A program made the translations under genes and the position numbers. Positions 1 through 64,000 of a stretch of DNA of 64,000 bases are shown piece after piece (position 1 is the first letter of the stretch; every line of letters begins with the position of its first letter). Under the pieces are notes generated by a model. It was given only the letters and a program-made list of their open reading frames with translations, was not told the DNA's origin and did not search any database. The stretch is from Pseudomonadota bacterium (GTDB lineage Bacteria > Pseudomonadota > Gammaproteobacteria > Burkholderiales > Rhodocyclaceae), in NCBI GenBank assembly GCA_018241725.1, contig JAFEDI010000146.1, positions 1-64,000 on the forward strand, written 5' to 3'.

Positions 1-4
1 CAAA

Positions 5-32
5 AAAAACAGGGGTTTGGACTCCTGTTTTT
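5..32. terminator. Bidirectional rho-independent terminator
   Basis: Positions 5-16 pair with 21-32 (12 bp, one G-T) around a TTGG loop. A/T runs on both sides make it work on either strand. It would end minus-strand transcription leaving rraA. Confidence 0.8.
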
Positions 33-98
33 ATATCGTGAAACTGTGTCGGCGATTATGAAATAAGGCCTCGCTGCGCTGCGGTCCCTTCTACGGGT

Positions 99-578
99 TT
101 ACAGCAATGGGGTTTCCGACAGGATCACACCGTCTTCGTCAGCGTACAGCCACTGCCCGGGAATGAAGGTCACGCCGCCGAAAGTGACGGGAATATCCAC
201 ATCGCCAGCCCCCTTCTTGACGCTCTTCATCGGGTGGGTGGCGAGGGCGAAGACGCCGATCTCCATGCCGGCGATGGGGCCCGAGTCGCGGATGCAGCCA
301 TACATGATCACGCCGGCCCAGCCATTCTTGACGCCCAGTAGGGCGAGCTGGTCACCGAGCATTGCGCAGCGCAGGGAGCCGCCAGCGTCGACGACGAGCA
401 CGTTGCCGTTGCCCGGAGTGTCGAGGGTCGAGCGCACGAGGGCGTTGTCCTCGAAGACCTTCAGGGTGCGGATCGCGCCTGCGAAACGGGTCTTGCCGCC
501 AAAGCTGCGGAACATCGGGGCAACGGCGCGGACCTTTCCTTCGTTGGCATCGCAGAGGTCTGTGGTCTGGAATTCCAT
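99..578 (-). CDS. rraA: RraA family protein
   Basis: This 159-aa protein is full length for the RraA/aldolase-like family, whose members are trimeric. In enterobacteria RraA binds and inhibits RNase E; related proteins are 4-hydroxy-4-methyl-2-oxoglutarate aldolases or oxaloacetate decarboxylases. The family signature GDQLALLGVKNGW followed by IRDSG is present, matching the conserved G-D-x20-R-D spacing that holds the metal or substrate site. The start is supported by GGAG upstream of the ATG. A terminator separates it from clpA, so it is probably its own transcription unit. Whether it is the RNase E regulator or the aldolase cannot be decided from sequence alone. Confidence 0.85.
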   Translation of the reverse strand: MEFQTTDLCDANEGKVRAVAPMFRSFGGKTRFAGAIRTLKVFEDNALVRSTLDTPGNGNVLVVDAGGSLRCAMLGDQLALLGVKNGWAGVIMYGCIRDSGPIAGMEIGVFALATHPMKSVKKGAGDVDIPVTFGGVTFIPGQWLYADEDGVILSETPLL

Positions 579-604
579 GTTGACTCCATCAAAGCGGTGA
601 AATG

Positions 605-631
605 AAAACGGGCGGCCGTGAGGCCGCCCGT
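605..631 (-). terminator. Terminator of clpSA
   Basis: A perfect 10-bp GC stem (608-617 with 622-631) around a GTGA loop is followed on the minus strand by TTTT. It lies just after the clpA stop codon. Confidence 0.85.
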
Positions 632-659
632 CAAGGTTGCAAAGCTCGGCTGGAAAAAA

Positions 660-2936
660 CTATACCGTAGCTTCCACCATTTCTTCGAACACGAGTTTTA
701 CCTTGCCATCTTCGTCCAGGTCGATGGTGACCGTGCCGCCGTTGGCCAGACGGCCGAACAGCAGCTCGTCGGCCAGCGCCGAGCGGATGGTGTCCTGGAT
801 AAGACGGGCCATCGGCCGCGCCCCCATCAGCGGATCGAAACCCTTCTCGCCGAGCCAGTCGCGCAGCTTGTCGGTGAAGTGCGCTTCGACCTTCTTCTCG
901 TGCAACTGGGCTTCCAGCTGCATCAGGAACTTCTCGACCACGCGGGTGATGATGTCGTGGTCCAGGTTCTTGAAGGAGATGATCGCGTCCAGGCGGTTGC
1001 GGAACTCCGGCGTGAACAGGCGCTTGATGTCGGACATCTCGTCACCCTGCTCGCGCTTCGCGGAGAAGCCGATGACTGCCTTCTGCATGGCTTCCGCGCC
1101 AGCATTGGTGGTCATGATGATGATTGTGTTGCGGAAGTCCGCTTGGCGCCCGTTGTTGTCGGTCAGGGTGCCGTGGTCCATCACCTGCAGCAGGATGTTG
1201 TAGATGTCCGGGTGGGCCTTTTCGATTTCGTCGAGGAGCAGTACGCAGTGCGGTTTCTTGTTGACCTGCTCGGTGAGCAGGCCACCCTGGTCGAAACCGA
1301 CGTAGCCCGGCGGGGCGCCGATCAGGCGGGACACCGCATGGCGTTCCATGTATTCGGACATGTCGAAGCGCACCAGCTCGATGCCCAGCGTGTAGGCGAG
1401 TTGCCGGGCGACTTCGGTCTTGCCGACGCCGGTCGGGCCGCTGAACAGGAAGGAGCCGATCGGCTTCTGCGGATTGCCGAGGCCCGAGCGGGACATCTTG
1501 ATGGCCTTGCCTAGGGCTTCGATGGCTGCGTCCTGGCCGAACACGACGTTCTTCAGATCGCGTTCAAGGGTCTTCAGCGAGGCGCGGTCGTCGTTGGAGA
1601 CGCTACGCGGCGGGATGCGCGCGATCTTGGCGACGATCTCCTCGATCTCGGCCTTGCCGATGAGCTTCTTCTGGCGCGACTTGGGCAGGATGCGTTGGGC
1701 AGCACCGGCTTCGTCGATGACGTCGATGGCTTTGTCGGGCAGGTGACGGTCGTTGATATAGCGGGCCGACAGTTCTGCCGCGCTGGAAAGGGCCGAGGCG
1801 GAGTACTTAATGCCGTGGTGCTGCTCGAAGCGCGACTTGAGGCCCTTGAGGATCTCGACCGTTTCGGGGACCGACGGCTCGACGACGTCCACTTTCTGGA
1901 AGCGACGCGACAGCGCGTGATCTTTTTCGAAGATCTGGCGGAACTCGGTGTAGGTGGTAGCGCCGATGCACTTGAGCTGCCCGGACGACAGGGCCGGCTT
2001 CAGCAGGTTGGATGCATCCAGGGTGCCGCCCGAGGCTGCACCAGCGCCGATCAGTGTATGGATCTCGTCGATGAAGAGAATCGCATTCGGGTGCTCGACC
2101 AGCTGCTTCAGAACCGCCTTCAGGCGCTGCTCGAAGTCGCCGCGGTACTTGGTGCCGGCGAGCAGGGCGCCCATGTCGAGGGCGTAGACCTGGGCATCGG
2201 CCAGGATGTCCGGAATGCGGCCTTCGACAATGCGGCGCGCCAGGCCTTCGGCAATCGCTGTTTTGCCGACCCCGGCTTCGCCGACCAGCAGTGGGTTGTT
2301 CTTGCGGCGGCGGCACAGGGTCTGGATGACACGCTCGACTTCCTTCTCGCGGCCGATCAGCGGGTCGATCTTGCCGAGCAAGGCCTGCTGATTGAGATTC
2401 TGCGTGTAGTTGTCGAGAGCGCCGCCGGGACTTGCGCCTTCCTGTTCCTGTTCGCCCTGTTCGGAGTCACCTGAGGGGCGCGACGGGGTTGCACCCTGCT
2501 GCGGCGTCTTGGTGATGCCGTGGGAAATGAAATTCACCACATCCAGGCGGGAGATGTTCTGCCGCTGGAGGAAGTACACGGCGTGGGAGTCCTTCTCGCC
2601 GAAGATCGCCACCAGCACGTTGGCGCCGGTGACTTCCTTCTTGCCGGACGACTGCACGTGAAGGATGGCCCGCTGGATGACACGCTGGAAGCCGAGGGTC
2701 GGCTGGGTGTCGATGTCTTCGGTGCCTTCTACCTTCGGCGTGTGCTCATTGACGAAGTTCGTCAATTCCTTGCGCAGCTCGTCGGTCTTGGCGGCGCAGG
2801 CGCGCAGCACTTCGGCGGCGGAAGGATTGTCGAGGAGCGCAAGCAGGAGGTGCTCCACGGTGATGAACTCATGGCGCTTCTGCCGGGCTTCGACAAAGGC
2901 CATGTGCAGACTGACTTCAAGCTCTTGCGCGATCAT
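660..2936 (-). CDS. clpA: ATP-dependent Clp protease ATP-binding subunit ClpA
   Basis: ClpA is the hexameric AAA+ unfoldase that feeds substrates to ClpP in the cytoplasm. The chosen start ([14 protein letters not shown]) gives 758 aa, the same as E. coli ClpA, and lies behind an AGGA site within the end of clpS; upstream in-frame codons read into clpS and look non-coding. An N-terminal Clp repeat domain is followed by AAA1 ([13 protein letters not shown], near residue 215), its Walker B (LFIDEIHT), and AAA2 (GPTGVGKTE, near 500; [10 protein letters not shown]). The IGL-type ClpP-docking loop is suggested by a VIGFS segment. The start is 1 nt from the clpS stop, so the two are translationally coupled and ClpS adaptor and unfoldase are made together. 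Confidence 0.97.
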
Positions 2937-2937
2937 T

Positions 2938-3255
2938 TCAGTTTTCCTCCATGACGCAAGCCAAGGGGTGCTGGTTCTGGCGTGCGTACGCGATGACCTG
3001 CTCGACCTTGGTGGCTGCGATGTCTCGCGGGAAGACTCCGCATACACCAACGCCCTCTCTGTGCACTTTGAGCATGATCCGCGTGGCTTGTTCGCGGTCC
3101 ATCCCAAAGAATTTCTGTATCACGGTCACCACGAAATCCATCGGGGTGAAATCGTCGTTAAGGAGCATGACCTTGAACAGCGGTGGCGGCTTGACCCGCG
3201 TGACCTCTGTATCGAGAACCGACTCTTCCTGCTTTTTGATGACCATGCGAACCAT
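2938..3255 (-). CDS. clpS: ATP-dependent Clp protease adaptor ClpS
   Basis: ClpS is the N-end-rule adaptor that binds the ClpA N-domain and delivers substrates with bulky N-terminal residues. This 105-aa form has the family core: [16 protein letters not shown], the HREG segment and a C-terminal [13 protein letters not shown] helix region. The start at 3255 is preferred because GAGG lies about 9 nt upstream; an ATG three codons later (3246) is a possible alternative. It is the first gene of a clpS-clpA operon. Confidence 0.95.
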
Positions 3256-3637
3256 TCTAAACAACCTCGATGATTGTGCAAGAGCCACCCCGCACGCCCA
3301 TCCAGGGAAACCTGGGGCAGCGCGTTAGCCTTTTCATGGTGCGCTGCAAGAGGGAATTAAGTCGCGAAAAAACAGATGCTTCGACCCGAAATAGGATTAA
3401 ACGCGACAAATGGAACCCGCTCGCATGCTGTGTTGCAACAACTGTGCCGGTTCATAAATGCGTTGACGGCCTCAATCAAGTCACGTAAAAGCCAAACTGT
3501 GTTCGCGCCAAGTTAGAGGCGACGAGTCTTTGCGTCGCGTATTTGAAGATATGCCTTCGAAAGCTCTCGCTTGTCTTGACTCGATAGCACGCTGGATGTC
3601 CGGATCGTATTACTGAAATCAAGAAGGAATTTGCAAT
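3256..3637. other. Intergenic region upstream of clpS and the cold-shock gene
   Basis: About 380 bp between divergent genes. It must hold the clpS promoter and the promoter plus 5' leader of the cold-shock gene. TTGACT at about 3574 resembles a -35 box, but no convincing -10 follows at the right distance. I see no further gene. Confidence 0.5.
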
Positions 3638-3841
3638 ATGGCAACTGGTACTGTTAAGTGGTTCAACGACGCCAAAGGTTTCGGCTTCATTACGCCGGAT
3701 GACGGTAGCGAAGACTTGTTCGCCCACTTCTCTGCGATCAACATGAATGGCTTCAAGTCGCTGAAGGAAGGGGAGAAAGTCCAGTTCGAAGTCACTCAGG
3801 GCCCGAAGGGCAAGCAGGCGTCGAACATCCAGCGCGCTTGA
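3638..3841 (+). CDS. Cold-shock domain protein (CspA family)
   Basis: A single cold-shock domain of 67 aa, the usual length for CspA-type RNA chaperones that melt RNA structure. Both nucleic-acid-binding motifs are present: RNP1 (KGFGFI) and RNP2 (DLFAHFS). The start follows AAGGA at good spacing. It is a single-gene unit ending in a clear terminator. Whether it is cold-induced or constitutive cannot be read from the sequence. Confidence 0.95.
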
Positions 3842-3887
3842 TGCTCCCGACCTGCCAGGGTTGATCACCCTGGTGTTGTGACCAAGG

Positions 3888-3924
3888 CCGCCGATGCGCG
3901 AAAGTGCATTGGCGGTTTTCTTTT
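3888..3924 (+). terminator. Terminator of the cold-shock gene
   Basis: CCGCCGATGC (3888-3897) pairs with GCATTGGCGG (3906-3915; one G-T) and is followed by TTTTCTTTT. A second short hairpin without a T-run lies just before it. Confidence 0.85.
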
Positions 3925-4155
3925 CCCGGGCCGAATTTTCTGTCGTGCGATGGCGTTCGGAAAACCGACTTGTTGGTCGCCAGGCGGGCTTTGGGGAGAC
4001 TCTACTAGCGCACGTGGATGCGCTGAAATGCATCTCTCATGCCATTGGGTGGTGCGTTGGCAGCAGGGTTTCGCACATTTTTGATGCGCGCTGTCGGAAA
4101 TGTGACAGTTGTTTGTATGGTTGGTGCTGTGGGTGGGGGAGGGGATTGAGTGCAC

Positions 4156-4193
4156 GTAATAAAAAACCCGCTCGGGAGCGGGTTTTTTATTAC
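4156..4193. terminator. Perfect-palindrome bidirectional terminator after rpmG
   Basis: An 18-bp perfect inverted repeat (4156-4173 with 4176-4193) has an ACCCGCTC/GAGCGGGT core flanked by A6 and T6. It ends the rpmB-rpmG transcript and would also stop plus-strand read-through. About 230 bp between it and the cold-shock terminator hold nothing I recognise. Confidence 0.9.
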
Positions 4194-4227
4194 TGTGCAA
4201 CAAGCGGTAATCGCGTGCCGGAAGCAA

Positions 4228-4395
4228 TTACTTGAGTTTCACTTCCTTGTACGGCACGTGCTTGCGGGCAACGGGATCGTACTTGTTGAATTCCAGCTTG
4301 TTCGGGGTGGTGCGCTTGTTCTTGGACGTGGTGTAGAAGTGCCCGGTGCCAGCAGTGGACTCGAGCTTGATTTTTTCGCGGCCGCCTTTTGCCAT
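4228..4395 (-). CDS. rpmG: 50S ribosomal protein L33
   Basis: The 55-aa product begins [14 protein letters not shown] and ends EVKLK, the standard bacterial L33. It lacks the two CxxC pairs, so it is the zinc-free form. An AGGAG ribosome-binding site lies 8-9 nt before the ATG. It follows rpmB after 27 bp, the usual rpmB-rpmG order. Confidence 0.97.
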
Positions 4396-4422
4396 TTTGA
4401 TTTATCTCCTGGTTAAAAAGGC

Positions 4423-4659
4423 TTAGACCTTCTCGCCGCGAGCGCGCAGCTCGGCGACGACGGCGTCGATGCCTTTCTTGTCAATGGTGCGCAGGGCCGC
4501 GTTGGATACGCGCAGGCGCACCCAGCGGTTTTCAGCCTCGCTCCAGAACTTGCGGTTTTGCAGGTTCGGCAGGAAGCGGCGCTTGGTCTTGTTGTTCGCG
4601 TGGGAAACGTTGTTGCCCACCATCGGTGCTTTTCCGGTCACTTGGCAAACGCGAGCCAT
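4423..4659 (-). CDS. rpmB: 50S ribosomal protein L28
   Basis: A 78-aa L28 ([27 protein letters not shown]) of normal length. The start at 4659 is chosen over an ATG four codons upstream because GGAG precedes it correctly and the family begins with MARVC. The N-terminal cysteine pattern is the zinc-independent proteobacterial type. It is first in the rpmB-rpmG operon, behind a strong promoter at 4698-4727. Confidence 0.97.
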
Positions 4660-4697
4660 TTGTTGCTCCAAACTGGTTTGATTCGATAAGACCGTCG

Positions 4698-4727
4698 ATT
4701 ATAGACAACTATGTGTACTCAAATCAA
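4698..4727 (-). promoter_or_regulatory. Sigma-70 promoter of rpmB-rpmG
   Basis: On the minus strand TTGATT (4727-4722) and TATAAT (4703-4698) are 18 bp apart, about 40 bp before the rpmB start. Confidence 0.75.
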
Positions 4728-4769
4728 TACCTTGGTGTCGTTGCGGTGAGCGCCGCCTCATCGGTGGGA

Positions 4770-5453
4770 TCAACCAAGGGGCAGACCGCGCTCGGCAAAG
4801 GACAGCGGCGGGGTGTTGCCGGCGACGATGAAATGGTCGAGCACCCGCACGTCCACGAGGGATAGGGCTTGGCTGAGGCTGCGGGTCAGGGTCTGGTCGG
4901 CCTGGCTGGGCTCGCTGACGCCCGACGGATGGTTGTGGGCGAGAATGACGGCGGCGGCGTTGCGCTGCAGGACCAACTTGACCACTTCGCGGGGATAGAC
5001 CGAGGTTTGTGTGAGGGTCCCGCGGAACAGTTCTTCGGAACCCATCACGCGGTTCTGGGCGTCGAGGAGCAGGATCATGAAGACTTCGTGGGGTAGTTGC
5101 CCAAGTTTAAGGCGCAGCCAATCCCGAACCGCTTTTGGGGAATCGAGGACGTCGCGCTTGGCCATTTCTTCGCCCAGGGCCCGCCGCGAGAGTTCGAGGA
5201 CAGCCTGCAACTGTGCGTACTTGGCGGGCCCCATGCCGGGAATGGCTGAGAAGGCAGAGGCCGATGCGTTGCACATGGCCGACAGGCCACCGAAGTGCTT
5301 CAACAGTTCGCGAGCCAGGTCGACGGCGCTCTTGCCGCGAATGCCAACCCGCAGGAACAGGGCCAGCAGTTCCGCATCGGACAAGGCTGCCGCGCCATGG
5401 GCCAGCAGACGTTCCCGCGGGCGTTCGTCGGCGGGCCAATCGGTGATCGCCAT
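4770..5453 (-). CDS. radC: RadC family JAB-domain protein
   Basis: A 227-aa RadC-like protein. The N-terminal half has a helix-hairpin-helix region ([16 protein letters not shown]). The C-terminal half is a JAB/MPN+ metalloprotease-like domain with an HNHPSG motif followed by a downstream aspartate, the zinc-binding pattern. Its biochemical role is unsettled in the field; the original DNA-repair assignment in E. coli was later withdrawn. It is divergent from coaBC with 47 bp between the starts, which probably share a control region. Confidence 0.9.
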
Positions 5454-5500
5454 GGGGTGTACAATCCATTCTTCCGTAGGTAACTGATAATACCATTGGC

Positions 5501-6691
5501 ATGAGCGAGCTGAAGGGCAGGAAACTGGTACTGGGCGTGACCGGCGGCGTGGCGGCGTACAAGGCCGCCGAGCTGGTGCGGCTGCTTGGCAAGGCAGGGG
5601 CGGATGTCCATGTGGTGCTGACCGAGGGCGGCGCGCGCTTCGTCACGGCGGTGACGTTCCAGGCCCTGTCGGGCAACCCGGTGTGGACCGACCTGTGGGA
5701 TCCGCGCATGGACAACAACATGGCCCACATCGACCTTACCCGCGACGCGGATGCGATCCTCATCGCGCCGGCGACCGCCGATGTGATGGCCAAGCTGGTC
5801 CATGGTCTGGCCGATGATCTGTTGACGACGCTCTGCCTGGCGCGGGAGTGCCCATTGCTGGTGGCGCCGGCGATGAACCGCCAGATGTGGGAGAACCCGG
5901 CGACCCGACGCAATGCCGCGCAGCTCGTGGCCGACGGCGTGGGCCTGCTGGGGCCGGGGGCCGGCGAGCAGGCCTGTGGTGAGGTCGGGCTTGGGCGTAT
6001 GCTCGAGCCGGAGGACCTGTGCGAGGCGGTGGTCGCTTTCTTCCAGCCCAAGCTGCTGGCCGGGCGGCGTATCGTGATGACGGCGGGGCCGACTTTCGAA
6101 GCCATCGATCCGGTGCGCGGCATTACTAATTCCAGCTCGGGCAAGATGGCCTACGGGCTGGCCCGGGCCTGCGCACAGGCTGGCGCCGAGGTGACGCTGG
6201 TCAGCGGCCCGGTTGCCTTGCCGGTTCCGACCGGTGTCGACAGGATCGGTGTGCGCAGCGCGCTCGAGATGCGCGACGCGGTCTTCGCTGCGCTACCGGG
6301 GGCTGACGTCTTCATCGGCGTGGCGGCGGTTGCCGACTATCGCCCCGCGACGTCGGCCGAACACAAGATCAAGAAATCCGGCGCCGAGCTGAGCCTGACG
6401 CTTACACCCAACCCCGACATCCTTGCAGAGGTGGCGTCGTTGCCCCAGGCGCCGTTCTGCGTCGGTTTTGCGGCTGAAAGCCGTAATCTCGACGAGTACG
6501 CCGAAGGCAAGCGCAAGGCCAAGAAGCTGCCGCTGATCGTCGGCAACCTGGTGCAGGACGGCTTGGGGGGCGATGACAATCAGGTTGTTCTCTTTGACGA
6601 ACAGGGGCGCCATCCGCTGCCCAGGGCGCCGAAGCCCGATGTCGCGCGCGCCATCGTGGCCCATCTGGCGGCCTTGCTGCCAGCTTCCTGA
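5501..6691 (+). CDS. coaBC: Bifunctional phosphopantothenoylcysteine decarboxylase / phosphopantothenate-cysteine ligase
   Basis: This enzyme makes 4'-phosphopantetheine from phosphopantothenate and cysteine in coenzyme A synthesis. The 396 aa contain an N-terminal flavin-dependent CoaC domain ([11 protein letters not shown]; catalytic histidine in MAHIDL; PAMN substrate clamp; [10 protein letters not shown] with the conserved cysteine) and a C-terminal CoaB ligase domain ([21 protein letters not shown]). It heads a coaBC-dut-nudix run; the coaBC-dut pairing is common in proteobacteria. Confidence 0.96.
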
Positions 6692-6723
6692 TTAAATTGA
6701 CTGACGACTCGCGAGGCGACGCC

Positions 6724-7173
6724 ATGCACCGTATCGATATCCGTATTCTCGACGAACGCTTGAAGGCACAACCGCCGGCCTACGCCACAAGCGGTTCGGC
6801 TGGGCTCGATCTACGCGCTTGCCTGGATGCGCCAGTGGTGCTCACGCCCGGACATACGACGCTGATCCCGACCGGTATCGCCATTCACCTGGCCGATCCG
6901 GGATTGGCGGCGATGATCCTCCCGCGCTCCGGCCTGGGGCACAAGCACGGCATCGTGCTGGGCAACTTGGTCGGGCTGATCGATTCCGACTACCAGGGGC
7001 AGATCTTCGTATCGACATGGAACCGTGGCCATGACAGCTTCACGATCCAGCCTATGGAGCGCATTGCTCAACTGGTGATCGTGCCGGTGCTGCAGGTGGC
7101 CTTCAACGTGGTGGAACATTTTGAGGAGAGCGACCGGGGCGCCGGTGGCTTCGGCAGCACGGGCAAGCATTGA
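6724..7173 (+). CDS. dut: Deoxyuridine 5'-triphosphate nucleotidohydrolase
   Basis: The trimeric dUTPase hydrolyses dUTP to dUMP, keeping uracil out of DNA and supplying dTMP synthesis. The 149-aa product has the five motifs in order: [30 protein letters not shown] and the C-terminal [10 protein letters not shown]. The start at 6724 is preferred to an earlier one because it matches the family and follows GAGG. It lies 32 bp after coaBC and overlaps the nudix start by 1 nt. Confidence 0.96.
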
Positions 7174-7601
7174 TGCATTACGCGGGGATTCCGACCGGCG
7201 TGCATGTATTGCTGGAGGATGGTGAGCGTGTGCTGCTGATGCGGCGTGCCGGAACCGGCTTTTTCGACGGGCTGTACAGCCTGCCTGGCGGGCACGTGGA
7301 GGAGGGTGAGTCCGTACGCCAGACGGCCATCCGGGAGATGAGCGAGGAACTGGCCATCGAACTCGACGCGGCGGATCTCGAGATCGTCGGCGTGGTGCAT
7401 CGCCGCTCGGACACGAACCGCATCGATTTCTTCCTGCGTGCACTCCGGTGGTCGGGAACACCGCGCATCGCCGAGCCGGACAAGTGCGACGATCTGCGCT
7501 GGTTTGAGCGTGATGCGTTGCCCGCTGCGACGGTTCCATATGTGCGCGCTGCCCTGCTGGCCGGCGTCGGCCCGTGGATTCGGGAACTCGGCTGGTCGTG
7601 A
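7173..7601 (+). CDS. NUDIX hydrolase
   Basis: A 142-aa NUDIX-fold protein with a complete Nudix box (GGHVEEGES then REMSEELAI; the G-x5-E-x7-R-E-U-x-E-E pattern). Such enzymes hydrolyse nucleoside diphosphates linked to another group; the substrate here is unknown. The ATG overlaps the dut stop by 1 nt, so it is translationally coupled. A TTG one codon earlier is possible. The link with dut suggests nucleotide-pool cleaning, which is inference. Confidence 0.85.
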   Translation: MHYAGIPTGVHVLLEDGERVLLMRRAGTGFFDGLYSLPGGHVEEGESVRQTAIREMSEELAIELDAADLEIVGVVHRRSDTNRIDFFLRALRWSGTPRIAEPDKCDDLRWFERDALPAATVPYVRAALLAGVGPWIRELGWS

Positions 7602-7603
7602 TC

Positions 7604-7639
7604 CAGTCTTGCCGGCGCCCTGGGACGCCGGCAAGACTG
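7604..7639. terminator. Hairpin between convergent genes
   Basis: A 14-bp perfect stem (7604-7617 with 7626-7639) with an 8-nt loop lies between the convergent nudix and oligomer-hydrolase stops. Neither strand has a T-run, so it may be a stabilising hairpin or weak terminator. Confidence 0.55.
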
Positions 7640-7652
7640 ACGTGACGATGAC

Positions 7653-10337
7653 CTATTCGGGAACGCTGACGGTACCGTCGCTGTAGCTGATCGCATCCGC
7701 TGCGGCGGGACTAGCAGCGATCGGCGGAACGTTGCTGCCCGTCAGCGCTGGTGCGGCACCCGGCGTACCTCCCCGTGGCGTGGTACGGATGAGCTGGGAC
7801 GGAGGAAGCGGCGCGCCGGTCTTCAGATGGGCATACATCAAGTCCATTGCCCGGTTGAAATACACATGCAGCGGTACCAAGCGGGAGTCGTAGCCCGGCA
7901 GCAGCGCATTGTCGATGAAGGTGTCGAAGTGCTGTGCATTGGTAACTTCGTAATAACGCAGCTGGCTCTTGCTGCCATCGAGCTTCTGGCTGGCTCCGAA
8001 ATAGGCGCGAGCGGCGTGATTCACCGGGATCAGCGTGTCCGAGCGGCCGGCGACGATGACCGTCGGCTTGCCGCCCAGTGCGCCGGAGGCCTGGACTTCG
8101 GCAATACCCTGCTTGATGCGTTCGGACTGTGCGAGTTGTGTACCGCTGAGCTTGGCACCGCTGACCGGATCGACGCCGGTGGCCAGCGCCCGGGCGCATA
8201 GCGCACCGTCCAGTGCGCCGTCCGCGAGGCCCGTGGACGGTGAAATCGCCAGCACGTCGCGCAACGCGCCACCGCTGGCATCGTTGTAAACCAGGTTGAT
8301 GCCGCCTGTCGGTGGCACGCCGTTGCCACTGGCAAAGATGCCGGCCTGGACGAGCGGATTGGTGGCCGTCACCTTCCCCAGGTCCGTGCCCGCGGTGACT
8401 GTGGTCGCGAAGCTGAAGCCGCAGACATTGTCGGCGACGCTAAAACGCCCGTAGGCGTTCAGGTAGGTGACCACGATCGAGGTGGTGGCGAAGGCATGGT
8501 GGGATGCCTGGTAGAGGTCGTGTTCGGTGCTCCAACCGTAGGCGTGCAGCTTCTGCATCGCTTCGTCGGCCTGTTCCTGCAAGGTCGCGCCGGTGAGCAG
8601 CCCCTTGGCCTTGAGCGCGGTACAGCGGTTGGCGCCGTAGGCGGCGACGAAGGCGACGCCCGGCGATCCATTGGCCATGCTTGGCGAGAGGGCCGCGCAG
8701 GGCTGGTACAGGTTGGCGTAAGTGAAGTAGTCGAGCAGCGGCTTGCCGATGGTGGCAACGGTGTTGCTGCCTTGCTTGATGGACAGCCCGCTGACGTCCT
8801 TCGGCTGGATCTGCGGTTCGCCGACCGCGACGCCGTCGATCAGGCCGAGCGTGTCCTGTTCCGCGGCCAGTAGGGCAGCGCCGCCGCCGTTGGAGACGGA
8901 GGACGCGAGTACCAGCGTATTGGCTGGCCGGATGGTGCGGCGTTTCTTGCCATTGGTGTCTGCAACTCCGTACTTCTCGTTGAGTACGTAGAAGGCGAAG
9001 CCGATCGCATCAAGGGTATTGCGACCCCAGTCTTTTTCCGGGTTCTGCTGGGAGTGGGCGTGTTTGTAGGCGACGCGGTTCGGAAAGACCTGATTGAAGG
9101 CGTCGAGGGCGTTCTTGCTGAGGTTGGCGGCGAACAAGGCTCTCTTGCCGGCCGCGGCAGCGGTGACGACGGTGCCATCGATGAGATTGACGGTATCCGC
9201 CGTCAGGTCGTGCATGCCGTTGCCGCTGCCCTTGTCGGTGTAGGCCACTGCGCAGCCATGCTTCAGCCCCCATTCTCCGGCGGTGCCGATGGCCCCATAG
9301 ATGCCGCGGGAGCCCGACGACGTGGCGGTGACGATGCACGGATTGGCGCTGTCGAAACTGTCCGGCACCTGGACCATCAGCGTCACCTTGCGCTTGCCGC
9401 TCATGTCGCCGGCGTAGGCAATGGCCTCGAGACCGCTGATTTTGCCTTCGCCGAGGGTGTCGCTGCCGTGGATGTCGATGTTCGGCCCGAACAGGGTGCC
9501 GTAGCCGCCGGTGCTCTTGTTGGCGTCGACCAGTGCCCGGTAGTTGTTGTAGATGGCGTTGCGGCGCAGCTCCGCCGCGGTGGGGGTGGCCGGATTGGCA
9601 TACAGCGGGGCGGTCGCGCTGCCGAGCCCCGACTTGCCGAGGCCCGCGGTGAGCAGATCGTCCGTGTTGCCGTCGTAGGTGTGGGTGGTATAGGTGTCGG
9701 CCCATACGCGCTCTGGCAGCACATTGTAGGTGACGAAGCCGCTGCCGCCCGGCTGGAGATCGACGAGAGTCAGGAGGCGATCGGTCTCGTCGCCGTCCGT
9801 GTCGGCCGTGCCCGGCGTGAAGCGGGCGCTGCGCAGGCTTTCGGGGCGTTTGCCGAGTTCTGCTTGCAGCGCGTCGAGGAGCTTGCTGTCGGCGTTGGCG
9901 ACGGCACTGCCGCTGACATCCTTGAAGCTGCCCGAGGTGAAGGCGGCCTGCAGGGCATTGTTCGAGTCGGCGCCGAGCGCCAGCAGCGCAATACTGTTGG
10001 TCGCGTTGTTGATGTTGGCGGGTTTGCCGGCGTCGTCGACGGCGACCAGGGCGTGCCAGATGCCTTTGCTGCCGGTAATCTGAAGCATGAAGGGGTAGCT
10101 CAGGCCGGTGATGTCAATGCTGAAATTGCCGTTGGCGTCGGTGGTGGCCTTGCGGGTTGTTCCGTTGGCGTCCTTGAGACTAACGGTCTGGTTGGGGATC
10201 GCGAGACCTTCGGCGGCAAAGCCGTTGAGGTTTGTCGTGCTGCTACCTTTGCCGCTACTACCGCCGCCGCAGGCGGTCAGGACCAGAGCGCCGCTGAGTG
10301 CGAGGGCAAGGGCTGACTGACGTATAGGGTATGTCAT
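7653..10337 (-). CDS. D-(-)-3-hydroxybutyrate oligomer hydrolase, lipoprotein
   Basis: This enzyme cleaves 3-hydroxybutyrate oligomers released from polyhydroxybutyrate. The product is 894 aa, starting behind AGGAGGA. It begins with a lipoprotein signal (LTAC, acylated Cys23, then a Gly-rich linker). Residues of about 30-170 form an extra N-terminal part resembling a carboxypeptidase-regulatory-like beta domain, so the protein is longer than the roughly 700-aa relatives known to me. The family body follows: the DDLLTAGLGKSGL segment and a lipase-like SNGGG nucleophile elbow (Ser482). With the phasin at 16449-17012 it points to PHB storage. The substrate is inferred from the family. Confidence 0.85.
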   Translation of the reverse strand: MTYPIRQSALALALSGALVLTACGGGSSGKGSSTTNLNGFAAEGLAIPNQTVSLKDANGTTRKATTDANGNFSIDITGLSYPFMLQITGSKGIWHALVAVDDAGKPANINNATNSIALLALGADSNNALQAAFTSGSFKDVSGSAVANADSKLLDALQAELGKRPESLRSARFTPGTADTDGDETDRLLTLVDLQPGGSGFVTYNVLPERVWADTYTTHTYDGNTDDLLTAGLGKSGLGSATAPLYANPATPTAAELRRNAIYNNYRALVDANKSTGGYGTLFGPNIDIHGSDTLGEGKISGLEAIAYAGDMSGKRKVTLMVQVPDSFDSANPCIVTATSSGSRGIYGAIGTAGEWGLKHGCAVAYTDKGSGNGMHDLTADTVNLIDGTVVTAAAAGKRALFAANLSKNALDAFNQVFPNRVAYKHAHSQQNPEKDWGRNTLDAIGFAFYVLNEKYGVADTNGKKRRTIRPANTLVLASSVSNGGGAALLAAEQDTLGLIDGVAVGEPQIQPKDVSGLSIKQGSNTVATIGKPLLDYFTYANLYQPCAALSPSMANGSPGVAFVAAYGANRCTALKAKGLLTGATLQEQADEAMQKLHAYGWSTEHDLYQASHHAFATTSIVVTYLNAYGRFSVADNVCGFSFATTVTAGTDLGKVTATNPLVQAGIFASGNGVPPTGGINLVYNDASGGALRDVLAISPSTGLADGALDGALCARALATGVDPVSGAKLSGTQLAQSERIKQGIAEVQASGALGGKPTVIVAGRSDTLIPVNHAARAYFGASQKLDGSKSQLRYYEVTNAQHFDTFIDNALLPGYDSRLVPLHVYFNRAMDLMYAHLKTGAPLPPSQLIRTTPRGGTPGAAPALTGSNVPPIAASPAAADAISYSDGTVSVPE

Positions 10338-10460
10338 GTGTCTCCTCCTTGTTATGTTGTATGAAAGTCCGAAAGAAGCTTCCATACTCATATTGGTTGG
10401 CGAGGGCTACGGATGACACTGGGGTTTACGCCAATCGGCAGGTGTTTGTTTATTGGGCGT

Positions 10461-12242
10461 TCAGGGCGCTGGGTGGGGGGCGGTGGCTGGCGCCGGTGAG
10501 GCGAAGATGTTGCAGAAGCGCAGTTCCTGCGGATAGGGGTAGAAGTCCTCCACGTAGCCGTTGCGGATCTTGTCCTGGGCGTCCTGCCAGAAGGCCGGGT
10601 CAAGCAGCCTGCGGTGGTGCTTGAGGAAGGCCTTGCGGATCTTCGGCTGGCCGAGCAGAAAGGTGGCGAACTCTTCCGGGAAGATGTCCCGCGGACCCGC
10701 GCTATACCAAGGCTCGCCGGACATCTCCATCTCTTCGTTGGGGGCGGGCGGGATCTTGCGGAAGTTGCAGTCCGTCATGTATTCGATCTCGTCGTAGTCG
10801 TAGAAGACCACGCGTCCGTAGCGAGTGATGCCGAAGTTCTTCCACAGCATGTCGCCGGGGAAGATGTTGGCGATGGCCAGTTCGCTGATGGCCTGGCCGT
10901 ATTCCCGCACGGCTTCGTCGATCTGCTCGTCCGTGGCCTTGCTCAGGTGGATGTTGAGCGGTGTCATGCGGCGTTCGATGTAGAGGTGCTTGATGACCAG
11001 GGTGTCGCCGTCCTCCTCGATGACTGACGGGGCGAGTTTCTTGAGCTGCTGGACCAGGTCCGGGTGGAAGCGGCTGCGCGGCAGGCCGACGTTGGAGAAT
11101 TCGAGGGTGTCGGCCATCCGCCCGACGCGGTCCACCTGGCGGACCAGCAGGTATTTGCGCTTCACTGTGGCCCGGTCCATGTTCTTGGAACTGCCAAACA
11201 CGTCCTTGATGATCTTGAAGACGTAGGGGTAGGACGGAAGCGTGAACACCAGCATGACCAGGCCGCGGATGCCCGGCGCCTCGATGAAGTGATCGTTGGA
11301 GTGGCGCAGATGGGCGATGAGGTCGCGGAAGAAGATCGTCTTGCCCTGCTTTCCCAGGCCCAGCATGGTGTACAGCTCGGAGCGCGGCTTGTTGGGCATG
11401 ATGCTGCGCAGGAACTGCACGTAGCCGGACGGTACCTCCATGTCCACCAGGAAGTAGGCGCGCGACAGGGAGAACAGCAGCGAGATCCGCCAGGTGTCGA
11501 GCAGGATGGTGTCCAGGTACAGCTTGCCGGACTGGCCGTGGCGCACGGCGATCACGAAGGGGTATTCCTGGTAGCCGTTGATGGCCTTGCCGATGATATA
11601 GGCGGTCTTGTTGCGATAGAAGGCCGAGTACAGCACCTGAATCTGGCAGTTCACCTCCATCCTGGGCCATTCGCCGATGTATTGCTCGACGGTGCGCATC
11701 ACGTAGTCCACGTCGCGGTCGAGGTCCTCAAAGGGGCGCTGCCAGTCGAAGTCCTCGACGATCCGGCAGATGGTGGCGCGCAGCCCTTCATCCTGGGGGT
11801 AGTAGCTGGAGTAGGTGGGGGGGAAGGACTCGATGTAGTCCGTCGAGATGGCTGGGCGGGCGAAGATGTAGTCGTTGTTGAAGTAGTCCCGGTGCAGGAT
11901 CTTGGTGGTCACCGAGTTGAAGAAGGTCTCTGCCAGCTCGGGCTGCTTGTGTTTGATGAGCAGGCCGATGAAGTACAGTTTGACCGCCTGCCAGGTGGCG
12001 TCGTCGATGGATTCGGCGTCGAATTCCTCGTGCAAGCGGAGCACGGCTTCGTTCACGCGGTCATCGTAGAACTGAACGCGCTCCCGCACGGCGGACAACT
12101 GGTCCTTCCAGTCGGCTGCTTCGTAGCTTTCCTTGGCGCGCCGGGAGGTTTCGCGAAAAATCCGGTAGTGCTTGTTGAAGCCCTCGATCATCGCCTGCGC
12201 GATGGCCTGGGCGACCGGGTTCTCGGTGCTGTGGGTCTCCAT
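10461..12242 (-). CDS. aceK: Isocitrate dehydrogenase kinase/phosphatase
   Basis: AceK phosphorylates and dephosphorylates Icd on an active-site serine, switching carbon between the TCA cycle and the glyoxylate bypass. The 593-aa length is typical. Recognisable segments are EFFNSVTTKI-like and HRDYFNN near the N-terminus, the ATP-loop region, and the C-terminal kinase core (ANIFPGDMLWKNFG, VVFYDYDEI). A strong AGGAGAGGAA site fixes the start. It is divergent from its own substrate gene icd rather than in an aceBAK operon, and no aceA or aceB is in this window. Confidence 0.96.
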   Translation of the reverse strand: METHSTENPVAQAIAQAMIEGFNKHYRIFRETSRRAKESYEAADWKDQLSAVRERVQFYDDRVNEAVLRLHEEFDAESIDDATWQAVKLYFIGLLIKHKQPELAETFFNSVTTKILHRDYFNNDYIFARPAISTDYIESFPPTYSSYYPQDEGLRATICRIVEDFDWQRPFEDLDRDVDYVMRTVEQYIGEWPRMEVNCQIQVLYSAFYRNKTAYIIGKAINGYQEYPFVIAVRHGQSGKLYLDTILLDTWRISLLFSLSRAYFLVDMEVPSGYVQFLRSIMPNKPRSELYTMLGLGKQGKTIFFRDLIAHLRHSNDHFIEAPGIRGLVMLVFTLPSYPYVFKIIKDVFGSSKNMDRATVKRKYLLVRQVDRVGRMADTLEFSNVGLPRSRFHPDLVQQLKKLAPSVIEEDGDTLVIKHLYIERRMTPLNIHLSKATDEQIDEAVREYGQAISELAIANIFPGDMLWKNFGITRYGRVVFYDYDEIEYMTDCNFRKIPPAPNEEMEMSGEPWYSAGPRDIFPEEFATFLLGQPKIRKAFLKHHRRLLDPAFWQDAQDKIRNGYVEDFYPYPQELRFCNIFASPAPATAPHPAP

Positions 12243-12600
12243 TCTTCCTCTCCTGGCATGCAGGGATTCCGGCAGTGAGCGCACGTGTGTGCATGCCGGA
12301 CTAGACGGATTGCCGAGTCTAGCACCGCAGTCCGGTGACCGCGAACGCGGCGGAGAAGGGCGCGCAGCAACGGTCTTCAATAGAATGCCGGACGCTTCTA
12401 GCGGGCCTGTATTTCGGCCATAATCGTTGCACTTTGCTGCGGCCTGGAGGAGGGCCGGGCGGGGTAGACAGTGGATCGGCGGCCACGGGCGGGCTCCGTG
12501 CTGCACGTCTCCGAGAACCAGAAAGCCGCGCGTGGCGAAAGCCGTGACCCGACCGATTCACCCACACATCCGCAACACAATTCGAGTTGAGGGGGTTGGA
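12243..12600. other. Divergent aceK-icd control region
   Basis: 358 bp that should hold promoters in both directions. CATAAT near 12419 could be a -10 for icd, but I cannot pair it with a good -35. The reading frame stays open upstream of icd from about 12427, but without a ribosome-binding site or family similarity. Confidence 0.5.
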
Positions 12601-13845
<1,245 letters not shown>

Positions 13846-13883
13846 TGTCGGGGCGGTGGCGCAAGGCCGCCCGCGCCTAAAAG

Positions 13884-13915
13884 AAAAAGCCCTCTCGTAG
13901 TCGAGAGGGCTTTTT
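13884..13915. terminator. Bidirectional terminator between icd and the monomeric IDH gene
   Basis: AAAAAGCCCTCTCG (13884-13897) pairs perfectly with 13902-13915 around a TAGT loop, with T5 or A5 on each side. It serves both convergent genes. Confidence 0.92.
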
Positions 13916-13957
13916 GCTATCGCGCCAGCCCGCCTTGTGGGCGGGGGCTTGTCAGTC

Positions 13958-16195
13958 TCAGGCGCCGAAGGACTTCAGCGCAGCGTTCAGCGTGGGGCTG
14001 GGACGCATGATGGCCTTGCACTTCTCGGGATCGGCCTTGTAGTAACCGCCGATGTCCGCGGGCTTGCCCTGGACGGTCTTCAGCTCGGCAACGATGTGGT
14101 CTTCGTTGTCGGCCAGGGTCTTGGCCAGCGGGGCGAAGTGAGCAGCCAGTTCGGCATCCTCGGTCTGGGCAGCCAGTTCCTGGGCCCAATAGGTGGCCAG
14201 ATAGAACTGGGAGCCGCGGTTGTCGAGCTCACCGGTCTTCGGCGACGGCGACTTGCGGTTGTCGAGCAACTTGCCTGTGGCTGCGTCGAGGGTCTTGGCG
14301 AGCAGGACGGCACGCTTGTTGCCGGTCTTGATACCGAGATCTTCCAGCGACACGGCGAGGGCCAGGAATTCACCCAGAGAATCCCAGCGCAGGTGGTTTT
14401 CTTCGGTGAGCTGCTGGACGTGCTTCGGCGCGGAGCCGCCGGCACCGGTTTCGTACATGCCGCCGCCGGCCATCAGCGGAACGATGGACAGCATCTTGGC
14501 GGAGGTGCCCAGTTCCATGATCGGGAACAGGTCGGTGAGGTAGTCGCGCAGGATATTGCCGGTCACCGAGATGGTGTCGAGGCCACGGATCACGCGCTCC
14601 AGGGTGTAACGCATGGCGCGGACCTGGGACATGATGTGGATCTCGAGGCCGGTGGTGTCGTGATCCTTCAGGTAGGTTTGAACCTTCTTGATCAGTTCGG
14701 CTTCATGCGGACGATAGGGGTCGAGCCAGAAGACCGCCGGGGTGTTGGAGTTGCGGGCACGGGTGACGGCCAGCTTGACCCAGTCACGGATCGGAGCGTC
14801 CTTGACCTGGCACATGCGCCAGATGTCGCCGGCCTCCACGTTCTGGGTCAGCAACACTTCGCCGGAGTCGATATCGACAATATTGGCGATGCCGTCTTCG
14901 GGAATCTCGAAAGTCTTGTCGTGGGAGCCGTATTCCTCAGCCTTCTGGGCCATCAGACCGACGTTCGGCACGGTACCCATGGTTTTCGGGTCGAAGTTGC
15001 CGTTGGTCTTACAGAAGTTGATCATCTCCTGGTAGATGCGGGCGAAGGTCGATTCCGGCATTACGCACTTGCTGTCGTATTGCTTGCCGTCTGCGCCCCA
15101 CATCTTGCCGCCTTGGCGGATCATCGCCGGCATGGAGGCATCCACGATGATGTCGTTCGGGGAGTGGAAATTGGTGATGCCCTTGGCGGAGTCCACCATG
15201 GCCAGCTTCGGACGGTGCTCCTGGCAGGCGTGCAGGTCGCGGATGATTTCGTCGCGCTTGGATTCCGGCAGGGTTTTGATCTTCTCGTAGAGGTCGACCA
15301 TGCCGTTATTGACGTTGATGCCCAGTTCGTTGAACAGGGCTTCATGCTTTTCGAAGGCTTCCTTGTAGAAAATCTTGACGCAGTGGCCGAAGACGATGGG
15401 GTGCGAAACTTTCATCATCGTGGCCTTCACGTGCAGGGAGAACAGGATGCCGGCTTCGCGGCAGTCTTCCAGTTCCTTCTCGTAGAAGTCGCACAGGGCC
15501 TTTTTGCTCATGAACATGGAGTCGATGATCTCGCCTTCCAGCAGAGCAAGCTTCGGCTTCAGCACGGTGATCTTGCCGCCAGCGGCGATCAGTTCCATGC
15601 GCACGTTGCGGGCCTTGTCCAGGGTCAGGGACTTTTCACCGTGGTAGAAGTCGCCGTGGTGCATGTGGGACACGTGGGTCCGCGACCAGGGCTTCCACTC
15701 GCCCATGGAGTGGGGGTTCTTGCGGGCGTAGTTCTTGACGGCGAGCGGGGCGCGGCGGTCGGAGTTGCCTTCGCGCAGCACGGGGTTCACCGCGGAGCCC
15801 AGGCACTTGCCATAGCGGGCGGCGATGGCTTTCTCTTCTTCGGTGGTCGGGTTTTCCGGATAGTCGGGGATGGCGTAGCCCTTGGACTGCAGCTCCTTGA
15901 TACAGGCCTTCAGCTGGGCCACGGACGCGCTGATGTTGGGCAACTTGATGATGTTGGCGTCCGGCTCGAGGGTCTTCTTGCCCAGCTCGGCGAGAGTATT
16001 GGGGACGCGCTGCTCGGGGGCCAGGTTCTCGGGGAATTCAGCAAGGACACGGGCGGATACGGAAATGTCGGCCTTCTCGATTTCAATCCCCGCCGGGCTG
16101 GTGAAGGTCCGGATGATGGGGAGAAAAGCGCAGGTGGCGAGGAGCGGCGCCTCGTCAGTCAGCGTGTAGATGATCTTCGATTGTCCAGTGCTCAT
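13958..16195 (-). CDS. Isocitrate dehydrogenase [NADP], monomeric type
   Basis: The 745-aa product is a full-length monomeric NADP isocitrate dehydrogenase, a family unrelated in sequence to icd except for catalytic residues. It starts [17 protein letters not shown] and has the characteristic segments [30 protein letters not shown] and [24 protein letters not shown] precedes the ATG. It catalyses the same reaction as the neighbouring icd product but lacks the AceK target loop, so it should not respond to AceK. It ends in the shared terminator. Confidence 0.97.
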
Positions 16196-16372
16196 TCTGT
16201 GTCTTCCCTCTTGCGAATTTTGATTTTGAGCGTCACGACAGTGACGGTGCGGGCCGCGTAGCCCCCCCGGTGTGTCCTTTCAGGCACGCCTTCCAAAATA
16301 GCATGGTTCCCGATTCATTGCACCGGTCGGAATGTCTTCCCGGCATCCGAAATGAAGGGTTGCGAGACGGAA

Positions 16373-16405
16373 AAAAGCCCGCCCTGCAACGCAGGGCGGG
16401 CTTTT
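16373..16405. terminator. Terminator of the phasin gene
   Basis: A 15-bp stem AAAAGCCCGCCCTGC (16373-16387) with 16391-16405 and a 3-nt loop is flanked by A and T runs. It ends phasin transcription on the minus strand. Confidence 0.88.
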
Positions 16406-16448
16406 CAACCAGGCTCGGAGGCCGGGGCCTCTCAGCTTGGTTCGTGGC

Positions 16449-17012
16449 TTAGGCAGCCTTCTTGGAGGAAGCCTTGGCCGGGGTGGAGGCGCTGACGGCC
16501 TTCACCGTGGCGCTGGTGGCAGCGGCAACGTTGGCTTCGGCGATCTCGGCGACTTGCTTGGCGGCCTTGGTCACGCTGTCGTAAGCGGAGTTGGCGGCAG
16601 CGATGGCGGACTTGACGGCAGCCACTGCGACGTCGGAACCCGCGGGAGCGGACTTGGCAGCCTTGTCGAGAGCGGCGGCGAAGTTCTTGTTGGCTTCAGC
16701 GACTTGGGCTTCGAACAGCTTGGACACTTCTTCCTGGGTCTGGGAAGCGATCTCGTAGATGCTGCGGGAGTAGGCGACAGCCTTTTCCACGACGGGCTGG
16801 GCCAGGGCGGATTGCAGGGCGATCAGTTCCTGCACGTCCTTGGCGGCCAGCAGGGACTTGGCGGAGGCCACGCTGTCTTCCAGCACAGCACGGGCGGTGT
16901 TCAGGTTCAGGGCAGCGATACGCTCGGCGCTGGCGAAGGCGGTGTTGGCCAGGGTCAGCAGGGTTTCGACATTGGCCTTGTTGGCGGCAACGATTTGCTC
17001 GGGGGTGCTCAT
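16449..17012 (-). CDS. phaP: Phasin family protein (PHA granule coat)
   Basis: Phasins coat polyhydroxyalkanoate granules and limit their size. The 187-aa alanine-rich helical protein has the family layout: MSTPEQIVAANKANVETLLTL at the start, a long amphipathic coiled region, and a Lys/Ala-rich tail ending SSKKAA. AAGGAG lies ideally before the ATG at 17012; an in-frame ATG further upstream lies within the leader. It has its own strong promoter with an operator-like palindrome at the transcription start, and its own terminator. Confidence 0.92.
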   Translation of the reverse strand: MSTPEQIVAANKANVETLLTLANTAFASAERIAALNLNTARAVLEDSVASAKSLLAAKDVQELIALQSALAQPVVEKAVAYSRSIYEIASQTQEEVSKLFEAQVAEANKNFAAALDKAAKSAPAGSDVAVAAVKSAIAAANSAYDSVTKAAKQVAEIAEANVAAATSATVKAVSASTPAKASSKKAA

Positions 17013-17079
17013 GACAATCTCCTTGAGTGAATGGATGAAATGCATTCTCGTCGGTCTTGCAATGCCCCTAGGTTGGTGC

Positions 17080-17124
17080 GTTGCAACATGAGGACCATTA
17101 TATTCACGTCGAAGGGGCTGTCAA
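17080..17124 (-). promoter_or_regulatory. Phasin promoter with operator-like palindrome
   Basis: TTGACA (17124-17119) and TATAAT (17102-17097) on the minus strand are 16 bp apart, near consensus. GTTGCAAC (17087-17080) is a palindrome just downstream of the -10, where a repressor would block initiation, and a half-similar TTGCAATGC lies at 17057-17065. PhaR repressors control phasin genes in PHB producers; assigning this site to PhaR is inference. Confidence 0.75.
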
Positions 17125-17273
17125 CATCTATTTGTTGCGCCGCACAAAAATCTTTATCTGCTTTTAATCTTATTGAAAGAAAAGAAAAATTTGAAAGTGT
17201 CGAGGCAATGTGAATAATCCCGGAGAGCCAGGGCTGGCGCGGCTGTCAGCCCTGGCGCATTGCGCCAGAACGC

Positions 17274-17822
17274 TTACGGAGCAGGGCTGGCTTCGCCCTT
17301 TTTCTTGGGCTGGATCGTGACCTGCACGCGGCCCTGCTGGCTGGGAATCGTGGTTGCGTTGGGGCCGTTGGTCACGACGTAGGTTTCGGTGACTCCGTTG
17401 TACTGGATGTACTGGCCACGGACTTCATCGTCGCCGTTCTTCACGTGGGCGCGCTGGAAGAACTGGGAGAGTTCGCTCCTGGCATCGTGTTCGATGCGCT
17501 CGCCTTCTCCGTCGACCCACTCGTTCTTGCCTTCCCGCTTCTGGCGGAAGCGGGCCAGGCCGCCTTCGCCGCCGGTGGCGATACCACGTTGGTAGCCTTC
17601 CATGTCCTGGCTGACGACCAGTTTGTCGCTGCGGATGGTCAGGGTGCCTTGGGTCAGCACCACGTGGCCTTCGAAGATGTGGATCTTGTTCTTGTCGTCC
17701 ACGGTGACCCGGTCGGCTTCAATGTTGACCGGCTTGCTGCGGTCGGCCTTTTCGGCAAAGACGAAGGAGGTGGAGAGGGCAAGGAGGGCGAGCAGCACAA
17801 ACTGCCGGTGTGTCTTATTCAT
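17274..17822 (-). CDS. lptA: Lipopolysaccharide transport periplasmic protein LptA
   Basis: LptA forms the periplasmic bridge carrying LPS from the inner-membrane LptBFGC complex to LptDE. The 182-aa precursor has a signal peptide (cleavage after VFA, near residue 23) and an OstA-type beta-jellyroll (PVNIEADRVTVDD, GHVVLTQGTL). The ATG overlaps the lptC stop (ATGA), so the two are coupled. lptB, which usually follows, is not here; the next gene is the phasin. Confidence 0.93.
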   Translation of the reverse strand: MNKTHRQFVLLALLALSTSFVFAEKADRSKPVNIEADRVTVDDKNKIHIFEGHVVLTQGTLTIRSDKLVVSQDMEGYQRGIATGGEGGLARFRQKREGKNEWVDGEGERIEHDARSELSQFFQRAHVKNGDDEVRGQYIQYNGVTETYVVTNGPNATTIPSQQGRVQVTIQPKKKGEASPAP

Positions 17823-18403
17823 GGCTTCGGCGTTGGAGTGGTGCGATAGAGAGTGCCGCGGACTTGGCCGTGCAGGCGGACCTCGCCGGCCACATTGTCG
17901 CTGTCCATGTGCTCAGCGGTGATCACCGTCTGGCCCTGGGTGAGCTTCACGGGTTTGTCGGCGCGCATCTTCTCGTCGTCCGGCCAGACCGTCATCTGGT
18001 CGGTGCGCAGGGTGGATTCGGGCTTGCCCTTGTAGGCAGCGCGGCGTAGCAGGACTTGGTCGGTCAGGACGACGGTCTCGCCGTCCTTGCTCACCGTCGC
18101 GAATTCGGATTCGATGCGTACCGGCTCGGGGCGGTTCAGGTAATCCAGGCGTGGCCGAACGAGTTCGGTGGACTCGTCGTCGCCGTAGTGGACCATGCGG
18201 TCGGCAACCAGCACGTACTGGACCTTGCCGGTCAGATCGAAGCGTCGCAGGGTCAGGTTCTCCGCCGAGAAGTCGGCTTCGTGGCGGCTCTTGTCCGTCT
18301 TGACTGTTTGCTCCTGCTGGGTGACCCGGTCCAGCCAGACGCTGACACCGGCCATGATGGTCAGGACGACGAGCGGGAAGAAGCTGTGGCTGCGTCGATT
18401 CAT
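17819..18403 (-). CDS. lptC: LPS export ABC transporter periplasmic protein LptC
   Basis: LptC passes LPS from LptBFG to LptA. The 194-aa protein has one N-terminal membrane anchor (about residues 8-24) and a periplasmic beta-jellyroll with DFSAENLTLRRFD-type strands. It overlaps lptA by 4 nt. It follows kdsD by 37 bp; in many betaproteobacteria kdsC lies in this gap. Confidence 0.92.
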   Translation of the reverse strand: MNRRSHSFFPLVVLTIMAGVSVWLDRVTQQEQTVKTDKSRHEADFSAENLTLRRFDLTGKVQYVLVADRMVHYGDDESTELVRPRLDYLNRPEPVRIESEFATVSKDGETVVLTDQVLLRRAAYKGKPESTLRTDQMTVWPDDEKMRADKPVKLTQGQTVITAEHMDSDNVAGEVRLHGQVRGTLYRTTPTPKP

Positions 18404-18440
18404 GGCCGGCTCGCGGGAATGGGGCGATGATGTCGCAACA

Positions 18441-19433
18441 TCAGATCACTTTTGCACGCATGAGGTCGTGGTGGTTCAATGCACCGACCAAGCGGCCATC
18501 AGCGGTGGCGACCAGCAGTTCGCTGATGCGCAGGCGCTCCATCATTTCGGCTGCTTCGACGGCCAGCGCACCGGCGTGGATGGTCTTGGGGCTGCGGCTC
18601 ATGACATCGGCGATACGCGCGGTATTGAAGTCGCACCCGCTGGCCAGGGAGCGGCGCAGGTCGCCGTCCGTGTAGATGCCTACGATGTGGTCGTTGTCAG
18701 CGACGATGGCGGTCATGCCGAGGCCGGCACGGGTGATTTCCATCAGTGCATCGCTGAGCAGCGCGTCTTCGCCAACTCGGGGGATCGCGTCACCACTGCG
18801 CATGATGTCCTCCACGCGGGTCAGCAGGCGCCGTCCCAGGGCCCCGCCGGGGTGGGAGCGGGCGAAATCGTCCGGCCCGAAGCCGCGGGCGTCAAGCAGC
18901 GCGACGGCCAGCGCATCCGACAGCGCCAGCGCCGCGGTGGTGCTGGCGGTGGGAGCAAGGTTGAGCGGACAGGCTTCTTCCTTGATTGCGCCATCCAGAT
19001 GCACGTCGGCCTCCTGCGCCAGCGGCGAGTCGGGGTTGCCGGTCAGTGCGATCAAGCGAGCGCCCTGCCGCTTGACGAGAGGCACGATCTTAAGGAGTTC
19101 CTCGCCGGTACCTGAATAGGAAATCGCGATCAGCACATCGTTGGCGGTGATCATGCCGAGGTCGCCATGGGCGGCTTCGGCAGCGTGCACGAAGTATGCA
19201 GGGGTTCCGGTGCTGGCCAGTGTGGCTGCAAACTTGCGGCCGATATGACCGGACTTGCCGACGCCGGAAACGATGACCCGTCCATGGGACGAGAGGATCA
19301 GGTCCACCGCCTCGACGAAACTGTCATCGAGGCGGATAGAGAGCTGACGCACCGCCTCCGCCTCGATGTCGAGGACGCGGCGCGCAAGCTCCAGAACACG
19401 GGCGTGCGCAGCGGCAATCGGGGCTGGGCTCAT
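18441..19433 (-). CDS. kdsD: D-arabinose 5-phosphate isomerase
   Basis: It converts ribulose 5-phosphate to arabinose 5-phosphate, the first committed step to Kdo for LPS. The 330 aa consist of an N-terminal SIS sugar-isomerase domain (GVGKSGHIGRKFAATLASTG, HAAEAAHGDLG) and two C-terminal CBS domains. The start at 19433 matches the family; longer in-frame starts cross the divergent promoter region. The ribosome-binding site is weak. Linkage to lptC and lptA fits LPS assembly. Confidence 0.93.
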   Translation of the reverse strand: MSPAPIAAAHARVLELARRVLDIEAEAVRQLSIRLDDSFVEAVDLILSSHGRVIVSGVGKSGHIGRKFAATLASTGTPAYFVHAAEAAHGDLGMITANDVLIAISYSGTGEELLKIVPLVKRQGARLIALTGNPDSPLAQEADVHLDGAIKEEACPLNLAPTASTTAALALSDALAVALLDARGFGPDDFARSHPGGALGRRLLTRVEDIMRSGDAIPRVGEDALLSDALMEITRAGLGMTAIVADNDHIVGIYTDGDLRRSLASGCDFNTARIADVMSRSPKTIHAGALAVEAAEMMERLRISELLVATADGRLVGALNHHDLMRAKVI

Positions 19434-19506
19434 GGGAACGGCGCGTATAATTGGGTGCGGCAGTATATCAGATCGATTAATTCGCCTATTCAGGGCGAAC
19501 CTTTGC

Positions 19507-21489
19507 ATGCCTATGATCAACACGCTTGAGCTGGTGCTCGTCCTTCTTGCCGGAGCCGTGCTGGTGGTCGGTATCCTCCGGTCGCTCAACCTGCCGCCGG
19601 TGCTGGGTTACTTGATGGTCGGAGCGGCTGTCGGCCCACACGCGATGAGCCTGATGCAGGATTCCGACGGCGCCCGTTACCTGGCCGAGTTTGGCGTGGT
19701 GTTCCTCATGTTCACCATTGGGCTGGAGTTCTCCCTGCCTCGTCTGTACAGCATGAAGCGCACCGTGTTCGGTCTTGGATCGGTCCAGGTGCTGGGCACC
19801 ACGCTATTGACGATGCTGGTCGGCACCATCGCCGGGCTCAACTGGGGTGCCAGTTTCGCGTTGGGGGGCACGCTGGCCATGTCGTCGACGGCCATTTTGT
19901 CGAAGCTGTTGTCGGATCGCCTGGAACTGGATTCAAAGCACGGGAGGGAAACGATCGGCGTGCTGCTGTTTCAGGATCTGGCCGTGGTGCCCTTGCTGAT
20001 CCTGATTCCGGCGCTGTCGCGTCCGGCCGACGAATTGTTCGGCACGCTGGCATTGGCGGCTGGCAAGGCGGTGCTTGTGCTCGGCCTGGTACTGTTCATC
20101 GGCCAGAAACTGATGCGGAGCTGGTTTTTTCTGGTTGCTCGGCAGCGTTCTGCCGAGCTGTTCATGCTCAACGTGTTGTTGATCACCCTGGGTTTGGCCT
20201 GGCTGACCGAGGTGGCGGGCCTGTCGATGGCGCTGGGCGCTTTCCTGGCGGGCATGCTGATCTCCGAAACGGAATACCGCTATCACGTGGAAGAGGACAT
20301 CAAGCCCTTTCGCGACGTGCTGCTTGGGTTGTTCTTCGTGACAGTCGGCATGTTCCTCGATGTGGGGCAGATCATCCTCAGCCTGCCGATGGTGTTGGCG
20401 ATGCTGGCGGCGCTGCTGGTTGGCAAATTCCTGATCGTTGGTGCCGCGTCGCGAATGCTGGGGGCTAGCCAGGGCACGGCGGCGCGGACCGGTCTGTGGC
20501 TGTGCGCGGGAGGCGAGTTCGGTTTCGTGCTGTTGTCGCAGATCGATGAGGCACATCTGCTGCCGCCAGCCTTGTCGCAGGTGGTAGTTGCGGCGATGGT
20601 GTTGTCGATGCTGCTGGCCCCGCTGGTCGTGCAGTACAGCGAGAGGATCGTGCTGCGCCTGGTTCCGTCGGAGTGGATGACCCGCTCCTTGCAACTGACG
20701 AATATCGCCACCCAGTCGATGTTCGTCGACAAGCACGCGATCCTTTGCGGCTTCGGGCGGAACGGCCAGTATCTCGGCCGTCTGCTCGAGCAGGAAGGCA
20801 TCACCTATATCGCCCTCGACCTCGATCCTGAGCGGGTGCGCGAGGCAGCCGCTGCCGGCGAAACCGTGGTGTTCGGCGATGCAGCGAAGCGCGAGACCCT
20901 GATGGCTGCCGGGATTTCCCGAGCCTCGGTGGTGGTGATCACTTATGCCGACACCAATGCGGCGCTGCGGGCGATGAGTCAGGTGCGTGCATGCCGTCCG
21001 GACGTGCCGGTGGTAGTGCGGACTGCGGACGAGGTGGACCTGGAAAAGCTGCAGCAGGCCGGGGCCGCGGAGGTGGTTCCGGAAGCAGTCGAGTCGTCGC
21101 TGATGCTGGCGTCCCATGCGCTGGCCTTGCTCGGCGTACCGTTGCCGCGGATCCTCAAGCGAATCCGCGAGATCCGCGCCGAGCGTTATCACTTGTTACG
21201 CGGTATCTACCGTGGCGGCGAGCACCTGCACGAGGAGGCGCTCGAGGAGCGTCAGCAGACCCGTCTGCACTCGGTGGTCATGGATGCCGGGACATATGCC
21301 ATCGGACGTAGTCTGGCGGATCTGCGCCTGAACGAACTTGGCGTGGAGGTCAGTGCGCTCCGGAGGCAGCGGGTCCGGGTGGACGATCCGACGCCGGAGA
21401 CCTGCCTGGAACTCGACGACGTGCTGGTGTTGCTAGGCACGCCGTCGCAGTTGGCCAATGCCGAGACCCGGCTCTTCAAAGGTTTGTGA
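19507..21489 (+). CDS. CPA2-family cation:proton antiporter with RCK domains (Kef type)
   Basis: A 660-aa inner-membrane protein with about 12 hydrophobic segments in the first 390 residues (CPA2 exchanger fold, with the GVLLFQDLAVVPLL ion-site segment). An RCK_N (TrkA-N) Rossmann domain follows (ILCGFGRNGQYLGRLLE), then an RCK_C domain at the C-terminus. Kef-type proteins export K+ in exchange for H+. Glutathione gating is not assured by sequence. An ATG two codons later is also possible. TATAAT at 19446-19451 may be part of its promoter. Confidence 0.88.
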   Translation: MPMINTLELVLVLLAGAVLVVGILRSLNLPPVLGYLMVGAAVGPHAMSLMQDSDGARYLAEFGVVFLMFTIGLEFSLPRLYSMKRTVFGLGSVQVLGTTLLTMLVGTIAGLNWGASFALGGTLAMSSTAILSKLLSDRLELDSKHGRETIGVLLFQDLAVVPLLILIPALSRPADELFGTLALAAGKAVLVLGLVLFIGQKLMRSWFFLVARQRSAELFMLNVLLITLGLAWLTEVAGLSMALGAFLAGMLISETEYRYHVEEDIKPFRDVLLGLFFVTVGMFLDVGQIILSLPMVLAMLAALLVGKFLIVGAASRMLGASQGTAARTGLWLCAGGEFGFVLLSQIDEAHLLPPALSQVVVAAMVLSMLLAPLVVQYSERIVLRLVPSEWMTRSLQLTNIATQSMFVDKHAILCGFGRNGQYLGRLLEQEGITYIALDLDPERVREAAAAGETVVFGDAAKRETLMAAGISRASVVVITYADTNAALRAMSQVRACRPDVPVVVRTADEVDLEKLQQAGAAEVVPEAVESSLMLASHALALLGVPLPRILKRIREIRAERYHLLRGIYRGGEHLHEEALEERQQTRLHSVVMDAGTYAIGRSLADLRLNELGVEVSALRRQRVRVDDPTPETCLELDDVLVLLGTPSQLANAETRLFKGL

Positions 21490-21510
21490 AGGCGGATTTT
21501 TCACTCTTTT

Positions 21511-22167
21511 TCAGTAGCTGGCGCAAACCGTGTACAGGTCGGCGTCGACGAGTTTGTCAGGCGCGATAGCCGAGCCGCTGCTGGTGCCATCGCTCAGCAG
21601 CCGCACTGATCCACTGTCAGGCCGGCCATCGTCCAGCGCGATGTCTATCTGGCGCGCAAAACTGCCGGACAGCTTGTCCTGACAGACGAAGAAGCTTCCG
21701 TTCCAGCCGGCGATCGGACTTGTGCCGGTGACACCGATTCGCCCGCCGACGGCGTTGCGGGGCAGCCAGTCCTGTACGGACACGCCTTCGGCGCCCGGAT
21801 TTCGACCATCACCACCGGCGAAATTGGCAAGGCGGATGTGCTGCCAGAACAACACGCTTTCGTCGGTGGGTGTCACGGAATTCCAGAACCCCTCGAGGCG
21901 TCCGTTGCCCGGCGTTCCCCCTGTGCTGGCGGCGATTGCACCCGCGAGACGGGTCGCTACGTTTGCATCATCGCCGGGAAGTGCGCGGAAGCGGTCCTGA
22001 TAACCGAAAGCATAGGTCGAGGTGCTGCGGAAATCATTCATCACGTTCTTCACCTTCGCGCCGTTGATGAGCTCCTGTCCTTTCAGAACGCCGCCCAGCA
22101 ATAGCCCGATGATGACCAGGACTACCGCTATTTCGACCAAGGTGAAGCCGTACTGTCGCTTTTTCAT
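21511..22167 (-). CDS. Prepilin-type N-terminal cleavage/methylation domain protein
   Basis: A 218-aa type IV pilin or pseudopilin-like protein. A short basic leader (MKKRQYG) precedes the prepilin peptidase site G/FTLVE and a hydrophobic helix (about residues 8-28). The rest is a globular domain with two cysteines near the C-terminus (VCQDK, TVCASY) that could form the disulfide loop usual in pilins. It is last in a run of four minus-strand genes. It could be a minor pilin or part of a type II-like secretion system; no assembly ATPase or secretin is in this window. Confidence 0.75.
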   Translation of the reverse strand: MKKRQYGFTLVEIAVVLVIIGLLLGGVLKGQELINGAKVKNVMNDFRSTSTYAFGYQDRFRALPGDDANVATRLAGAIAASTGGTPGNGRLEGFWNSVTPTDESVLFWQHIRLANFAGGDGRNPGAEGVSVQDWLPRNAVGGRIGVTGTSPIAGWNGSFFVCQDKLSGSFARQIDIALDDGRPDSGSVRLLSDGTSSGSAIAPDKLVDADLYTVCASY

Positions 22168-22274
22168 GAGTGTGCCTCTGGTTGACCGGAGACTCCAGCC
22201 GGGCTCCGGATGAAGTTATATGGAATTGTTATGTTAATCCATTTGTCATTTTTGGTGGGGCTTTCAGCACATCT

Positions 22275-22988
22275 TCAGGGGAAATTTCCGCTACTGATCA
22301 GGCGGTTGGCGATGAGATTGGGGGATAGCCAGGTGAGCCGATCATCGAAGGCTCCGCCTGGGGCAACGGCATTCTCCGACAGGCTACGGCTGTAGAACTG
22401 GCGGCCGCTCAATGTGGTGTTGATGGCCTCGTCCGAGCCGCTGGCGGGAGGCGGGAAAGCCTGACCGTCGCCGGTGGTGGCGCCTAGTCCGTTGGCGCCG
22501 TGCGACAGGACCAACACCGGTGTCCGACCACCTTCAGTGGTTAGCTTGAGCACTTCGCCATTGCCATTGCGCGTGAAGACGTCGATGTCGCCCTCGTTCA
22601 GGGCTGCGATCTTGGTTGTGTAGCTGTCGGTTACTGCATAGCGAAGGCGTCGCCCCCAGCCGTCGGTGCCGTTGATGCCGAGTGTTGCCCATGGGAGAAG
22701 CCCCGTATATGTCTGACAGAAGCCCGCGTTGCGGTTTTCGCTACCGTCCGTCGCGCTCTTGGCAGGGCACGGAAACGCGCCTTTGCGGATTGCATGGCCG
22801 AGGAGTGCGTCCCGTGCCTCCGCCAAGGCTTCGTCCGTATTCGCCTCGGCACGGCGGGCAAGTTGTGCTCTGAGGCCGGCGCTGAGCCCGCCAGCCAGCA
22901 AGGTCAGAATCAGCATGACCACAGCCATCTCGACAAGGGTGAAGCCGGCTGCGTGGTGTGAGTGGAAAGGACTGCGTGCGGGTGTCAT
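22275..22988 (-). CDS. Prepilin-like protein (type II pseudopilin family)
   Basis: A 237-aa protein with a 14-residue leader, the prepilin peptidase motif G/FTLVEMAVVM and a hydrophobic helix, followed by a domain with FPCPAKSATDG and WGRRLRY segments seen in prepilin-like proteins of betaproteobacteria. Its ATG overlaps the upstream gene stop by 4 nt. A 107-bp gap with a small hairpin separates it from the next prepilin gene. Confidence 0.7.
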   Translation of the reverse strand: MTPARSPFHSHHAAGFTLVEMAVVMLILTLLAGGLSAGLRAQLARRAEANTDEALAEARDALLGHAIRKGAFPCPAKSATDGSENRNAGFCQTYTGLLPWATLGINGTDGWGRRLRYAVTDSYTTKIAALNEGDIDVFTRNGNGEVLKLTTEGGRTPVLVLSHGANGLGATTGDGQAFPPPASGSDEAINTTLSGRQFYSRSLSENAVAPGGAFDDRLTWLSPNLIANRLISSGNFP

Positions 22989-24178
22989 GGCAGGCAGAGG
23001 GCGACGTCGCCCGAATTCGTGTTGTTGTCACCAGGCTTCAGGGCTATTTGCCCGGGTAACCCATGCAGTTGGCCGGCGGAAAGGCCTGCTAGGGTTGGCG
23101 CCTCGAGATACTGGGCGGTCATCTGCTTGTCCTGCGGGCTGATCCGTTGTTGGGCGGGTGCTCCGCTGCGACGTTCTCCGCCGAACAGCAGTGCGCCGCG
23201 GCACGGGCCTTCGGGCGAAGTCAGGCAGGGGCCGCCGTCGGTACAGAGGCCGTAGCGCATCAGTTCGCCCCAGTTTCCCGAGATGTCGCGTCTGTCGGGA
23301 GTGGTGCAGAGACCGTTCAGGGTATTGAGGGCGGGAAGGCTGCCGAGCAGGATGGGGCCGAAGGGCTGCGCCCCAAGGGGTGTCGGCAGGTTGGCTTTTT
23401 CCAGGCATTCGGCCACAGCCTGCAGGCTGCCTTGCAGGTGTTGGGCGTAGTCGTTACGTTTTATCAGCTGATTGAAGATCTCTCCGCCGGTTAGGCTGAT
23501 TATTACGTCATTGCCTGCCTCTGCATCGGTGAGTACTTCGACGATGTTGTTGCTTGTGCTACCAAGCACTTCCAGATAATGCTCAAGTTGCGCCATCTGG
23601 CCGTCGCCGCAGCGTCCCTGGCCGGCAGTACGGTGCTGCTGGGGGAGGGGCAGGCCGGGGGCGAAGACGATCGCAGCCGCGAGGCCTTGCTGGTCGCCGG
23701 CCAGCATGATGGGATGGCCTGCCCGGTCGAGTAAGCGGAACTGGCCGATGCTGTCCCAGTTCAGGCTGTCGGCTTTGGGGTTGTTCTTGAAGCTACCGGC
23801 AACGGCATACCACAGGCACTCTCCAGTACCATCGCGCAAATCGGGAAGATTGAGCGTCCGGTAGGGCAGGCGGCCGATGCTGGGCTGGTCTTTGGCTCCA
23901 CAGGTTTCAGAGGAGCCGTCACCGTCCAGATCGGGGCATGGCAGATAGCCGAAGTCGGCGCTGGGATGGCCGTTGTTGCGGTAGTTGGCGGCGAAGCCGA
24001 GCAGCGCGTCCTTGGCCATCGCCAGGGCATGAGTGGTCTGGACTTCACGTCTTAGATTGCGGGCGGCTAGATCCGCCCCGGTGCCGGTATGTGCCAGTAG
24101 CCAGCCGAGCCCGCCTAGCGACAGCAGAAGAATCAGGATAGGGAGTATAAGGCCTCGCTGCCGGCGGGGTGGGTTCAT
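22985..24178 (-). CDS. Hypothetical membrane-anchored protein of the prepilin cluster
   Basis: I do not recognise a named family for this 397-aa protein. It has an N-terminal basic stretch and one hydrophobic helix (about residues 9-28) without the F-T-L-x-E processing motif, then an export-side domain rich in cysteine pairs (GYLPCPDLDGDG, ETCG, GLCTTPD, GLCTDGGPCL). The CPDLDGDG segment resembles the FPCP region of the neighbouring prepilin, so it may be a related pilin-like component. It overlaps both neighbours by 4 nt, so the three are one translational unit. Confidence 0.6.
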   Translation of the reverse strand: MNPPRRQRGLILPILILLLSLGGLGWLLAHTGTGADLAARNLRREVQTTHALAMAKDALLGFAANYRNNGHPSADFGYLPCPDLDGDGSSETCGAKDQPSIGRLPYRTLNLPDLRDGTGECLWYAVAGSFKNNPKADSLNWDSIGQFRLLDRAGHPIMLAGDQQGLAAAIVFAPGLPLPQQHRTAGQGRCGDGQMAQLEHYLEVLGSTSNNIVEVLTDAEAGNDVIISLTGGEIFNQLIKRNDYAQHLQGSLQAVAECLEKANLPTPLGAQPFGPILLGSLPALNTLNGLCTTPDRRDISGNWGELMRYGLCTDGGPCLTSPEGPCRGALLFGGERRSGAPAQQRISPQDKQMTAQYLEAPTLAGLSAGQLHGLPGQIALKPGDNNTNSGDVALCLP

Positions 24179-24513
24179 GGCCGGGGTGTGAGATAGGGGC
24201 TTCCGACCTGCAGACGCTGGGTTCGTCCGCCACTGGTGGTGATGCTGACTGTGGCGTCTTGTGGATGGATTTGCCGGGGAGAGGCGGGCCTTGCCCTGCC
24301 ATCCAGGAAGAGTGTCGGTGGGCCGTCACTACGGGTGATGAAGCCGTCGAGCCGCGGTGGTGGTTCGACGCGTGTGGGAGTTCGCCGCTCACGGTCGATC
24401 TGCAGGCGCTCCGCGGGAGAAAAGAACAGCCGTCCCAGCGACTCGCCGTAGCTCTTGTCTGAGGCGGCGAGACAGATGATGCTCAGCAGGATGCATGTCG
24501 ATTGAATATTCAT
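24175..24513 (-). CDS. Hypothetical exported protein, first gene of the prepilin cluster
   Basis: A 112-aa protein with a hydrophobic N-terminus (about residues 6-18) that looks like a signal peptide ending near SYGES. The remainder is polar, with an ITTSGGRTQRLQVG segment reminiscent of pilus-biogenesis accessory proteins, though I cannot name a family. Its stop overlaps the next ATG. It probably heads the four-gene operon. Confidence 0.55.
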   Translation of the reverse strand: MNIQSTCILLSIICLAASDKSYGESLGRLFFSPAERLQIDRERRTPTRVEPPPRLDGFITRSDGPPTLFLDGRARPASPRQIHPQDATVSITTSGGRTQRLQVGSPYLTPRP

Positions 24514-24532
24514 TTCGACATGAATTTAGCAT

Positions 24533-24558
24533 AAAAAAGGGCGCCGCAAAGGGCGCCC
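24533..24558 (-). terminator. Terminator of the diguanylate cyclase gene
   Basis: On the minus strand GGGCGCC (24558-24552) and GGCGCCC (24545-24539) form a stem followed by TTTTTT (24538-24533). Confidence 0.85.
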
Positions 24559-24582
24559 CGACAGACATGCTATGTCTGTGCC

Positions 24583-26349
24583 TCAGGTTCCCGCAGCGAT
24601 GACCCGGTTCTTGCCGGAGCGCTTGGCGATATACATCGCCTTGTCGGCGCGGTCGAGCGCGTCTTCAGGGGATTCGTGCTCGTAGAGTTCGGCGACGCCG
24701 GCGCTGAAGGTGATCAACAGCTTCTGCTGGCGGGCCAGGAAAAAACGTTTGGTGAGGGCGCGCTGCAGGCGCGTCAGGGTGGCGACTGCGCTATCCAGGG
24801 TAGTGTCCGGAAGGAGGATGACGAACTCTTCGCCGCCGTAGCGGGCGACGGAATCCTGTGGCCGCATGTTTTCACGAACGACGTCGACGAGGTGCTGCAG
24901 CGCTTCGTCACCGGTCTGGTGTCCATGCACATCGTTGATCTGCTTGAAATTATCCACGTCAAGCAGCCCGATGCAGAGTGCTGTGCCGCGACGTCGTGCC
25001 AGGGAGGTTTCGCGGGTCAGGGCCTCGTCCAGTCCTTTGCGGTTGAGGACGCCGGTGAGGGGGTCGTGGCGGATCAGTTCGCTGGTCTGCTCCAACTCGA
25101 GTTGCAGGCGCGTGATCTCGGCATTGGCGTCGTTGACCCGTGAGTGCAGCTCTTCGATCTCATTGCGGGAACGCAGCGTGGACTCCTGGACAGTACGGGT
25201 TTCACGCATGACCTCGGCAATCACGTCGGTGAGTTCGCTGATGTCGGCTGCACCTTCGATGCGTTTGGCGCATTGCTCGATCTTGTTGTGGTACTCGCCG
25301 GTGGACTCGGAAAAGGCACCCAGGCGGTCCACGAAGCTGGCCAGCATCTGCTTGAGCCGACTTTGAGCGTCGCTCAGTTCCAGCTTGAGGGCGCCCTGAC
25401 GGTGGATCACGTCGCGCAACCGGCTTTCCAGTTCGCCCAGTGTGCGGACGTCCAACGGTCGCTCGAACATTTCGCCCATCAACACGATTTGGCCGCGCAG
25501 CCAGCGGTCGTCGAGGACCAGTTCGCTGATGTTCGCGAGAAGCAGTTGCAGCACCCTTTGAAGGGCGTCGCGTATGGCGTGCTGATCTTCGGCAACCCAC
25601 TCGAGGCCGGTACGGAGCTTGTCCAGGCGCTCGAGCAGCATGGATGGTGGCATGCTGTCCAGGCCTTGGCGCAGCATAGCGGCGAGCTCACGGGCCTCTG
25701 CAGGCAGTTGGGTGCTTGCCAGTTGGGGCTGGCCGGCAAGGCTGTCAAGCAGCGCCGCCAGGAGATTCGCGTAGACGGGGCTGGGGGGGGCACCAATGGT
25801 GGAGGCAGCCTCGGTTTCGTTGGGTGAAGTATTGCTGATGACCGGAGGAGGAAGGTCACCTGGCATGGCCTCGTCGTCGCTGCGACCCCAGGCTCGAAGC
25901 AAGCCCTGCAAGCGCTCGAAGAGTTTGGCCGTATTGCTGCTGGAACCGGTCAGGACGCGCTCCAGCATTTCTCGCTTGCGCGCCTGGGTCAGGCCCGTCT
26001 GACGGCGGTCCCATTCGGTAAGCAGGTCGCGGAGCAACACGGCCCAATTGAGTTCGGGTCTGCCGGAAATCGAGAGCTTGTCGACCAGGAGACCACGCAG
26101 TGCGGACCATTCCCCTTCGGCGACAGCCGCTTCGAAATCCAGCGCCAGACGCAGAGCGTCCTGATTGTTGCGTGGCAGTGCCGACGCAATCTGCTTGAGG
26201 GCGCGCTCCGGGAAGATGTCTTCGGCGACCGACCCGGCAATCTCGTGGTAGAGCGCCCGGTAATTGTCCGGGGTCGGGGCAATACGCCGCAGCGCAAGCT
26301 GGCGCAGCGTTTCTCGGGCAACTTCAGAAGGTTGGCTGGTGTCGGTCAT
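24583..26349 (-). CDS. Diguanylate cyclase (GGEEF domain) with helical N-terminus
   Basis: A cytoplasmic 588-aa protein that should make cyclic di-GMP. The last 170 residues are a GGDEF domain with an intact active site (RYGGEEFVILL) and an RPQD inhibitory I-site exactly five residues before it, so product feedback is expected. The first 400 residues are mostly helical with coiled-coil stretches and no transmembrane segment; I do not recognise a named sensory domain. Neither possible start (26349 or 26385) has a good ribosome-binding site. Confidence 0.88.
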   Translation of the reverse strand: MTDTSQPSEVARETLRQLALRRIAPTPDNYRALYHEIAGSVAEDIFPERALKQIASALPRNNQDALRLALDFEAAVAEGEWSALRGLLVDKLSISGRPELNWAVLLRDLLTEWDRRQTGLTQARKREMLERVLTGSSSNTAKLFERLQGLLRAWGRSDDEAMPGDLPPPVISNTSPNETEAASTIGAPPSPVYANLLAALLDSLAGQPQLASTQLPAEARELAAMLRQGLDSMPPSMLLERLDKLRTGLEWVAEDQHAIRDALQRVLQLLLANISELVLDDRWLRGQIVLMGEMFERPLDVRTLGELESRLRDVIHRQGALKLELSDAQSRLKQMLASFVDRLGAFSESTGEYHNKIEQCAKRIEGAADISELTDVIAEVMRETRTVQESTLRSRNEIEELHSRVNDANAEITRLQLELEQTSELIRHDPLTGVLNRKGLDEALTRETSLARRRGTALCIGLLDVDNFKQINDVHGHQTGDEALQHLVDVVRENMRPQDSVARYGGEEFVILLPDTTLDSAVATLTRLQRALTKRFFLARQQKLLITFSAGVAELYEHESPEDALDRADKAMYIAKRSGKNRVIAAGT

Positions 26350-26539
26350 CTGCGGGCGGCGCAACGGGGGAAGGCGTTGGATCATCCGGCGTACTGGCTC
26401 TCTGCGTGATGAGACTTGTCCAAACTCATGTCTCTACATGCATCGAAATCATGGCGGTTGCGCCGATAACGGCCGTCAGGAAATGGTCTTGAGGCGGATG
26501 GCGGCTCAATATGCAAAAAATGGTGACGGCGGCCCATGC

Positions 26540-27181
26540 TTATTCGGCGAGACCGTGCTTGAGTCCGTAATGGGTGAGTTCGGCGTTGTTGCGCAGGTTC
26601 ATTTTTTCGAGCAGTCGGGCCCGGTAAACGCTGACTGTCTTGACGCTCAGGTTGAGGGCCTCGGCAATCTCGGCCGGGGTCTTGCCGGAGGCGATCAGGC
26701 ACAGGGTCTGGTACTCCCGGTCGGACAGTTTCTCGTGGGCGGGGCGCTCGCTGCCCTCTCCGATAGCGTTTACAAGTTCCTCGGCCAAGGAAGGGCTGAC
26801 ATATTTCTTGCCGCTTGCCACCTGCCGGATGGCTGTGACCAGCAGATCAGGGGCGCTCTGTTTGGTGAGGTAGCCCGCTGCGCCGGCCTTGAGGGCGCGG
26901 ATCGCATACTGCTCTTCCGGATACATGCTGAGGATAAGCACTGGCAGGCGCGGAAATTCCTTCTTGATCAACTTGAGTGCATCAATGCCGTTTCGGTCGG
27001 GCATCGAGACGTCCATCAGGACCACGTCCCATTCTCCGCCACGGACCATCTGTACGGCCTCTACGCCGTTGTCGGCTTCGCCGGCGACAGTCAGGTCGGG
27101 GGTGTCGGAAAGGATCTGGCGCAGGCCTTGGCGCACGATCGCATGATCGTCGGCAATCAGGACACGAATCGGTTTGCTCAT
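26540..27181 (-). CDS. NarL/FixJ-family response regulator
   Basis: A 213-aa two-domain regulator. The receiver has the acidic pair DD (11-12), phospho-acceptor Asp57 (VVLMDVSMPD) and the conserved lysine in YLTKQSA. The C-terminal LuxR-type helix-turn-helix is LSDREYQTLCLIASGKTPAEIAEALNLSVKTV. Its ATG overlaps the stop of the histidine kinase gene (ATGA), so that kinase is almost certainly its partner. Target genes are unknown. Confidence 0.93.
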   Translation of the reverse strand: MSKPIRVLIADDHAIVRQGLRQILSDTPDLTVAGEADNGVEAVQMVRGGEWDVVLMDVSMPDRNGIDALKLIKKEFPRLPVLILSMYPEEQYAIRALKAGAAGYLTKQSAPDLLVTAIRQVASGKKYVSPSLAEELVNAIGEGSERPAHEKLSDREYQTLCLIASGKTPAEIAEALNLSVKTVSVYRARLLEKMNLRNNAELTHYGLKHGLAE

Positions 27182-28737
27182 GGACGGAGTTTCCTGTCGT
27201 TCGACTTTTCTTCAGATATCGCGGGGTGTAGCGGCGCCCTCAGGACGAGGCGGGCGCCCTGCGGCTTGGCTGGCCCGACTTCGAGTTGCCCACCCAGGCT
27301 TGAAAGTCGTTCGCGGATGCCGCGCAGACCGAACGAATGTGGCTTCAAAAGGTCTCCAGCGGCGATGCCGCAACCGTCATCGGCGATTTCGAGCACGGCT
27401 TCGTCCCCGTCCTGCAGCAGGCGTACGTTCACCTGGCTGGCCAAGGCGTGTTTGCTGACGTTGGTCAGCGCCTCCTGAAAGATCCGGAAGAAGGCCAGCG
27501 CCGTGTCGTAAGCCGGTGCGAGATCATGATCGGTGCACAGAATGTTACAGGCGATACCTGTGCGTTGGGCAAAGTCTTCACCCTGAGATTCGATGGCTGC
27601 TGCCAGGCCGAAGTCCTTCAGGATGCCCGGGCGCAACTCACGGGTAACACGGCCCGCGGTGGCGATCGCATCGTCCAGCATGTGGATGACATTGCGGACG
27701 CCGTCAGTGGCCTCGTCAGGGCTGGCGCGCAGTTTTGCTTCAAGCCGAGCCATTTCGAACTTCATTGCTACTAGCGTGCCTCCGAGAACGTCGTGGACAT
27801 CCCGGGCGATGCGCTCGCGCTCCTCCTCTTTGATGCGCTGCAGGTGATTCGATAGCGCAGCCAGCTGGCTGCGGGACTCGCGCAGGTCGGCTTCAACGCG
27901 CTTGCTGTGGGTGATGTTCCACATGACCCCTTCCCACACCGTGTTGCCATTTTCGGACAGACGCGGGGAGCTGCGCAGGTTGATCCATTTCTGTTCCCCC
28001 GACGGTAACTGGATGCGGCCTTCCCAGTTGAGCGTGCATAGCTGGTCGGCGGAACTGGCCGCTGCGGCCACGAGTCCTGGCAGGTCATCGTCGAGGAGCC
28101 AGGTCATCCAGCTCGCCGAGCCGCCGACGAGTTCGTCGGCCCCGGTGCCGAAGAGCATGGCGGCCGCTTCGCTGAGATACTGGAAGCCGAGCATGCCGTC
28201 CGGGGTGTAGCCCATCTGGAAGACCACGCCGGGGATGTTGTCGGTGAGCGCACGCAGGCGGGCTTCGCTCTGCCGCAGCGTCTGCTCGGCAAGGCGCTTT
28301 TCCCGGCGGTTGGCAACCTCCCTCAACTCTCGTTCGACGGCGGGAATCAGCCGGTCGAGTTTGCGCTTACTGAGATAGTCGTGGGCTCCTGCACGCATGG
28401 CGGCAATCGCCTCGTCTTCCTGCATGATGTCGGAGACGATAATGAAAGGGAGGTCGAGGGCGAGTTCCCGTAGCACCCCAAGGGCTGCCTGCATGCTGCA
28501 GCCGCGCAGATTGCGGTCACACAGGACGACGTCCCAGTGCTCTTGCAGGAGGGCCTCGCGAAGCTCGGCCTCCGAGGCCAGGCGTCGATGCCATGGAGCG
28601 TAGCCGGCGGACCGGAAGCGCCGGAGCAGCAGGAGTGTGTCGTTTTCTGAGTCCTCGATGAATAGCAGCCGGATAGAGGGCTTGCTGGTGCGGCCTGTTT
28701 CGATGGGCGGTGCCTCCGGACGCGGCGCAATGGACAT
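27178..28737 (-). CDS. Hybrid-type sensor histidine kinase (REC-PAS-HisKA_3-HATPase)
   Basis: A soluble 519-aa kinase. Residues 22-135 form a receiver domain (Asp74 in LCDRNLRG), about 155-285 a PAS domain with PAC, 300-320 the HisKA_3 dimerisation helix with phospho-His315 (ERERIARDVHDVLGG), and the last 110 residues a HATPase_c domain (DDGCGIAAGD, GLRGIRERL). No membrane segment is visible, so the signal is intracellular or arrives through the N-terminal receiver. It overlaps the response regulator gene by 4 nt. Confidence 0.92.
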   Translation of the reverse strand: MSIAPRPEAPPIETGRTSKPSIRLLFIEDSENDTLLLLRRFRSAGYAPWHRRLASEAELREALLQEHWDVVLCDRNLRGCSMQAALGVLRELALDLPFIIVSDIMQEDEAIAAMRAGAHDYLSKRKLDRLIPAVERELREVANRREKRLAEQTLRQSEARLRALTDNIPGVVFQMGYTPDGMLGFQYLSEAAAMLFGTGADELVGGSASWMTWLLDDDLPGLVAAAASSADQLCTLNWEGRIQLPSGEQKWINLRSSPRLSENGNTVWEGVMWNITHSKRVEADLRESRSQLAALSNHLQRIKEEERERIARDVHDVLGGTLVAMKFEMARLEAKLRASPDEATDGVRNVIHMLDDAIATAGRVTRELRPGILKDFGLAAAIESQGEDFAQRTGIACNILCTDHDLAPAYDTALAFFRIFQEALTNVSKHALASQVNVRLLQDGDEAVLEIADDGCGIAAGDLLKPHSFGLRGIRERLSSLGGQLEVGPAKPQGARLVLRAPLHPAISEEKSNDRKLRP

Positions 28738-28775
28738 TGGGCGATCAGCGTGCTGCGCGAATGGATCGGTTTGTT

Positions 28776-28781
28776 TATAAT
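28776..28781 (+). promoter_or_regulatory. Likely -10 box of the tRNA-Thr gene
   Basis: TATAAT is followed by CCGCCCC, the same GC-rich discriminator seen at the tRNA-fMet promoter. The -35 region is poor, and the tRNA lies about 94 bp downstream. Confidence 0.45.
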
Positions 28782-28874
28782 CCGCCCCTCGCTCGGGGCT
28801 TGGTAATCCTCAAGGATAGTGCAGGCGTGCCTTTTCAGTCCATGTTGATAGTGGGCTGGAACGAGCGGAATGAT

Positions 28875-28950
28875 GCCGGTGTAGCTCAGTTGGTAGAGCA
28901 GCGCACTTGTAATGCGAAGGTCGAGGGTTCGATTCCTTTCACCGGCACCA
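28875..28950 (+). tRNA. tRNA-Thr (anticodon TGT)
   Basis: A 76-nt cloverleaf with encoded CCA. The acceptor stem GCCGGTG pairs with CACCGGC, the D arm is AGCTCAGTTGGTAGAGCA, the anticodon loop CTTGTAA gives TGT, and the T arm contains GGTTCGATTCC. Its 3' part (from 28905) is the left copy of the element attachment repeat, so integration left a complete tRNA. Confidence 0.97.
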
Positions 28951-28953
28951 ATG
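28905..28953 (+). repeat. attL: 49-bp direct repeat, 3' half of tRNA-Thr
   Basis: Identical to 45638-45686. It starts in the anticodon stem (ACTTGTAATGCG) and runs through CCA plus ATG. Confidence 0.92.
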
Positions 28954-28997
28954 AAATCAACGGCTTGGGCAGATCCTGCTGGGTAGGCCTTTTCGCT

Positions 28998-29020
28998 GGG
29001 CTAGCACCGGGCTAGCGCGG
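28998..29020 (+). repeat. Left arm-type integrase repeats
   Basis: GGGCTAGC occurs twice in tandem, separated by ACC, close to attL. The same word with small changes occurs at 45498-45554 by the integrase. Arm-site function is inference. Confidence 0.6.
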
Positions 29021-29077
29021 TGAGTGCGGCAAACGGTTTTTGTAGGCAATTCGCAACGATCAAAGCGCCAGCCAGAC

Positions 29078-29224
29078 ATGCATGGATTGTTAGGGATCGT
29101 CGTAATCTTGGGCTGTGTCTGTGCCGCTCTCTTGGCTGCAGTGTTGTTTTTCCGCGACATGAAACACAGCAAGAAGGCTGAGCAGCGCCGGCAGCAACTC
29201 GTTTCGCGCCTGCGACCGAAGTAG
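29078..29224 (+). CDS. Small single-span membrane protein (left copy)
   Basis: A 48-aa protein with one hydrophobic helix (about residues 3-24, LLGIVVILGCVCAALLAAVL) and a basic tail (EQRRQQLVSRLRPK). It is identical at 42 of 48 positions to the right copy at 45779-45925. No clear ribosome-binding site is visible; conservation of the frame at both sites supports translation. It lies 19 bp before the SRAP gene in both copies' order, so the two form a unit. I do not recognise the family. Confidence 0.65.
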   Translation: MHGLLGIVVILGCVCAALLAAVLFFRDMKHSKKAEQRRQQLVSRLRPK

Positions 29225-29243
29225 CCGTCGCCGGGCTGCTTTC

Positions 29244-29861
29244 ATGTGCGCCAACTACCGCCCGTCCTCCAGGGAAGCACTCCTGGCGTTCCCGTTACCC
29301 CCTCCGGACTTCGCCTACGGCGAGGCCTATCCAGGTTCCGTCGTCCCGATCGTCACGAACTTCGCCCCGCGCGTGTGGGTGCCGGCCTGCTTCGGGCTGA
29401 TTCCAGCATGGGCGCAGGATGCGAAGATCGCTCGTTCGACCTACAACGCCCGGACCGAAACGCTCGGCGAGAAACCTTCCTTCCGCGATGCCTGGACGCG
29501 CGGCCAGTTGTGCATCATCCCGGCCGAGGCCATCTACGAACCGTGCTACGAATCAGGGAAGGCCGTGCGCTGTCGGATCGAGCGGGCCGATGGCCGCCCC
29601 ATGGGTATCGCCGGAATCTGGGAGCGGCGGATCAAAGACGATGGCCTGCCGTCCTGGTCCATGTCGATGCTGACCATCAACGCGGACGGGCATCCGGTGA
29701 TGGGGCGGTTTCACAAGCCCGAGGACGAGAAGCGGTCGGTGGTGATTTTGCCGGACGAAGCATGGGGCGACTGGCTGCGGTCCAAGTCCGAAGCTGTGGC
29801 GAGCAGTATGCTTGCCATGTTCGAGCCCGAACTGGTGAGAGTGGCGGCAGATCCACGATAG
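29244..29861 (+). CDS. SRAP (SOS response-associated peptidase, YedK/HMCES-like) domain protein, left copy
   Basis: A 205-aa SRAP protein. Proteins of this family (YedK, HMCES) form a covalent crosslink with abasic sites in single-stranded DNA through Cys2, exposed after Met removal. The needed elements are here: MCANY at the start, asparagine in STYNARTET, glutamate in PAEAIYE and a histidine in RFHKPEDEK. The MCAN start differs from the usual MCGR. It is followed by nothing on the same strand. A diverged paralogue lies at 45956-46582, about 85% identical by eye over the first 100 residues and less after. Confidence 0.85.
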   Translation: MCANYRPSSREALLAFPLPPPDFAYGEAYPGSVVPIVTNFAPRVWVPACFGLIPAWAQDAKIARSTYNARTETLGEKPSFRDAWTRGQLCIIPAEAIYEPCYESGKAVRCRIERADGRPMGIAGIWERRIKDDGLPSWSMSMLTINADGHPVMGRFHKPEDEKRSVVILPDEAWGDWLRSKSEAVASSMLAMFEPELVRVAADPR

Positions 29862-29864
29862 GCG

Positions 29865-30194
29865 TCACCTGGCATCCGGGGCACGCTTCAGCAACGAGCT
29901 GTGGGCCTCCTCATCCTGCGCGGAGCGCCGCTGCGGAGGCGTGGGATCTCTTCGCGGGGCGACCTGGCCAATCCATCGACCATCAGCAGTCCAATAGCCG
30001 CCGCCACCTGAGCGCTCCATCGCGAACACCTCCAGCGTTCCGCGAGGGCATGTCTTGAACGCGCGAACATCTTTTGTCCGCTGATCTTGGCAAAGCAGGC
30101 TGGTCTGTGCCCTAGCGTTCCAGGACGAAAGGACGCAGACACAAACGCATGCGACGCCATATCGCATAAGTGCAGCTATCGGCTTGGTCTTCAT
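29865..30194 (-). CDS. Small exported hypothetical protein
   Basis: A 109-aa protein with a signal peptide (MKTKPIAALMRYGVACVCVC, cleavage likely after ARA) and a polar mature part beginning QTSLLCQDQ, with a second cysteine in KTCPRGT that could form a disulfide. The C-terminal third is Arg/Pro-rich. No family recognised. It converges on the SRAP gene, with stops 4 bp apart. Confidence 0.55.
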   Translation of the reverse strand: MKTKPIAALMRYGVACVCVCVLSSWNARAQTSLLCQDQRTKDVRAFKTCPRGTLEVFAMERSGGGGYWTADGRWIGQVAPRRDPTPPQRRSAQDEEAHSSLLKRAPDAR

Positions 30195-30229
30195 TGGCCT
30201 TTGGGGCCTCGTAACCGTTGGAGGGTTCA

Positions 30230-31030
30230 TCATCGACAAGCGGTTTTGATTTTTTGAGGATCAGTCACAAACGGATTCCCCTCTCCCTGCCATCGAACGA
30301 TCCGGGTATCTCGCTCGCGTTCCCAGGCGTCCACCGGATAGGTCTTGGCCCAAGCGCACATCAGCTTCTTGTCCTGCGCGCTCATCCGCAGGCCGTAGGC
30401 ATCGTACATGTAGAGCGTGATCCGGGCTGCCCGTCCGCGGACTTCCTCGCGGGGCTGCACGCGCTTTCCCTTGAAGTCGACGATGGTCTGGCACTCGCCG
30501 TACATGCTGGAGCGCTCTCGCGTCCAGGCGCTGTAGGCGAAGTTGTTCCGATCGCCATTGACCTCACCGACAGCCGGCACCAGGTTGTTCAGATCGCCTT
30601 CAGCCTTCCGGAAGACGGGATCGGTGTCCGTGCAGTTCTTTCGCCCGCCGTCTTGCCAGCACTGGCGCTGGTGGCCTAGCACCCAGGCTGGGACGACGTG
30701 CTCCCATTCGATCCGACCAGCGCGCAGCGCATTCTTGCGGGGCGTGTAGCCGCAGCTGTCGAAGTGGACCACCGTGCTGACATAGCGGCAGCCACAGTAG
30801 AAATCCTCCTCAAGCCCGTCGAAGACCTTGGGGAGCACCTTCTTGGCGTTGGCGAAGTCTCGGTGCCCTACGGCGCGGACGCTGTTGACCAGATCCGGCG
30901 ACGGAGCGGCCGGCGCCAGTGTCGCGGCGGGTGATGAACTGGGAGCCGGGGAGGAGTGAGGGCGGGGCGTGGTATTGGCTGCATGGCAGCCGGCCAGAAC
31001 ACTGGCGATCAGCAAGGCAAGGTAACGCAT
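30230..31030 (-). CDS. Endonuclease I family nuclease (EndA/NucM-like), lipoprotein
   Basis: A 266-aa exported nuclease. The N-terminus is a lipoprotein signal (ASVLAGC, Cys16) and a Pro/Ser/Ala-rich linker. The beta-beta-alpha metal nuclease core follows: EWEHVVPAW with the catalytic histidine, and GDLNNLVPAVGEVNGDRNNF, which supplies the metal-binding asparagines. Several paired cysteines fit the disulfide-stabilised EndA family. It degrades DNA non-specifically outside the cytoplasm. As element cargo it could scavenge DNA or damage incoming DNA; that is inference. The start at 31030 is chosen for the signal peptide. Confidence 0.88.
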   Translation of the reverse strand: MRYLALLIASVLAGCHAANTTPRPHSSPAPSSSPAATLAPAAPSPDLVNSVRAVGHRDFANAKKVLPKVFDGLEEDFYCGCRYVSTVVHFDSCGYTPRKNALRAGRIEWEHVVPAWVLGHQRQCWQDGGRKNCTDTDPVFRKAEGDLNNLVPAVGEVNGDRNNFAYSAWTRERSSMYGECQTIVDFKGKRVQPREEVRGRAARITLYMYDAYGLRMSAQDKKLMCAWAKTYPVDAWERERDTRIVRWQGEGNPFVTDPQKIKTACR

Positions 31031-31204
31031 CCGAGAAGTGTAACCGCAGTGACGCGGGAGCCAGGCGGTGTGCCCGCTTTCGCGCTTAGGAGCGACCCTG
31101 CCGCGATTGAACTGCATCACATCAGCGCTGGTGATTTGCCGTATCGCACACTACCGATATGGGTGAAACATGTCAGTCTCATCCGCCAATCCCGAGACGA
31201 AGAA

Positions 31205-31411
31205 ATGCGCTCATCTGCTCTTGCTGTCCTGATTCTGTTTGCTGCGGGTATCGTCCATGCCGGCGAGAGTCCGTCTGCGCAGCGTCGTTCCATCTTCACC
31301 CCCGCTCCGAAGGAGGTCGGGCAGCTCATCAAGGTCTGTAAGGGCTGCGGGTGTCGTGGTGGGGGAGGCTACCGGCTGCCGAACGGCAAGTGTGCGCCGA
31401 AGCCGAGGTAG
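31205..31411 (+). CDS. Small exported Gly/Cys-rich protein
   Basis: A 68-aa protein with a clear signal peptide (about residues 1-19, ending VHAGE). The mature part ends KVCKGCGCRGGGGYRLP, a cysteine-glycine cluster, then NGKCAPKPR. No family recognised. It is divergent from the nuclease gene and 5 bp before the phage-type gene that follows. Confidence 0.55.
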   Translation: MRSSALAVLILFAAGIVHAGESPSAQRRSIFTPAPKEVGQLIKVCKGCGCRGGGGYRLPNGKCAPKPR

Positions 31412-31416
31412 CCTTG

Positions 31417-31746
31417 ATGAGCACTGCCGAGCCGAGTGTTTTGCGTCAGGTCGCCGCGGAGGATCGAAGGCTGAGAATCCTCCAGGCGCTGGAGTGGAGT
31501 AACGGTTACACGTCCAACGCTTCGCTGTTGAAGGAGCTCTTGAAGACGGTGGGGCATGTGACGTCGACCCACGTGCTGGCGGCCGACCTTGCGTGGCTTG
31601 AGGATGTCGAGCTGATCAGGCTGACGAAGCAGGAAGCGTTTTCGGTGGTCAAGCTGACCGCGGCTGGCCTGGATGTCGTTCAGGATGCACGGCTGCTCCC
31701 TGGGGTAGCGCGCCCCGACCCAGAGGACTCTCCGTTCAGACGATAG
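31417..31746 (+). CDS. Phage protein of the VpaChn25_0724 type (winged-helix-like)
   Basis: A 109-aa protein resembling small proteins found in Mu-like prophages: an N-terminal helical half, the central LAADLAWLEDVELIRL segment, the VVKLTAAGLDVVQ wing and the LPGVARPDP end. The layout suggests a winged helix-turn-helix. GAGGTAG precedes the ATG at 31417. In Mu-like phages this gene sits between early and structural regions; its role is unknown. Confidence 0.65.
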   Translation: MSTAEPSVLRQVAAEDRRLRILQALEWSNGYTSNASLLKELLKTVGHVTSTHVLAADLAWLEDVELIRLTKQEAFSVVKLTAAGLDVVQDARLLPGVARPDPEDSPFRR

Positions 31747-31771
31747 GTTTGCGCAGGGGGCGGGCCAAACG

Positions 31772-31795
31772 AAAAACCCGCCACGTGGACGGGTT
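31772..31795 (-). terminator. Terminator of the small-gene chain
   Basis: On the minus strand AACCCG (31795-31790) and CGGGTT (31780-31775) form a stem followed by a short T-run. It lies after the last gene of the chain. Confidence 0.7.
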
Positions 31796-31819
31796 GAGTG
31801 ATCAGGGGCGGGCGGATCG

Positions 31820-32077
31820 TCAGCCGTGCAGCTCTTCCAACTCAGCCCGCGCCATCTCGGCCAACTGGTAGGCGCCGGCCAGCAGCGCCTCCATGTCGTT
31901 GATCGACAGCACCGCCAAATCCTTCCGCTCTGAAGCCAGCAGCGTGAAGTGCTGCGCGGCAAGGACGAGCGTGGTCGTAACGCTGGTGATGGCCCGGTAC
32001 ATCGTGCCGGCCTGCTCAGCGGTGAGGGTGACCGGCGCGCTGAAGTCCTGCCAGTGCTCTCTCGGGTGGGCGCTCAT
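31820..32077 (-). CDS. Hypothetical protein, fifth gene of the C4-controlled chain
   Basis: An 85-aa mostly helical protein (AEQAGTMYRAITSVTTTLVLAA, then MEALLAGAYQLAEMARAELEELHG). No family recognised. Its ATG overlaps the preceding stop (ATGA), so it is translationally coupled to the gene before it. The C-terminal helix pattern resembles that of the 116-aa protein in the same chain, suggesting distant relatives. Confidence 0.6.
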   Translation of the reverse strand: MSAHPREHWQDFSAPVTLTAEQAGTMYRAITSVTTTLVLAAQHFTLLASERKDLAVLSINDMEALLAGAYQLAEMARAELEELHG

Positions 32078-32310
32078 TGCTTCACCCCGCCTTCCTGCAT
32101 CTTCTCCAGGGTGGAGCCGGCGAAGTTCTCCATATCGCAGGCGACGGACCAGCCCAGGGCGGCCAGCTTGGCGGCATCGGAGAATTCCGGCGCCTTTTCC
32201 TTGATTGCCTGCAGCAGGGCGGCGAGCTGGGCGAATGCGTCGGCGCAGCTGTTCAGGCAGCCTTCCACGTCGTTCATGGGGATGGGCTTGAAGCCGGTGG
32301 TGGTGCTCAT
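32074..32310 (-). CDS. Hypothetical protein, fourth gene of the chain
   Basis: A 78-aa acidic helical protein beginning MSTTTGFKPIPMNDVEG, with a pair of cysteines (NSCADAF, VACDMENF). No family recognised. The start overlaps the stop of the 116-aa gene and its stop overlaps the next start; both are ATGA junctions. Confidence 0.6.
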   Translation of the reverse strand: MSTTTGFKPIPMNDVEGCLNSCADAFAQLAALLQAIKEKAPEFSDAAKLAALGWSVACDMENFAGSTLEKMQEGGVKQ

Positions 32311-32657
32311 GGTTGAGTCCTCCGTCCACGTGCGTCGCATTGTGCTTGTACCGTCCAACCGAGCAGGTCGTCGGCTCGTTCCCGTACCTGCTCGCCCAGC
32401 CACGCAAGGGAGTGAATCATCTGGGCTTGGCTCTGGATGCCATACAGCAGCGCCGACACGTCGGCAGGCGCGCGCAGCCATCCGCCGGTCTCGTCGCTTT
32501 CGACCAGTGCTCCCAGGTTGCCGCAGGTCGTGGCTAGGTTGCTCGCCATCAGCTGGGCGTCGTCGCTGGCGGAGTTGAGCAGGCCCAGTTCTTCAAGCGT
32601 CAGGTGGTCGGCCGCACGCTCCCACAGCAGGGAAACGGCTTCGTGGAGGGTTCTCAT
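32307..32657 (-). CDS. Hypothetical protein, third gene of the chain
   Basis: A 116-aa helical protein (MRTLHEAVSLLWERAADHLT, then LLYGIQSQAQMIHSLAWLGEQV). The pattern resembles small phage proteins of unknown role carried in early operons; I cannot name a family. It is coupled at both ends by ATGA overlaps. Confidence 0.6.
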   Translation of the reverse strand: MRTLHEAVSLLWERAADHLTLEELGLLNSASDDAQLMASNLATTCGNLGALVESDETGGWLRAPADVSALLYGIQSQAQMIHSLAWLGEQVRERADDLLGWTVQAQCDARGRRTQP

Positions 32658-32755
32658 GCTGCAGCCCTCCCGGCAAACGTCAGGCGGTAGGCCAGGGCTG
32701 CGCCCGTGAAGCGGCGCAACGTGCGGTACAGGGTGAGGCGGGTTCGGGCGCTCAT
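32654..32755 (-). CDS. 33-aa micro-ORF, second gene of the chain
   Basis: MSARTRLTLYRTLRRFTGAA opens a 33-residue basic peptide with an amphipathic helical pattern. Both ends form exact ATGA overlaps with the flanking genes, which is the best evidence that it is translated. It may be a real small protein or only a link that keeps ribosomes moving to the next gene. Confidence 0.5.
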   Translation of the reverse strand: MSARTRLTLYRTLRRFTGAALAYRLTFAGRAAA

Positions 32756-32946
32756 TTGGCCACCTCCCGCAGTTCGGACAGGGCCAGCTCGAAAGCGCTG
32801 ACGCGCCCTTCGTAGAAGGCTTTGCCAAAGCCGGTTTCCTTCTCGGCCTGCTGTCGGCTGTCGAGAAGCCGGGCCTCAAGGAACGTGATGGTGTCGGTGA
32901 GGGTGATGCGCTTGGGCGCGGCTGCGCCTGGGGAGGTGGTGTGCAT
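32752..32946 (-). CDS. Hypothetical protein, first gene of the chain (target of the C4-like RNA)
   Basis: A 64-aa protein with a helical body (LTDTITFLEARLLDSRQQAE, then FYEGRVSAFELALSELREVAK). No family recognised. An AGGAG ribosome-binding site lies 8 nt before the ATG. That site and the bases before it are complementary to two segments of the folded RNA just upstream, so translation of this gene, and of the coupled genes after it, is probably blocked by that RNA. In phage P1 the gene in this place is icd/ant; this protein shows no similarity I can recognise. Confidence 0.6.
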   Translation of the reverse strand: MHTTSPGAAAPKRITLTDTITFLEARLLDSRQQAEKETGFGKAFYEGRVSAFELALSELREVAK

Positions 32947-32954
32947 GGTGGTAC

Positions 32955-32969
32955 TCCTTGAGTGCGGTG
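32955..32969 (-). promoter_or_regulatory. Antisense target over the ribosome-binding site
   Basis: On the minus strand CACCGCACTCAAGGA ends in the Shine-Dalgarno sequence. CACCGCAC is complementary to 33060-33067 and CTCAAGGA to 33031-33038 of the folded RNA upstream (two 8-bp perfect matches). Confidence 0.7.
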
Positions 32970-32996
32970 CGTTCTCCCGCAACCCCACGCCAATGG

Positions 32997-33076
32997 GGTG
33001 GCAGGAACCGTGCGGCGTTGGCGTACCGGTCTCAAGGACACCGGCGAGCCCGAAGGCTCCACCGCACGGCCCCACC
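32997..33076 (-). ncRNA. C4-like antisense immunity RNA (predicted)
   Basis: The minus-strand RNA folds as a branched structure. An outer stem GGTGG/CCACC (33076-33072 with 33001-32997) and an 8-bp stem CCGTGCGG/CCGCACGG (33069-33062 with 33015-33008) enclose two hairpins: GAGCC-TTCG-GGCTC, with the very stable UUCG loop, and CCGGT-GTCCTTGAG-ACCGG. The second loop is antisense to the ribosome-binding site of the gene 50 bp downstream. Phage P1/P7 C4 RNA and P4 CI RNA share this plan: a structured RNA in the leader of the operon it silences, with two antisense segments. Membership in that family is inferred from structure and position. Confidence 0.65.
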
Positions 33077-33107
33077 ATTAAACAGGCGTGACCATGCAAC
33101 CGATATG

Positions 33108-33133
33108 AAAAAAGCCGCAAAAGTGTATGCGGC
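33108..33133 (-). terminator. Terminator in the leader before the C4-like RNA
   Basis: On the minus strand GCCGCA (33133-33128) and TGCGGC (33119-33114) form a stem followed by TTTTTT (33113-33108). With the promoter at 33194-33223 it would give a short RNA of about 80 nt unless read through. Confidence 0.7.
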
Positions 33134-33193
33134 CTTATCGGCCTTGAGAGTTCGGGACGCCAATCCCGCGCCCCTCTGTCTCGGGGCTTTTTC

Positions 33194-33223
33194 AGTATCG
33201 GCGGGTGCCGAGATGAATGTCAA
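33194..33223 (-). promoter_or_regulatory. Promoter of the C4-like RNA and small-gene chain
   Basis: TTGACA (33223-33218) and GATACT (33199-33194) on the minus strand are 18 bp apart. The expected start is near 33187. Confidence 0.6.
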
Positions 33224-33311
33224 GTGGCACGTTTAACTGAGTTAGCCGAGGTGCCATGGTAGCGTCGTATTTTTGAAAGCCTGATCTGTTTGGTTTTGGG
33301 AGATGTCGCTG

Positions 33312-34325
33312 ATGGTCGACTTAGAAGAAGTAAAAAGAATTGTTGAGTTGCTTGAGCAAACTACGAGCCTCTCTGTAGTGAGTGCTTTTCTAAAGGGGAA
33401 AGGCCTTCATCATTCGGCTGGGAGTTGGGGTAATTTGCTTGAGAAACGGATTATTCCGTATGTTCAAGAATACGCCATTGCGGTTGATGAATTGATCGGG
33501 CTTTTGCGTAATGCTGAGGAGTCCGGGGGGCAGCATGTCTTTATTTATCAGTGCTCTGAGGATGTTGCACTGAGTATTATTGATAGGTCCAATGTAAAGG
33601 CTGCGCTTGAAAAAAATGGCCTGGATCATTTGCTGGTTAAGCCGCTTGTCCTTGAACAGCCAGATACTCCGCAGCTTGTTGACGTTAGATGGGAGGTTTC
33701 AGGAATTGACACCGCGCTGATTGTTAAACAGGTCGAGCGGCGTGTTTATTCAAAGTTTGTGGGTACTGAGCCGCATGGAAATCAAATTCACAAAGTGTAT
33801 GAGCAGGTTCGTGAGCGTGCTGTTAATGTGGCGAAGTTGCATAGGTCTGGTTTTTTGGAGCTGAGAATCGCGCTTCACAAAAACTCCAGCAAATATGAAG
33901 ATGATGTTTATAGATTCTTTAAGGCGATTGAAGGGATAATTCCTCCTTCCTCATTTAGAGAGGTTTCTCTAGGTGTGGCAAAGAATAGGATATGGACTGA
34001 AAGGAAGGCGTTGAGTCATCTTATTCGATATAGTGACTCAACCTTGAGAGATGAACGTGGGAATGTGCTGCGAGCTGCCACAGGCTCTGATGTTAGTGAT
34101 TTGAAGGATAATGATGCAGTTGCTGGCAGTCTTGATTATTTGCTTTCCAATGACAAGACTGCATATTGCCATGGTTCAAGTTTTTGGTTTAGGAAAAATG
34201 ACCACCTGGCAAACGACATTCGAGTGACTTTAGATGGTGAGCCGAATGAGTATGCTCTTACGTCTAAGTGTAGCGCGGAGGAGTATGAGTATGTCCTCAG
34301 TAAAATTAGACTCCTTAATAAGTGA
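33312..34325 (+). CDS. Hypothetical protein, first gene of the AT-rich cassette
   Basis: A 337-aa soluble protein of no family I recognise. The start at 33312 (MVDLEEVKRIVELL) has GGGAG 9 nt upstream; an ATG at 33303 abuts that site and is less likely. The N-terminal 60 residues are helical, a central part is mixed alpha/beta, and a His/Lys/Tyr-rich stretch (RIALHKNSSKYEDDVYRFFKAIE) follows. No transmembrane segment or nuclease motif is obvious. Base composition is clearly more AT-rich than the flanking phage genes, a sign of separate transfer. It overlaps the next gene by 35 nt. Confidence 0.7.
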   Translation: MVDLEEVKRIVELLEQTTSLSVVSAFLKGKGLHHSAGSWGNLLEKRIIPYVQEYAIAVDELIGLLRNAEESGGQHVFIYQCSEDVALSIIDRSNVKAALEKNGLDHLLVKPLVLEQPDTPQLVDVRWEVSGIDTALIVKQVERRVYSKFVGTEPHGNQIHKVYEQVRERAVNVAKLHRSGFLELRIALHKNSSKYEDDVYRFFKAIEGIIPPSSFREVSLGVAKNRIWTERKALSHLIRYSDSTLRDERGNVLRAATGSDVSDLKDNDAVAGSLDYLLSNDKTAYCHGSSFWFRKNDHLANDIRVTLDGEPNEYALTSKCSAEEYEYVLSKIRLLNK

Positions 34326-34668
34326 GTTTCCTGAGGAAGAGGGGGCGGCAAGGCGGCTTATTGATTATTTGGAGTCTGGCGATAAGAGTAACCATAGTGT
34401 CCGTGAGTTGACAGTTCAGAGATTGTTCGACCTTGTGCATCCATCTTCTCAGCGGGTTTTGGCCAAGATGTTGGCACGGCTTACGGAGCAAGGGGTTTTG
34501 CGAAGAATAGTCCGAGTTGAGTCTGAAGCTCATGGAGGTATTGGAGACTTTGATTCTTTAAGCGATATCCCTCTTGTTATGTTTGATTTTCGCCTCGGGC
34601 GCGACGTAGAAGTGCGGTTAGATCAAGTGCGCCTGATTTATAGAGTCCAAATGGATCAAGTGGGTTAA
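34291..34668 (+). CDS. Hypothetical winged-helix-like protein, second gene of the AT-rich cassette
   Basis: A 125-aa protein. The middle (VRELTVQRLFDLVHPSSQRV then MLARLTEQGVLRRIVRVES) has the spacing of a winged helix-turn-helix, followed by an acidic strand-rich tail. GGAGGAG lies 7 nt before the ATG at 34291 (an ATG at 34285 is also possible), inside the end of the previous gene, so the two are coupled. It could be a regulator or an adaptor between the first protein and the hydrolase; both are guesses. Confidence 0.65.
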   Translation: MSSVKLDSLISEFPEEEGAARRLIDYLESGDKSNHSVRELTVQRLFDLVHPSSQRVLAKMLARLTEQGVLRRIVRVESEAHGGIGDFDSLSDIPLVMFDFRLGRDVEVRLDQVRLIYRVQMDQVG

Positions 34669-34670
34669 GT

Positions 34671-35582
34671 ATGTCTTTGTTAAGTGCTGACATGCATTCT
34701 CTGGAGACGCTTCCTGCTCTGGCAATGAGCAAGCTGGAACAGGTAAAAAGCCTCTTGTCTTCAATATCTGATCCGGCGGATCGAGAGCTCGCGGAGACAA
34801 TATTCTTTCTTGGGCACGCCTTGGGATCCGAGAGGAGCTCGGTTAAAGAGTCAATAGTCGTTCTCGTTCATGGTATTCGGACGAACGCAGAGTGGCAAGG
34901 TAGGGTGGTAAAGCTTCTTGGGGATGCTGGTTTTAAAAACACAGTCCCTTTAGGGTATGGATTCCTTGATGCCTGTCGGTTTTGGTTTCCGTTTCTTACG
35001 CGACGAGGACCTATTTCTAAAATCGCACGCGACTTGAGGAGAATAAGGAGTGATAATGAAGGGGTGAATATTTCTATTGTGGCCCATAGCTTCGGGACCT
35101 ATATCCTAAGTGAGATTCTTAAAGAGGAAACTGATATTGTTTTCCATAGAATTCAGCTGTGCGGGTCAATTATAAATTTGAATTATCGATGGGATAAGGT
35201 AAAGGCTCAGGTCCGAGGGTGCATCGTCAACGATGTAGGAACAAGTGATGTGTGGCCAGTTCTAGCTAAGGCGCTTTCTTGGGGGTATGGACCCAGTGGA
35301 ACGTTTGGGTTCAAGAGGTATGGCCTGACTGATCGGTATATAAAATGTGGTCATAGTGATTTCTTTGATGATGAGCATGTAAAGAAATACTGGCTTCCGT
35401 TCTTGATTGACGGGCAGGTTGTGCAGAGTGAGGTGTCAAAAGAGGATAAGGCAAGTTATTGTTTGTCTCTTTTGTCGATTTTGCCGATCAAGATGATTCT
35501 TGCTTTTTTATTAGTTTCTTATTTTTTTGGGGTTGGGGATTTGGTTGAAATGGTTGGTGGTGCATTTCGATCTTTTTTGTGA
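34671..35582 (+). CDS. Predicted membrane-anchored alpha/beta hydrolase, third gene of the AT-rich cassette
   Basis: A 303-aa protein with an alpha/beta-hydrolase core: the HGIR oxyanion-hole turn after a VVLV strand (residues 62-70), the nucleophile elbow AHSFG (Ser140), a candidate acid (Asp188 or Asp193) and His228 in GHSDFF. A C-terminal hydrophobic helix (about 266-288) would anchor it to the membrane. A lipase or esterase acting at the membrane is the natural reading. Such effectors occur in abortive-infection systems, but that role is inferred from layout. The start is 2 nt after the previous stop. Confidence 0.72.
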   Translation: MSLLSADMHSLETLPALAMSKLEQVKSLLSSISDPADRELAETIFFLGHALGSERSSVKESIVVLVHGIRTNAEWQGRVVKLLGDAGFKNTVPLGYGFLDACRFWFPFLTRRGPISKIARDLRRIRSDNEGVNISIVAHSFGTYILSEILKEETDIVFHRIQLCGSIINLNYRWDKVKAQVRGCIVNDVGTSDVWPVLAKALSWGYGPSGTFGFKRYGLTDRYIKCGHSDFFDDEHVKKYWLPFLIDGQVVQSEVSKEDKASYCLSLLSILPIKMILAFLLVSYFFGVGDLVEMVGGAFRSFL

Positions 35583-35687
35583 GGTTTTTTCTCTTCCTGG
35601 CTCTAGTCGGTGGCCGGTATCGTCTTGATCTATTCCCGCGCCTTCCTCGGGAAACGGGCGAGGTGTGGCTGCGAGACGTTTCTCCAC

Positions 35688-36404
35688 TCACACCTTGCGG
35701 CTCCCGGTGAGTTCGTAGCGCAGCTGCTCTCTGAAGGCATCAGCCAGCATTTGCTGGACATTCACGCTGGGGCCGAACAAGTCCCCCTGTTCGCCGAGGA
35801 CGTGTTTCTTGAACCGCAGAAATACTTGGTATACAGCCGGCCCATAGAGCTGCTTTAACTCGCCCTTCTTCCAGTTGAAACGAGAGCCGCCGCGGGTGGT
35901 CGGCGTCACGCTGCCAATCTTTCCCACGCTACCAAGATCGCTCCCGCGAACGAAAACACCCAAGCCATTGCCACCGCTTGTCTTGCCGGCCCGAAGGGGG
36001 AGCAGGAAAGCGCTCTTGATCGTTTTGCGGGGAGCGCCCTTGCCGACCCTGACAGAAACCCCGGCTTGCTTCCTGCCGCCTGGAATTCCGCGCAGGGAAT
36101 CCCCTTTGGCACGCACTGCCGGTGCGGTCACCTGCCTGGCGTCGTAGTTTGTGAGCCGAATGTCATCGCGCTCCGCGATGATGTCGACCTGCAGTCGCCC
36201 TGGCCCGGCCTTGAGCATCCAGATCTTGTCGCGTACGTAAGCAGTCTTGAGGTTGAGCTCGCTCGTAACCTCCCTGATCGCCAAGGTACGGACCTTGGCA
36301 CCTGTCTGATTCAACGCGCGGTACATCGCCCGCTCGCCAACCGCTGGCACGCTGCGAACCTTGGCGGCGAGCTTCGCGAGTTTTTCAATGCCTGTGATCT
36401 TCAT
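35688..36404 (-). CDS. Phage minor tail protein Z-like
   Basis: A 238-aa protein resembling the prophage tail protein Z family, which in lambda is gpZ, the tail terminator-connector component. Features are a helical N-terminus (ERAMYRALNQTGAKVRTLAIREV), a basic middle (SVRVGKGAPRKTIKSAFLL) and QLYGPAVYQVF near the C-terminus, the usual close of this family. No other tail gene is adjacent. The ribosome-binding site is weak. Its retention without other tail genes is odd for a working prophage. Confidence 0.7.
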   Translation of the reverse strand: MKITGIEKLAKLAAKVRSVPAVGERAMYRALNQTGAKVRTLAIREVTSELNLKTAYVRDKIWMLKAGPGRLQVDIIAERDDIRLTNYDARQVTAPAVRAKGDSLRGIPGGRKQAGVSVRVGKGAPRKTIKSAFLLPLRAGKTSGGNGLGVFVRGSDLGSVGKIGSVTPTTRGGSRFNWKKGELKQLYGPAVYQVFLRFKKHVLGEQGDLFGPSVNVQQMLADAFREQLRYELTGSRKV

Positions 36405-36530
36405 GGGGACGTTCTCAATAGGGTGGGGAGGTGCGCACCTCACAGCCACTCCCGATGGCGTCCCTGGTGCGCGTGCGCCGACCGTCAGCCGCCGGCCGGC
36501 ACGGGTGGGGCCGAAGCCCCTTTCGGAGAA

Positions 36531-37661
36531 TCAGGCCCCGGCGTTGCTCACGACGCCGCGGTAATCCACGGCGGACACGCCGAAGTCGTGGCGAACCTTG
36601 AAGCGGGTGCCATCGACGGAGAAACCGGTTTCCCGCTCAAGCACGGGCTCTTCGTTGCCATCGAGGAATGCGACCTCAAGGACGGGGGCTTCCACGGGAT
36701 TGGCAAAGCTGTAGCGGCGCGTTCCAGTGAGGCGCGGGGAATCAACGATGTCGGCGTACAGGCCGCGAACGGAGTTGGGACGGCGGTCGCCCGCGGGCTT
36801 GGTCGCGAGTTCATTGAACTCGGCCCCGTTCACCTCGATGGCCTTGGCACGCAGGCCGGCCGGAACGAGCAGGACGGACGGCTGGAGCGCGAGGTAGTCC
36901 CCGCTGCCGGGTTCCTTCTGCTGGGTCATCAGCACGCGGTCCGCGTCGACGGAATCCTGGGACAGCGCGGCACTGGTGCCGATGTTCCCGTGGTTGGCAT
37001 GGAACAGCGTGTAGCCGTCGTCCAGGACCGGGCCAAGGCCAGAATTCAGCAGCAGGATCGAATAGACGTCGTTCTCGATGGTACGCGCGGCGGAGCGGCC
37101 GAGCTGGGCCGACAGCCCCATGAAGGCGCCCGCATCATCGTTGATGATGGCCTGGCGGGACAGCGTGATGATCAGCCCCTTGGTGCCGATCCGGACCCGG
37201 GCCCGTTCGCTATCCGGAATCGTGCCATTCACGAATTCGCCCAGCTCGTTGACCGGCTGCAGGTTCTGCAGCGCAGCCAGGCGGTAGCGCGGATGGTCGC
37301 GGAAGTCGGACACGGCTCCGACGGCGCAGAAGCGGCGCCAAGTGTCGGCCGCAATCGCATAGGCCGCCTGCAGCGTCTTGTGCATCGCGTTTTCCAGCAG
37401 GATCGGAAAGTCGCTGGTGGCTTGCGTGAAGGCAGCGCCGACGATCTCCATCTTGTCGCGGCCGCGATGGTCCCAGCCGGCGCGGTCCAGCGACGCCCGG
37501 GCGAGATCCATCAGGCTGTCACCGCGATACGGGTTGCTGGCCATGGAGGCGCGGACCTCGGCCGAGGCGACACCTGTGCGCACCATCAGGGCTGCGGCAA
37601 CGGCATCGCGGCGCTTGTCGGTCTCGTCTTCGATGGTCTGGATCTGGTTTGCAGTAGGCAT
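36531..37661 (-). CDS. Phage major capsid protein (Mu-like protease-capsid fusion family, capsid part only)
   Basis: A 376-aa capsid protein corresponding to the C-terminal part of the prohead protease/major capsid fusions of some Mu-like phages: YRGDSLMDLARASLDRAG, TSDFPILLENAMHKTLQ, NELGEFVNGTIPDS and ITLSRQAIINDDAGAF. The protease half is not present upstream; instead a coiled-coil gene precedes it, and AAGGAA lies before the ATG, so the shortened form starts cleanly rather than being a ragged truncation. It could package element DNA into capsids, as in satellites that keep their own capsid gene, or be a remnant. Confidence 0.82.
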   Translation of the reverse strand: MPTANQIQTIEDETDKRRDAVAAALMVRTGVASAEVRASMASNPYRGDSLMDLARASLDRAGWDHRGRDKMEIVGAAFTQATSDFPILLENAMHKTLQAAYAIAADTWRRFCAVGAVSDFRDHPRYRLAALQNLQPVNELGEFVNGTIPDSERARVRIGTKGLIITLSRQAIINDDAGAFMGLSAQLGRSAARTIENDVYSILLLNSGLGPVLDDGYTLFHANHGNIGTSAALSQDSVDADRVLMTQQKEPGSGDYLALQPSVLLVPAGLRAKAIEVNGAEFNELATKPAGDRRPNSVRGLYADIVDSPRLTGTRRYSFANPVEAPVLEVAFLDGNEEPVLERETGFSVDGTRFKVRHDFGVSAVDYRGVVSNAGA

Positions 37662-37674
37662 GTCGATGATTCCT

Positions 37675-38220
37675 TCAGGACAGAATGGTGGTCTTGCCGG
37701 CAGCCATTGCCGCGGCGGCTTCTTCACTGGTGATGTCCGGGAAGCAGTCCGAGACCATCGATTCCCAATCCACGCAGAACGGGGTCATGTTGCTATTGGC
37801 GGTCAGGCCGAAGATCTCGACGAGAGCGGCGCGGATCTTCTTGTCACCGGCAATGCGCGCCCTGATCGGTGCGATCAGCTCTTCGGAACGGGCTCGAAGC
37901 GCCGCGTTGTGGGCGTGGGTCGCCGCGTAAACCTCTTGATCGATCTTCGGTTGAACGTCGCGGGCGGCCTCGCTGACCTGCTGCTTTTCTTTCAGGCGCT
38001 CTCGGCTGGACTCCATCGCCGTTCGGGCGGCCATCACGTCCTTTTCGTTGGCGAGCCCGCGGATATACGCGGCCTGCACCTCATGCATGCGGGCGGTTGC
38101 CTCGACGATCTCCGTTTGGAGGGCCGTAATTTCGGACGCCGACTGCTCGACGATGGTTTGGGCCCGGGCACGTTGTGCCTCGAGATCCTTCAGGGCTTTG
38201 AGGGTGTCGATGGGTTTCAT
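37675..38220 (-). CDS. Coiled-coil protein upstream of the capsid gene
   Basis: A 181-aa protein, almost all helix, with heptad-like Leu/Ala spacing over residues 1-100 (TLKALKDLEAQRARAQTIVE) and a small C-terminal domain containing VDWESMVSDCFPD. No family recognised. Position just before the capsid gene, 13 bp away, suggests a scaffold-like or head-assembly role; that is inference from order only. Confidence 0.55.
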   Translation of the reverse strand: MKPIDTLKALKDLEAQRARAQTIVEQSASEITALQTEIVEATARMHEVQAAYIRGLANEKDVMAARTAMESSRERLKEKQQVSEAARDVQPKIDQEVYAATHAHNAALRARSEELIAPIRARIAGDKKIRAALVEIFGLTANSNMTPFCVDWESMVSDCFPDITSEEAAAAMAAGKTTILS

Positions 38221-38249
38221 GGTTGTGGTCTTGACTGGGGGATAAGGGG

Positions 38250-38450
38250 TTACGACTGCGGGGGGCAGACTTCGGGCGACGCCGATGGCCACAGGAAGCG
38301 GCCGTTCGGGCGGCGAATCGGGACGGCGCCGAAGTAGCTGCCCTTCTCGGAAAGAGCGCGCCGAATGGCTTCCGGGGTAACCCCGGCCTGCCGGGCAAAC
38401 TCAGCGGTGCTCAGTGCGTAGCTGGGGCGGGGGCTTGAAGAGGTGGGCAT
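38250..38450 (-). CDS. Small helix-turn-helix protein
   Basis: A 66-aa protein whose middle (YALSTAEFARQAGVTPEAIR) reads as a helix-turn-helix, followed by a short strand (PNGRFLWP) as in MerR-like or excisionase-type winged domains. It may be a second DNA-binding regulator of the element. Start support is modest. Confidence 0.5.
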   Translation of the reverse strand: MPTSSSPRPSYALSTAEFARQAGVTPEAIRRALSEKGSYFGAVPIRRPNGRFLWPSASPEVCPPQS

Positions 38451-38536
38451 CTGGCCGACTCCATGCAGTTGCGGTGAAATGCATGTTGCCGGTGGGGCTG
38501 TCTCATTTTCAGGGGGTGGCGTGAGACAAAAGCAGA

Positions 38537-38559
38537 AAGCCCGGCGAGGGGCCGGGCTT
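38537..38559 (-). terminator. Terminator after the Mor-like gene
   Basis: AAGCCCGGC (38537-38545) pairs perfectly with GCCGGGCTT (38551-38559). On the minus strand TTTCTGCTTTT follows. Confidence 0.75.
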
Positions 38560-38579
38560 CGATCTAGACGTCGGGAGTT

Positions 38580-38924
38580 CTACCGTTCGAGAGGCGAACG
38601 GCCGCAGGCTGGCTCGCGGAGAATCCGGTAGAACGTCGCCCGGCTGATGTCCCAGCGCAGCTGCAGGCGCTCACGGCTGGCCCGGCTGCCGTCGTAGTCC
38701 CGGCGGATGGCCATGTCGCGCTCGGTGTGCGCTTCTGGATCCTGCTTGGCGATGTAGAGCGCCTCGCCACACATGCGGTGCCGGACCTTCCCGACGATCT
38801 TCGCGGCCAGGGCCCGGGCGGCACGTTCCTCGAGCCCGGCGTCGGATTGGATCGTTTCAGTCAGCACCTGAAGCAGGGAAAGACGTTCGGACGCGACGAT
38901 GCGCGGTGGGGTTCGGGCGTTCAT
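38580..38924 (-). CDS. Mor transcription activator family protein
   Basis: A 114-aa protein with the Mor/C family layout known from phage Mu, where Mor switches on middle and late transcription. The N-terminal half is helical (ERAARALAAKIVGKVRHRM) and the C-terminal half is the DNA-binding part: RDMAIRRDYDGSRASRERL followed by DISRATFYRILRE. It lies just upstream (in transcription order) of the small helix-turn-helix, coiled-coil, capsid and tail genes, so it may activate them. An upstream in-frame extension looks non-coding. Confidence 0.75.
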   Translation of the reverse strand: MNARTPPRIVASERLSLLQVLTETIQSDAGLEERAARALAAKIVGKVRHRMCGEALYIAKQDPEAHTERDMAIRRDYDGSRASRERLQLRWDISRATFYRILREPACGRSPLER

Positions 38925-39172
38925 AGACGGCTGCTCCAGGCGGAGAAGACGGGAGGGCGGCAACGCTGAGAAAAGACCGCTTGCATGGACATAAACAACA
39001 ACCCTAGGGGGCCTGAAAACTGTCGAAGCTCGGGGCTCTCCGTCCCCGTGTGCTGAGAGGCCCGGGAGGACCCGCGAAAGTCCGGCGCCCCTCGAGGCCG
39101 TGAATGCCACTGCGGCTTGCGAGAGCGCACCGCCGTTGAGCGATCAGGGGGCGGCTGCGGGGCGAGTGGCAC

Positions 39173-40552
39173 CTAACCATCAAAACCGCTCCTACGGCCT
39201 TTTCTTTCGGATTGCGCTGCCACGGGGTAGGGGCCCTCATGATCGGTGAGGCGCATCAGCGGGCCGTCGAAGGAGAGCAGGCATTCGCCGGTCGGACCAT
39301 TGCGGTTCTTCCGGACCAGCAGATGGGAAAGGCCTTCCCACTCCGGGGCGTCCCTGTGCATGGACTCACGGTGGAGCATGGCCACGATGTCCGCATCCTG
39401 CTCGACCTCGCCCGAGTCGCGCAGGTCGGCCAGGATGGGCTTCTTGTCCAGTCGCCCATCACTGTTCCGGTTGAGCTGGGCCAAGGCGATCACTGGCACC
39501 TGCAGTTCCTTGGCCAGGGCCTTCAGTCCGCGGGAGACGGAGCCGACTTCTTGCGCCCGGTTGTCGCCTGTGCCGCGCATCAACCCGAGGTAGTCGATCA
39601 CCACCAGGCCAAGGCCGTGAGTGCGTTGGATGCGGCGGGCCTTGGCGCGGACGTACGCCACGGAGACGAACGGCGTGTCGTCGATGAACATCGTCCACGC
39701 CGCGGATGCCGCGGTCGCATCGCTCATCTGCTGCCAGTCCAGGGGATCGCCTGTTCCCGCGCGCTGGGCCTGCACCGTGACACCGGAGCGGGCGGCCAGG
39801 ATGCGGGAGGCGATGTCCTTGCTGCTCATCTCCAGCGTGAAGAACACCACCGAAACACCCGCAGCTGCTGCATGAGTGGCGATGTTGCAGCCGGCGACGG
39901 TCTTGCCGACGCTGGGGCGGGCCGCAATGATCACCAGTTGCCCAGGCTCCAGTCCGCCGGTCATCTCGTCGAAGCGTTGAAAGCCCGTCGCCAGGCCGGC
40001 CAGGCGGCCGCCACGTTCCCGGCGGAGATCGATGTCCGCCAGCACGTCGCACAGGGCGTCCTGCAGGCGAACGGGATCGCTGTCCGTCCGGTCCAGCAGG
40101 GCCAGCATCCCGGCCTCGGCGTCGGCCGCAATCTCGGCGGGCGTCCGTCCGGCAGGGGTGGCGCAGGCCGCCAGCACGTCGGCGCCGATCTGCTGCAGCC
40201 CGCGCAGGGTTGCCCGCTGGCGGATGGTCTCTGCGTACTGGCGGACGTTGCTGGCGACAAAGCCGCTGTCGGCCAGCTCGGCGAGGTATGCGAAGCCGCC
40301 GGCCTGTTCGCCTTCGCGGCGAGCCTCCAGCGTGCTCCAGACCGTCAGCAGATCCACGGCGCGGCCGGCATCGTGCAGGGCCTTGGCTGCCGAGAAGATC
40401 AGGCGATGGTCGGCACGGTAGAGGTCGCCGACGCGGACTGCGCCCTCTATGCGGTCGAGTACCCGGGCGCCGTCGCAGAGGATCGCGCCGAGCAGACCCT
40501 GTTCCGCTTCGAGGGAGTGGGGCGGTAGGTTGCGTAGGTCGGGGGCGTTCAT
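39173..40552 (-). CDS. DnaB-type replicative helicase
   Basis: A 459-aa DnaB-family helicase. The N-terminal domain begins NLPPHSLEAEQGLLGAIL; the RecA-like C-terminal domain has Walker A ARPSVGKT (211-218), the LEMSS motif, Walker B LVVIDYLGL, and the RDSGEVEQDADIV arginine-finger region. It unwinds the fork at element replication. Its ATG overlaps the initiator-like gene stop by 4 nt, the lambda O-P or initiator-helicase arrangement. It resembles helicases of phages more than the chromosomal copy would, which is inferred from context. Confidence 0.9.
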   Translation of the reverse strand: MNAPDLRNLPPHSLEAEQGLLGAILCDGARVLDRIEGAVRVGDLYRADHRLIFSAAKALHDAGRAVDLLTVWSTLEARREGEQAGGFAYLAELADSGFVASNVRQYAETIRQRATLRGLQQIGADVLAACATPAGRTPAEIAADAEAGMLALLDRTDSDPVRLQDALCDVLADIDLRRERGGRLAGLATGFQRFDEMTGGLEPGQLVIIAARPSVGKTVAGCNIATHAAAAGVSVVFFTLEMSSKDIASRILAARSGVTVQAQRAGTGDPLDWQQMSDATAASAAWTMFIDDTPFVSVAYVRAKARRIQRTHGLGLVVIDYLGLMRGTGDNRAQEVGSVSRGLKALAKELQVPVIALAQLNRNSDGRLDKKPILADLRDSGEVEQDADIVAMLHRESMHRDAPEWEGLSHLLVRKNRNGPTGECLLSFDGPLMRLTDHEGPYPVAAQSERKGRRSGFDG

Positions 40553-41346
40553 GCTGCGGCCCTTCGTGCCTGTTCGCCGGCGGTTGTCCATCGGGCGTTT
40601 TCACCCTCCTTCAGGTACCAGAGGTTGAACCAGTTGCGTTTGACGGCGTTGCGATAGTGCGCTCGCCAATCCTTCTGGGTCGAATCCCTTCCCAGGAACT
40701 GGGCTTTGAACTCAGCCCAGGCTGCGACAAGCATCTCCTCGCTGATCCCGACCTTCTCCGCGTAGTCGAAGATCGGATCGTCACCATCGATCGGTTTGAT
40801 GTTCTGCTGTCTGCAGTCCTCGAGGAAGCTGCGGAGCGTTTGTGCGTTTCTCCGTCGTCGCTGCTTGGGGGCTAAGGGGGTATTGGTTTGTTCACTGGTT
40901 TCTTCTTTGCGTGTAGCCGATTCGGCTACCGTTGAAGTCGCCGATTCGGCAACCGTTGCCGATGGGGCTACCGTTGCCGAATCGGCTAGGGGCATGCGTG
41001 TAGCCTGATCGGCAACCGTTGCCTGTTGGGCTACCGTAGCCGATTCGGCAACCGTTGCCGGATAGGCGACGGTTTGGGGCACATGGATGGTGTAGCGGGT
41101 TGCCTTTGAATGGCCGCCCTTGCCATCTTTTGTGATCCACCCCAGCGCCTCAAGGCAGGTTGTCGCGCTCGATACATTTGCAATATGCACACCCGACCGC
41201 TCGGCGAGTTGCTGCCGGCGAGGCCAGCAGGTCAGATTGCCGGGGGTGCAGAAACTGAGCAGGGCACCGAGAACGCGCAGCTGTTCAAGCGTGAGCCTGC
41301 GATCCGCCCAGACCTCATTCGGAACGACCGTGAAAGGAGTCGTCAT
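40549..41346 (-). CDS. Replication initiator-like protein with iterons in its gene
   Basis: A 265-aa protein. Residues 5-88 form a winged-helix domain (EVWADRRLTLEQLRVLGALL, SGVHIANVSSATTCLEALGW). Residues 91-145 are built from repeats of TVAESA, encoded by eight 18-bp DNA repeats. The C-terminal part has a conserved-looking DWRAHYRNAVKRNWFNLW segment found in phage replication proteins before a helicase gene. The arrangement parallels lambda O, whose gene contains the origin iterons. The initiator role is inferred. Confidence 0.75.
   Translation of the reverse strand: MTTPFTVVPNEVWADRRLTLEQLRVLGALLSFCTPGNLTCWPRRQQLAERSGVHIANVSSATTCLEALGWITKDGKGGHSKATRYTIHVPQTVAYPATVAESATVAQQATVADQATRMPLADSATVAPSATVAESATSTVAESATRKEETSEQTNTPLAPKQRRRRNAQTLRSFLEDCRQQNIKPIDGDDPIFDYAEKVGISEEMLVAAWAEFKAQFLGRDSTQKDWRAHYRNAVKRNWFNLWYLKEGENARWTTAGEQARRAAA
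40916..41074. repeat. Eight 18-bp iterons, likely replication origin of the element
   Basis: Consensus GCCGATTCGGCAACCGTT occurs at 40916, 40940, 40958, 40976 (degenerate), 41003, 41021, 41039 and 41057. Most are directly adjacent; small spacers break the array at 40934-40939 and 40994-41002. The 18-bp phase keeps the reading frame of the host gene. Confidence 0.75.
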
Positions 41347-41353
41347 GGGAACC

Positions 41354-41677
41354 TCAGTCTCCCTCCGCAAGATGGGGGGCCATGAGGGTGTAGGTGGCCG
41401 ATTCACAACGCCCTCCATTGCCTTCCTTGCGGAGCCAACCCAACTGCTCGAGTCCGGTTGTTGCTGTTGAAACGTGGCACACGCTCATTCCGCAGCGTTC
41501 GGCGATCTGCGCCCGGGATGGACAAACCACGCGAGAGCCGTCGTTTTGGAATGAGAACAGCACGCCAAGGACGCGGATCTGCTTGAGTGTCAGGCGTTTG
41601 TCGGCCCAGACCTCGAGGGGGACGATGCTGAAGATCTCGCCCACGGCGCTACGCTCCCCACGGCTGCCGACGGTCAT
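41354..41677 (-). CDS. Winged-helix protein, paralogue of the initiator N-terminus
   Basis: A 107-aa protein made only of the winged-helix domain that also opens the next gene (VPLEVWADKRLTLKQIRVLG against VPNEVWADRRLTLEQLRVLG). It ends 7 bp before the initiator gene, so the two arose by tandem duplication. It may bind the same iterons and compete with the initiator, or be a repressor of the module; that is inference. Confidence 0.65.
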   Translation of the reverse strand: MTVGSRGERSAVGEIFSIVPLEVWADKRLTLKQIRVLGVLFSFQNDGSRVVCPSRAQIAERCGMSVCHVSTATTGLEQLGWLRKEGNGGRCESATYTLMAPHLAEGD

Positions 41678-41951
41678 GCGCGGCGCCTCGGCAGTCGTCC
41701 ATCACCCTGGCCAGGGCCTCGGGCGTCAGGTCGTGCAGGAACGCGAAGCAGCGGCCGTTCCGCCCCCAGTAGATGGCGGGCGCCTCGAGCTGGTTGGTGA
41801 AGCCATACAGTCCGCGGATCGCCTTGAAGTGGACCGGGGCATGAAACTGGATCTGCAGGGCGAGCGAGGTCGGCTGAGCACTGCGGGGCCAGCCGCCTGG
41901 ACTGAACTCTCGGTGGCCGGTGGGGAAGGGAAGGCGGCATTCGCGGCTCAT
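41649..41951 (-). CDS. Hypothetical protein of the replication module
   Basis: A 100-aa protein with no family I recognise (MSRECRLPFPTGHREFSPGG, IYWGRNGRCFAFLHDLTPEA). Its ATG forms an ATGA overlap with the preceding small gene and its end overlaps the following start, so it belongs to one transcript with the initiator and helicase. Confidence 0.5.
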   Translation of the reverse strand: MSRECRLPFPTGHREFSPGGWPRSAQPTSLALQIQFHAPVHFKAIRGLYGFTNQLEAPAIYWGRNGRCFAFLHDLTPEALARVMDDCRGAAHDRRQPWGA

Positions 41952-42115
41952 CGTTTCCCCCTCGCCTTGGTGGGCTTCGCCTTCGCGAGGGCTGCTTTGG
42001 CGGGCTTGGCCAGCTCGAACCAAGCGGCCAGTGGATCGATGCCAGGCGCGCGGCGGCTGGCGGGCTGCACGGCTCGGCCCGCCGGTGTCTTGGCGCTGTC
42101 CTTCGGGGTGATCAT
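41948..42115 (-). CDS. 55-aa basic protein
   Basis: A 55-aa Lys/Ala/Pro-rich protein (MITPKDSAKTPAGRAVQPAS, ending KAKPTKARGKR) that resembles a histone-tail-like DNA-binding peptide by composition only. It lies 10 bp after the excisionase-like gene and overlaps the next gene by ATGA, which supports translation. Confidence 0.5.
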   Translation of the reverse strand: MITPKDSAKTPAGRAVQPASRRAPGIDPLAAWFELAKPAKAALAKAKPTKARGKR

Positions 42116-42125
42116 TTCCTGCCCC

Positions 42126-42371
42126 TCAGGCTGTGGCGCCGGAATCGCGGGTGCGGCGGGTCATCCAGGCGTCAAGGTCGGAGCGGCGGTAACGGACCTT
42201 GCGGCCGATCTTCAGGAAGGGGAGGTTGTAGCGACCGGTGCTGCGCCAAACGGAGAGGGTGCCGGGGGATACGTCGAGAATCGCGGCAGCAGTCTTGTCG
42301 TCGAGGAGTTCGGCGCCGGCTTCAATGACGGTCCGCAGGGCGCGGGCTTCGGCGGTGGTCTTGGTGTGCAT
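42126..42371 (-). CDS. Excisionase/AlpA-type helix-turn-helix protein
   Basis: An 81-aa MerR-like HTH_17 domain: ELLDDKTAAAILDVSPGTLSVW, then the wing FLKIGRKVRYRRSDLDAWM. Proteins of this type act as excisionases or as AlpA regulators in phages and P4-like satellites. It is the first gene of the leftward replication run and has a cluster of palindromic repeats directly upstream that it, or another regulator, may bind. An ATG three codons upstream is an alternative start. Confidence 0.8.
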   Translation of the reverse strand: MHTKTTAEARALRTVIEAGAELLDDKTAAAILDVSPGTLSVWRSTGRYNLPFLKIGRKVRYRRSDLDAWMTRRTRDSGATA

Positions 42372-42442
42372 GGTTCGCATCCATGTGATCCCGCTGGGGT
42401 GCGGTATGGGTACGAACTTTTTGCCAATCGAAGGCTGATTGA

Positions 42443-42526
42443 TACTACGTCAGGCCGCTAGGCGTACTACGTTTGGCGGCCTGACGTAGTACGTTTGGCC
42501 GTTAGGCGTACTACGCGTGGCCGCTA
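42443..42526. repeat. Palindromic and direct repeats upstream of the replication run
   Basis: A perfect 16-bp inverted repeat (42443-42458 with 42476-42491, TACTACGTCAGGCCGC) is interleaved with TAGGCGTACTACG direct repeats at 42459 and 42503, 44 bp apart. GTACTACG words occur four times in all. A multi-site operator is the likely meaning. Confidence 0.7.
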
Positions 42527-43465
42527 ACCGGTACTCTTATTCGCCTCTCGGAACCATTCAGAGATGGTCCTCACCGCGTTGTCCTCGCTGAGGTGAGCGC
42601 CCATTTTCTTGCCTTGGGCGACGATCTCGCTTTTGAGTGATTTAGCTGCTGCGGCTGCTGAGATCCAGGTGGTTTCGCTGTACCGGTTGAGTGCCCATTC
42701 GCGGAGCGCCTTCTTCTTTGCATAGGAAGCCTCGGCACCCTTCTTTCCGTTGGATGAAAGAACTTGGGATAGGTGGGACGCTCCTTGTTCTTCGAGCTCC
42801 TTTCTCAGCCGGCGGCGTTCTTCGGAAAGCTCAGCGAGTTTGGCTTCATGAGCCGTAAGCAGCGACTCCTGTCCGATCTTCTGAACCTTCAGCCAGTTGT
42901 ATCTGCGAACCTGCTCCGCAGTGCCGATTGCTTCCGTCGCGTTCAGGACTGCTCGCGCAGTGGCTTCGAAGCAGTACCCGGGTTGCTGGTCTCCCTGCGA
43001 CATTGAAGACCGGTGCAGGCGAATGGCATCATCAATGTGGGCCAGGCCAAGAGCGGCGAATAACTCATGCTGACGTTCGGCGTCGAATTCTGGGTCGGAG
43101 TAGAGATCCGCACAGGCCATCAGGGCTTCAAGCTCGCTGGTGTTGGTCGGGTTCGGACAATCAACGTCATCCAGGCGAATCGACGCGCGCGCCTCCGGGT
43201 CATCAAGGCCATGTAGCGCGAGCCAATCCTGGATCTCGTCGTGAAAATAGAGATTAATGGCAGCGTCCACGGCCTGGACGAGGCCCTCGATTTGAATGGG
43301 CTCCCGACATTTCAAGAGCGCATGGGCGCGACTTGCCACGAGTCCAAGCCCCAGAAAATTGTCATCGGGGGGGATGGTTATGGCGGGGTTGGACGGATCG
43401 AAGAGACGGAAGGTCGACTTCAGCGCGATGTAGCGCCCGAGGTGTTCATACGAGAGCGGTTTCAT
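42524..43465 (-). CDS. Hypothetical protein with coiled coil
   Basis: A 313-aa protein of no named family. The N-terminal 190 residues are mixed and acidic; residues of about 200-225 form a coiled coil (AKLAELSEERRRLRKELEEQ); the C-terminal part (KKALREWALNRYSETTWISAAAAA, ending AVRTISEWFREANK) resembles the close of phage and plasmid accessory proteins. Its end overlaps the repeat cluster at 42443-42526. It lies between HigBA and the excisionase-like gene. Confidence 0.6.
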   Translation of the reverse strand: MKPLSYEHLGRYIALKSTFRLFDPSNPAITIPPDDNFLGLGLVASRAHALLKCREPIQIEGLVQAVDAAINLYFHDEIQDWLALHGLDDPEARASIRLDDVDCPNPTNTSELEALMACADLYSDPEFDAERQHELFAALGLAHIDDAIRLHRSSMSQGDQQPGYCFEATARAVLNATEAIGTAEQVRRYNWLKVQKIGQESLLTAHEAKLAELSEERRRLRKELEEQGASHLSQVLSSNGKKGAEASYAKKKALREWALNRYSETTWISAAAAAKSLKSEIVAQGKKMGAHLSEDNAVRTISEWFREANKSTG

Positions 43466-43479
43466 CAGGGGGGGCTCTC

Positions 43480-43764
43480 TCAGGCTGCGATACGCGCCAC
43501 CGGCGCCCGGTCCTTGGCGCGCTCGGAGGCAGTCCAGAGGTCGCGCTGGGTTTGCAGGCGCAACCAGTAGCCCGGGGAGGTTCCCAAGGCTTCGTGCAGG
43601 CGCAGATCCATATCCGCGGTGACGGCAGCGTGTCCGTGCAGGATGCGGGACACCATCACCCGGCTGACGCCCACGTGAGCGGCAAAGGCTGTCACGCTCA
43701 TGTTGAGGTCCTCCAGCCAGCCGGCCAGGATCTCGCCAGGATGTGAAGGGTCGTGCATGTCCAT
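43480..43764 (-). CDS. higA: HigA-family antitoxin
   Basis: A 94-aa Xre-type helix-turn-helix antitoxin (HPGEILAGWLEDLNMSVTAF, then VSRVMVSRILHG). It neutralises HigB and represses the operon. It lies 9 bp after higB, the toxin-first order typical of hig loci. The pair may stabilise the element. Confidence 0.92.
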   Translation of the reverse strand: MDMHDPSHPGEILAGWLEDLNMSVTAFAAHVGVSRVMVSRILHGHAAVTADMDLRLHEALGTSPGYWLRLQTQRDLWTASERAKDRAPVARIAA

Positions 43765-43773
43765 GTGTTGGCC

Positions 43774-44052
43774 TCAGTGGTAGTCCAGGTAGTCGAGCAG
43801 CTCCACGTTTCCGCCATCGAAGCGGAACACAAGGCGCCAGTTGGCTTGAACCGTCATGGCCAGAAAGCCCGCTCGATCGCCAGACAGTCCATGCAGGCGC
43901 CAGGAGGGGCGGGCGAGGTCTTCCGGTCCGGCTGCAGCGTTCAGGGAGGTCAGCATGTCCCGCAAGCGCTTCGCATGCATGGGTTGGATGCCGGCCTGTT
44001 TGCCAGTCATGAAGAAGGTTTCAAGCCCCTTGTGGCGGAACGAAACAATCAT
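43774..44052 (-). CDS. higB: HigB-family toxin (RelE superfamily mRNA interferase)
   Basis: A 92-aa toxin of the RelE/ParE fold that cuts mRNA on the ribosome. The family pattern is clear: MIVSFRHKGLETFF at the start, MLTSLNAAAGPEDLARP, and NWRLVFRFDGGNVELLDYLDYH at the end, with basic residues and a C-terminal histidine. No Shine-Dalgarno is seen and a TATACA box lies only a few bases upstream, so the mRNA may be nearly leaderless. Direct repeats upstream are the likely HigA operator. Confidence 0.92.
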   Translation of the reverse strand: MIVSFRHKGLETFFMTGKQAGIQPMHAKRLRDMLTSLNAAAGPEDLARPSWRLHGLSGDRAGFLAMTVQANWRLVFRFDGGNVELLDYLDYH

Positions 44053-44054
44053 GG

Positions 44055-44095
44055 TGTGTATAGCATGACTTCACAGTTTGTGTATAGCGAGACTT
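44055..44095 (-). promoter_or_regulatory. Operator-promoter repeats of higBA
   Basis: TGTGTATAGCATGACTT (44055-44071) and TGTGTATAGCGAGACTT (44079-44095) are direct repeats 24 bp apart. Read on the minus strand each holds a TATACA box. Confidence 0.65.
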
Positions 44096-44127
44096 AACAA
44101 ACTGTTTGGTTGCGCGGGCCTTCGTCG

Positions 44128-45477
44128 TCAGGCCTTCCTGCGGGCCTTCGCCAATGGCAGGACATCTGCGCCATCCTTGAGGCCGGCCGCTTCCAGCATT
44201 GCCGCGGTGGCGGTGTTCACCGACTGGCGGATCGGGTCGAGGTCGAGGCGCGCATAGATCGCAGTGGCCTGGTGCGTCTTGTGGTTCAGGCTCTTGCCGA
44301 TGATGGCCAGGGATGCGCCGGTCTTTGCCTGCCAACTCCCCAGCGTCCGGCGCAGGTCGTGGATACGCAGGTCGGTCATGGCAAAGTCGGCAGGGTCGAT
44401 CCCTGCCGCCTGGGCTTGTGCGTGATATCGCTTTTCTGCCTTGGCGAGTCCTCGCGCGAGCAGGGCTTCGGACTCGGCCTGGGCCGTGTCGTCCAGTTTG
44501 AGGGCGTCCAGCAGGCGGAACAGGCTGGCAGTGCGCAGTATGGTTGCCCACGCCTTTTTCGGCTCCACCAGATGCCCGGTCTTGCCGGTGCCGGGGAAGA
44601 CGAAAGGCGAAGTACCTGCGCGCTCGCGGCGGGCCTCCAGCACCATGACGGCCTCCGGGGAGAGCGCGACATTTTGGGGGGTGCCGTTCTTGGTCTTGCT
44701 GATACGCCACACGGCGCCAGGCAGGTCGAGGTCGCGCCAGGCCATCGCCTGCACGTTGGAGCGACGGGCTCCAGTCAGGAGGGAGAGCAGGAAGTAATCA
44801 AGCTGTCCGGATCGTGCGATGGCTTCGAGCAGGTACGGCAGTTCGAAGGCTTGGGCGAAGCGATCGCGAGACGCTGGCAGATTCTTCTGCACGCGGCTGG
44901 CTGGGTTAGGGCCGTTGAAGATCTCTTGATCCGCCATGAATGTGAAGACCGCCGACACGACGGCCACTGCCCGATCCGCCTGGGCTTCGCTCTTGGTGTT
45001 GGCCTTCCGTTGGATGGCCTTCACGTCAGAGCGCTCGATCTGGGACAGTTTCTTGCCCGCGATCGAGCCCATGTAGAGGCGTAACACGTCCTCGTAGTCG
45101 CGCTTGGTGCTGTCCGCCAATGGGGTGCCATCGCGCTTACGTTTGCCCGCCAGGAAGGTCTGGAAGGCCTCGGCGAAGGTGGGTTCCCCTCGGACCGCGC
45201 GACGGGCTGCGGCAGGGTTCGCGCCGCTCGCAAACTCGCCAAGGATTTTTGCCGCCTCGGTGCGTGCTTGCTCCACGGTCATTTCAGGAAACGCACCCAG
45301 CTTCACCCAAGCCATGCCCGCGCCTGACCGTTTGATGACGTAGAAGGTGCGTGTGCCGTTGGAGGTGACGCGCATAGCGAGCTTTGGGACTTCGGTGTCG
45401 TAGATCGTTAGCCGTTTGCCTGCCTCGGGGAGTGGGTAGGACAGAAGGGCAGTCTTCGAGAACTTCAGATTTGCCAT
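44128..45477 (-). CDS. Tyrosine-type site-specific integrase (P4 family)
   Basis: A 449-aa integrase with the N-terminal DUF4102 arm-binding domain, a SAM-like core-binding domain (about 100-200) and a catalytic domain with Arg238 (TGARRSN), His373-x-x-Arg376 (HDLRRTLG), His399 (LNHK) and nucleophile Tyr408 (AIYAR). This subfamily integrates islands and P4-like satellites into tRNA 3' ends, matching the tRNA-Thr repeats here. Its start is 160 bp from the right attachment repeat, with arm-type repeats in between. Confidence 0.95.
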   Translation of the reverse strand: MANLKFSKTALLSYPLPEAGKRLTIYDTEVPKLAMRVTSNGTRTFYVIKRSGAGMAWVKLGAFPEMTVEQARTEAAKILGEFASGANPAAARRAVRGEPTFAEAFQTFLAGKRKRDGTPLADSTKRDYEDVLRLYMGSIAGKKLSQIERSDVKAIQRKANTKSEAQADRAVAVVSAVFTFMADQEIFNGPNPASRVQKNLPASRDRFAQAFELPYLLEAIARSGQLDYFLLSLLTGARRSNVQAMAWRDLDLPGAVWRISKTKNGTPQNVALSPEAVMVLEARRERAGTSPFVFPGTGKTGHLVEPKKAWATILRTASLFRLLDALKLDDTAQAESEALLARGLAKAEKRYHAQAQAAGIDPADFAMTDLRIHDLRRTLGSWQAKTGASLAIIGKSLNHKTHQATAIYARLDLDPIRQSVNTATAAMLEAAGLKDGADVLPLAKARRKA

Positions 45478-45497
45478 TTATGCACCTTGTATTGATT

Positions 45498-45554
45498 GGG
45501 CTATCACCGGGCTAGCACGGGCTATCAATTTTGGACGGTTTTCATGATAGCCCG
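45498..45554. repeat. Right arm-type integrase repeats
   Basis: GGGCTATCA, GGGCTAGCA and GGGCTATCA stand in a row at 45498-45527, and the inverted copy TGATAGCCC lies at 45545-45553. They match the GGGCTAGC pair at the left end. The cluster overlaps the integrase promoter region, as expected if the integrase represses itself. Confidence 0.65.
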
Positions 45555-45637
45555 TTAAGGTGCAGTATAAGCTAAGTTCCTTGATATGTATGGTTTTATT
45601 AAGAGTAGAGCATCTACGTTAATGTTGGCACCCTCTA

Positions 45638-45686
45638 ACTTGTAATGCGAAGGTCGAGGGTTCGATTCCTTTCACCGGCACCAATG
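45638..45686 (+). repeat. attR: 49-bp tRNA-Thr fragment
   Basis: Identical to 28905-28953. The 5' half of the tRNA is absent here, so it is not a tRNA gene. Confidence 0.92.
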
Positions 45687-45730
45687 GATTCAAAGATTTA
45701 GGCCGATCCGGGTGGGTCGGCCTTTTCACA

Positions 45731-45751
45731 GGGGTTACGCCGGGGTTACGG
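45731..45751 (+). repeat. Relict arm-like repeats outside the element
   Basis: GGGGTTAC occurs twice in tandem (45731 and 45742) at the place equivalent to the GGGCTAGC pair beside attL, but with a different word. This suggests the end of another island with a different integrase. Confidence 0.45.
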
Positions 45752-45778
45752 TTCAGTCAAACTCGCCCGATCATGGAC

Positions 45779-45925
45779 ATGCATGGATTGTTGGGGGTCG
45801 TCGTCATCTTGGGCTGTGTCTTTGCTGCCATTGCGGCGGCGGTGTTGTTTTTCCGCGACATGAAAAACAGCAAGCGAGCCGAGCAACGCCGACAGCAACT
45901 CGTTTCGCGCCTGCGACCGAAGTAG
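45779..45925 (+). CDS. Small single-span membrane protein (right copy)
   Basis: A 48-aa protein (MHGLLGVVVILGCV, LFFRDMKNSKRAEQ) with one transmembrane helix and a basic tail; 42 of 48 residues match the left copy at 29078-29224. An ATG two codons earlier is an alternative start. It again precedes an SRAP gene, here by 30 bp, and lies the same distance from a tRNA-Thr 3' end. Confidence 0.65.
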   Translation: MHGLLGVVVILGCVFAAIAAAVLFFRDMKNSKRAEQRRQQLVSRLRPK

Positions 45926-45955
45926 CTGGCGCCGTTGGTGCTCCAGGCTGCTTTC

Positions 45956-46582
45956 ATGTGCGCCAATTTTCGCCCACCCTCCCCGGAAGCGCTTTCGGCC
46001 TTTCCGCTGCCACCGCCGGATTTCGCCTACGGTGAGGCCTATCCCAGGTCTGTCGTTCCCATCGTTACGAACTTTGCGCCGCGTATCTGGGTGCCAGCCT
46101 GCTTCGGTCTGATTCCAGCCTGGGCCAAAGACGCGAGGATCGCTCGCTCCACCTATAACGCCCGCACGGAAACCCTCGCAGAAAAGCCATCCTTCCGTAA
46201 TGCCTGGACTCGCGGCCAGCTGTGCATCATCCCGGCGGAGACTCTCTACGAGCCGTGTTACGAAACCGGGTGTTCCGTACGCTGGCAGATTCGACGACAG
46301 GATGCCCGACCGATGGGGATTGCCGGGCTGTGGGAGCGAGTGGTGCAAGGCGACGGGCAGGTCGTCTGGTCGATGACCATGCTGACGGTCAATGCAGATG
46401 GGCACGCTCTTTTCGAACGGTTCCACAAGCCCGGCGACGAGAAGCGTGCTGTCGTGATCCTGCCTGATGGTGCCTGGGGGGCGTGGCTGAGGGCGCGTTC
46501 GGAGGATGAAGCGAGGGCGCTATTGACGCCCACGGAGCCCGCTGGACTGATCATTGGTCCGGCGCCCCGCGAGGGTAAGTAG
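45956..46582 (+). CDS. SRAP domain protein, right copy
   Basis: A 208-aa paralogue of the SRAP protein at 29244-29861, with the same MCAN start (Cys2), STYNARTET, PAETLYE and RFHKPGDEK elements. Differences concentrate in the last 90 residues, so the two copies separated some time ago. The predicted activity, covalent capture of abasic sites in single-stranded DNA, is inferred from the family. It is outside the element repeats and ends 1 bp from a convergent lipoprotein gene. Confidence 0.85.
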   Translation: MCANFRPPSPEALSAFPLPPPDFAYGEAYPRSVVPIVTNFAPRIWVPACFGLIPAWAKDARIARSTYNARTETLAEKPSFRNAWTRGQLCIIPAETLYEPCYETGCSVRWQIRRQDARPMGIAGLWERVVQGDGQVVWSMTMLTVNADGHALFERFHKPGDEKRAVVILPDGAWGAWLRARSEDEARALLTPTEPAGLIIGPAPREGK

Positions 46583-46583
46583 G

Positions 46584-47372
46584 TCAGGGGCGGGTGCCCT
46601 GGAAGAACAAGCCGTTGCTGCGGGTTGCGTTAGGGGCTGCCAGATAGAGCTGCTTGTTGGGGATGTCATAGAAGCCGACCCCGCTCACCGTGTCGGTGCC
46701 GAACGTACAGGAGCCGCCGCGGAAAGTGACGGACAGGTTGAATACGTTGACCGACCCGCGAGGTGTGGCAATCCCGGAAAAGCTGCAGTTCGATGCAACA
46801 CCCGTGATGGTGCCGTTGGCCTGAAGGGTCATGAATGCGGGCTGGGCTCCAGTGGGCGAAAGGGTGTTGCCCGCATAGGTGCCGGTTGCCAGTGAGGCAT
46901 TGGCTGGCTGCTCATAAACCGGGTTGTACTGAGTCGAGAAGGCGAAGGACTCCCGGTTTTTGTTGGTCAGAACGCCACTGAGCGACGACTTGGCGAAGTA
47001 GCTGGCGGAAATGCTGACCGGATTGACTCCGGAGCCGTCGAAGTTGATGTCCACCGCGTCCTGTGCCGTGAAGTTGCCATTGCTGGCCTGGCCTGTGCCA
47101 GCAACAACGCCGGCAATCATGTCCTTGTTGTCCTTGGCTGAATAGACCGCATAGAAGCTGCCGTCATTGAGGATCACGCCGTAGATGCCAGCCGAACTGT
47201 CGCTCGTGCCACGCCACATGCCTTCCGCGGTGTCTGAGGCAATCAGCGAGGGATTCGGGGCTCCACTGTTGTTACTGCCGTTGCCTGCACTCACGGTGTT
47301 TCCGCCGCCCCCGCAGGCGGCCATGGACAAGGACAGGAGCAGGGTGGTTGAGGTTTGAATATGGCGGGGCAT
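46584..47372 (-). CDS. Hypothetical lipoprotein
   Basis: A 262-aa lipoprotein: signal with lipobox MAAC (Cys20), a Gly/Asn/Ser-rich linker, then a beta-rich domain (GMWRGTSDSSAGIYGVILND, SVTFRGGSCTFGTDTVSGVG) in which two cysteines could pair. No enzyme motif is visible. It resembles surface-exposed beta-barrel-like lipoproteins only in general pattern. AGGAAT precedes the ATG. Confidence 0.65.
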   Translation of the reverse strand: MPRHIQTSTTLLLSLSMAACGGGGNTVSAGNGSNNSGAPNPSLIASDTAEGMWRGTSDSSAGIYGVILNDGSFYAVYSAKDNKDMIAGVVAGTGQASNGNFTAQDAVDINFDGSGVNPVSISASYFAKSSLSGVLTNKNRESFAFSTQYNPVYEQPANASLATGTYAGNTLSPTGAQPAFMTLQANGTITGVASNCSFSGIATPRGSVNVFNLSVTFRGGSCTFGTDTVSGVGFYDIPNKQLYLAAPNATRSNGLFFQGTRP

Positions 47373-47631
47373 GAGCACATTCCTGAGTATCGATCGATAG
47401 CGTGGCTTGCCAGAAAGGATGGGGTTTCCTGAATTCCCAATTGTCCTAGAGTCGTCTGTTTTTGACGGGTTATTCGAGGCACATGAAAGATGTGTCGTAT
47501 TACCAATTCGATGTGCCGGTTGTATGTCAATGGCGTTTTTTTTGCGTCGGCGGTGAGGACCGGCTTCCCCGGCGATTTTCATGATCTGTTTCAATGGTTC
47601 GGGGCTGATGTGAGTGCGTTCTCGAAAAAGC

Positions 47632-47660
47632 TTGGCAAAGCACGAACAAGTAGGTAATAT
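47632..47660 (+). promoter_or_regulatory. Promoter of tRNA-fMet
   Basis: TTGGCA (47632-47637) and TAATAT (47655-47660) with a 17-bp spacer, followed by CCGCCCC, a GC-rich discriminator typical of growth-controlled stable RNA genes. Confidence 0.75.
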
Positions 47661-47674
47661 CCGCCCCTCTCCGA

Positions 47675-47751
<77 letters not shown>

Positions 47752-47765
47752 GTTTCAAGCGTTAA

Positions 47766-47795
47766 GGCTCAATCACTCAGGTGGTTGAGCCTTTT
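47766..47795 (+). terminator. Terminator of tRNA-fMet
   Basis: GGCTCAATCAC and GTGGTTGAGCC (one G-T) form an 11-bp stem with a TCAG loop, followed by TTTT. The remaining bases to the kinase gene at 48085 (about 290) hold no gene I can support. Confidence 0.85.
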
Positions 47796-48084
47796 CGTTT
47801 CATGGGCTGCATCGGCACCGTTGCAGGATGCTGCGCCCTCGTGCGGTGCCATGGTCCCCGGTTTTGATCGTTTGTGGTGCATACGCTTGCTGGATACGGC
47901 GGGCACGATCGACATATGCACAGCCTTGGTGCATAATCAAAACCCTATATTGCTTCAGGCTTTGTATGCCGCCATCTGCGTCTCCAGAACGCAATATGGG
48001 GCCGGTCGATGGCGCCCGGACGCTGCCCCGCCTGCAGCTCCCGGTGCATCCGTGGCAGGCCTGCGGCGCGATGTTCCCGCCACG

Positions 48085-51000
48085 ATGATCACAGTCCCTT
48101 TCTCAGTCTCCTTTTCGAAAAGCTCCGATTCCGCCCGTCGACGTTGGCTTCGCCTGGCTTTGCCTCTGGTTGCCGTTTCCGTTCTGATCGGTTCGGTCGG
48201 TGTGGTCGGTTACCGCTACCTGAGCGAGGAGACGCGGCGGGAGACTCACCGCACGCTGGCCGTCATCGCCGAGCAGAAGCGGCAACAGATCGAGGATTCG
48301 CTGGCCGAGACACGCACCGATGCGGAACTCTATTTCGCCAGCCGATCCCAGTTGGAGATGTTGTTCCGGGGATGGCTGAACAGTGGCCGCAAGGATGCCG
48401 GGCTCGTCGAGCAGATGCGCAACCGCATGCAGGAGGTGGCCCGCGTGCGGGGATGGGGTGGCCTGGCGATCGTCGATACCGATACGCACCCGGTCGTGGT
48501 GGTCGGCAAGGCCGACATCCGGGAGCATGCAGCGTTGGCCAGGGACATCCTGCGCGAGCCGCGCATCGAGTTCGTCGACCTGCACCGCACGGCAGACGGC
48601 GAGGTGCTGTACGGCGTCCTCGCGCCGATCGGGGCGTCCGGCGATAGGCCGCTGGGCGTGGCTTATCTCACCTGGAAGGCGGAGAGGGCCCTGTATCCGC
48701 TGGTGGAGTCGTGGCCCGTTCCGACACGTACCGCCGAAACCTATCTGGTGCGGCGGGATGGCAATAACGTGCGTTTCCTTACCCCGCTGCGTCACCGGGC
48801 CGTGCCGGCCTTGTCCCTCGCCCAGCCCCTGGACCAGCCGTTCCTGCCGGCGGGGCGGGCAGCTGCCGGGGAGCACGGCATCCTTGCCGGAGGGCGGGAT
48901 TACCGCAATGTCCCGGTGCTGGCCTATGCCTCCCCGGTGGGAGGAACGCCGTGGTTGATGCTGGCGGAAATCGACGAGGTCGAGGCCTATGCGGGCATCC
49001 ATAATTTGGCCTGGGCGACAGGATTGGTCGTCGGGCTGGGTCTGCTGTTCGTTTATTCGGCGGGCTACCTGCTGTGGCGCCGTGACCGGGCGCGCCAGGA
49101 AATGGCGACCCTGCAGGCCCAGCAGGCGGCCGAGGCGCGTTTCCGGGTGATCTTCGAGCAGGCGCCGCTGGGGGTGGCCCTGCTGGATTCCCAGGGCGGA
49201 CGCATCACCGAAGCCAACCGGCGCTTTGCCGAGATCGTCGGACTCGCGCCGGAGGAGATGGTCGGGCTCGACCCGATGAGCCTGACCCACTCCGATGATG
49301 TGGCGGAAAGCCGGAAGAGCATCGCCGAACTCAATGCCGGTGAAATCTCCGGATATCGCCTGATCAAGCGTTACCTGCGGCCCGATGGATCGGTGGTGTG
49401 GGTCAGCTTGAGCTGCGCGCCGGTCCAGGTCGCCAACGAGGATCGCCACCGTTACCTGGCCATCGTCGAGGACATCACCGCCCGCAAGGAGATGGAGGAG
49501 CGCCTGCAGATCAGCGAGACACGGCACCGCCTCCTGGCCGACAACGCCGTCGACGTCATCGTTACGATGGATCTCGACGGGCATTTCTCCTATATCAGTC
49601 CGTCTGTCGAACGCCTGCGCGGTTATTCCGTCGACGAGGCGATCGGCCAGCCGCTGACCGAAGTGTTGACCCCGGACTCCCTGCGCATCGCCGAAACCTA
49701 TTTCGCCCGCCTGAAGAGCGGCCTGGTCAGAGGCGGGGCGCTGGAGCATTTTCGCGAAGAACTGGAAGTGCGCCGGAAAGACGGCACTTCCGTGTGGACC
49801 GATGTCAGCGCCAGCCCGTTGCTCAGCGCCGAAGGGGGTGTCGTCGAGATTCTCGGCGTGATCCGCGACATCAGCGAACGCAAGCGCTACGAATACAAGC
49901 TGCGCCAGGCCTCCGAAGCGGCCGAGGCAGCCAATGCCGCGAAGAGCGAATTCCTGGCCCACATGAGCCACGAGATCCGTACGCCGATGAATGCGGTGCT
50001 GGGTCTCGCCCAGGTGCTCGAGCGCGAACCGCTGGCCGGACATCAGCACGACATGGTGCAGCGCATCCGGATGGCGGGGCAGTCCCTGCTGGCCATCCTC
50101 AACGACGTACTCGATCTGTCCAAGATCGAGGCCGGGCAGTTGCGCATCGAACGGCGGCCCTTCGACCTGGCCGTGCAGCTAGCCAACCTCGACAGCCTGA
50201 TGGGCCAGAATGCCCGCAGCAAGGGCCTCGCGCTGCGCATCGAAGGGCCGGACCCGCTGCCCGGCCCGCTGTTGGGCGATGGGCTCCGTCTGGAGCAGAT
50301 CCTGTTCAACCTGACCGGCAATGCGATCAAGTTCACCGAGCAGGGCGAAGTGGTGGTGCGTGTCCGCGCCAAGGTGGTGGACGAGGCGTGCCTGAGGCTG
50401 CGCTTCGAAATCCGGGATACCGGCATCGGCATCGACCCGGAAGCCCTCAGCCGTTTGTTCGCACCCTTTGCGCAGGCCGATGCGGGTATCGGCCGCCGTT
50501 TCGGCGGCACCGGCCTCGGCCTGTCGATCTGCAAGCGCCTCATTGAATTGATGGGCGGCGAGATCGGGGCCGACAGCCAGCCTGGAAGCGGCAGTTGCTT
50601 CTGGTTCGAATTGCCGCTGCAGCGGGCCAGCGAGGCCGAGATGGCGGCCATGGTCGTGGCCGCTACGCCACCCAAGCCGACGGGCCCGCGCCTGGTTGGG
50701 GCCCACCTGCTGGTGGTGGATGACAGTGCGATGAATCGTGACCTCGTGGAACGGGCGCTGCGCCTCGAAGGGGCCAGCTCCACGCAGGCCGCTGACGGCT
50801 TGCAGGCGATCCAGATCCTGCAGACCCGGCCTGAACGTTTCGACGCGGTGCTGATGGACGTGCAGATGCCGGTGATGGATGGCCTCACCGCGATGCGTCT
50901 GATCCGCGGCGAACTGGGCCTCATCGACCTGCCCGTCATCGCCTTCACCGCCGGCGTGCGCGAAGAGCAGCAGGCCGCAGCGCGGGCGGCGGGCGCCAAC

Positions 51001-51507
51001 GATGTGCTCGCCAAGCCGATGGACCTGGAGCAGATGGCGCTGATGCTGGAGCGCTGGGTCCGGACGGGCAGCCGTGCCCCGGCGGCCTGCGGGGCTCCGG
51101 CGGAGGGGACTGCAGCGAGCGCGCAAGCCACTGTGCCGGAGGATGCCGGGCCGGCCGCGACGGACGACTTTCCGGAAATCCCCGGTATCGACCGGGAGCG
51201 TGCCGTCCAGCGTCTGGGGCGGGACCGGGAGATGTTCCTCGGCCTGCTCGAGCTCTTTGTCCACGACAACGCCACTGCGGTTGAGCAGGCTCGCAATGCA
51301 CTTGCCGATGGCGACCGGGAGTCTGCGGGGCGGCGCATGCACACTCTGGGCAGCAACGCCGGCTTTTTGTGTGCTTTCGACCTGATGGCCTCGGCGCGGG
51401 CGCTGGAGGCGGCCATCGACCGCGGCGAGACGGAACTCGCCGACGGCTTCGATGCCCTCGAGCGCGAGATCGCGGATTTTGTCGAGGCCAGTGCGCCCTG
51501 GCGTTGA
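48085..51507 (+). CDS. Hybrid sensor histidine kinase (PAS-PAS-HisKA-HATPase-REC-HPt)
   Basis: An 1140-aa inner-membrane hybrid kinase. A transmembrane helix (about 21-44), a periplasmic Cache-like sensor region, and a second helix (about 310-330) are followed by two PAS domains, HisKA with phospho-His629 (FLAHMSHEIRTPMN), HATPase_c (DTGIGIDPEALSRLF, FGGTGLGLSICKRL), a receiver with Asp925 (LMDVQMPVMDG) and a C-terminal HPt domain with His1086 (MHTLGSNAG). The layout supports a full internal phosphorelay, as in BarA/ArcB-type kinases. No response regulator is adjacent, so the output is encoded elsewhere. Starts upstream of 48085 run back through the tRNA and are rejected. Confidence 0.92.
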   Translation: MITVPFSVSFSKSSDSARRRWLRLALPLVAVSVLIGSVGVVGYRYLSEETRRETHRTLAVIAEQKRQQIEDSLAETRTDAELYFASRSQLEMLFRGWLNSGRKDAGLVEQMRNRMQEVARVRGWGGLAIVDTDTHPVVVVGKADIREHAALARDILREPRIEFVDLHRTADGEVLYGVLAPIGASGDRPLGVAYLTWKAERALYPLVESWPVPTRTAETYLVRRDGNNVRFLTPLRHRAVPALSLAQPLDQPFLPAGRAAAGEHGILAGGRDYRNVPVLAYASPVGGTPWLMLAEIDEVEAYAGIHNLAWATGLVVGLGLLFVYSAGYLLWRRDRARQEMATLQAQQAAEARFRVIFEQAPLGVALLDSQGGRITEANRRFAEIVGLAPEEMVGLDPMSLTHSDDVAESRKSIAELNAGEISGYRLIKRYLRPDGSVVWVSLSCAPVQVANEDRHRYLAIVEDITARKEMEERLQISETRHRLLADNAVDVIVTMDLDGHFSYISPSVERLRGYSVDEAIGQPLTEVLTPDSLRIAETYFARLKSGLVRGGALEHFREELEVRRKDGTSVWTDVSASPLLSAEGGVVEILGVIRDISERKRYEYKLRQASEAAEAANAAKSEFLAHMSHEIRTPMNAVLGLAQVLEREPLAGHQHDMVQRIRMAGQSLLAILNDVLDLSKIEAGQLRIERRPFDLAVQLANLDSLMGQNARSKGLALRIEGPDPLPGPLLGDGLRLEQILFNLTGNAIKFTEQGEVVVRVRAKVVDEACLRLRFEIRDTGIGIDPEALSRLFAPFAQADAGIGRRFGGTGLGLSICKRLIELMGGEIGADSQPGSGSCFWFELPLQRASEAEMAAMVVAATPPKPTGPRLVGAHLLVVDDSAMNRDLVERALRLEGASSTQAADGLQAIQILQTRPERFDAVLMDVQMPVMDGLTAMRLIRGELGLIDLPVIAFTAGVREEQQAAARAAGANDVLAKPMDLEQMALMLERWVRTGSRAPAACGAPAEGTAASAQATVPEDAGPAATDDFPEIPGIDRERAVQRLGRDREMFLGLLELFVHDNATAVEQARNALADGDRESAGRRMHTLGSNAGFLCAFDLMASARALEAAIDRGETELADGFDALEREIADFVEASAPWR

Positions 51508-51527
51508 GCGGGGCTTGCCGCGGAATT

Positions 51528-52574
51528 TCAGGACGCGCTTTCGGGCGCGTCTTTTTTTGCCCGCTCGGCCCGCGGCTGGCGGCGGTAGGCGCCGGGCGGG
51601 CTGCCGGTCCATTGCTTGAAGGCCCGGTTGAAGGCCGACGGGTCGTCGAAGCCGATCTTTGCGCCGATCCGCGCGATCGGCTCGTCGGTCTTGGACAACA
51701 GCGTGATCGCTGCATCCCGCCGCAGACTGTCCTTCAAGGACTGGAAGCGGCTGCCCTCTACAGCCAGCCGGCGTGCCAGCGTGCGCGCCGAGGTGTGCAG
51801 CGCGCGGGCCACGTCCTCGATGGTCAGCGGTTGGGCCAGCCGTTCCCGCAGATGATCGCCGACCCGATGGGTGACCGGGCGCTTGCTGGCCGAGACATGG
51901 AACCAGTCCATTGGCGCATTGCGCAGAAAGGCGCTCAGGGCCGCCTTGTTGCGGCGGATCGGCAGGGACAGGCAGGCCGGATCGAGATGCAGGGCCGTCA
52001 CCGGCCGGGAGAAACGGGCCGGACCGGCATACATGTGCGGATATTCGTCGGCGTGGGGCGGCGGCGGATAGGCCAGGTCGATGTGCTGGAAAGAGACCGG
52101 CTTCTCGATCATCCACGAGGCCACACCCTGGACCAGCAGCAGCATGAACTCCAGCGCCAGGATGCGACGCTCGCCGAGATCGGTCTTTTCGATCAGCGCC
52201 ACGCAGGCGCCGGATTCCGACTCACCCAGCGTGAACTGCAGATCGTCCAGCACCAGCCGGAAGAAGCCGGCGAAGCGGTGCAGCGCGACGCCGAGGCTGG
52301 GCGCATCCAGCATGGACAGGCACAGGAACTTCAGCGTGCCGTTGCGCAGCGGCCGGGAGAACAGGCCGGGCGTCTCATCGTCGTACTGGATGGCGAGCAG
52401 CCGGTACAGGGACGACAACTGCTCGATCGTCACGCGGGCGCCGTCGTGCTGCAGCTGCGCGGGCGCGATGCCGGCGCGCAGCGCGCAATCCGGGTCGAAG
52501 CCCGGCGTGTCGCGCAGATGGGCGATCAGCTCGGTGGCGAAGCGGGCGGGGATCGTCTGGGTCTGCGGATTCAT
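51528..52574 (-). CDS. AraC-family transcriptional regulator
   Basis: A 348-aa regulator of the OruR/ArgR-like AraC subgroup: an N-terminal effector domain (about 1-215) and a C-terminal double helix-turn-helix (LTIEDVARALHTSARTLARR, then IARIGAKIGFDDPSAFNRAF). It is divergent from the acyl-CoA dehydrogenase gene, so it probably controls the fatty-acid-type cluster 52945-58473 in response to a substrate or CoA ester. The start is chosen to match the family; an upstream in-frame ATG exists. Confidence 0.88.
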   Translation of the reverse strand: MNPQTQTIPARFATELIAHLRDTPGFDPDCALRAGIAPAQLQHDGARVTIEQLSSLYRLLAIQYDDETPGLFSRPLRNGTLKFLCLSMLDAPSLGVALHRFAGFFRLVLDDLQFTLGESESGACVALIEKTDLGERRILALEFMLLLVQGVASWMIEKPVSFQHIDLAYPPPPHADEYPHMYAGPARFSRPVTALHLDPACLSLPIRRNKAALSAFLRNAPMDWFHVSASKRPVTHRVGDHLRERLAQPLTIEDVARALHTSARTLARRLAVEGSRFQSLKDSLRRDAAITLLSKTDEPIARIGAKIGFDDPSAFNRAFKQWTGSPPGAYRRQPRAERAKKDAPESAS

Positions 52575-52944
52575 GGTCGGACAGGGCTGGCCTGGGGAAG
52601 ATGGAATGATGGCAGAAAATGTCAATTCGTCGTCCGCCTCTGCCATCCCCGCCCACGGGGCGATCTCCTACCATGTCGCCATCAACGGGTGCTGCAAAGA
52701 CGCCCGCCGGCCCCGGAGCGGGGACCGATAGCTATGGAGACACGACAATCATGGCATTCCTTCAGAACCACGCGCACGTGACTTAGCGGGCGTCCCCGCC
52801 CGGTTGGGGCGCCGCCGTCGGTTGGCGCCCTTCGTCAATTTCCCTGTTGTCCCGAGACGGTCCTTGTACGCCATTGCCGGCGTGCCGAGGTGGGCGTTGT
52901 TACGCCTTCCCGATCGTCCCGGACTTCTGTTGCGAGGACCTGCG
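52575..52944. other. Divergent control region of the AraC gene and the acyl-CoA cluster
   Basis: 370 bp with several GC-rich inverted repeats (for example GCGGGCGTCCCCGCCC near 52787). No sigma-70 or sigma-54 promoter is convincing. A 15-codon ORF at 52734-52781 is not supported. Confidence 0.45.
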
Positions 52945-54084
<1,140 letters not shown>

Positions 54085-54117
54085 TCCACGATTTCTTCGT
54101 CTTACAGGACTGTCCCA

Positions 54118-55308
54118 ATGACTTTCGCTTCGCCTTCAGAACCCCTGATCCTCGCCGCCGTGCGCACGCCTTTCGGGCGCCGTGGCGGTGCCTTCCGTGA
54201 CACCCGTCCCGACACTTTGCTGGCGGCTGCCATCGACGGCGTGCTGCAGCGGGGCGGCCTGCCCGCCGAGCGGGTCGGCGATGTGCTGGCCGGCTGCGTC
54301 AGCCAGGCCGGCGAGCAGGGTGCCAACATCGCCCGCCAGGCCCTGCTGCTGGCCGGTCTGCCCGAGCATGTGCCGGGCGTCTCGATGAACCGCATGTGCG
54401 GCTCAAGCCAGTTCGCCACCCACGCGGCGGCCCAGGCGGTGGCTGCCGGCGACCTGGATTTCGCCATCGGCTGCGGCGTGGAAAGCATGAGCCGGGTGCC
54501 GATGTTCCTCGACCTCACGCTGGGCCAGGGCGACTTCCGCGGCTTCGATGGCCTGCATCCGGACCTGCTGGCCCGCTACCCGATCCCCCACCAGGTCGAG
54601 AGCGCCGAACGGGTGGCAGAGCACTGGTCTCTCGGCCGTGCCGAGCTCGACGCCTTCGCCATCGAGAGCCACCGCCGTGCGGAGGCCGCACGGGCCGTCG
54701 GCGTGCATCGCGAGATCCTGCCGCAGGCCGGTGTGGACAAGGACGGGCAACCGATCCGCCTGGCCCACGACGAAGGCATCCGCGCCGTCATCGACCCGGC
54801 GAAGATGGCCGCGATGCAGCCGGTCTTCCGCCAGCCCGACGAAGGCGTGGTGACCGCCGCCAACGCCAGCCAGATGTCCGACGGCGCCGCCGCGGTGCTG
54901 ATCGGCAGCCGGCGGGCCTGCGCCGATTTCGGCCTCAAGCCGCTGGCCCGTTTCCGTGCCCGCGTGGCGGTCGGCTCCGATCCGGTCATGCAGCTCACCG
55001 GCGTCATCCCCGCCACCCGGCTGGCGCTGCAGCGCGCCGGCCTGGCTATCCGCGACCTGGACTGGATCGAGGTCAACGAGGCCTTCGCCAGCGTGGCCCT
55101 GTGCTTCGCGCGGGAGTTCGAGCCTGACCTGGGCAAGCTCAACCCGTGGGGTGGCGCCATTGCCCACGGCCATCCGCTGGGGGCCACCGGTGCCGGCCTG
55201 CTGGCCAAGATGCTCACCGGGCTGGCCCATGTGGACGGACAGCTCGGCCTGCAGGTGATGTGCATCGGCCACGGCATGGCGACGGCGACCATCGTCGAGC
55301 GCCTGTAG
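54118..55308 (+). CDS. Acetyl-CoA acyltransferase (thiolase)
   Basis: A 396-aa thiolase of the FadA/AtoB family. The acyl-accepting cysteine is in NRMCGSSQFA, the catalytic histidine in GGAIAHGHPLGATGAG and the second cysteine in MCIGHGMATA. It cleaves 3-ketoacyl-CoA in degradation (or condenses acetyl-CoA in reverse). It starts 33 bp after the dehydrogenase, with AGGA upstream. The hydratase and 3-hydroxyacyl-CoA dehydrogenase steps are not in this cluster. Confidence 0.94.
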   Translation: MTFASPSEPLILAAVRTPFGRRGGAFRDTRPDTLLAAAIDGVLQRGGLPAERVGDVLAGCVSQAGEQGANIARQALLLAGLPEHVPGVSMNRMCGSSQFATHAAAQAVAAGDLDFAIGCGVESMSRVPMFLDLTLGQGDFRGFDGLHPDLLARYPIPHQVESAERVAEHWSLGRAELDAFAIESHRRAEAARAVGVHREILPQAGVDKDGQPIRLAHDEGIRAVIDPAKMAAMQPVFRQPDEGVVTAANASQMSDGAAAVLIGSRRACADFGLKPLARFRARVAVGSDPVMQLTGVIPATRLALQRAGLAIRDLDWIEVNEAFASVALCFAREFEPDLGKLNPWGGAIAHGHPLGATGAGLLAKMLTGLAHVDGQLGLQVMCIGHGMATATIVERL

Positions 55309-55365
55309 CCACCCCGCCGCGACAACAAAGACAAGCATGCACCGGAACCGAAGGAGGAGACCCAC

Positions 55366-56919
55366 ATGAACGACATTCGCAACGATGTCCGCCGCGCCAG
55401 CCGCAACCTGATCGGCGATGCGCTGCACCGCTCGGTGCGCCGCAATCCGGCCAAGGAGGCGCTGCGCTTCCAGGCGCGCAGCTGGACTTATGCACGCCTC
55501 GACGCCGCCGCCAACCGGGTGGCCAACCAGCTGCTGGGCCTCGGCCTGCAAAGCGGCGACCGGGTGGCCGCCTACGGCCGCAACTCCGACGCCTACGTGA
55601 TCCTGTGGCTGGGCTGCGTGCGCGCCGGCCTGATCCACGTGCCGATCAACTACGCGCTGATCGACAGCGAGCTGCGCTACATCGTCGAGCAGTCCGGCGC
55701 CCGCGCGCTGTTCTGCGATATCGACATCGCCAGCCACGTGCAGGCCCTCGGCCCGACGCTGGCCTGCGAATGGCAGGGCACGCTGCATGGCGGTGAGGGC
55801 GCCCACGACGTGCTGGCCTGGGCCGACACGCCGGGCCGCGACGACGCGCCGCTGCTCGGCATCGACGAGGAGAGCATCGCCCAGTTGCTGTACACCTCCG
55901 GTACGACGGCGGCGCCGAAGGGCGCGATGATGAGCCACCGGGCGCTGCTGGCGGAATACACCAGCACGCTGCTGGCCACCGACATCAAGCCCGGCGACCG
56001 TTCCCTGGCCTCGTTGCCCCTCTACCACTCGGCGCAGATGCACGTCTTCCTGATGCCGCAGCTGCTGGTCGGCGCGACCACCATCATCCTGCCGGCGCCC
56101 CAGGCCGAGGCGTGCTTCGCGCTGATCGCCGCCGAGAAGATCACCTCCTTCTTCGCGCCGCCGACGGTGTGGATCGCCTTCCTGCGCCATCCGGCTTTCG
56201 CGGGCAGCGACCTGTCCTCGCTGGAGAAGGGCTACTACGGCGCCTCCATCATGCCGGTGGCGGTGGTGCAGGAGCTGGCCGCCCGCCTGCCGGCCCTGCA
56301 GCTCTACAACTGCTACGGGCAGAGCGAGATCGCCCCGCTGGCGACGGTGCTGCGCCCCGAGGAGCACGCCGAGCGGCCGGCTTCGGCGGGGCGGCCGATC
56401 TTCAACGTGGAAACGCGCATCGTCGATGCAGACATGAACGACGTGCCGCCCGGCGAGATGGGCGAGATCGTGCATCGCTCGCCGCAGCTGATGAGCGGCT
56501 ACTGGAACAAGCCGGAGGAGACCGCCGGCTCCTTTGCCGATGGTTGGTTCCGCTCCGGCGACGTGGGCTATGTGGACGAAGCCGGCTACCTGTACATCAC
56601 CGACCGCATCAAGGACGTCATCAAGACCGGCGGCGTGCTGGTGTCGAGCCGGGACGTGGAGGAAGCCTTGTACACCCACCCGGCGGTGGCCGAGGTGGCG
56701 GTGGTGGCCCTGCCCGACGAGCGCTGGATCGAGATCGTCGCCGCGGTGGTGGCCCTCAAGCAGGGCGCCGCGGCCAGCGCCGACGAGCTGATGGCCCACG
56801 CACGCGAGCATCTGGCGGCCTTCAAGGTCCCGAAGAAGATCTTTTTCGTCGAGGACATGCCGCGCAACGCGTCCGGAAAGCTGCTCAAGCGCGAGCTGCG
56901 GCGGGTTTATTCCACCTAG
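55366..56919 (+). CDS. Acyl-CoA synthetase (AMP-forming, class I adenylate-forming family)
   Basis: A 517-aa ligase that activates a carboxylic acid as an acyl-adenylate and then the CoA thioester. The phosphate loop [13 protein letters not shown], the [13 protein letters not shown] motif, [13 protein letters not shown] and the C-terminal catalytic lysine in [11 protein letters not shown] are intact. GAAGGAGGAG precedes the ATG. It supplies CoA esters for the dehydrogenase and thiolase upstream. Confidence 0.93.
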
Positions 56920-57090
56920 TTCTTCCCGGTTCAGGGGTCCCTTTTCGCATCTTTCGAAGAACACGGCGGGAGGCTTGCGCCCGCCGCCCCGCGACGGCCT
57001 GGTGTGCCGGGCCGTCGCACGCCACAGCCCCCTGCAGAGGGGCACATCGTTTGGCCGGCGGATAGCCGGTTTGAGGAGAGGAAACTGTCC

Positions 57091-58473
57091 ATGCATCACA
57101 ACAAAGCCTTCACTCGTTTCAACACCCTGCGCCCGCTGAGCCTGTTGTTGCTGGCCGCCTTCGGTTCCGGTGTCGCCGCGCCGGCCTTCGCCGAAACTGA
57201 AATCGACGCGCTCAAGCGCGAGCTGGCCGAACAGCGCGAGCTGATCCAGCAGCTGCTGAAAAACCAGCAGGAACAGAAGAAGACCGAGATCCAGACCGGC
57301 GGCCCGGCCCGCGGGGCGGGCCTGCAGATGGGCGTGCCGACCGGCCCGTCCGGCACGCTGACGATCTACGGCGTGGCGGACGTCAGCGCGTCCACGGTGA
57401 ATAGCGGTTACGGCCAGAAATCGACGATCGGCTCGGGCGGCATGACCTCGTCCCGCCTGGGTTTCAAGGGGGAGAAGGAACTCGGCGACGACCTCAAGGC
57501 CGTCTACCTGATGGAAGCCGGCATCCTGTTCGATACCGGTTCCGTCGGCACCGGCGCAATCACGCCGGGTATCAACAACACCGCGGTGTCCAGCGGCGGC
57601 CAGACCAGCAACGGCAGCCAGATCTTCTCGCGGCAGATCTACGCCGGGCTCTCGACCCGTTTCGGCACCGTGACGGCGGGCCGCCAGTACGCCGGCTCCT
57701 ACACCTCATCGGTGATGTCCTCAGCGATGGGCGCCGGTTTCTTCGGCTCGTCGGCTGGCCTGTTGCCGATCATCGGCGGCATGCCGACGCGCCTCAACAA
57801 CTCGCTGGTGTATGCCTCACCGAAGGTCGCCGGTTTCTCGGGCCAGCTGACCCTGAGCAGCGGTAGCGAGAACAACGTGAACATGGTCACCCCGACCGCT
57901 GCCGGCGCGACGACGGTCACCACCGACAAGGCCGGCCGCGGCGGCGATCTGGCCCTGTACTACAGCGGCGGCCCGCTCAACGCCACGGTGACGGCGTGGA
58001 ATGTAGACAACGCCAGCTACGTCGCCCCGGCGACGGGCCCGCAGGAAACGGGCTTGGCGAAGCGCCGCGGTTGGCAGGTCGGAGGCAGCTACAACCTGGG
58101 CTTTGCGACGCTGTATGGCAACTATGTGGCCGGCCGGATCAGTGGCGGCAACTACGAGAACGTGACGGCCACGCTGTCGAAGGCCGAAGGCTGGAGCGTC
58201 AGCGCCGGCATCCCCGTCTGGCGCGGCAAGGCGCTCGTCAGCTACAGCCAGCTCGACGACAAGTCGATCAAGAACCGCGATGCGAATCTGCTGGGCCTGG
58301 GTTACGCCTACAAGCTGCAGGATTCAACGACGCTGTACGGCACCTGGGGCAAGGTCCTCAACAAGGCCAACGCCAGCTACAGCCTGACCGATGGCGGCAA
58401 CCTGGTCGGCACCGTCGCCAAGCCGGGTTACGACCCCAACGGCTACATGCTGGGCGTCAATCACGTGTTCTGA
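57091..58473 (+). CDS. Gram-negative porin (Neisseria/Bordetella type)
   Basis: A 460-aa outer-membrane porin: signal peptide (cleavage after AFA, near residue 34), a short N-terminal coiled coil (EIDALKRELAEQRELIQQLL), then a 16-strand barrel pattern opening GTLTIYGVADVSA and ending YMLGVNHVF, with the C-terminal phenylalanine needed for barrel assembly. GAGGAGAGGAAA sets the start. The coiled coil before the barrel is less common and could make the trimer interact with the cell wall. It may import the substrate of the upstream acyl-CoA cluster; this is inference. Confidence 0.9.
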   Translation: MHHNKAFTRFNTLRPLSLLLLAAFGSGVAAPAFAETEIDALKRELAEQRELIQQLLKNQQEQKKTEIQTGGPARGAGLQMGVPTGPSGTLTIYGVADVSASTVNSGYGQKSTIGSGGMTSSRLGFKGEKELGDDLKAVYLMEAGILFDTGSVGTGAITPGINNTAVSSGGQTSNGSQIFSRQIYAGLSTRFGTVTAGRQYAGSYTSSVMSSAMGAGFFGSSAGLLPIIGGMPTRLNNSLVYASPKVAGFSGQLTLSSGSENNVNMVTPTAAGATTVTTDKAGRGGDLALYYSGGPLNATVTAWNVDNASYVAPATGPQETGLAKRRGWQVGGSYNLGFATLYGNYVAGRISGGNYENVTATLSKAEGWSVSAGIPVWRGKALVSYSQLDDKSIKNRDANLLGLGYAYKLQDSTTLYGTWGKVLNKANASYSLTDGGNLVGTVAKPGYDPNGYMLGVNHVF

Positions 58474-58830
58474 ACCCTGGCCGCCAAGGCTTGGCGGCGT
58501 GAGGGCAAGGGAAGTCGGCTTGCCTTCACGCCGGAAGTGCGTGCGTTCAAGCCAGGCGGGGCTGGCGGCGAGGCGTTTTGCCTCGCACCCGGGCGCCGTG
58601 CCGCTGCGGGCAAGGCCGGATGCGTCGGGGCCGGCGTAATGCGGCTTGCGCGCGAGTGGGCGCGGGTTGATCGCAAGCCAAAACGTCTTGGTCGCCAGAC
58701 AAAACACCTTGGCCGCAAGCCAAAAAGCCTTGCGGCCGGGCCCGCGGGGCTTGCGTGCAAGCGGGCCAGGGTTGCGGGCGGACGGCAAGCGCTTGCGGCC
58801 ACGGCCGGCACCCCGGGCGTCGGCCGATTG
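58474..58830. other. Repeat-rich intergenic region after the porin gene
   Basis: 357 bp between the convergent porin and methyltransferase-like genes. It is full of short GCAAG/CTTGC inverted repeats and holds the 21-bp tandem array at 58672-58734. No T-run terminator is evident for either gene and I see no gene. Confidence 0.5.
58672..58734. repeat. Three tandem 21-bp repeats
   Basis: CGCAAGCCAAAACGTCTTGGT (58672), CGCCAGACAAAACACCTTGG (58693) and CGCAAGCCAAAAAGCCTTGC (58714; last base pairs omitted) are aligned head to tail. The third also forms a 9-bp hairpin with flanking bases (58711-58719 with 58729-58737). Confidence 0.6.
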
Positions 58831-59643
58831 TCATTGTTCGACGCGTTTGATGAACTTGAGCGTGAACTTGTCGCTCTCGCCGATGGCCAGGTAGTGTTCG
58901 CGGTCCTGGTCCTTGAGGCGCAGCGTGGGCGGCAGCGTCCATACGCCGGCCGGGTGGTCCTTGGTGTCCAGCGGGTTGGCGGCGATGTCGGAGCGGGCGA
59001 CGAGCTTGAAGCCGGCCTTCTCGAAGCGGGCGATGACCTCGTCCTCCCGCAGGTAGCCGGCCTGCAGCTGCTCGGCCGACGGGCGGTCGTTGCGGGCGCG
59101 GTGGTCCACCACGCCGAGCACGCCGCCGGGCTTGAGCACTGTGTGGAACTCGCGGATCACCGCATCGGCGTTGCCGTCGGTGATCCAGTTGTGCAGGTTC
59201 ATGAAGGTCAGCAGCAGGTCGACGGAGTCCGGCGGGAGCGTCGTCGTCAGGCCGGGGCTGAGGGCCAGTTGGGTCTTGCCATACAGCGCCGCCTGGCTGG
59301 CGATGCGGCCGCCGATGGCGTCGTGCTCGGCGCGGGCGGCGGCGGGGTTGTGCTCGCCGGCGTGCAGCGCGGCGATGTAGTGGCCGTGGTCGCGCAGGTA
59401 GGGGGCGAGGATCTCGAACCACCAGGCGCCGACGCTGGGCCAGATCTCGACGACCGTCTGGCCGGGCTGCAGGCCGAAGAATTCGAGGGTTGCCAATGGC
59501 TGGCGGGCGGGGTCGCGCTGGCGGTTCTGCGCGCTGCGCTGGGGGCCGTCGATCCAGTGCCGGAGGGTGTCGTCCGCATGGGCGGGGGCGATCAGCCAGG
59601 CGGTTGCGAGCAGGGGGAGCAGAAGGCGGCGGAGGGTAGGCAC
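58831..59643 (-). CDS. Exported class I SAM-dependent methyltransferase-like protein
   Basis: A 270-aa protein. A GTG start at 59643, with AAAGGA before it, gives a clean signal peptide (about residues 1-23, ending PAHA); longer starts lack one. The mature part resembles class I methyltransferases: VVEIWPSVGAWWFEILAPYL at motif I, DLLLTFMNLHNW, and VLKPGGVLGVVDHRA. The motif I glycine pattern is degenerate. Since SAM is not known in the periplasm, the mature protein may have lost or changed its activity. No partner gene is adjacent. Confidence 0.78.
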   Translation of the reverse strand: MPTLRRLLLPLLATAWLIAPAHADDTLRHWIDGPQRSAQNRQRDPARQPLATLEFFGLQPGQTVVEIWPSVGAWWFEILAPYLRDHGHYIAALHAGEHNPAAARAEHDAIGGRIASQAALYGKTQLALSPGLTTTLPPDSVDLLLTFMNLHNWITDGNADAVIREFHTVLKPGGVLGVVDHRARNDRPSAEQLQAGYLREDEVIARFEKAGFKLVARSDIAANPLDTKDHPAGVWTLPPTLRLKDQDREHYLAIGESDKFTLKFIKRVEQ

Positions 59644-59758
59644 GGTGTCCTTTCGTGAGTGCGGGGGCGGGGGCCGCCTGTTCGATGTCTCGCGATTCTG
59701 ACGGCTGCCCCGCAAAGATCAACTGGATGTGGCGGTGCCGGCCCATGCCGGCGGAGGC

Positions 59759-60463
59759 TCAGAAGGCGTCCCCGCCACCGTGCCGGAAATCGCTGGCGAT
59801 CCATTCCCGCGCGCTTGCGGGGCTGAGCTTGAAGTCCGGCGCCACCCGCTGCTGGGCGACCAGTTCGCCGTTGGCGCCGAAGGCGCTGAGCAGGGCGTGG
59901 GGTTCGTATTCATCGGGCACGATGTCCAGCGTCACGTCCCATTCGGCGTCCTGGGCGAAGACGGTCAGGCGCTTGTGCAGGCGGGCCTGCAGCTGCCGGC
60001 GCTGGCGCTGCATGACCTCCTCGGCCGATTTCACGAGGGTCAGGAATTCGCCGTAGTTGAGGGGCTTGGGATTACGCAGGTCGCGGTCCAGATCCCACGG
60101 GGTCATCAGCACGGGTTCGCTGTCGCCGTCCCGGCGCAGCTCGACGCTCCATTCGCCGTCGCTCCGCAGCACCCGCGCGGTCCACCCGTCCTCCTGCCAC
60201 AGGCGGCTTTCGCGGATCGCGTCGCCCTTGCCGGCCGGGGCTTCGATGACTTTGGGCACGGGCGCCGGGAAGGGGCGTCGTGCCCCGGCTGCGGAGGTTG
60301 AAGGCGTTACCAGGCCGCCGCTGGCATTGACGAAGGCCAGTTGCGTGGGAAGGTGCTCGGGCGCCAGCGCGGCCCGGGCCGTCCGCCGACGGGGGGCGAG
60401 GGCGGGCGGCAGCGGCGCAGCGTCGGGAGGGAAGTCGAAACTCATCTGGGCGTTCATGGGCAT
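59759..60463 (-). CDS. Hypothetical protein
   Basis: A 234-aa cytoplasmic protein with a Pro/Ala-rich N-terminal third beginning MPMNAQMSFDFPP and a compact C-terminal part (WTARVLRSDGEWSVELRRDG, VMQRQRRQLQARLHKRLTVF). No family recognised. Codon use and GC match the neighbours. No ribosome-binding site is clear; an ATG two codons later is equally possible. Confidence 0.6.
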   Translation of the reverse strand: MPMNAQMSFDFPPDAAPLPPALAPRRRTARAALAPEHLPTQLAFVNASGGLVTPSTSAAGARRPFPAPVPKVIEAPAGKGDAIRESRLWQEDGWTARVLRSDGEWSVELRRDGDSEPVLMTPWDLDRDLRNPKPLNYGEFLTLVKSAEEVMQRQRRQLQARLHKRLTVFAQDAEWDVTLDIVPDEYEPHALLSAFGANGELVAQQRVAPDFKLSPASAREWIASDFRHGGGDAF

Positions 60464-60552
60464 TGCGTCATGGGGACGCTAAGGCAAACGATTTATTTAC
60501 TGTACAAAATAACACTATTTGCTTCAAGCCCGCGCCGCTTCTTCGTCTGCAC

Positions 60553-61029
60553 TCAGCGGCCGTCCAGCCCTACCGGTAGCTCGGTGCGATCCACCACGCG
60601 GCGCAGCACGAAGCTGGTGTGCACGCCAGTGACGCCCTGGATGCGCGTGATGCGGTTGAGCAGCAGGTCCTGGTAGGCGTCCATGTCACGGATCACCACC
60701 TTGAGCTGGTAGTCCGACTGCTGGCCGGTGATCAGCAGGCATTCGAGCACTTCCGGAATGTCGTTGATCGCCGCTTCCAGGTTGGCGAAGCGTTCCGGCG
60801 TGTGCTGGTCCATGGAGATGCCGATCAGCGCCATCAGGCTGAGGCCGAGCTTTTTCGCGTCGAGCAGGGCCCGGTAGCCGGTGATCAGGCCGGACTCCTC
60901 CAGTGCGCGGACCCGGCGCAGGCAGGGGGACGGCGACAGGCCGATGCGCTCGGCCAGGTCCTGGTTGCTGATCCGTCCGTCCTGCTGAAGGATGGCGAGA
61001 ATTTGCCGGTCGTAGCGGTCGAGTTCCAT
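60553..61029 (-). CDS. Lrp/AsnC-family transcriptional regulator
   Basis: A 158-aa regulator: N-terminal winged helix (LDRYDRQILAILQQDGRISN, LAERIGLSPSPCLRRVRALE) and a C-terminal RAM domain that binds amino acids and drives oligomerisation (DYQLKVVIRDMDAYQDLL). It is divergent from leuA with 133 bp between starts, so leucine-responsive control of leuA is likely but inferred. The start at 61029 matches Lrp proteins; a longer in-frame start is unlikely. Confidence 0.92.
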   Translation of the reverse strand: MELDRYDRQILAILQQDGRISNQDLAERIGLSPSPCLRRVRALEESGLITGYRALLDAKKLGLSLMALIGISMDQHTPERFANLEAAINDIPEVLECLLITGQQSDYQLKVVIRDMDAYQDLLLNRITRIQGVTGVHTSFVLRRVVDRTELPVGLDGR

Positions 61030-61162
61030 GTTATTGCTTTTGCTGGTTATTAATTGAAATTTTCTGTCTATTTTATGGCAATTTTGCACGCAATACGCAA
61101 GCACCTGCCACGCCTCTTTCCGTAAGATTCACCCATCGAATTCAATCTTCCGGAGCACGAAA

Positions 61163-62863
61163 ATGCCGCAACAGACGCCCGCCAAGTACAGCGCCTTCCC
61201 GCCCGTACAACTCACCGACCGCCAGTGGCCCAGCCGTGTCATCGACAAGGCGCCGATCTGGATGAGCACCGATCTCCGCGACGGCAACCAGGCCCTCTTC
61301 GAGCCGATGAACGCCGACAAGAAGATGCAGATGTTCAAGACCCTCTGCGCCATCGGTTTCAAGGAGATCGAGATCGCCTTCCCGTCCGCCTCGCAGACCG
61401 AGTTCGACTTCGTGCGCGGCTTGATCGACGGCGGCCACATCCCCGCCGACGTAACCATCGAGGTGCTCACCCAGGCCCGCGAGCACCTCATCCGCCGCAC
61501 CTTCGAATCCCTCAAGGGGGCGAAGAAGGCCATCGTTCATGTCTATAACGCGACCAGCAAGCCGTTCCGCGAAACCGTCTTCAACATGAGTAAAGCTGAA
61601 GTCGTCGCCATGGCCACCGATGCGGTCCGTCTCGTGCGCGCCCTTGCCGACGAAATGGCGGAGACCGAGATCACGCTCGAGTACAGCCCGGAAACCTTCA
61701 CCGCCACCGAGCTCGATTTCGCCAAGGAAATCTGTGACGCCGTTACCGAGACCTGGGGCGCCACGCCCGAGCGCAAGGTCATCCTCAACCTCCCGACCAC
61801 CGTCGAGATCGCCACGCCCAACGTCTATGCCGACCAGATCGAGTGGATGCACCGCAATCTCGCCCGCCGCGACAGCGTGATCATCAGCCTCCACCCCCAC
61901 AACGACCGCGGCACCGCCGTGGCCGCCGCCGAGCTCGGCCTCATGGCCGGTGCCGACCGCGTCGAGGGCTGCCTCTTCGGCAACGGCGAGCGCACCGGCA
62001 ATGTGGACCTCGTGACCCTCGCCCTCAATATGCATACCCAGGGCGTCGATCCGCAGCTCGATTTCTCGGACATCAATGCCGTCGCCCGTACCTACGAGCA
62101 CTGCACCCAGTTGCCTGTTCATCCGCGCCATCCGTACGTGGGTGATCTCGTCTTCACGGCCTTCTCCGGCTCCCACCAGGACGCCATCAAGAAGGGTTTC
62201 TCCGCTCAAAAGGCGGATGCACCGTGGAACGTGCCCTATTTGCCCATCGATCCCGCCGACGTCGGTCGCAGCTACGATTCGGTGATCCGGGTGAATAGCC
62301 AATCCGGCAAGGGGGGCATCGCCTACTTGATGGAGAACGAATACGGCGTAGTAATGCCGCGCCGCTTGCAGGTGGAGTTCTCCGGAGTGGTGCAGCGCTA
62401 CACCGATGCCCATGGCGGCGAGGTGAGCGCCGACGACATCTGGCACTTGTTCTCCGAGACCTATCTCGATACCGCTACGCCGGTGCGCTACTGCAGCCAT
62501 CATCTCGTCGAAAACGGCGCCGTGCAGGGCATCCGCTTGAGCGTGGAGATCGACGGCCAGCCGCGCATCCTCAATGGCGAAGGCAACGGCCCGATCAATG
62601 CCGCCGTGCATGCCCTCCAGAGTGCCGGCATCCGCGTACAGGTGCGCAGCTATGAAGAACGCTCGATGGTGCCGATCGGCGACGACGGCAATGCCCAGGC
62701 CTGCGCCTTCATGGAAATGGCCGGAGAGAGCCGCAGCGACTGCTACGGGGTCGGCATTGACGCCAACATCGTCACCGCGTCGATCAAGGCCCTCATCAGC
62801 GGTGTGAATCGGGCCCAGGCGGCGGGCCGTCAGGTACCCAAGGCCGAGGCGCAGTCGGCCTGA
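61163..62863 (+). CDS. leuA: 2-isopropylmalate synthase (long form)
   Basis: LeuA condenses 3-methyl-2-oxobutanoate with acetyl-CoA, the first step of leucine synthesis. The 566 aa match the type 2 (actinobacterial/betaproteobacterial) form. The TIM-barrel active site has [11 protein letters not shown] with the metal-binding aspartate and SLHPHNDRG with the HxH pair; the C-terminal leucine-binding regulatory domain includes [20 protein letters not shown]. Feedback inhibition by leucine is expected. It is alone, not with leuB or leuCD. Confidence 0.96.
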
Positions 62864-62876
62864 GCGCTGCGGCGTA

Positions 62877-62900
62877 GGAGGCTCCCGTTCGGGAGCTTCC
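62877..62900 (+). terminator. Hairpin after leuA
   Basis: GGAGGCTCCCG (62877-62887) pairs with CGGGAGCTTCC (62890-62900; one G-T). The T-run is weak, so termination strength is uncertain. Confidence 0.55.
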
Positions 62901-62927
62901 GGCCAGCAACTCCAATTCGCCTATTCA

Positions 62928-62956
62928 CCGTCCGGTGTCGTCCTGAATGCGGACGG
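62928..62956. promoter_or_regulatory. Candidate upstream activator site
   Basis: CCGTCCG (62928-62934) and CGGACGG (62950-62956) form an inverted repeat with a 15-bp spacer, and CGGACG recurs at 62960. It lies about 130 bp before the sigma-54 promoter, the usual distance for an enhancer-binding protein. Confidence 0.45.
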
Positions 62957-63086
62957 CATCGGACGATGGCGTTGTGAACGCGGTTGCCAAAGGGCGCCGC
63001 GAATCCATTTCCAATGTTCAATGAATTGATCCGCGTGCCGCGGAAATAAAGGCTCCTTGCCGCTCTAATCCATCGGTTTATTTGTC

Positions 63087-63102
63087 TGGCACATCGTTTG
63101 CT
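63087..63102 (+). promoter_or_regulatory. Sigma-54 (RpoN) promoter of the alcohol dehydrogenase gene
   Basis: TGGCACATCGTTTGCT matches the -24/-12 consensus (TGGCAC-N5-TTGCW) at every position, with GG and GC 12 bp apart. The expected start is about 70 bp before the ATG. Confidence 0.8.
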
Positions 63103-63183
63103 GAATCGGCGCGGCTTTCCGAGATGGAAAAGCCATTCCGAAAAACGACAGCCATCAATGGCAAATGAATCTGGAGGAGCAAA

Positions 63184-64000
63184 ATGGCAAATACGATGAA
63201 GGCCCTCGTCATGCGGGGCCTGCACGACGTGGCGGTGCTGGAGCGGCCGATCCCGCTGGCCGGGCCGAACGACGCGATCGTCAAAACGACGGTCGCGATG
63301 GTGTGCACGTCCGACTGCCACACTATCGAAGGCGGCCTCGGCGAACTGAAGGACCGGGTCCTAGGCCACGAGGCGGTCGGCGTCATCCATGCGCTGGGCA
63401 GTGCGGTGCGCGGCTTCGAGGTCGGGCAGCGGGTCGCGGTGAATGCGATCACCCCCTGCTACAAGTGCGAGAACTGCCAGCGTGGCTTCACCTCCCAGTG
63501 TCAGGTGATGCTCGGCGGCTACAAGTTCACCGCCCAGAAGGACGGCAACATGGCCGAGTACTTCCACGTCAATGACGCGGAGGCCAACCTGGCGCCGATC
63601 CCCGACGGGGTGTCGGACGAGGCCGCGTGCTACACCACCGACATGATGTCCACCGGCTTCAAGGGTGCCGAAAACGCCCGCATCCCGCTCGGCGGCTCGG
63701 GCGTGGTGTTCGGCATGGGGCCGGTCGGCCTGATGGCGGTGGCCGGCACGCGCCTGCTCGGCGCCGGCCTGGTGATCGCCGTGGACTGCGTACCGTCGCG
63801 GCTGGAGCTGGCCCGCTACTACGGCGCCGACGTGGTGATCAACTACAAAGAGCAGGACCCGATCGCCGAGATCCTGCGCCTGACCGGTGGCCATGGCGCC
63901 GACGCGGCAATGGATGCGCTGGGCTCCCAGCCGACCTTCGAGAACTGCGTCAAAGTGACCCGGGCCGGCGGCGTGATCTCCAACATCGGCTATTTCGGCC
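63184..64000 (+). CDS. Zinc-dependent secondary-alcohol-type dehydrogenase (3' end outside window)
   Basis: The visible 272 residues are a medium-chain dehydrogenase closest in pattern to Clostridium/Thermoanaerobacter secondary alcohol dehydrogenases: MVCTSDCHTIEGGLGELKDR with the catalytic zinc Cys, then LGHEAVG with the zinc His-Glu, EYFHVNDAEANLAPIP and TTDMMSTGFKGAENA. Unlike those enzymes it keeps a structural-zinc cluster (CYKCENCQRGFTSQC). In the Rossmann fold GMGPVGLMAVAGTRLLGAG is followed by AVDCVPSR; the aspartate favours NAD over NADP. GGAGGAG sets the start. It is driven by a sigma-54 promoter. Confidence 0.9.
   Translation, partial: MANTMKALVMRGLHDVAVLERPIPLAGPNDAIVKTTVAMVCTSDCHTIEGGLGELKDRVLGHEAVGVIHALGSAVRGFEVGQRVAVNAITPCYKCENCQRGFTSQCQVMLGGYKFTAQKDGNMAEYFHVNDAEANLAPIPDGVSDEAACYTTDMMSTGFKGAENARIPLGGSGVVFGMGPVGLMAVAGTRLLGAGLVIAVDCVPSRLELARYYGADVVINYKEQDPIAEILRLTGGHGADAAMDALGSQPTFENCVKVTRAGGVISNIGYFG

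Follow-up and report, generated by a model that had tools for sequence, protein, structure and literature searches.

The window (the whole 64,000-nt stretch of DNA that was analysed) comes from a Zoogloea genome, here called G000. It contains a 16.7-kb tRNA-Thr island, within which a C4 RNA lies between an IsrK-like leader and five genes coupled by ATGA overlaps. An exact 49-nt repeat pair (28905-28953 and 45638-45686) delimits the island, which has the following landmarks:

28875-28950 (+): tRNA-Thr, the integration site
45638-45686 (+): right attachment site, by sequence an exact 49-nt copy of 28905-28953 (3′ half of tRNA-Thr)
44128-45477 (-): tyrosine integrase (PF00589, E 4.4e-15)
39173-40591 (-): DnaB-like helicase (PF03796, E 8.4e-86)
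36531-37727 (-): phage major capsid protein (PHROG 4523, E 2.8e-107; PF25209, E 4e-50)

The other island proteins include HTH_36/DnaT, Mor-like and minor tail Z proteins. Thirteen island open reading frames (ORFs) outside the operon were searched with Pfam, and neither a terminase nor a portal was among them; the island looks, from its gene content, like a small phage-derived or satellite element. Related capsid genes occur at 22 viral loci; the stretches examined at 6 of these gave no Rfam match.

Several further features of the island were seen. Positions 28905-29780 and 45638-46492 are duplicated (75% over 889 nt), and cover the 3′ half of tRNA-Thr, an intergenic part and one gene, which we take to encode an SOS-associated peptidase; a copy of the host attachment neighbourhood apparently forms part of the island. 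Three iteron-like repeats with 22-nt spacing lie at 42443-42524, near the HTH_36/DnaT genes, and repeats at 40913-41085, within an HTH_36/DnaT gene, encode a SATVAESATVA-like run. Three plus-strand genes at 33303-35582, one of them weakly alpha/beta hydrolase-like, occupy the interval between the C4 operon and the capsid gene and are possible cargo or defence genes.

The C4 RNA, its targets and the operon

The features of the C4 locus are given below in the direction of the minus strand; promoter, terminator, targets and C4 segments were recognized from sequence.

33194-33223 (-): promoter-like TTGACA-18-GATACT, sigma-70-like
33108-33187 (-): IsrK-like leader RNA with a1 and b1 (RF01394, 34.3 bits, under the gathering score of 50)
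33157-33163 (-): a1 target TTGGCGT, in the leader
33142-33149 (-): b1 target TCTCAAGG, in the leader
33111-33136 (-): intrinsic terminator-like hairpin, leader/C4 interval
32994-33082 (-): C4 antisense RNA (Rfam RF01695, 74.2 bits, E 1.3e-12 with 64 kb scanned; fold z -4.66)
33074-33076 (-): GGT, 5′ foot of the main C4 stem, candidate RNase P-type site
33031-33038 (-): b′ hairpin loop TCCTTGAG
33018-33024 (-): a′ single-stranded segment ACGCCAA (role assigned over 108 codes)
32987-32993 (-): a2 target TTGGCGT, immediately 3′ of C4
32955-32962 (-): b2 target CTCAAGGA, which includes the orf1 Shine-Dalgarno
32752-32946 (-): orf1, 64 aa (82% identity over 49 aa to orf1 of locus L083)
32654-32755 (-): orf2, 33 aa (ORF with ATGA overlaps)
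32307-32657 (-): orf3, 116 aa (relatives in two other Zoogloea C4 operons, E 2e-8 and 1e-5)
32074-32310 (-): orf4, 78 aa (47% identity to a gene in a C4 operon of genome G007)
31820-32077 (-): orf5, 85 aa (ATGA overlap)

The preliminary description of this DNA had read the RNA as C4-like. The Rfam covariance model bears this out, its 74.2 bits lying above the curated gathering score of 45, and the RNA, judged by its sequence, is a true C4 antisense RNA. The fold reaches -52.2 kcal/mol, and 0 of 200 shuffles were equally stable. The two hairpins first drawn for it, one with a UUCG loop at 33054-33051 and one reading CCGGT-GTCCTTGAG-ACCGG, are exactly as described. The loop at 33031-33038, which had been called antisense to the next Shine-Dalgarno region, was placed exactly and is the conserved b′.

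Both C4 segments have targets on either side of the RNA. The b′ loop (TCCTTGAG, 33038-33031(-)) is the exact 8-nt complement of b2 (CTCAAGGA, 32962-32955(-)), and CCTTGAGA at 33037-33030 pairs b1 in the leader (33149-33142) exactly over 8 nt; this upstream target is absent from the earlier text. The a′ segment (33024-33018) pairs both a2 (32993-32987) and a1 (33163-33157), with 7 exact nt each. A different second segment had been proposed at 33060-33067. Its 8-nt match is real, GTGCGGTG at 33067-33060(-) pairing CACCGCAC at 32969-32962(-) with base 32962 common to both noted targets, but this is not a conserved target and the segment sits in the main C4 stem; the true second segment is a′ at 33018-33024. 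We rejected the stem strand as a general second antisense arm: 4 codes out of the 108 distinct ones, the window's among them, have a run of at least 6 between it and the pre-Shine-Dalgarno sequence, compared with 1.3% of swapped pairs, and over these codes the mean run is 3.65 with the own partner and 3.49 with swapped ones.

The leader region (33105-33210) has a fold z of -4.22. Its score of 34.3 bits with the isrK model RF01394 compares with 50 required, and with the c4-a1b1 model RF03163 it reaches 14.5 bits, under the gathering score of 46.7.

Downstream of C4, the five coupled genes (64, 33, 116, 78 and 85 codons) that had been proposed are real, with four successive ATGA overlaps at 32755-32752, 32657-32654, 32310-32307 and 32077-32074. 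That their output would be unfamiliar, with no recognizable icd or ant, also holds: orf1, orf3, orf4 and orf5 have no significant match in Pfam, PHROG or NCBIfam, and none to antirepressor or icd families. The window orf1 resembles the C-terminal half of the L083 protein, which heads a C4 operon in genome G014; the N-terminal half of the L083 protein is DUF3077 (E 3.3e-8). Two further Zoogloea C4 operons start with DUF3077 proteins (L055, E 1.8e-7; L102, E 1.7e-5).

On the family, layout and partners observed here, and on the co-variation and duplex energies described below, we consider it highly probable that the window feature is a C4 antisense lock on the five coupled genes. We infer promoter use, processing, silencing, a decoy role and the function of the proteins within this lock. 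Transcription would start from the promoter at 33223-33194 and run through the IsrK-like leader (a1, b1), the terminator, C4 and the five coupled genes. C4 would be excised from the read-through transcript, as in P1; an RNase P-type GGW site is reported for C4 RNAs of P1/P7 and Acinetobacter baumannii in the accessible text of PMC5320573. Its b′ loop would then mask the orf1 Shine-Dalgarno region at b2, with a′ binding a2 just upstream, and with orf1 untranslated, the four genes coupled to it would be silenced along with it. The leader repeats both targets and the short terminated RNA is therefore probably a decoy, which, when in excess over C4, would free the operon. Together, a′ and b′ would form the address of each C4.

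All the partners lie inside 210 nt of one transcript, and the duplexes might instead form in cis, like structures A and B of Gifsy-1, so that C4 would be no free antisense RNA; alternative folds of a single transcript are described for isrK (PMC4825925, accessible part). We find such a cis switch unlikely, as C4-like RNAs of A. baumannii far outnumber the upstream part in reads, which the available text of that study reads as processing (PMC5320573), and the GGT motif is retained in the window C4.

C4 units and their pairing code in Zoogloea

The window's C4 is one of 18 C4 RNAs over the gathering score in G000, compared with none in 14 control genomes. A scan of the genus found C4 in 18 of 23 genomes, with 78 matches, 76 of them over the gathering score, and with 18, 17 and 15 in three of the genomes. 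Fifteen of the 18 in G000 are dispersed 0.7-kb units made of a promoter, a leader, a terminator, C4 and then a gene for a conserved protein of 86-101 aa (~90 aa). Fourteen of them have a leader peptide (16-48 aa) ahead of the protein gene, with a 4-nt overlap; in the remaining one, C140, the protein starts directly after b2. Homology among units is limited to about -170 to +540 around C4 and ends abruptly, and a block like the window's promoter opens the conserved stretch of the other units too.

Pfam searches (E 1e-10 and 1e-8) of 20 ORFs neighbouring 10 of the 15 units matched 14 and gave no match for 6. The matches were to histidine kinases, MFS, LysR, methionine sulfoxide reductase, alpha-2-macroglobulin, AAA_21, reverse transcriptase and others, and no integrase or capsid stood beside the units among these 20 ORFs. 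We also considered the units as recently hopping cassettes and set the idea aside: one unit's apparent move between species fits a local deletion equally well, and an empty site or target duplication was not shown.

The ~90-aa protein has no significant match in Pfam, PHROG or NCBIfam (three members searched), and all 47 sequences of its alignment A2 searched against the PHROGs gave the same result. A search with one member of the A1 type (L015) against 50,697 phage and 72,556 plasmid records gave no match. An anti-repressor PHROG match of one member (E 0.28) was discarded as not significant, like its other weak PHROG matches, and identification by fold was uninformative (AlphaFold2 pLDDT 83.5; best Foldseek E 2.3 in PDB and 0.53 in BFVD). 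Pooled dN/dS is 0.11 (range 0.04-0.33; 16 chosen pairs, covering 12 of the 15 G000 units), and the protein is therefore maintained by selection.

In two tandem units of G000 (L010; C4:22231 and 24311), the protein genes show 96-100% identity in 50-nt windows, the leader and C4 show 62-84%, and neither code part is shared; the coding part may have undergone conversion, or the codes may have been rapidly rewritten once the unit had been duplicated. A solo unit at G014:C49:12349-12962 has the promoter region and the protein gene and apparently lacks most of C4 (a gap between two matches). A reverse-transcriptase gene (PF00078) lies ~0.6 kb past the protein gene of another solo C4 unit (L013:8553-9833).

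One of the 18 C4s of G000, C128:44628, is clearly decayed, with a1, b1 and b2 lost, and fragments of the unit protein gene exist. That the window's C4 is itself such a relic with no present function is very improbable, as its four duplexes and four gene overlaps are intact.

To read the pairing code, we assembled 141 C4s, 78 of them from the genus and 63 from elsewhere in the order (12 genomes). Of these, 129 could be parsed with the arm pattern, the 12 unreadable ones being dropped, and they yielded 108 distinct a′/b′ codes. A match was a Watson-Crick run of at least 6 for a and at least 7 for b, and 200 target swaps served as control. Own a1 was matched in 103 of the 108 codes, compared with a swapped mean of 16.1 (max 24), and own a2 in 102 (13.6, max 22); for own b1 the figures are 88 (2.0, max 7) and for own b2 90 (4.0, max 11). 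Between 5 and 20 of the 108 thus miss a given own match at the set length. In Zoogloea, b2 usually lies on the Shine-Dalgarno, about +26 to +34 past C4, and co-varies. The a′ core often ends in CAA and b′ usually has CCT, and part of the match is therefore dictated by the Shine-Dalgarno.

The codes also separate units of the same genome. No two of the 18 C4s of G000 are identical in both code parts. By predicted duplex energy, and among C4-linked targets of the same genome, the own target is the strongest for 17 of 18 C4s in G000, 15 of 15 in G006, 16 of 16 parsed in G014 and 13 of 14 in G121; the corresponding counts for the own leader target are 17 of 18, 15 of 15, 14 of 16 and 14 of 14. Two tandem units of G014 are nearly tied, less than 1 kcal/mol apart. 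Ordered pairs in which a C4 recognizes both targets of another unit number 0 in G000, G006 and G014, compared with ~5 expected (a hand calculation that takes a and b as independent). This is a weak sign, because the three genomes share orthologues and the count over 11 genomes with at least 4 parsed C4s is near expectation; with 7 such ordered pairs there and ~8 expected, we rejected a depletion of shared codes within genomes.

The covariation in relatives by which the antisense reading was to be judged is found in this own-versus-swapped pairing and again between species. We compared 24 pairs of units from different Zoogloea species whose flanks are conserved on both sides (at least 400 bits each). 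Six have the same code and 18 have changed in a, b or both; 17 of these 18 changed pairs keep all four duplexes on both sides (G-U allowed), and codes therefore change in place, with the partners changing together. The 24 pairs are not independent: they represent 9 sites, and a single six-genome group, possibly with one shared element, supplies 14 of the pairs (13 of the 18 changed). Outside this group there are five changed pairs, three of which are solo-unit pairs with a alone changed (G000 C42/G006 C11; G000 C4:64662/G006 C706; G000 C4:64662/G014 C71:213824).

Because nearly every C4 of G000 has a different matching code, each probably locks its own small gene set alone. The 18 C4s could alternatively be a repertoire that confers immunity to C4-bearing phages or islands entering the cell, the downstream genes being incidental, which is one of two ideas in the accessible text of PMC5320573. 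C4 of P1/P7 gives immunity according to the same source, and the window is a C4-bearing island in this host. However, the gene downstream is intact for 15 of the 18 C4s and is under purifying selection (the pooled dN/dS above), and 17 of the 18 RNAs favour their own target among the C4-linked targets compared, and we regard a repertoire of this kind as quite improbable.

C4 sets in other genera

Beyond the genus, C4 is present in 44 of the 300 genomes scanned in the order, the window's own among them (42 pass the cut-off), and in 62 of the 398 scanned in the phylum (60 pass it); with 14 and 10 candidates scored per genome, respectively, copy numbers from these scans are minimum values. Four chosen genomes, counted in full, gave 24 (G590), 22, 14 and 15 (G604; 11 over the cut-off). 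In the genomes with 24 and 22 C4s, eight next-gene proteins were tested: six score above the Pfam cut-off for DUF3077 (E 7.5e-33 and 4.4e-35) or DUF6124 (best 3.4e-25), one is just under the cut-off and one has no match. The one next-gene protein tested from the 14-C4 genome is Bro-N, with PHROG antirepressor matches, and the one tested from G604 had no match. DUF3077 and DUF6124 are related (hhalign 94.9%). A single superfamily for all C4-controlled short proteins was rejected, as the Zoogloea protein joins neither DUF3077/DUF6124 nor the group of the window's orf4 (2-5%).

We read 30 of the 75 C4s in the four genomes, one of these loci (L220) being evidently misplaced: a1 was matched in 29, a2 in 20, b1 in 18 and b2 in 14. 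In all 7 C4s read in G604 and in 4 of 5 in G277, a1 was matched without a2. Loci there (for example L205, L217 and L183) have a matched leader (a1, often b1) and an unmatched ribosome-binding site, possibly an attenuation-only form. Ribosome-binding-site silencing is therefore not universal in the C4 family, and a leader-only form seems to exist, as far as these loci can tell from their letters.

This pattern bears on the window as well, where C4 may act mainly on a1/b1, as P4 CI does in its attenuation, and set the read-through of the terminator at 33136-33111, with a2/b2 secondary. A terminator-like hairpin separates a1/b1 from C4, a1/b1 are matched as well as a2/b2, a1 is kept without a2 in the G604 and G277 loci just described, and P4 CI reportedly works on seqA and seqC (PMC4825925, accessible part). 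Pure attenuation would not need b2 in Zoogloea to lie on the Shine-Dalgarno and to co-vary, as it does, and we treat attenuation as a serious possibility that we nonetheless do not favour. Our preferred reading is still a lock at the ribosome-binding site.

Relation to known antisense switches

C4 of phages P1/P7, CI of P4 and isrK are already known, and C4 is a phage immunity switch. As a control, we read phage P1 in the same way, using fixed segments in place of the arm pattern (the P1 arms are CTGG/CCAG): its C4 scores 68.8 bits, a1 and a2 are both TTGACAG, b1 is GTTAGTG and b2 is GTTAGTGA, giving four matches in the same order as in the window. The accessible text of PMC5320573 has C4 of P1/P7 acting as an antisense RNA on downstream genes in this way. 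The P1/P7 and window RNAs (RF01695) are alike in fold, in a′ and b′, in a1 and b1 upstream and a2 and b2 downstream, and in b2 lying on the Shine-Dalgarno. The window differs in that its genes are not recognizable icd/ant, its C4 sits in a small tRNA-Thr island and 17 more copies occur in the genome. The C4-like silencing layout of the preliminary description thus stands, with P1 alike; 'immunity' goes further and can only be inferred, because orf1, orf3, orf4 and orf5 match no antirepressor or icd family significantly.

The upstream half of the locus recalls isrK of Gifsy-1 (RF01394), where, in the part of PMC4825925 available, the read-through isrK transcript is not translated until short IsrK activates it. 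Common to both, by the same account, are a leader with a terminator, a processed RNA downstream and a short ORF coupled to the next gene; unlike Gifsy-1, the window leader reaches 34.3 of 50 bits, and no AnrP/AntQ match was found. By analogy, STnc1160, the processed RNA 3′ of isrK, may be a C4 RNA, and trans activation by IsrK would then be explicable as titration. Open sources report isrK and C4 as one transcriptional unit in Burkholderia cenocepacia (PMC4603805, accessible text) and list them next to each other for Xylella and B. cenocepacia (PMC12189769 and PMC4603805, accessible text). CI of P4, with seqA and seqC, is likewise an antisense RNA of an integrative element with targets on both sides, but it acts by transcription termination as reported in the available part of PMC4825925; the likeness is drawn from published descriptions.

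A further close system is Group 1 of A. baumannii AB5075 (Weiss 2016), for which the accessible text of PMC5320573 reports 21 C4-like RNAs, 15 of them full-length, with apparent processing at GGW and with targets left open. Many C4-like RNAs per genome, variable a′ loops and apparent GGW processing are features that this account has in common with ours; that text describes no units in which the leader and the ribosome-binding site are targets matched in cis and each unit has its own coupled small gene. In the open-access literature, we found no title or abstract on cis-matched C4 codes or on C4 preceding DUF3077 or DUF6124. What is new here is the existence of dispersed, privately coded C4 units with their own small genes; the window C4 itself is of a known kind.

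With moderate confidence, we propose that a number of proteobacterial genomes carry domesticated sets of short, dispersed C4 cassettes, in which C4, a leader decoy and a ribosome-binding site share a private address (7 nt for a, 7-9 nt for b). Each would lock, without cross-talk, its own small protein of the DUF3077/DUF6124 type or of a lineage-specific kind, and at fixed sites the address would be replaced as the C4 segment and its two targets change in concert. If this is true, the targets of the A. baumannii C4-like RNAs would be their own leaders. Private codes would give a concrete reason for loop variation in multi-copy C4-like RNAs, and, with codes that have changed naturally at fixed sites, the pairing model can be tested directly on existing sequences. 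With as many as 24 copies in one genome (G590), C4 RNAs would form a large natural set of antisense switches that are predicted not to cross-react, and C4 is a likely regulator of DUF3077 and DUF6124, two families of unknown function.
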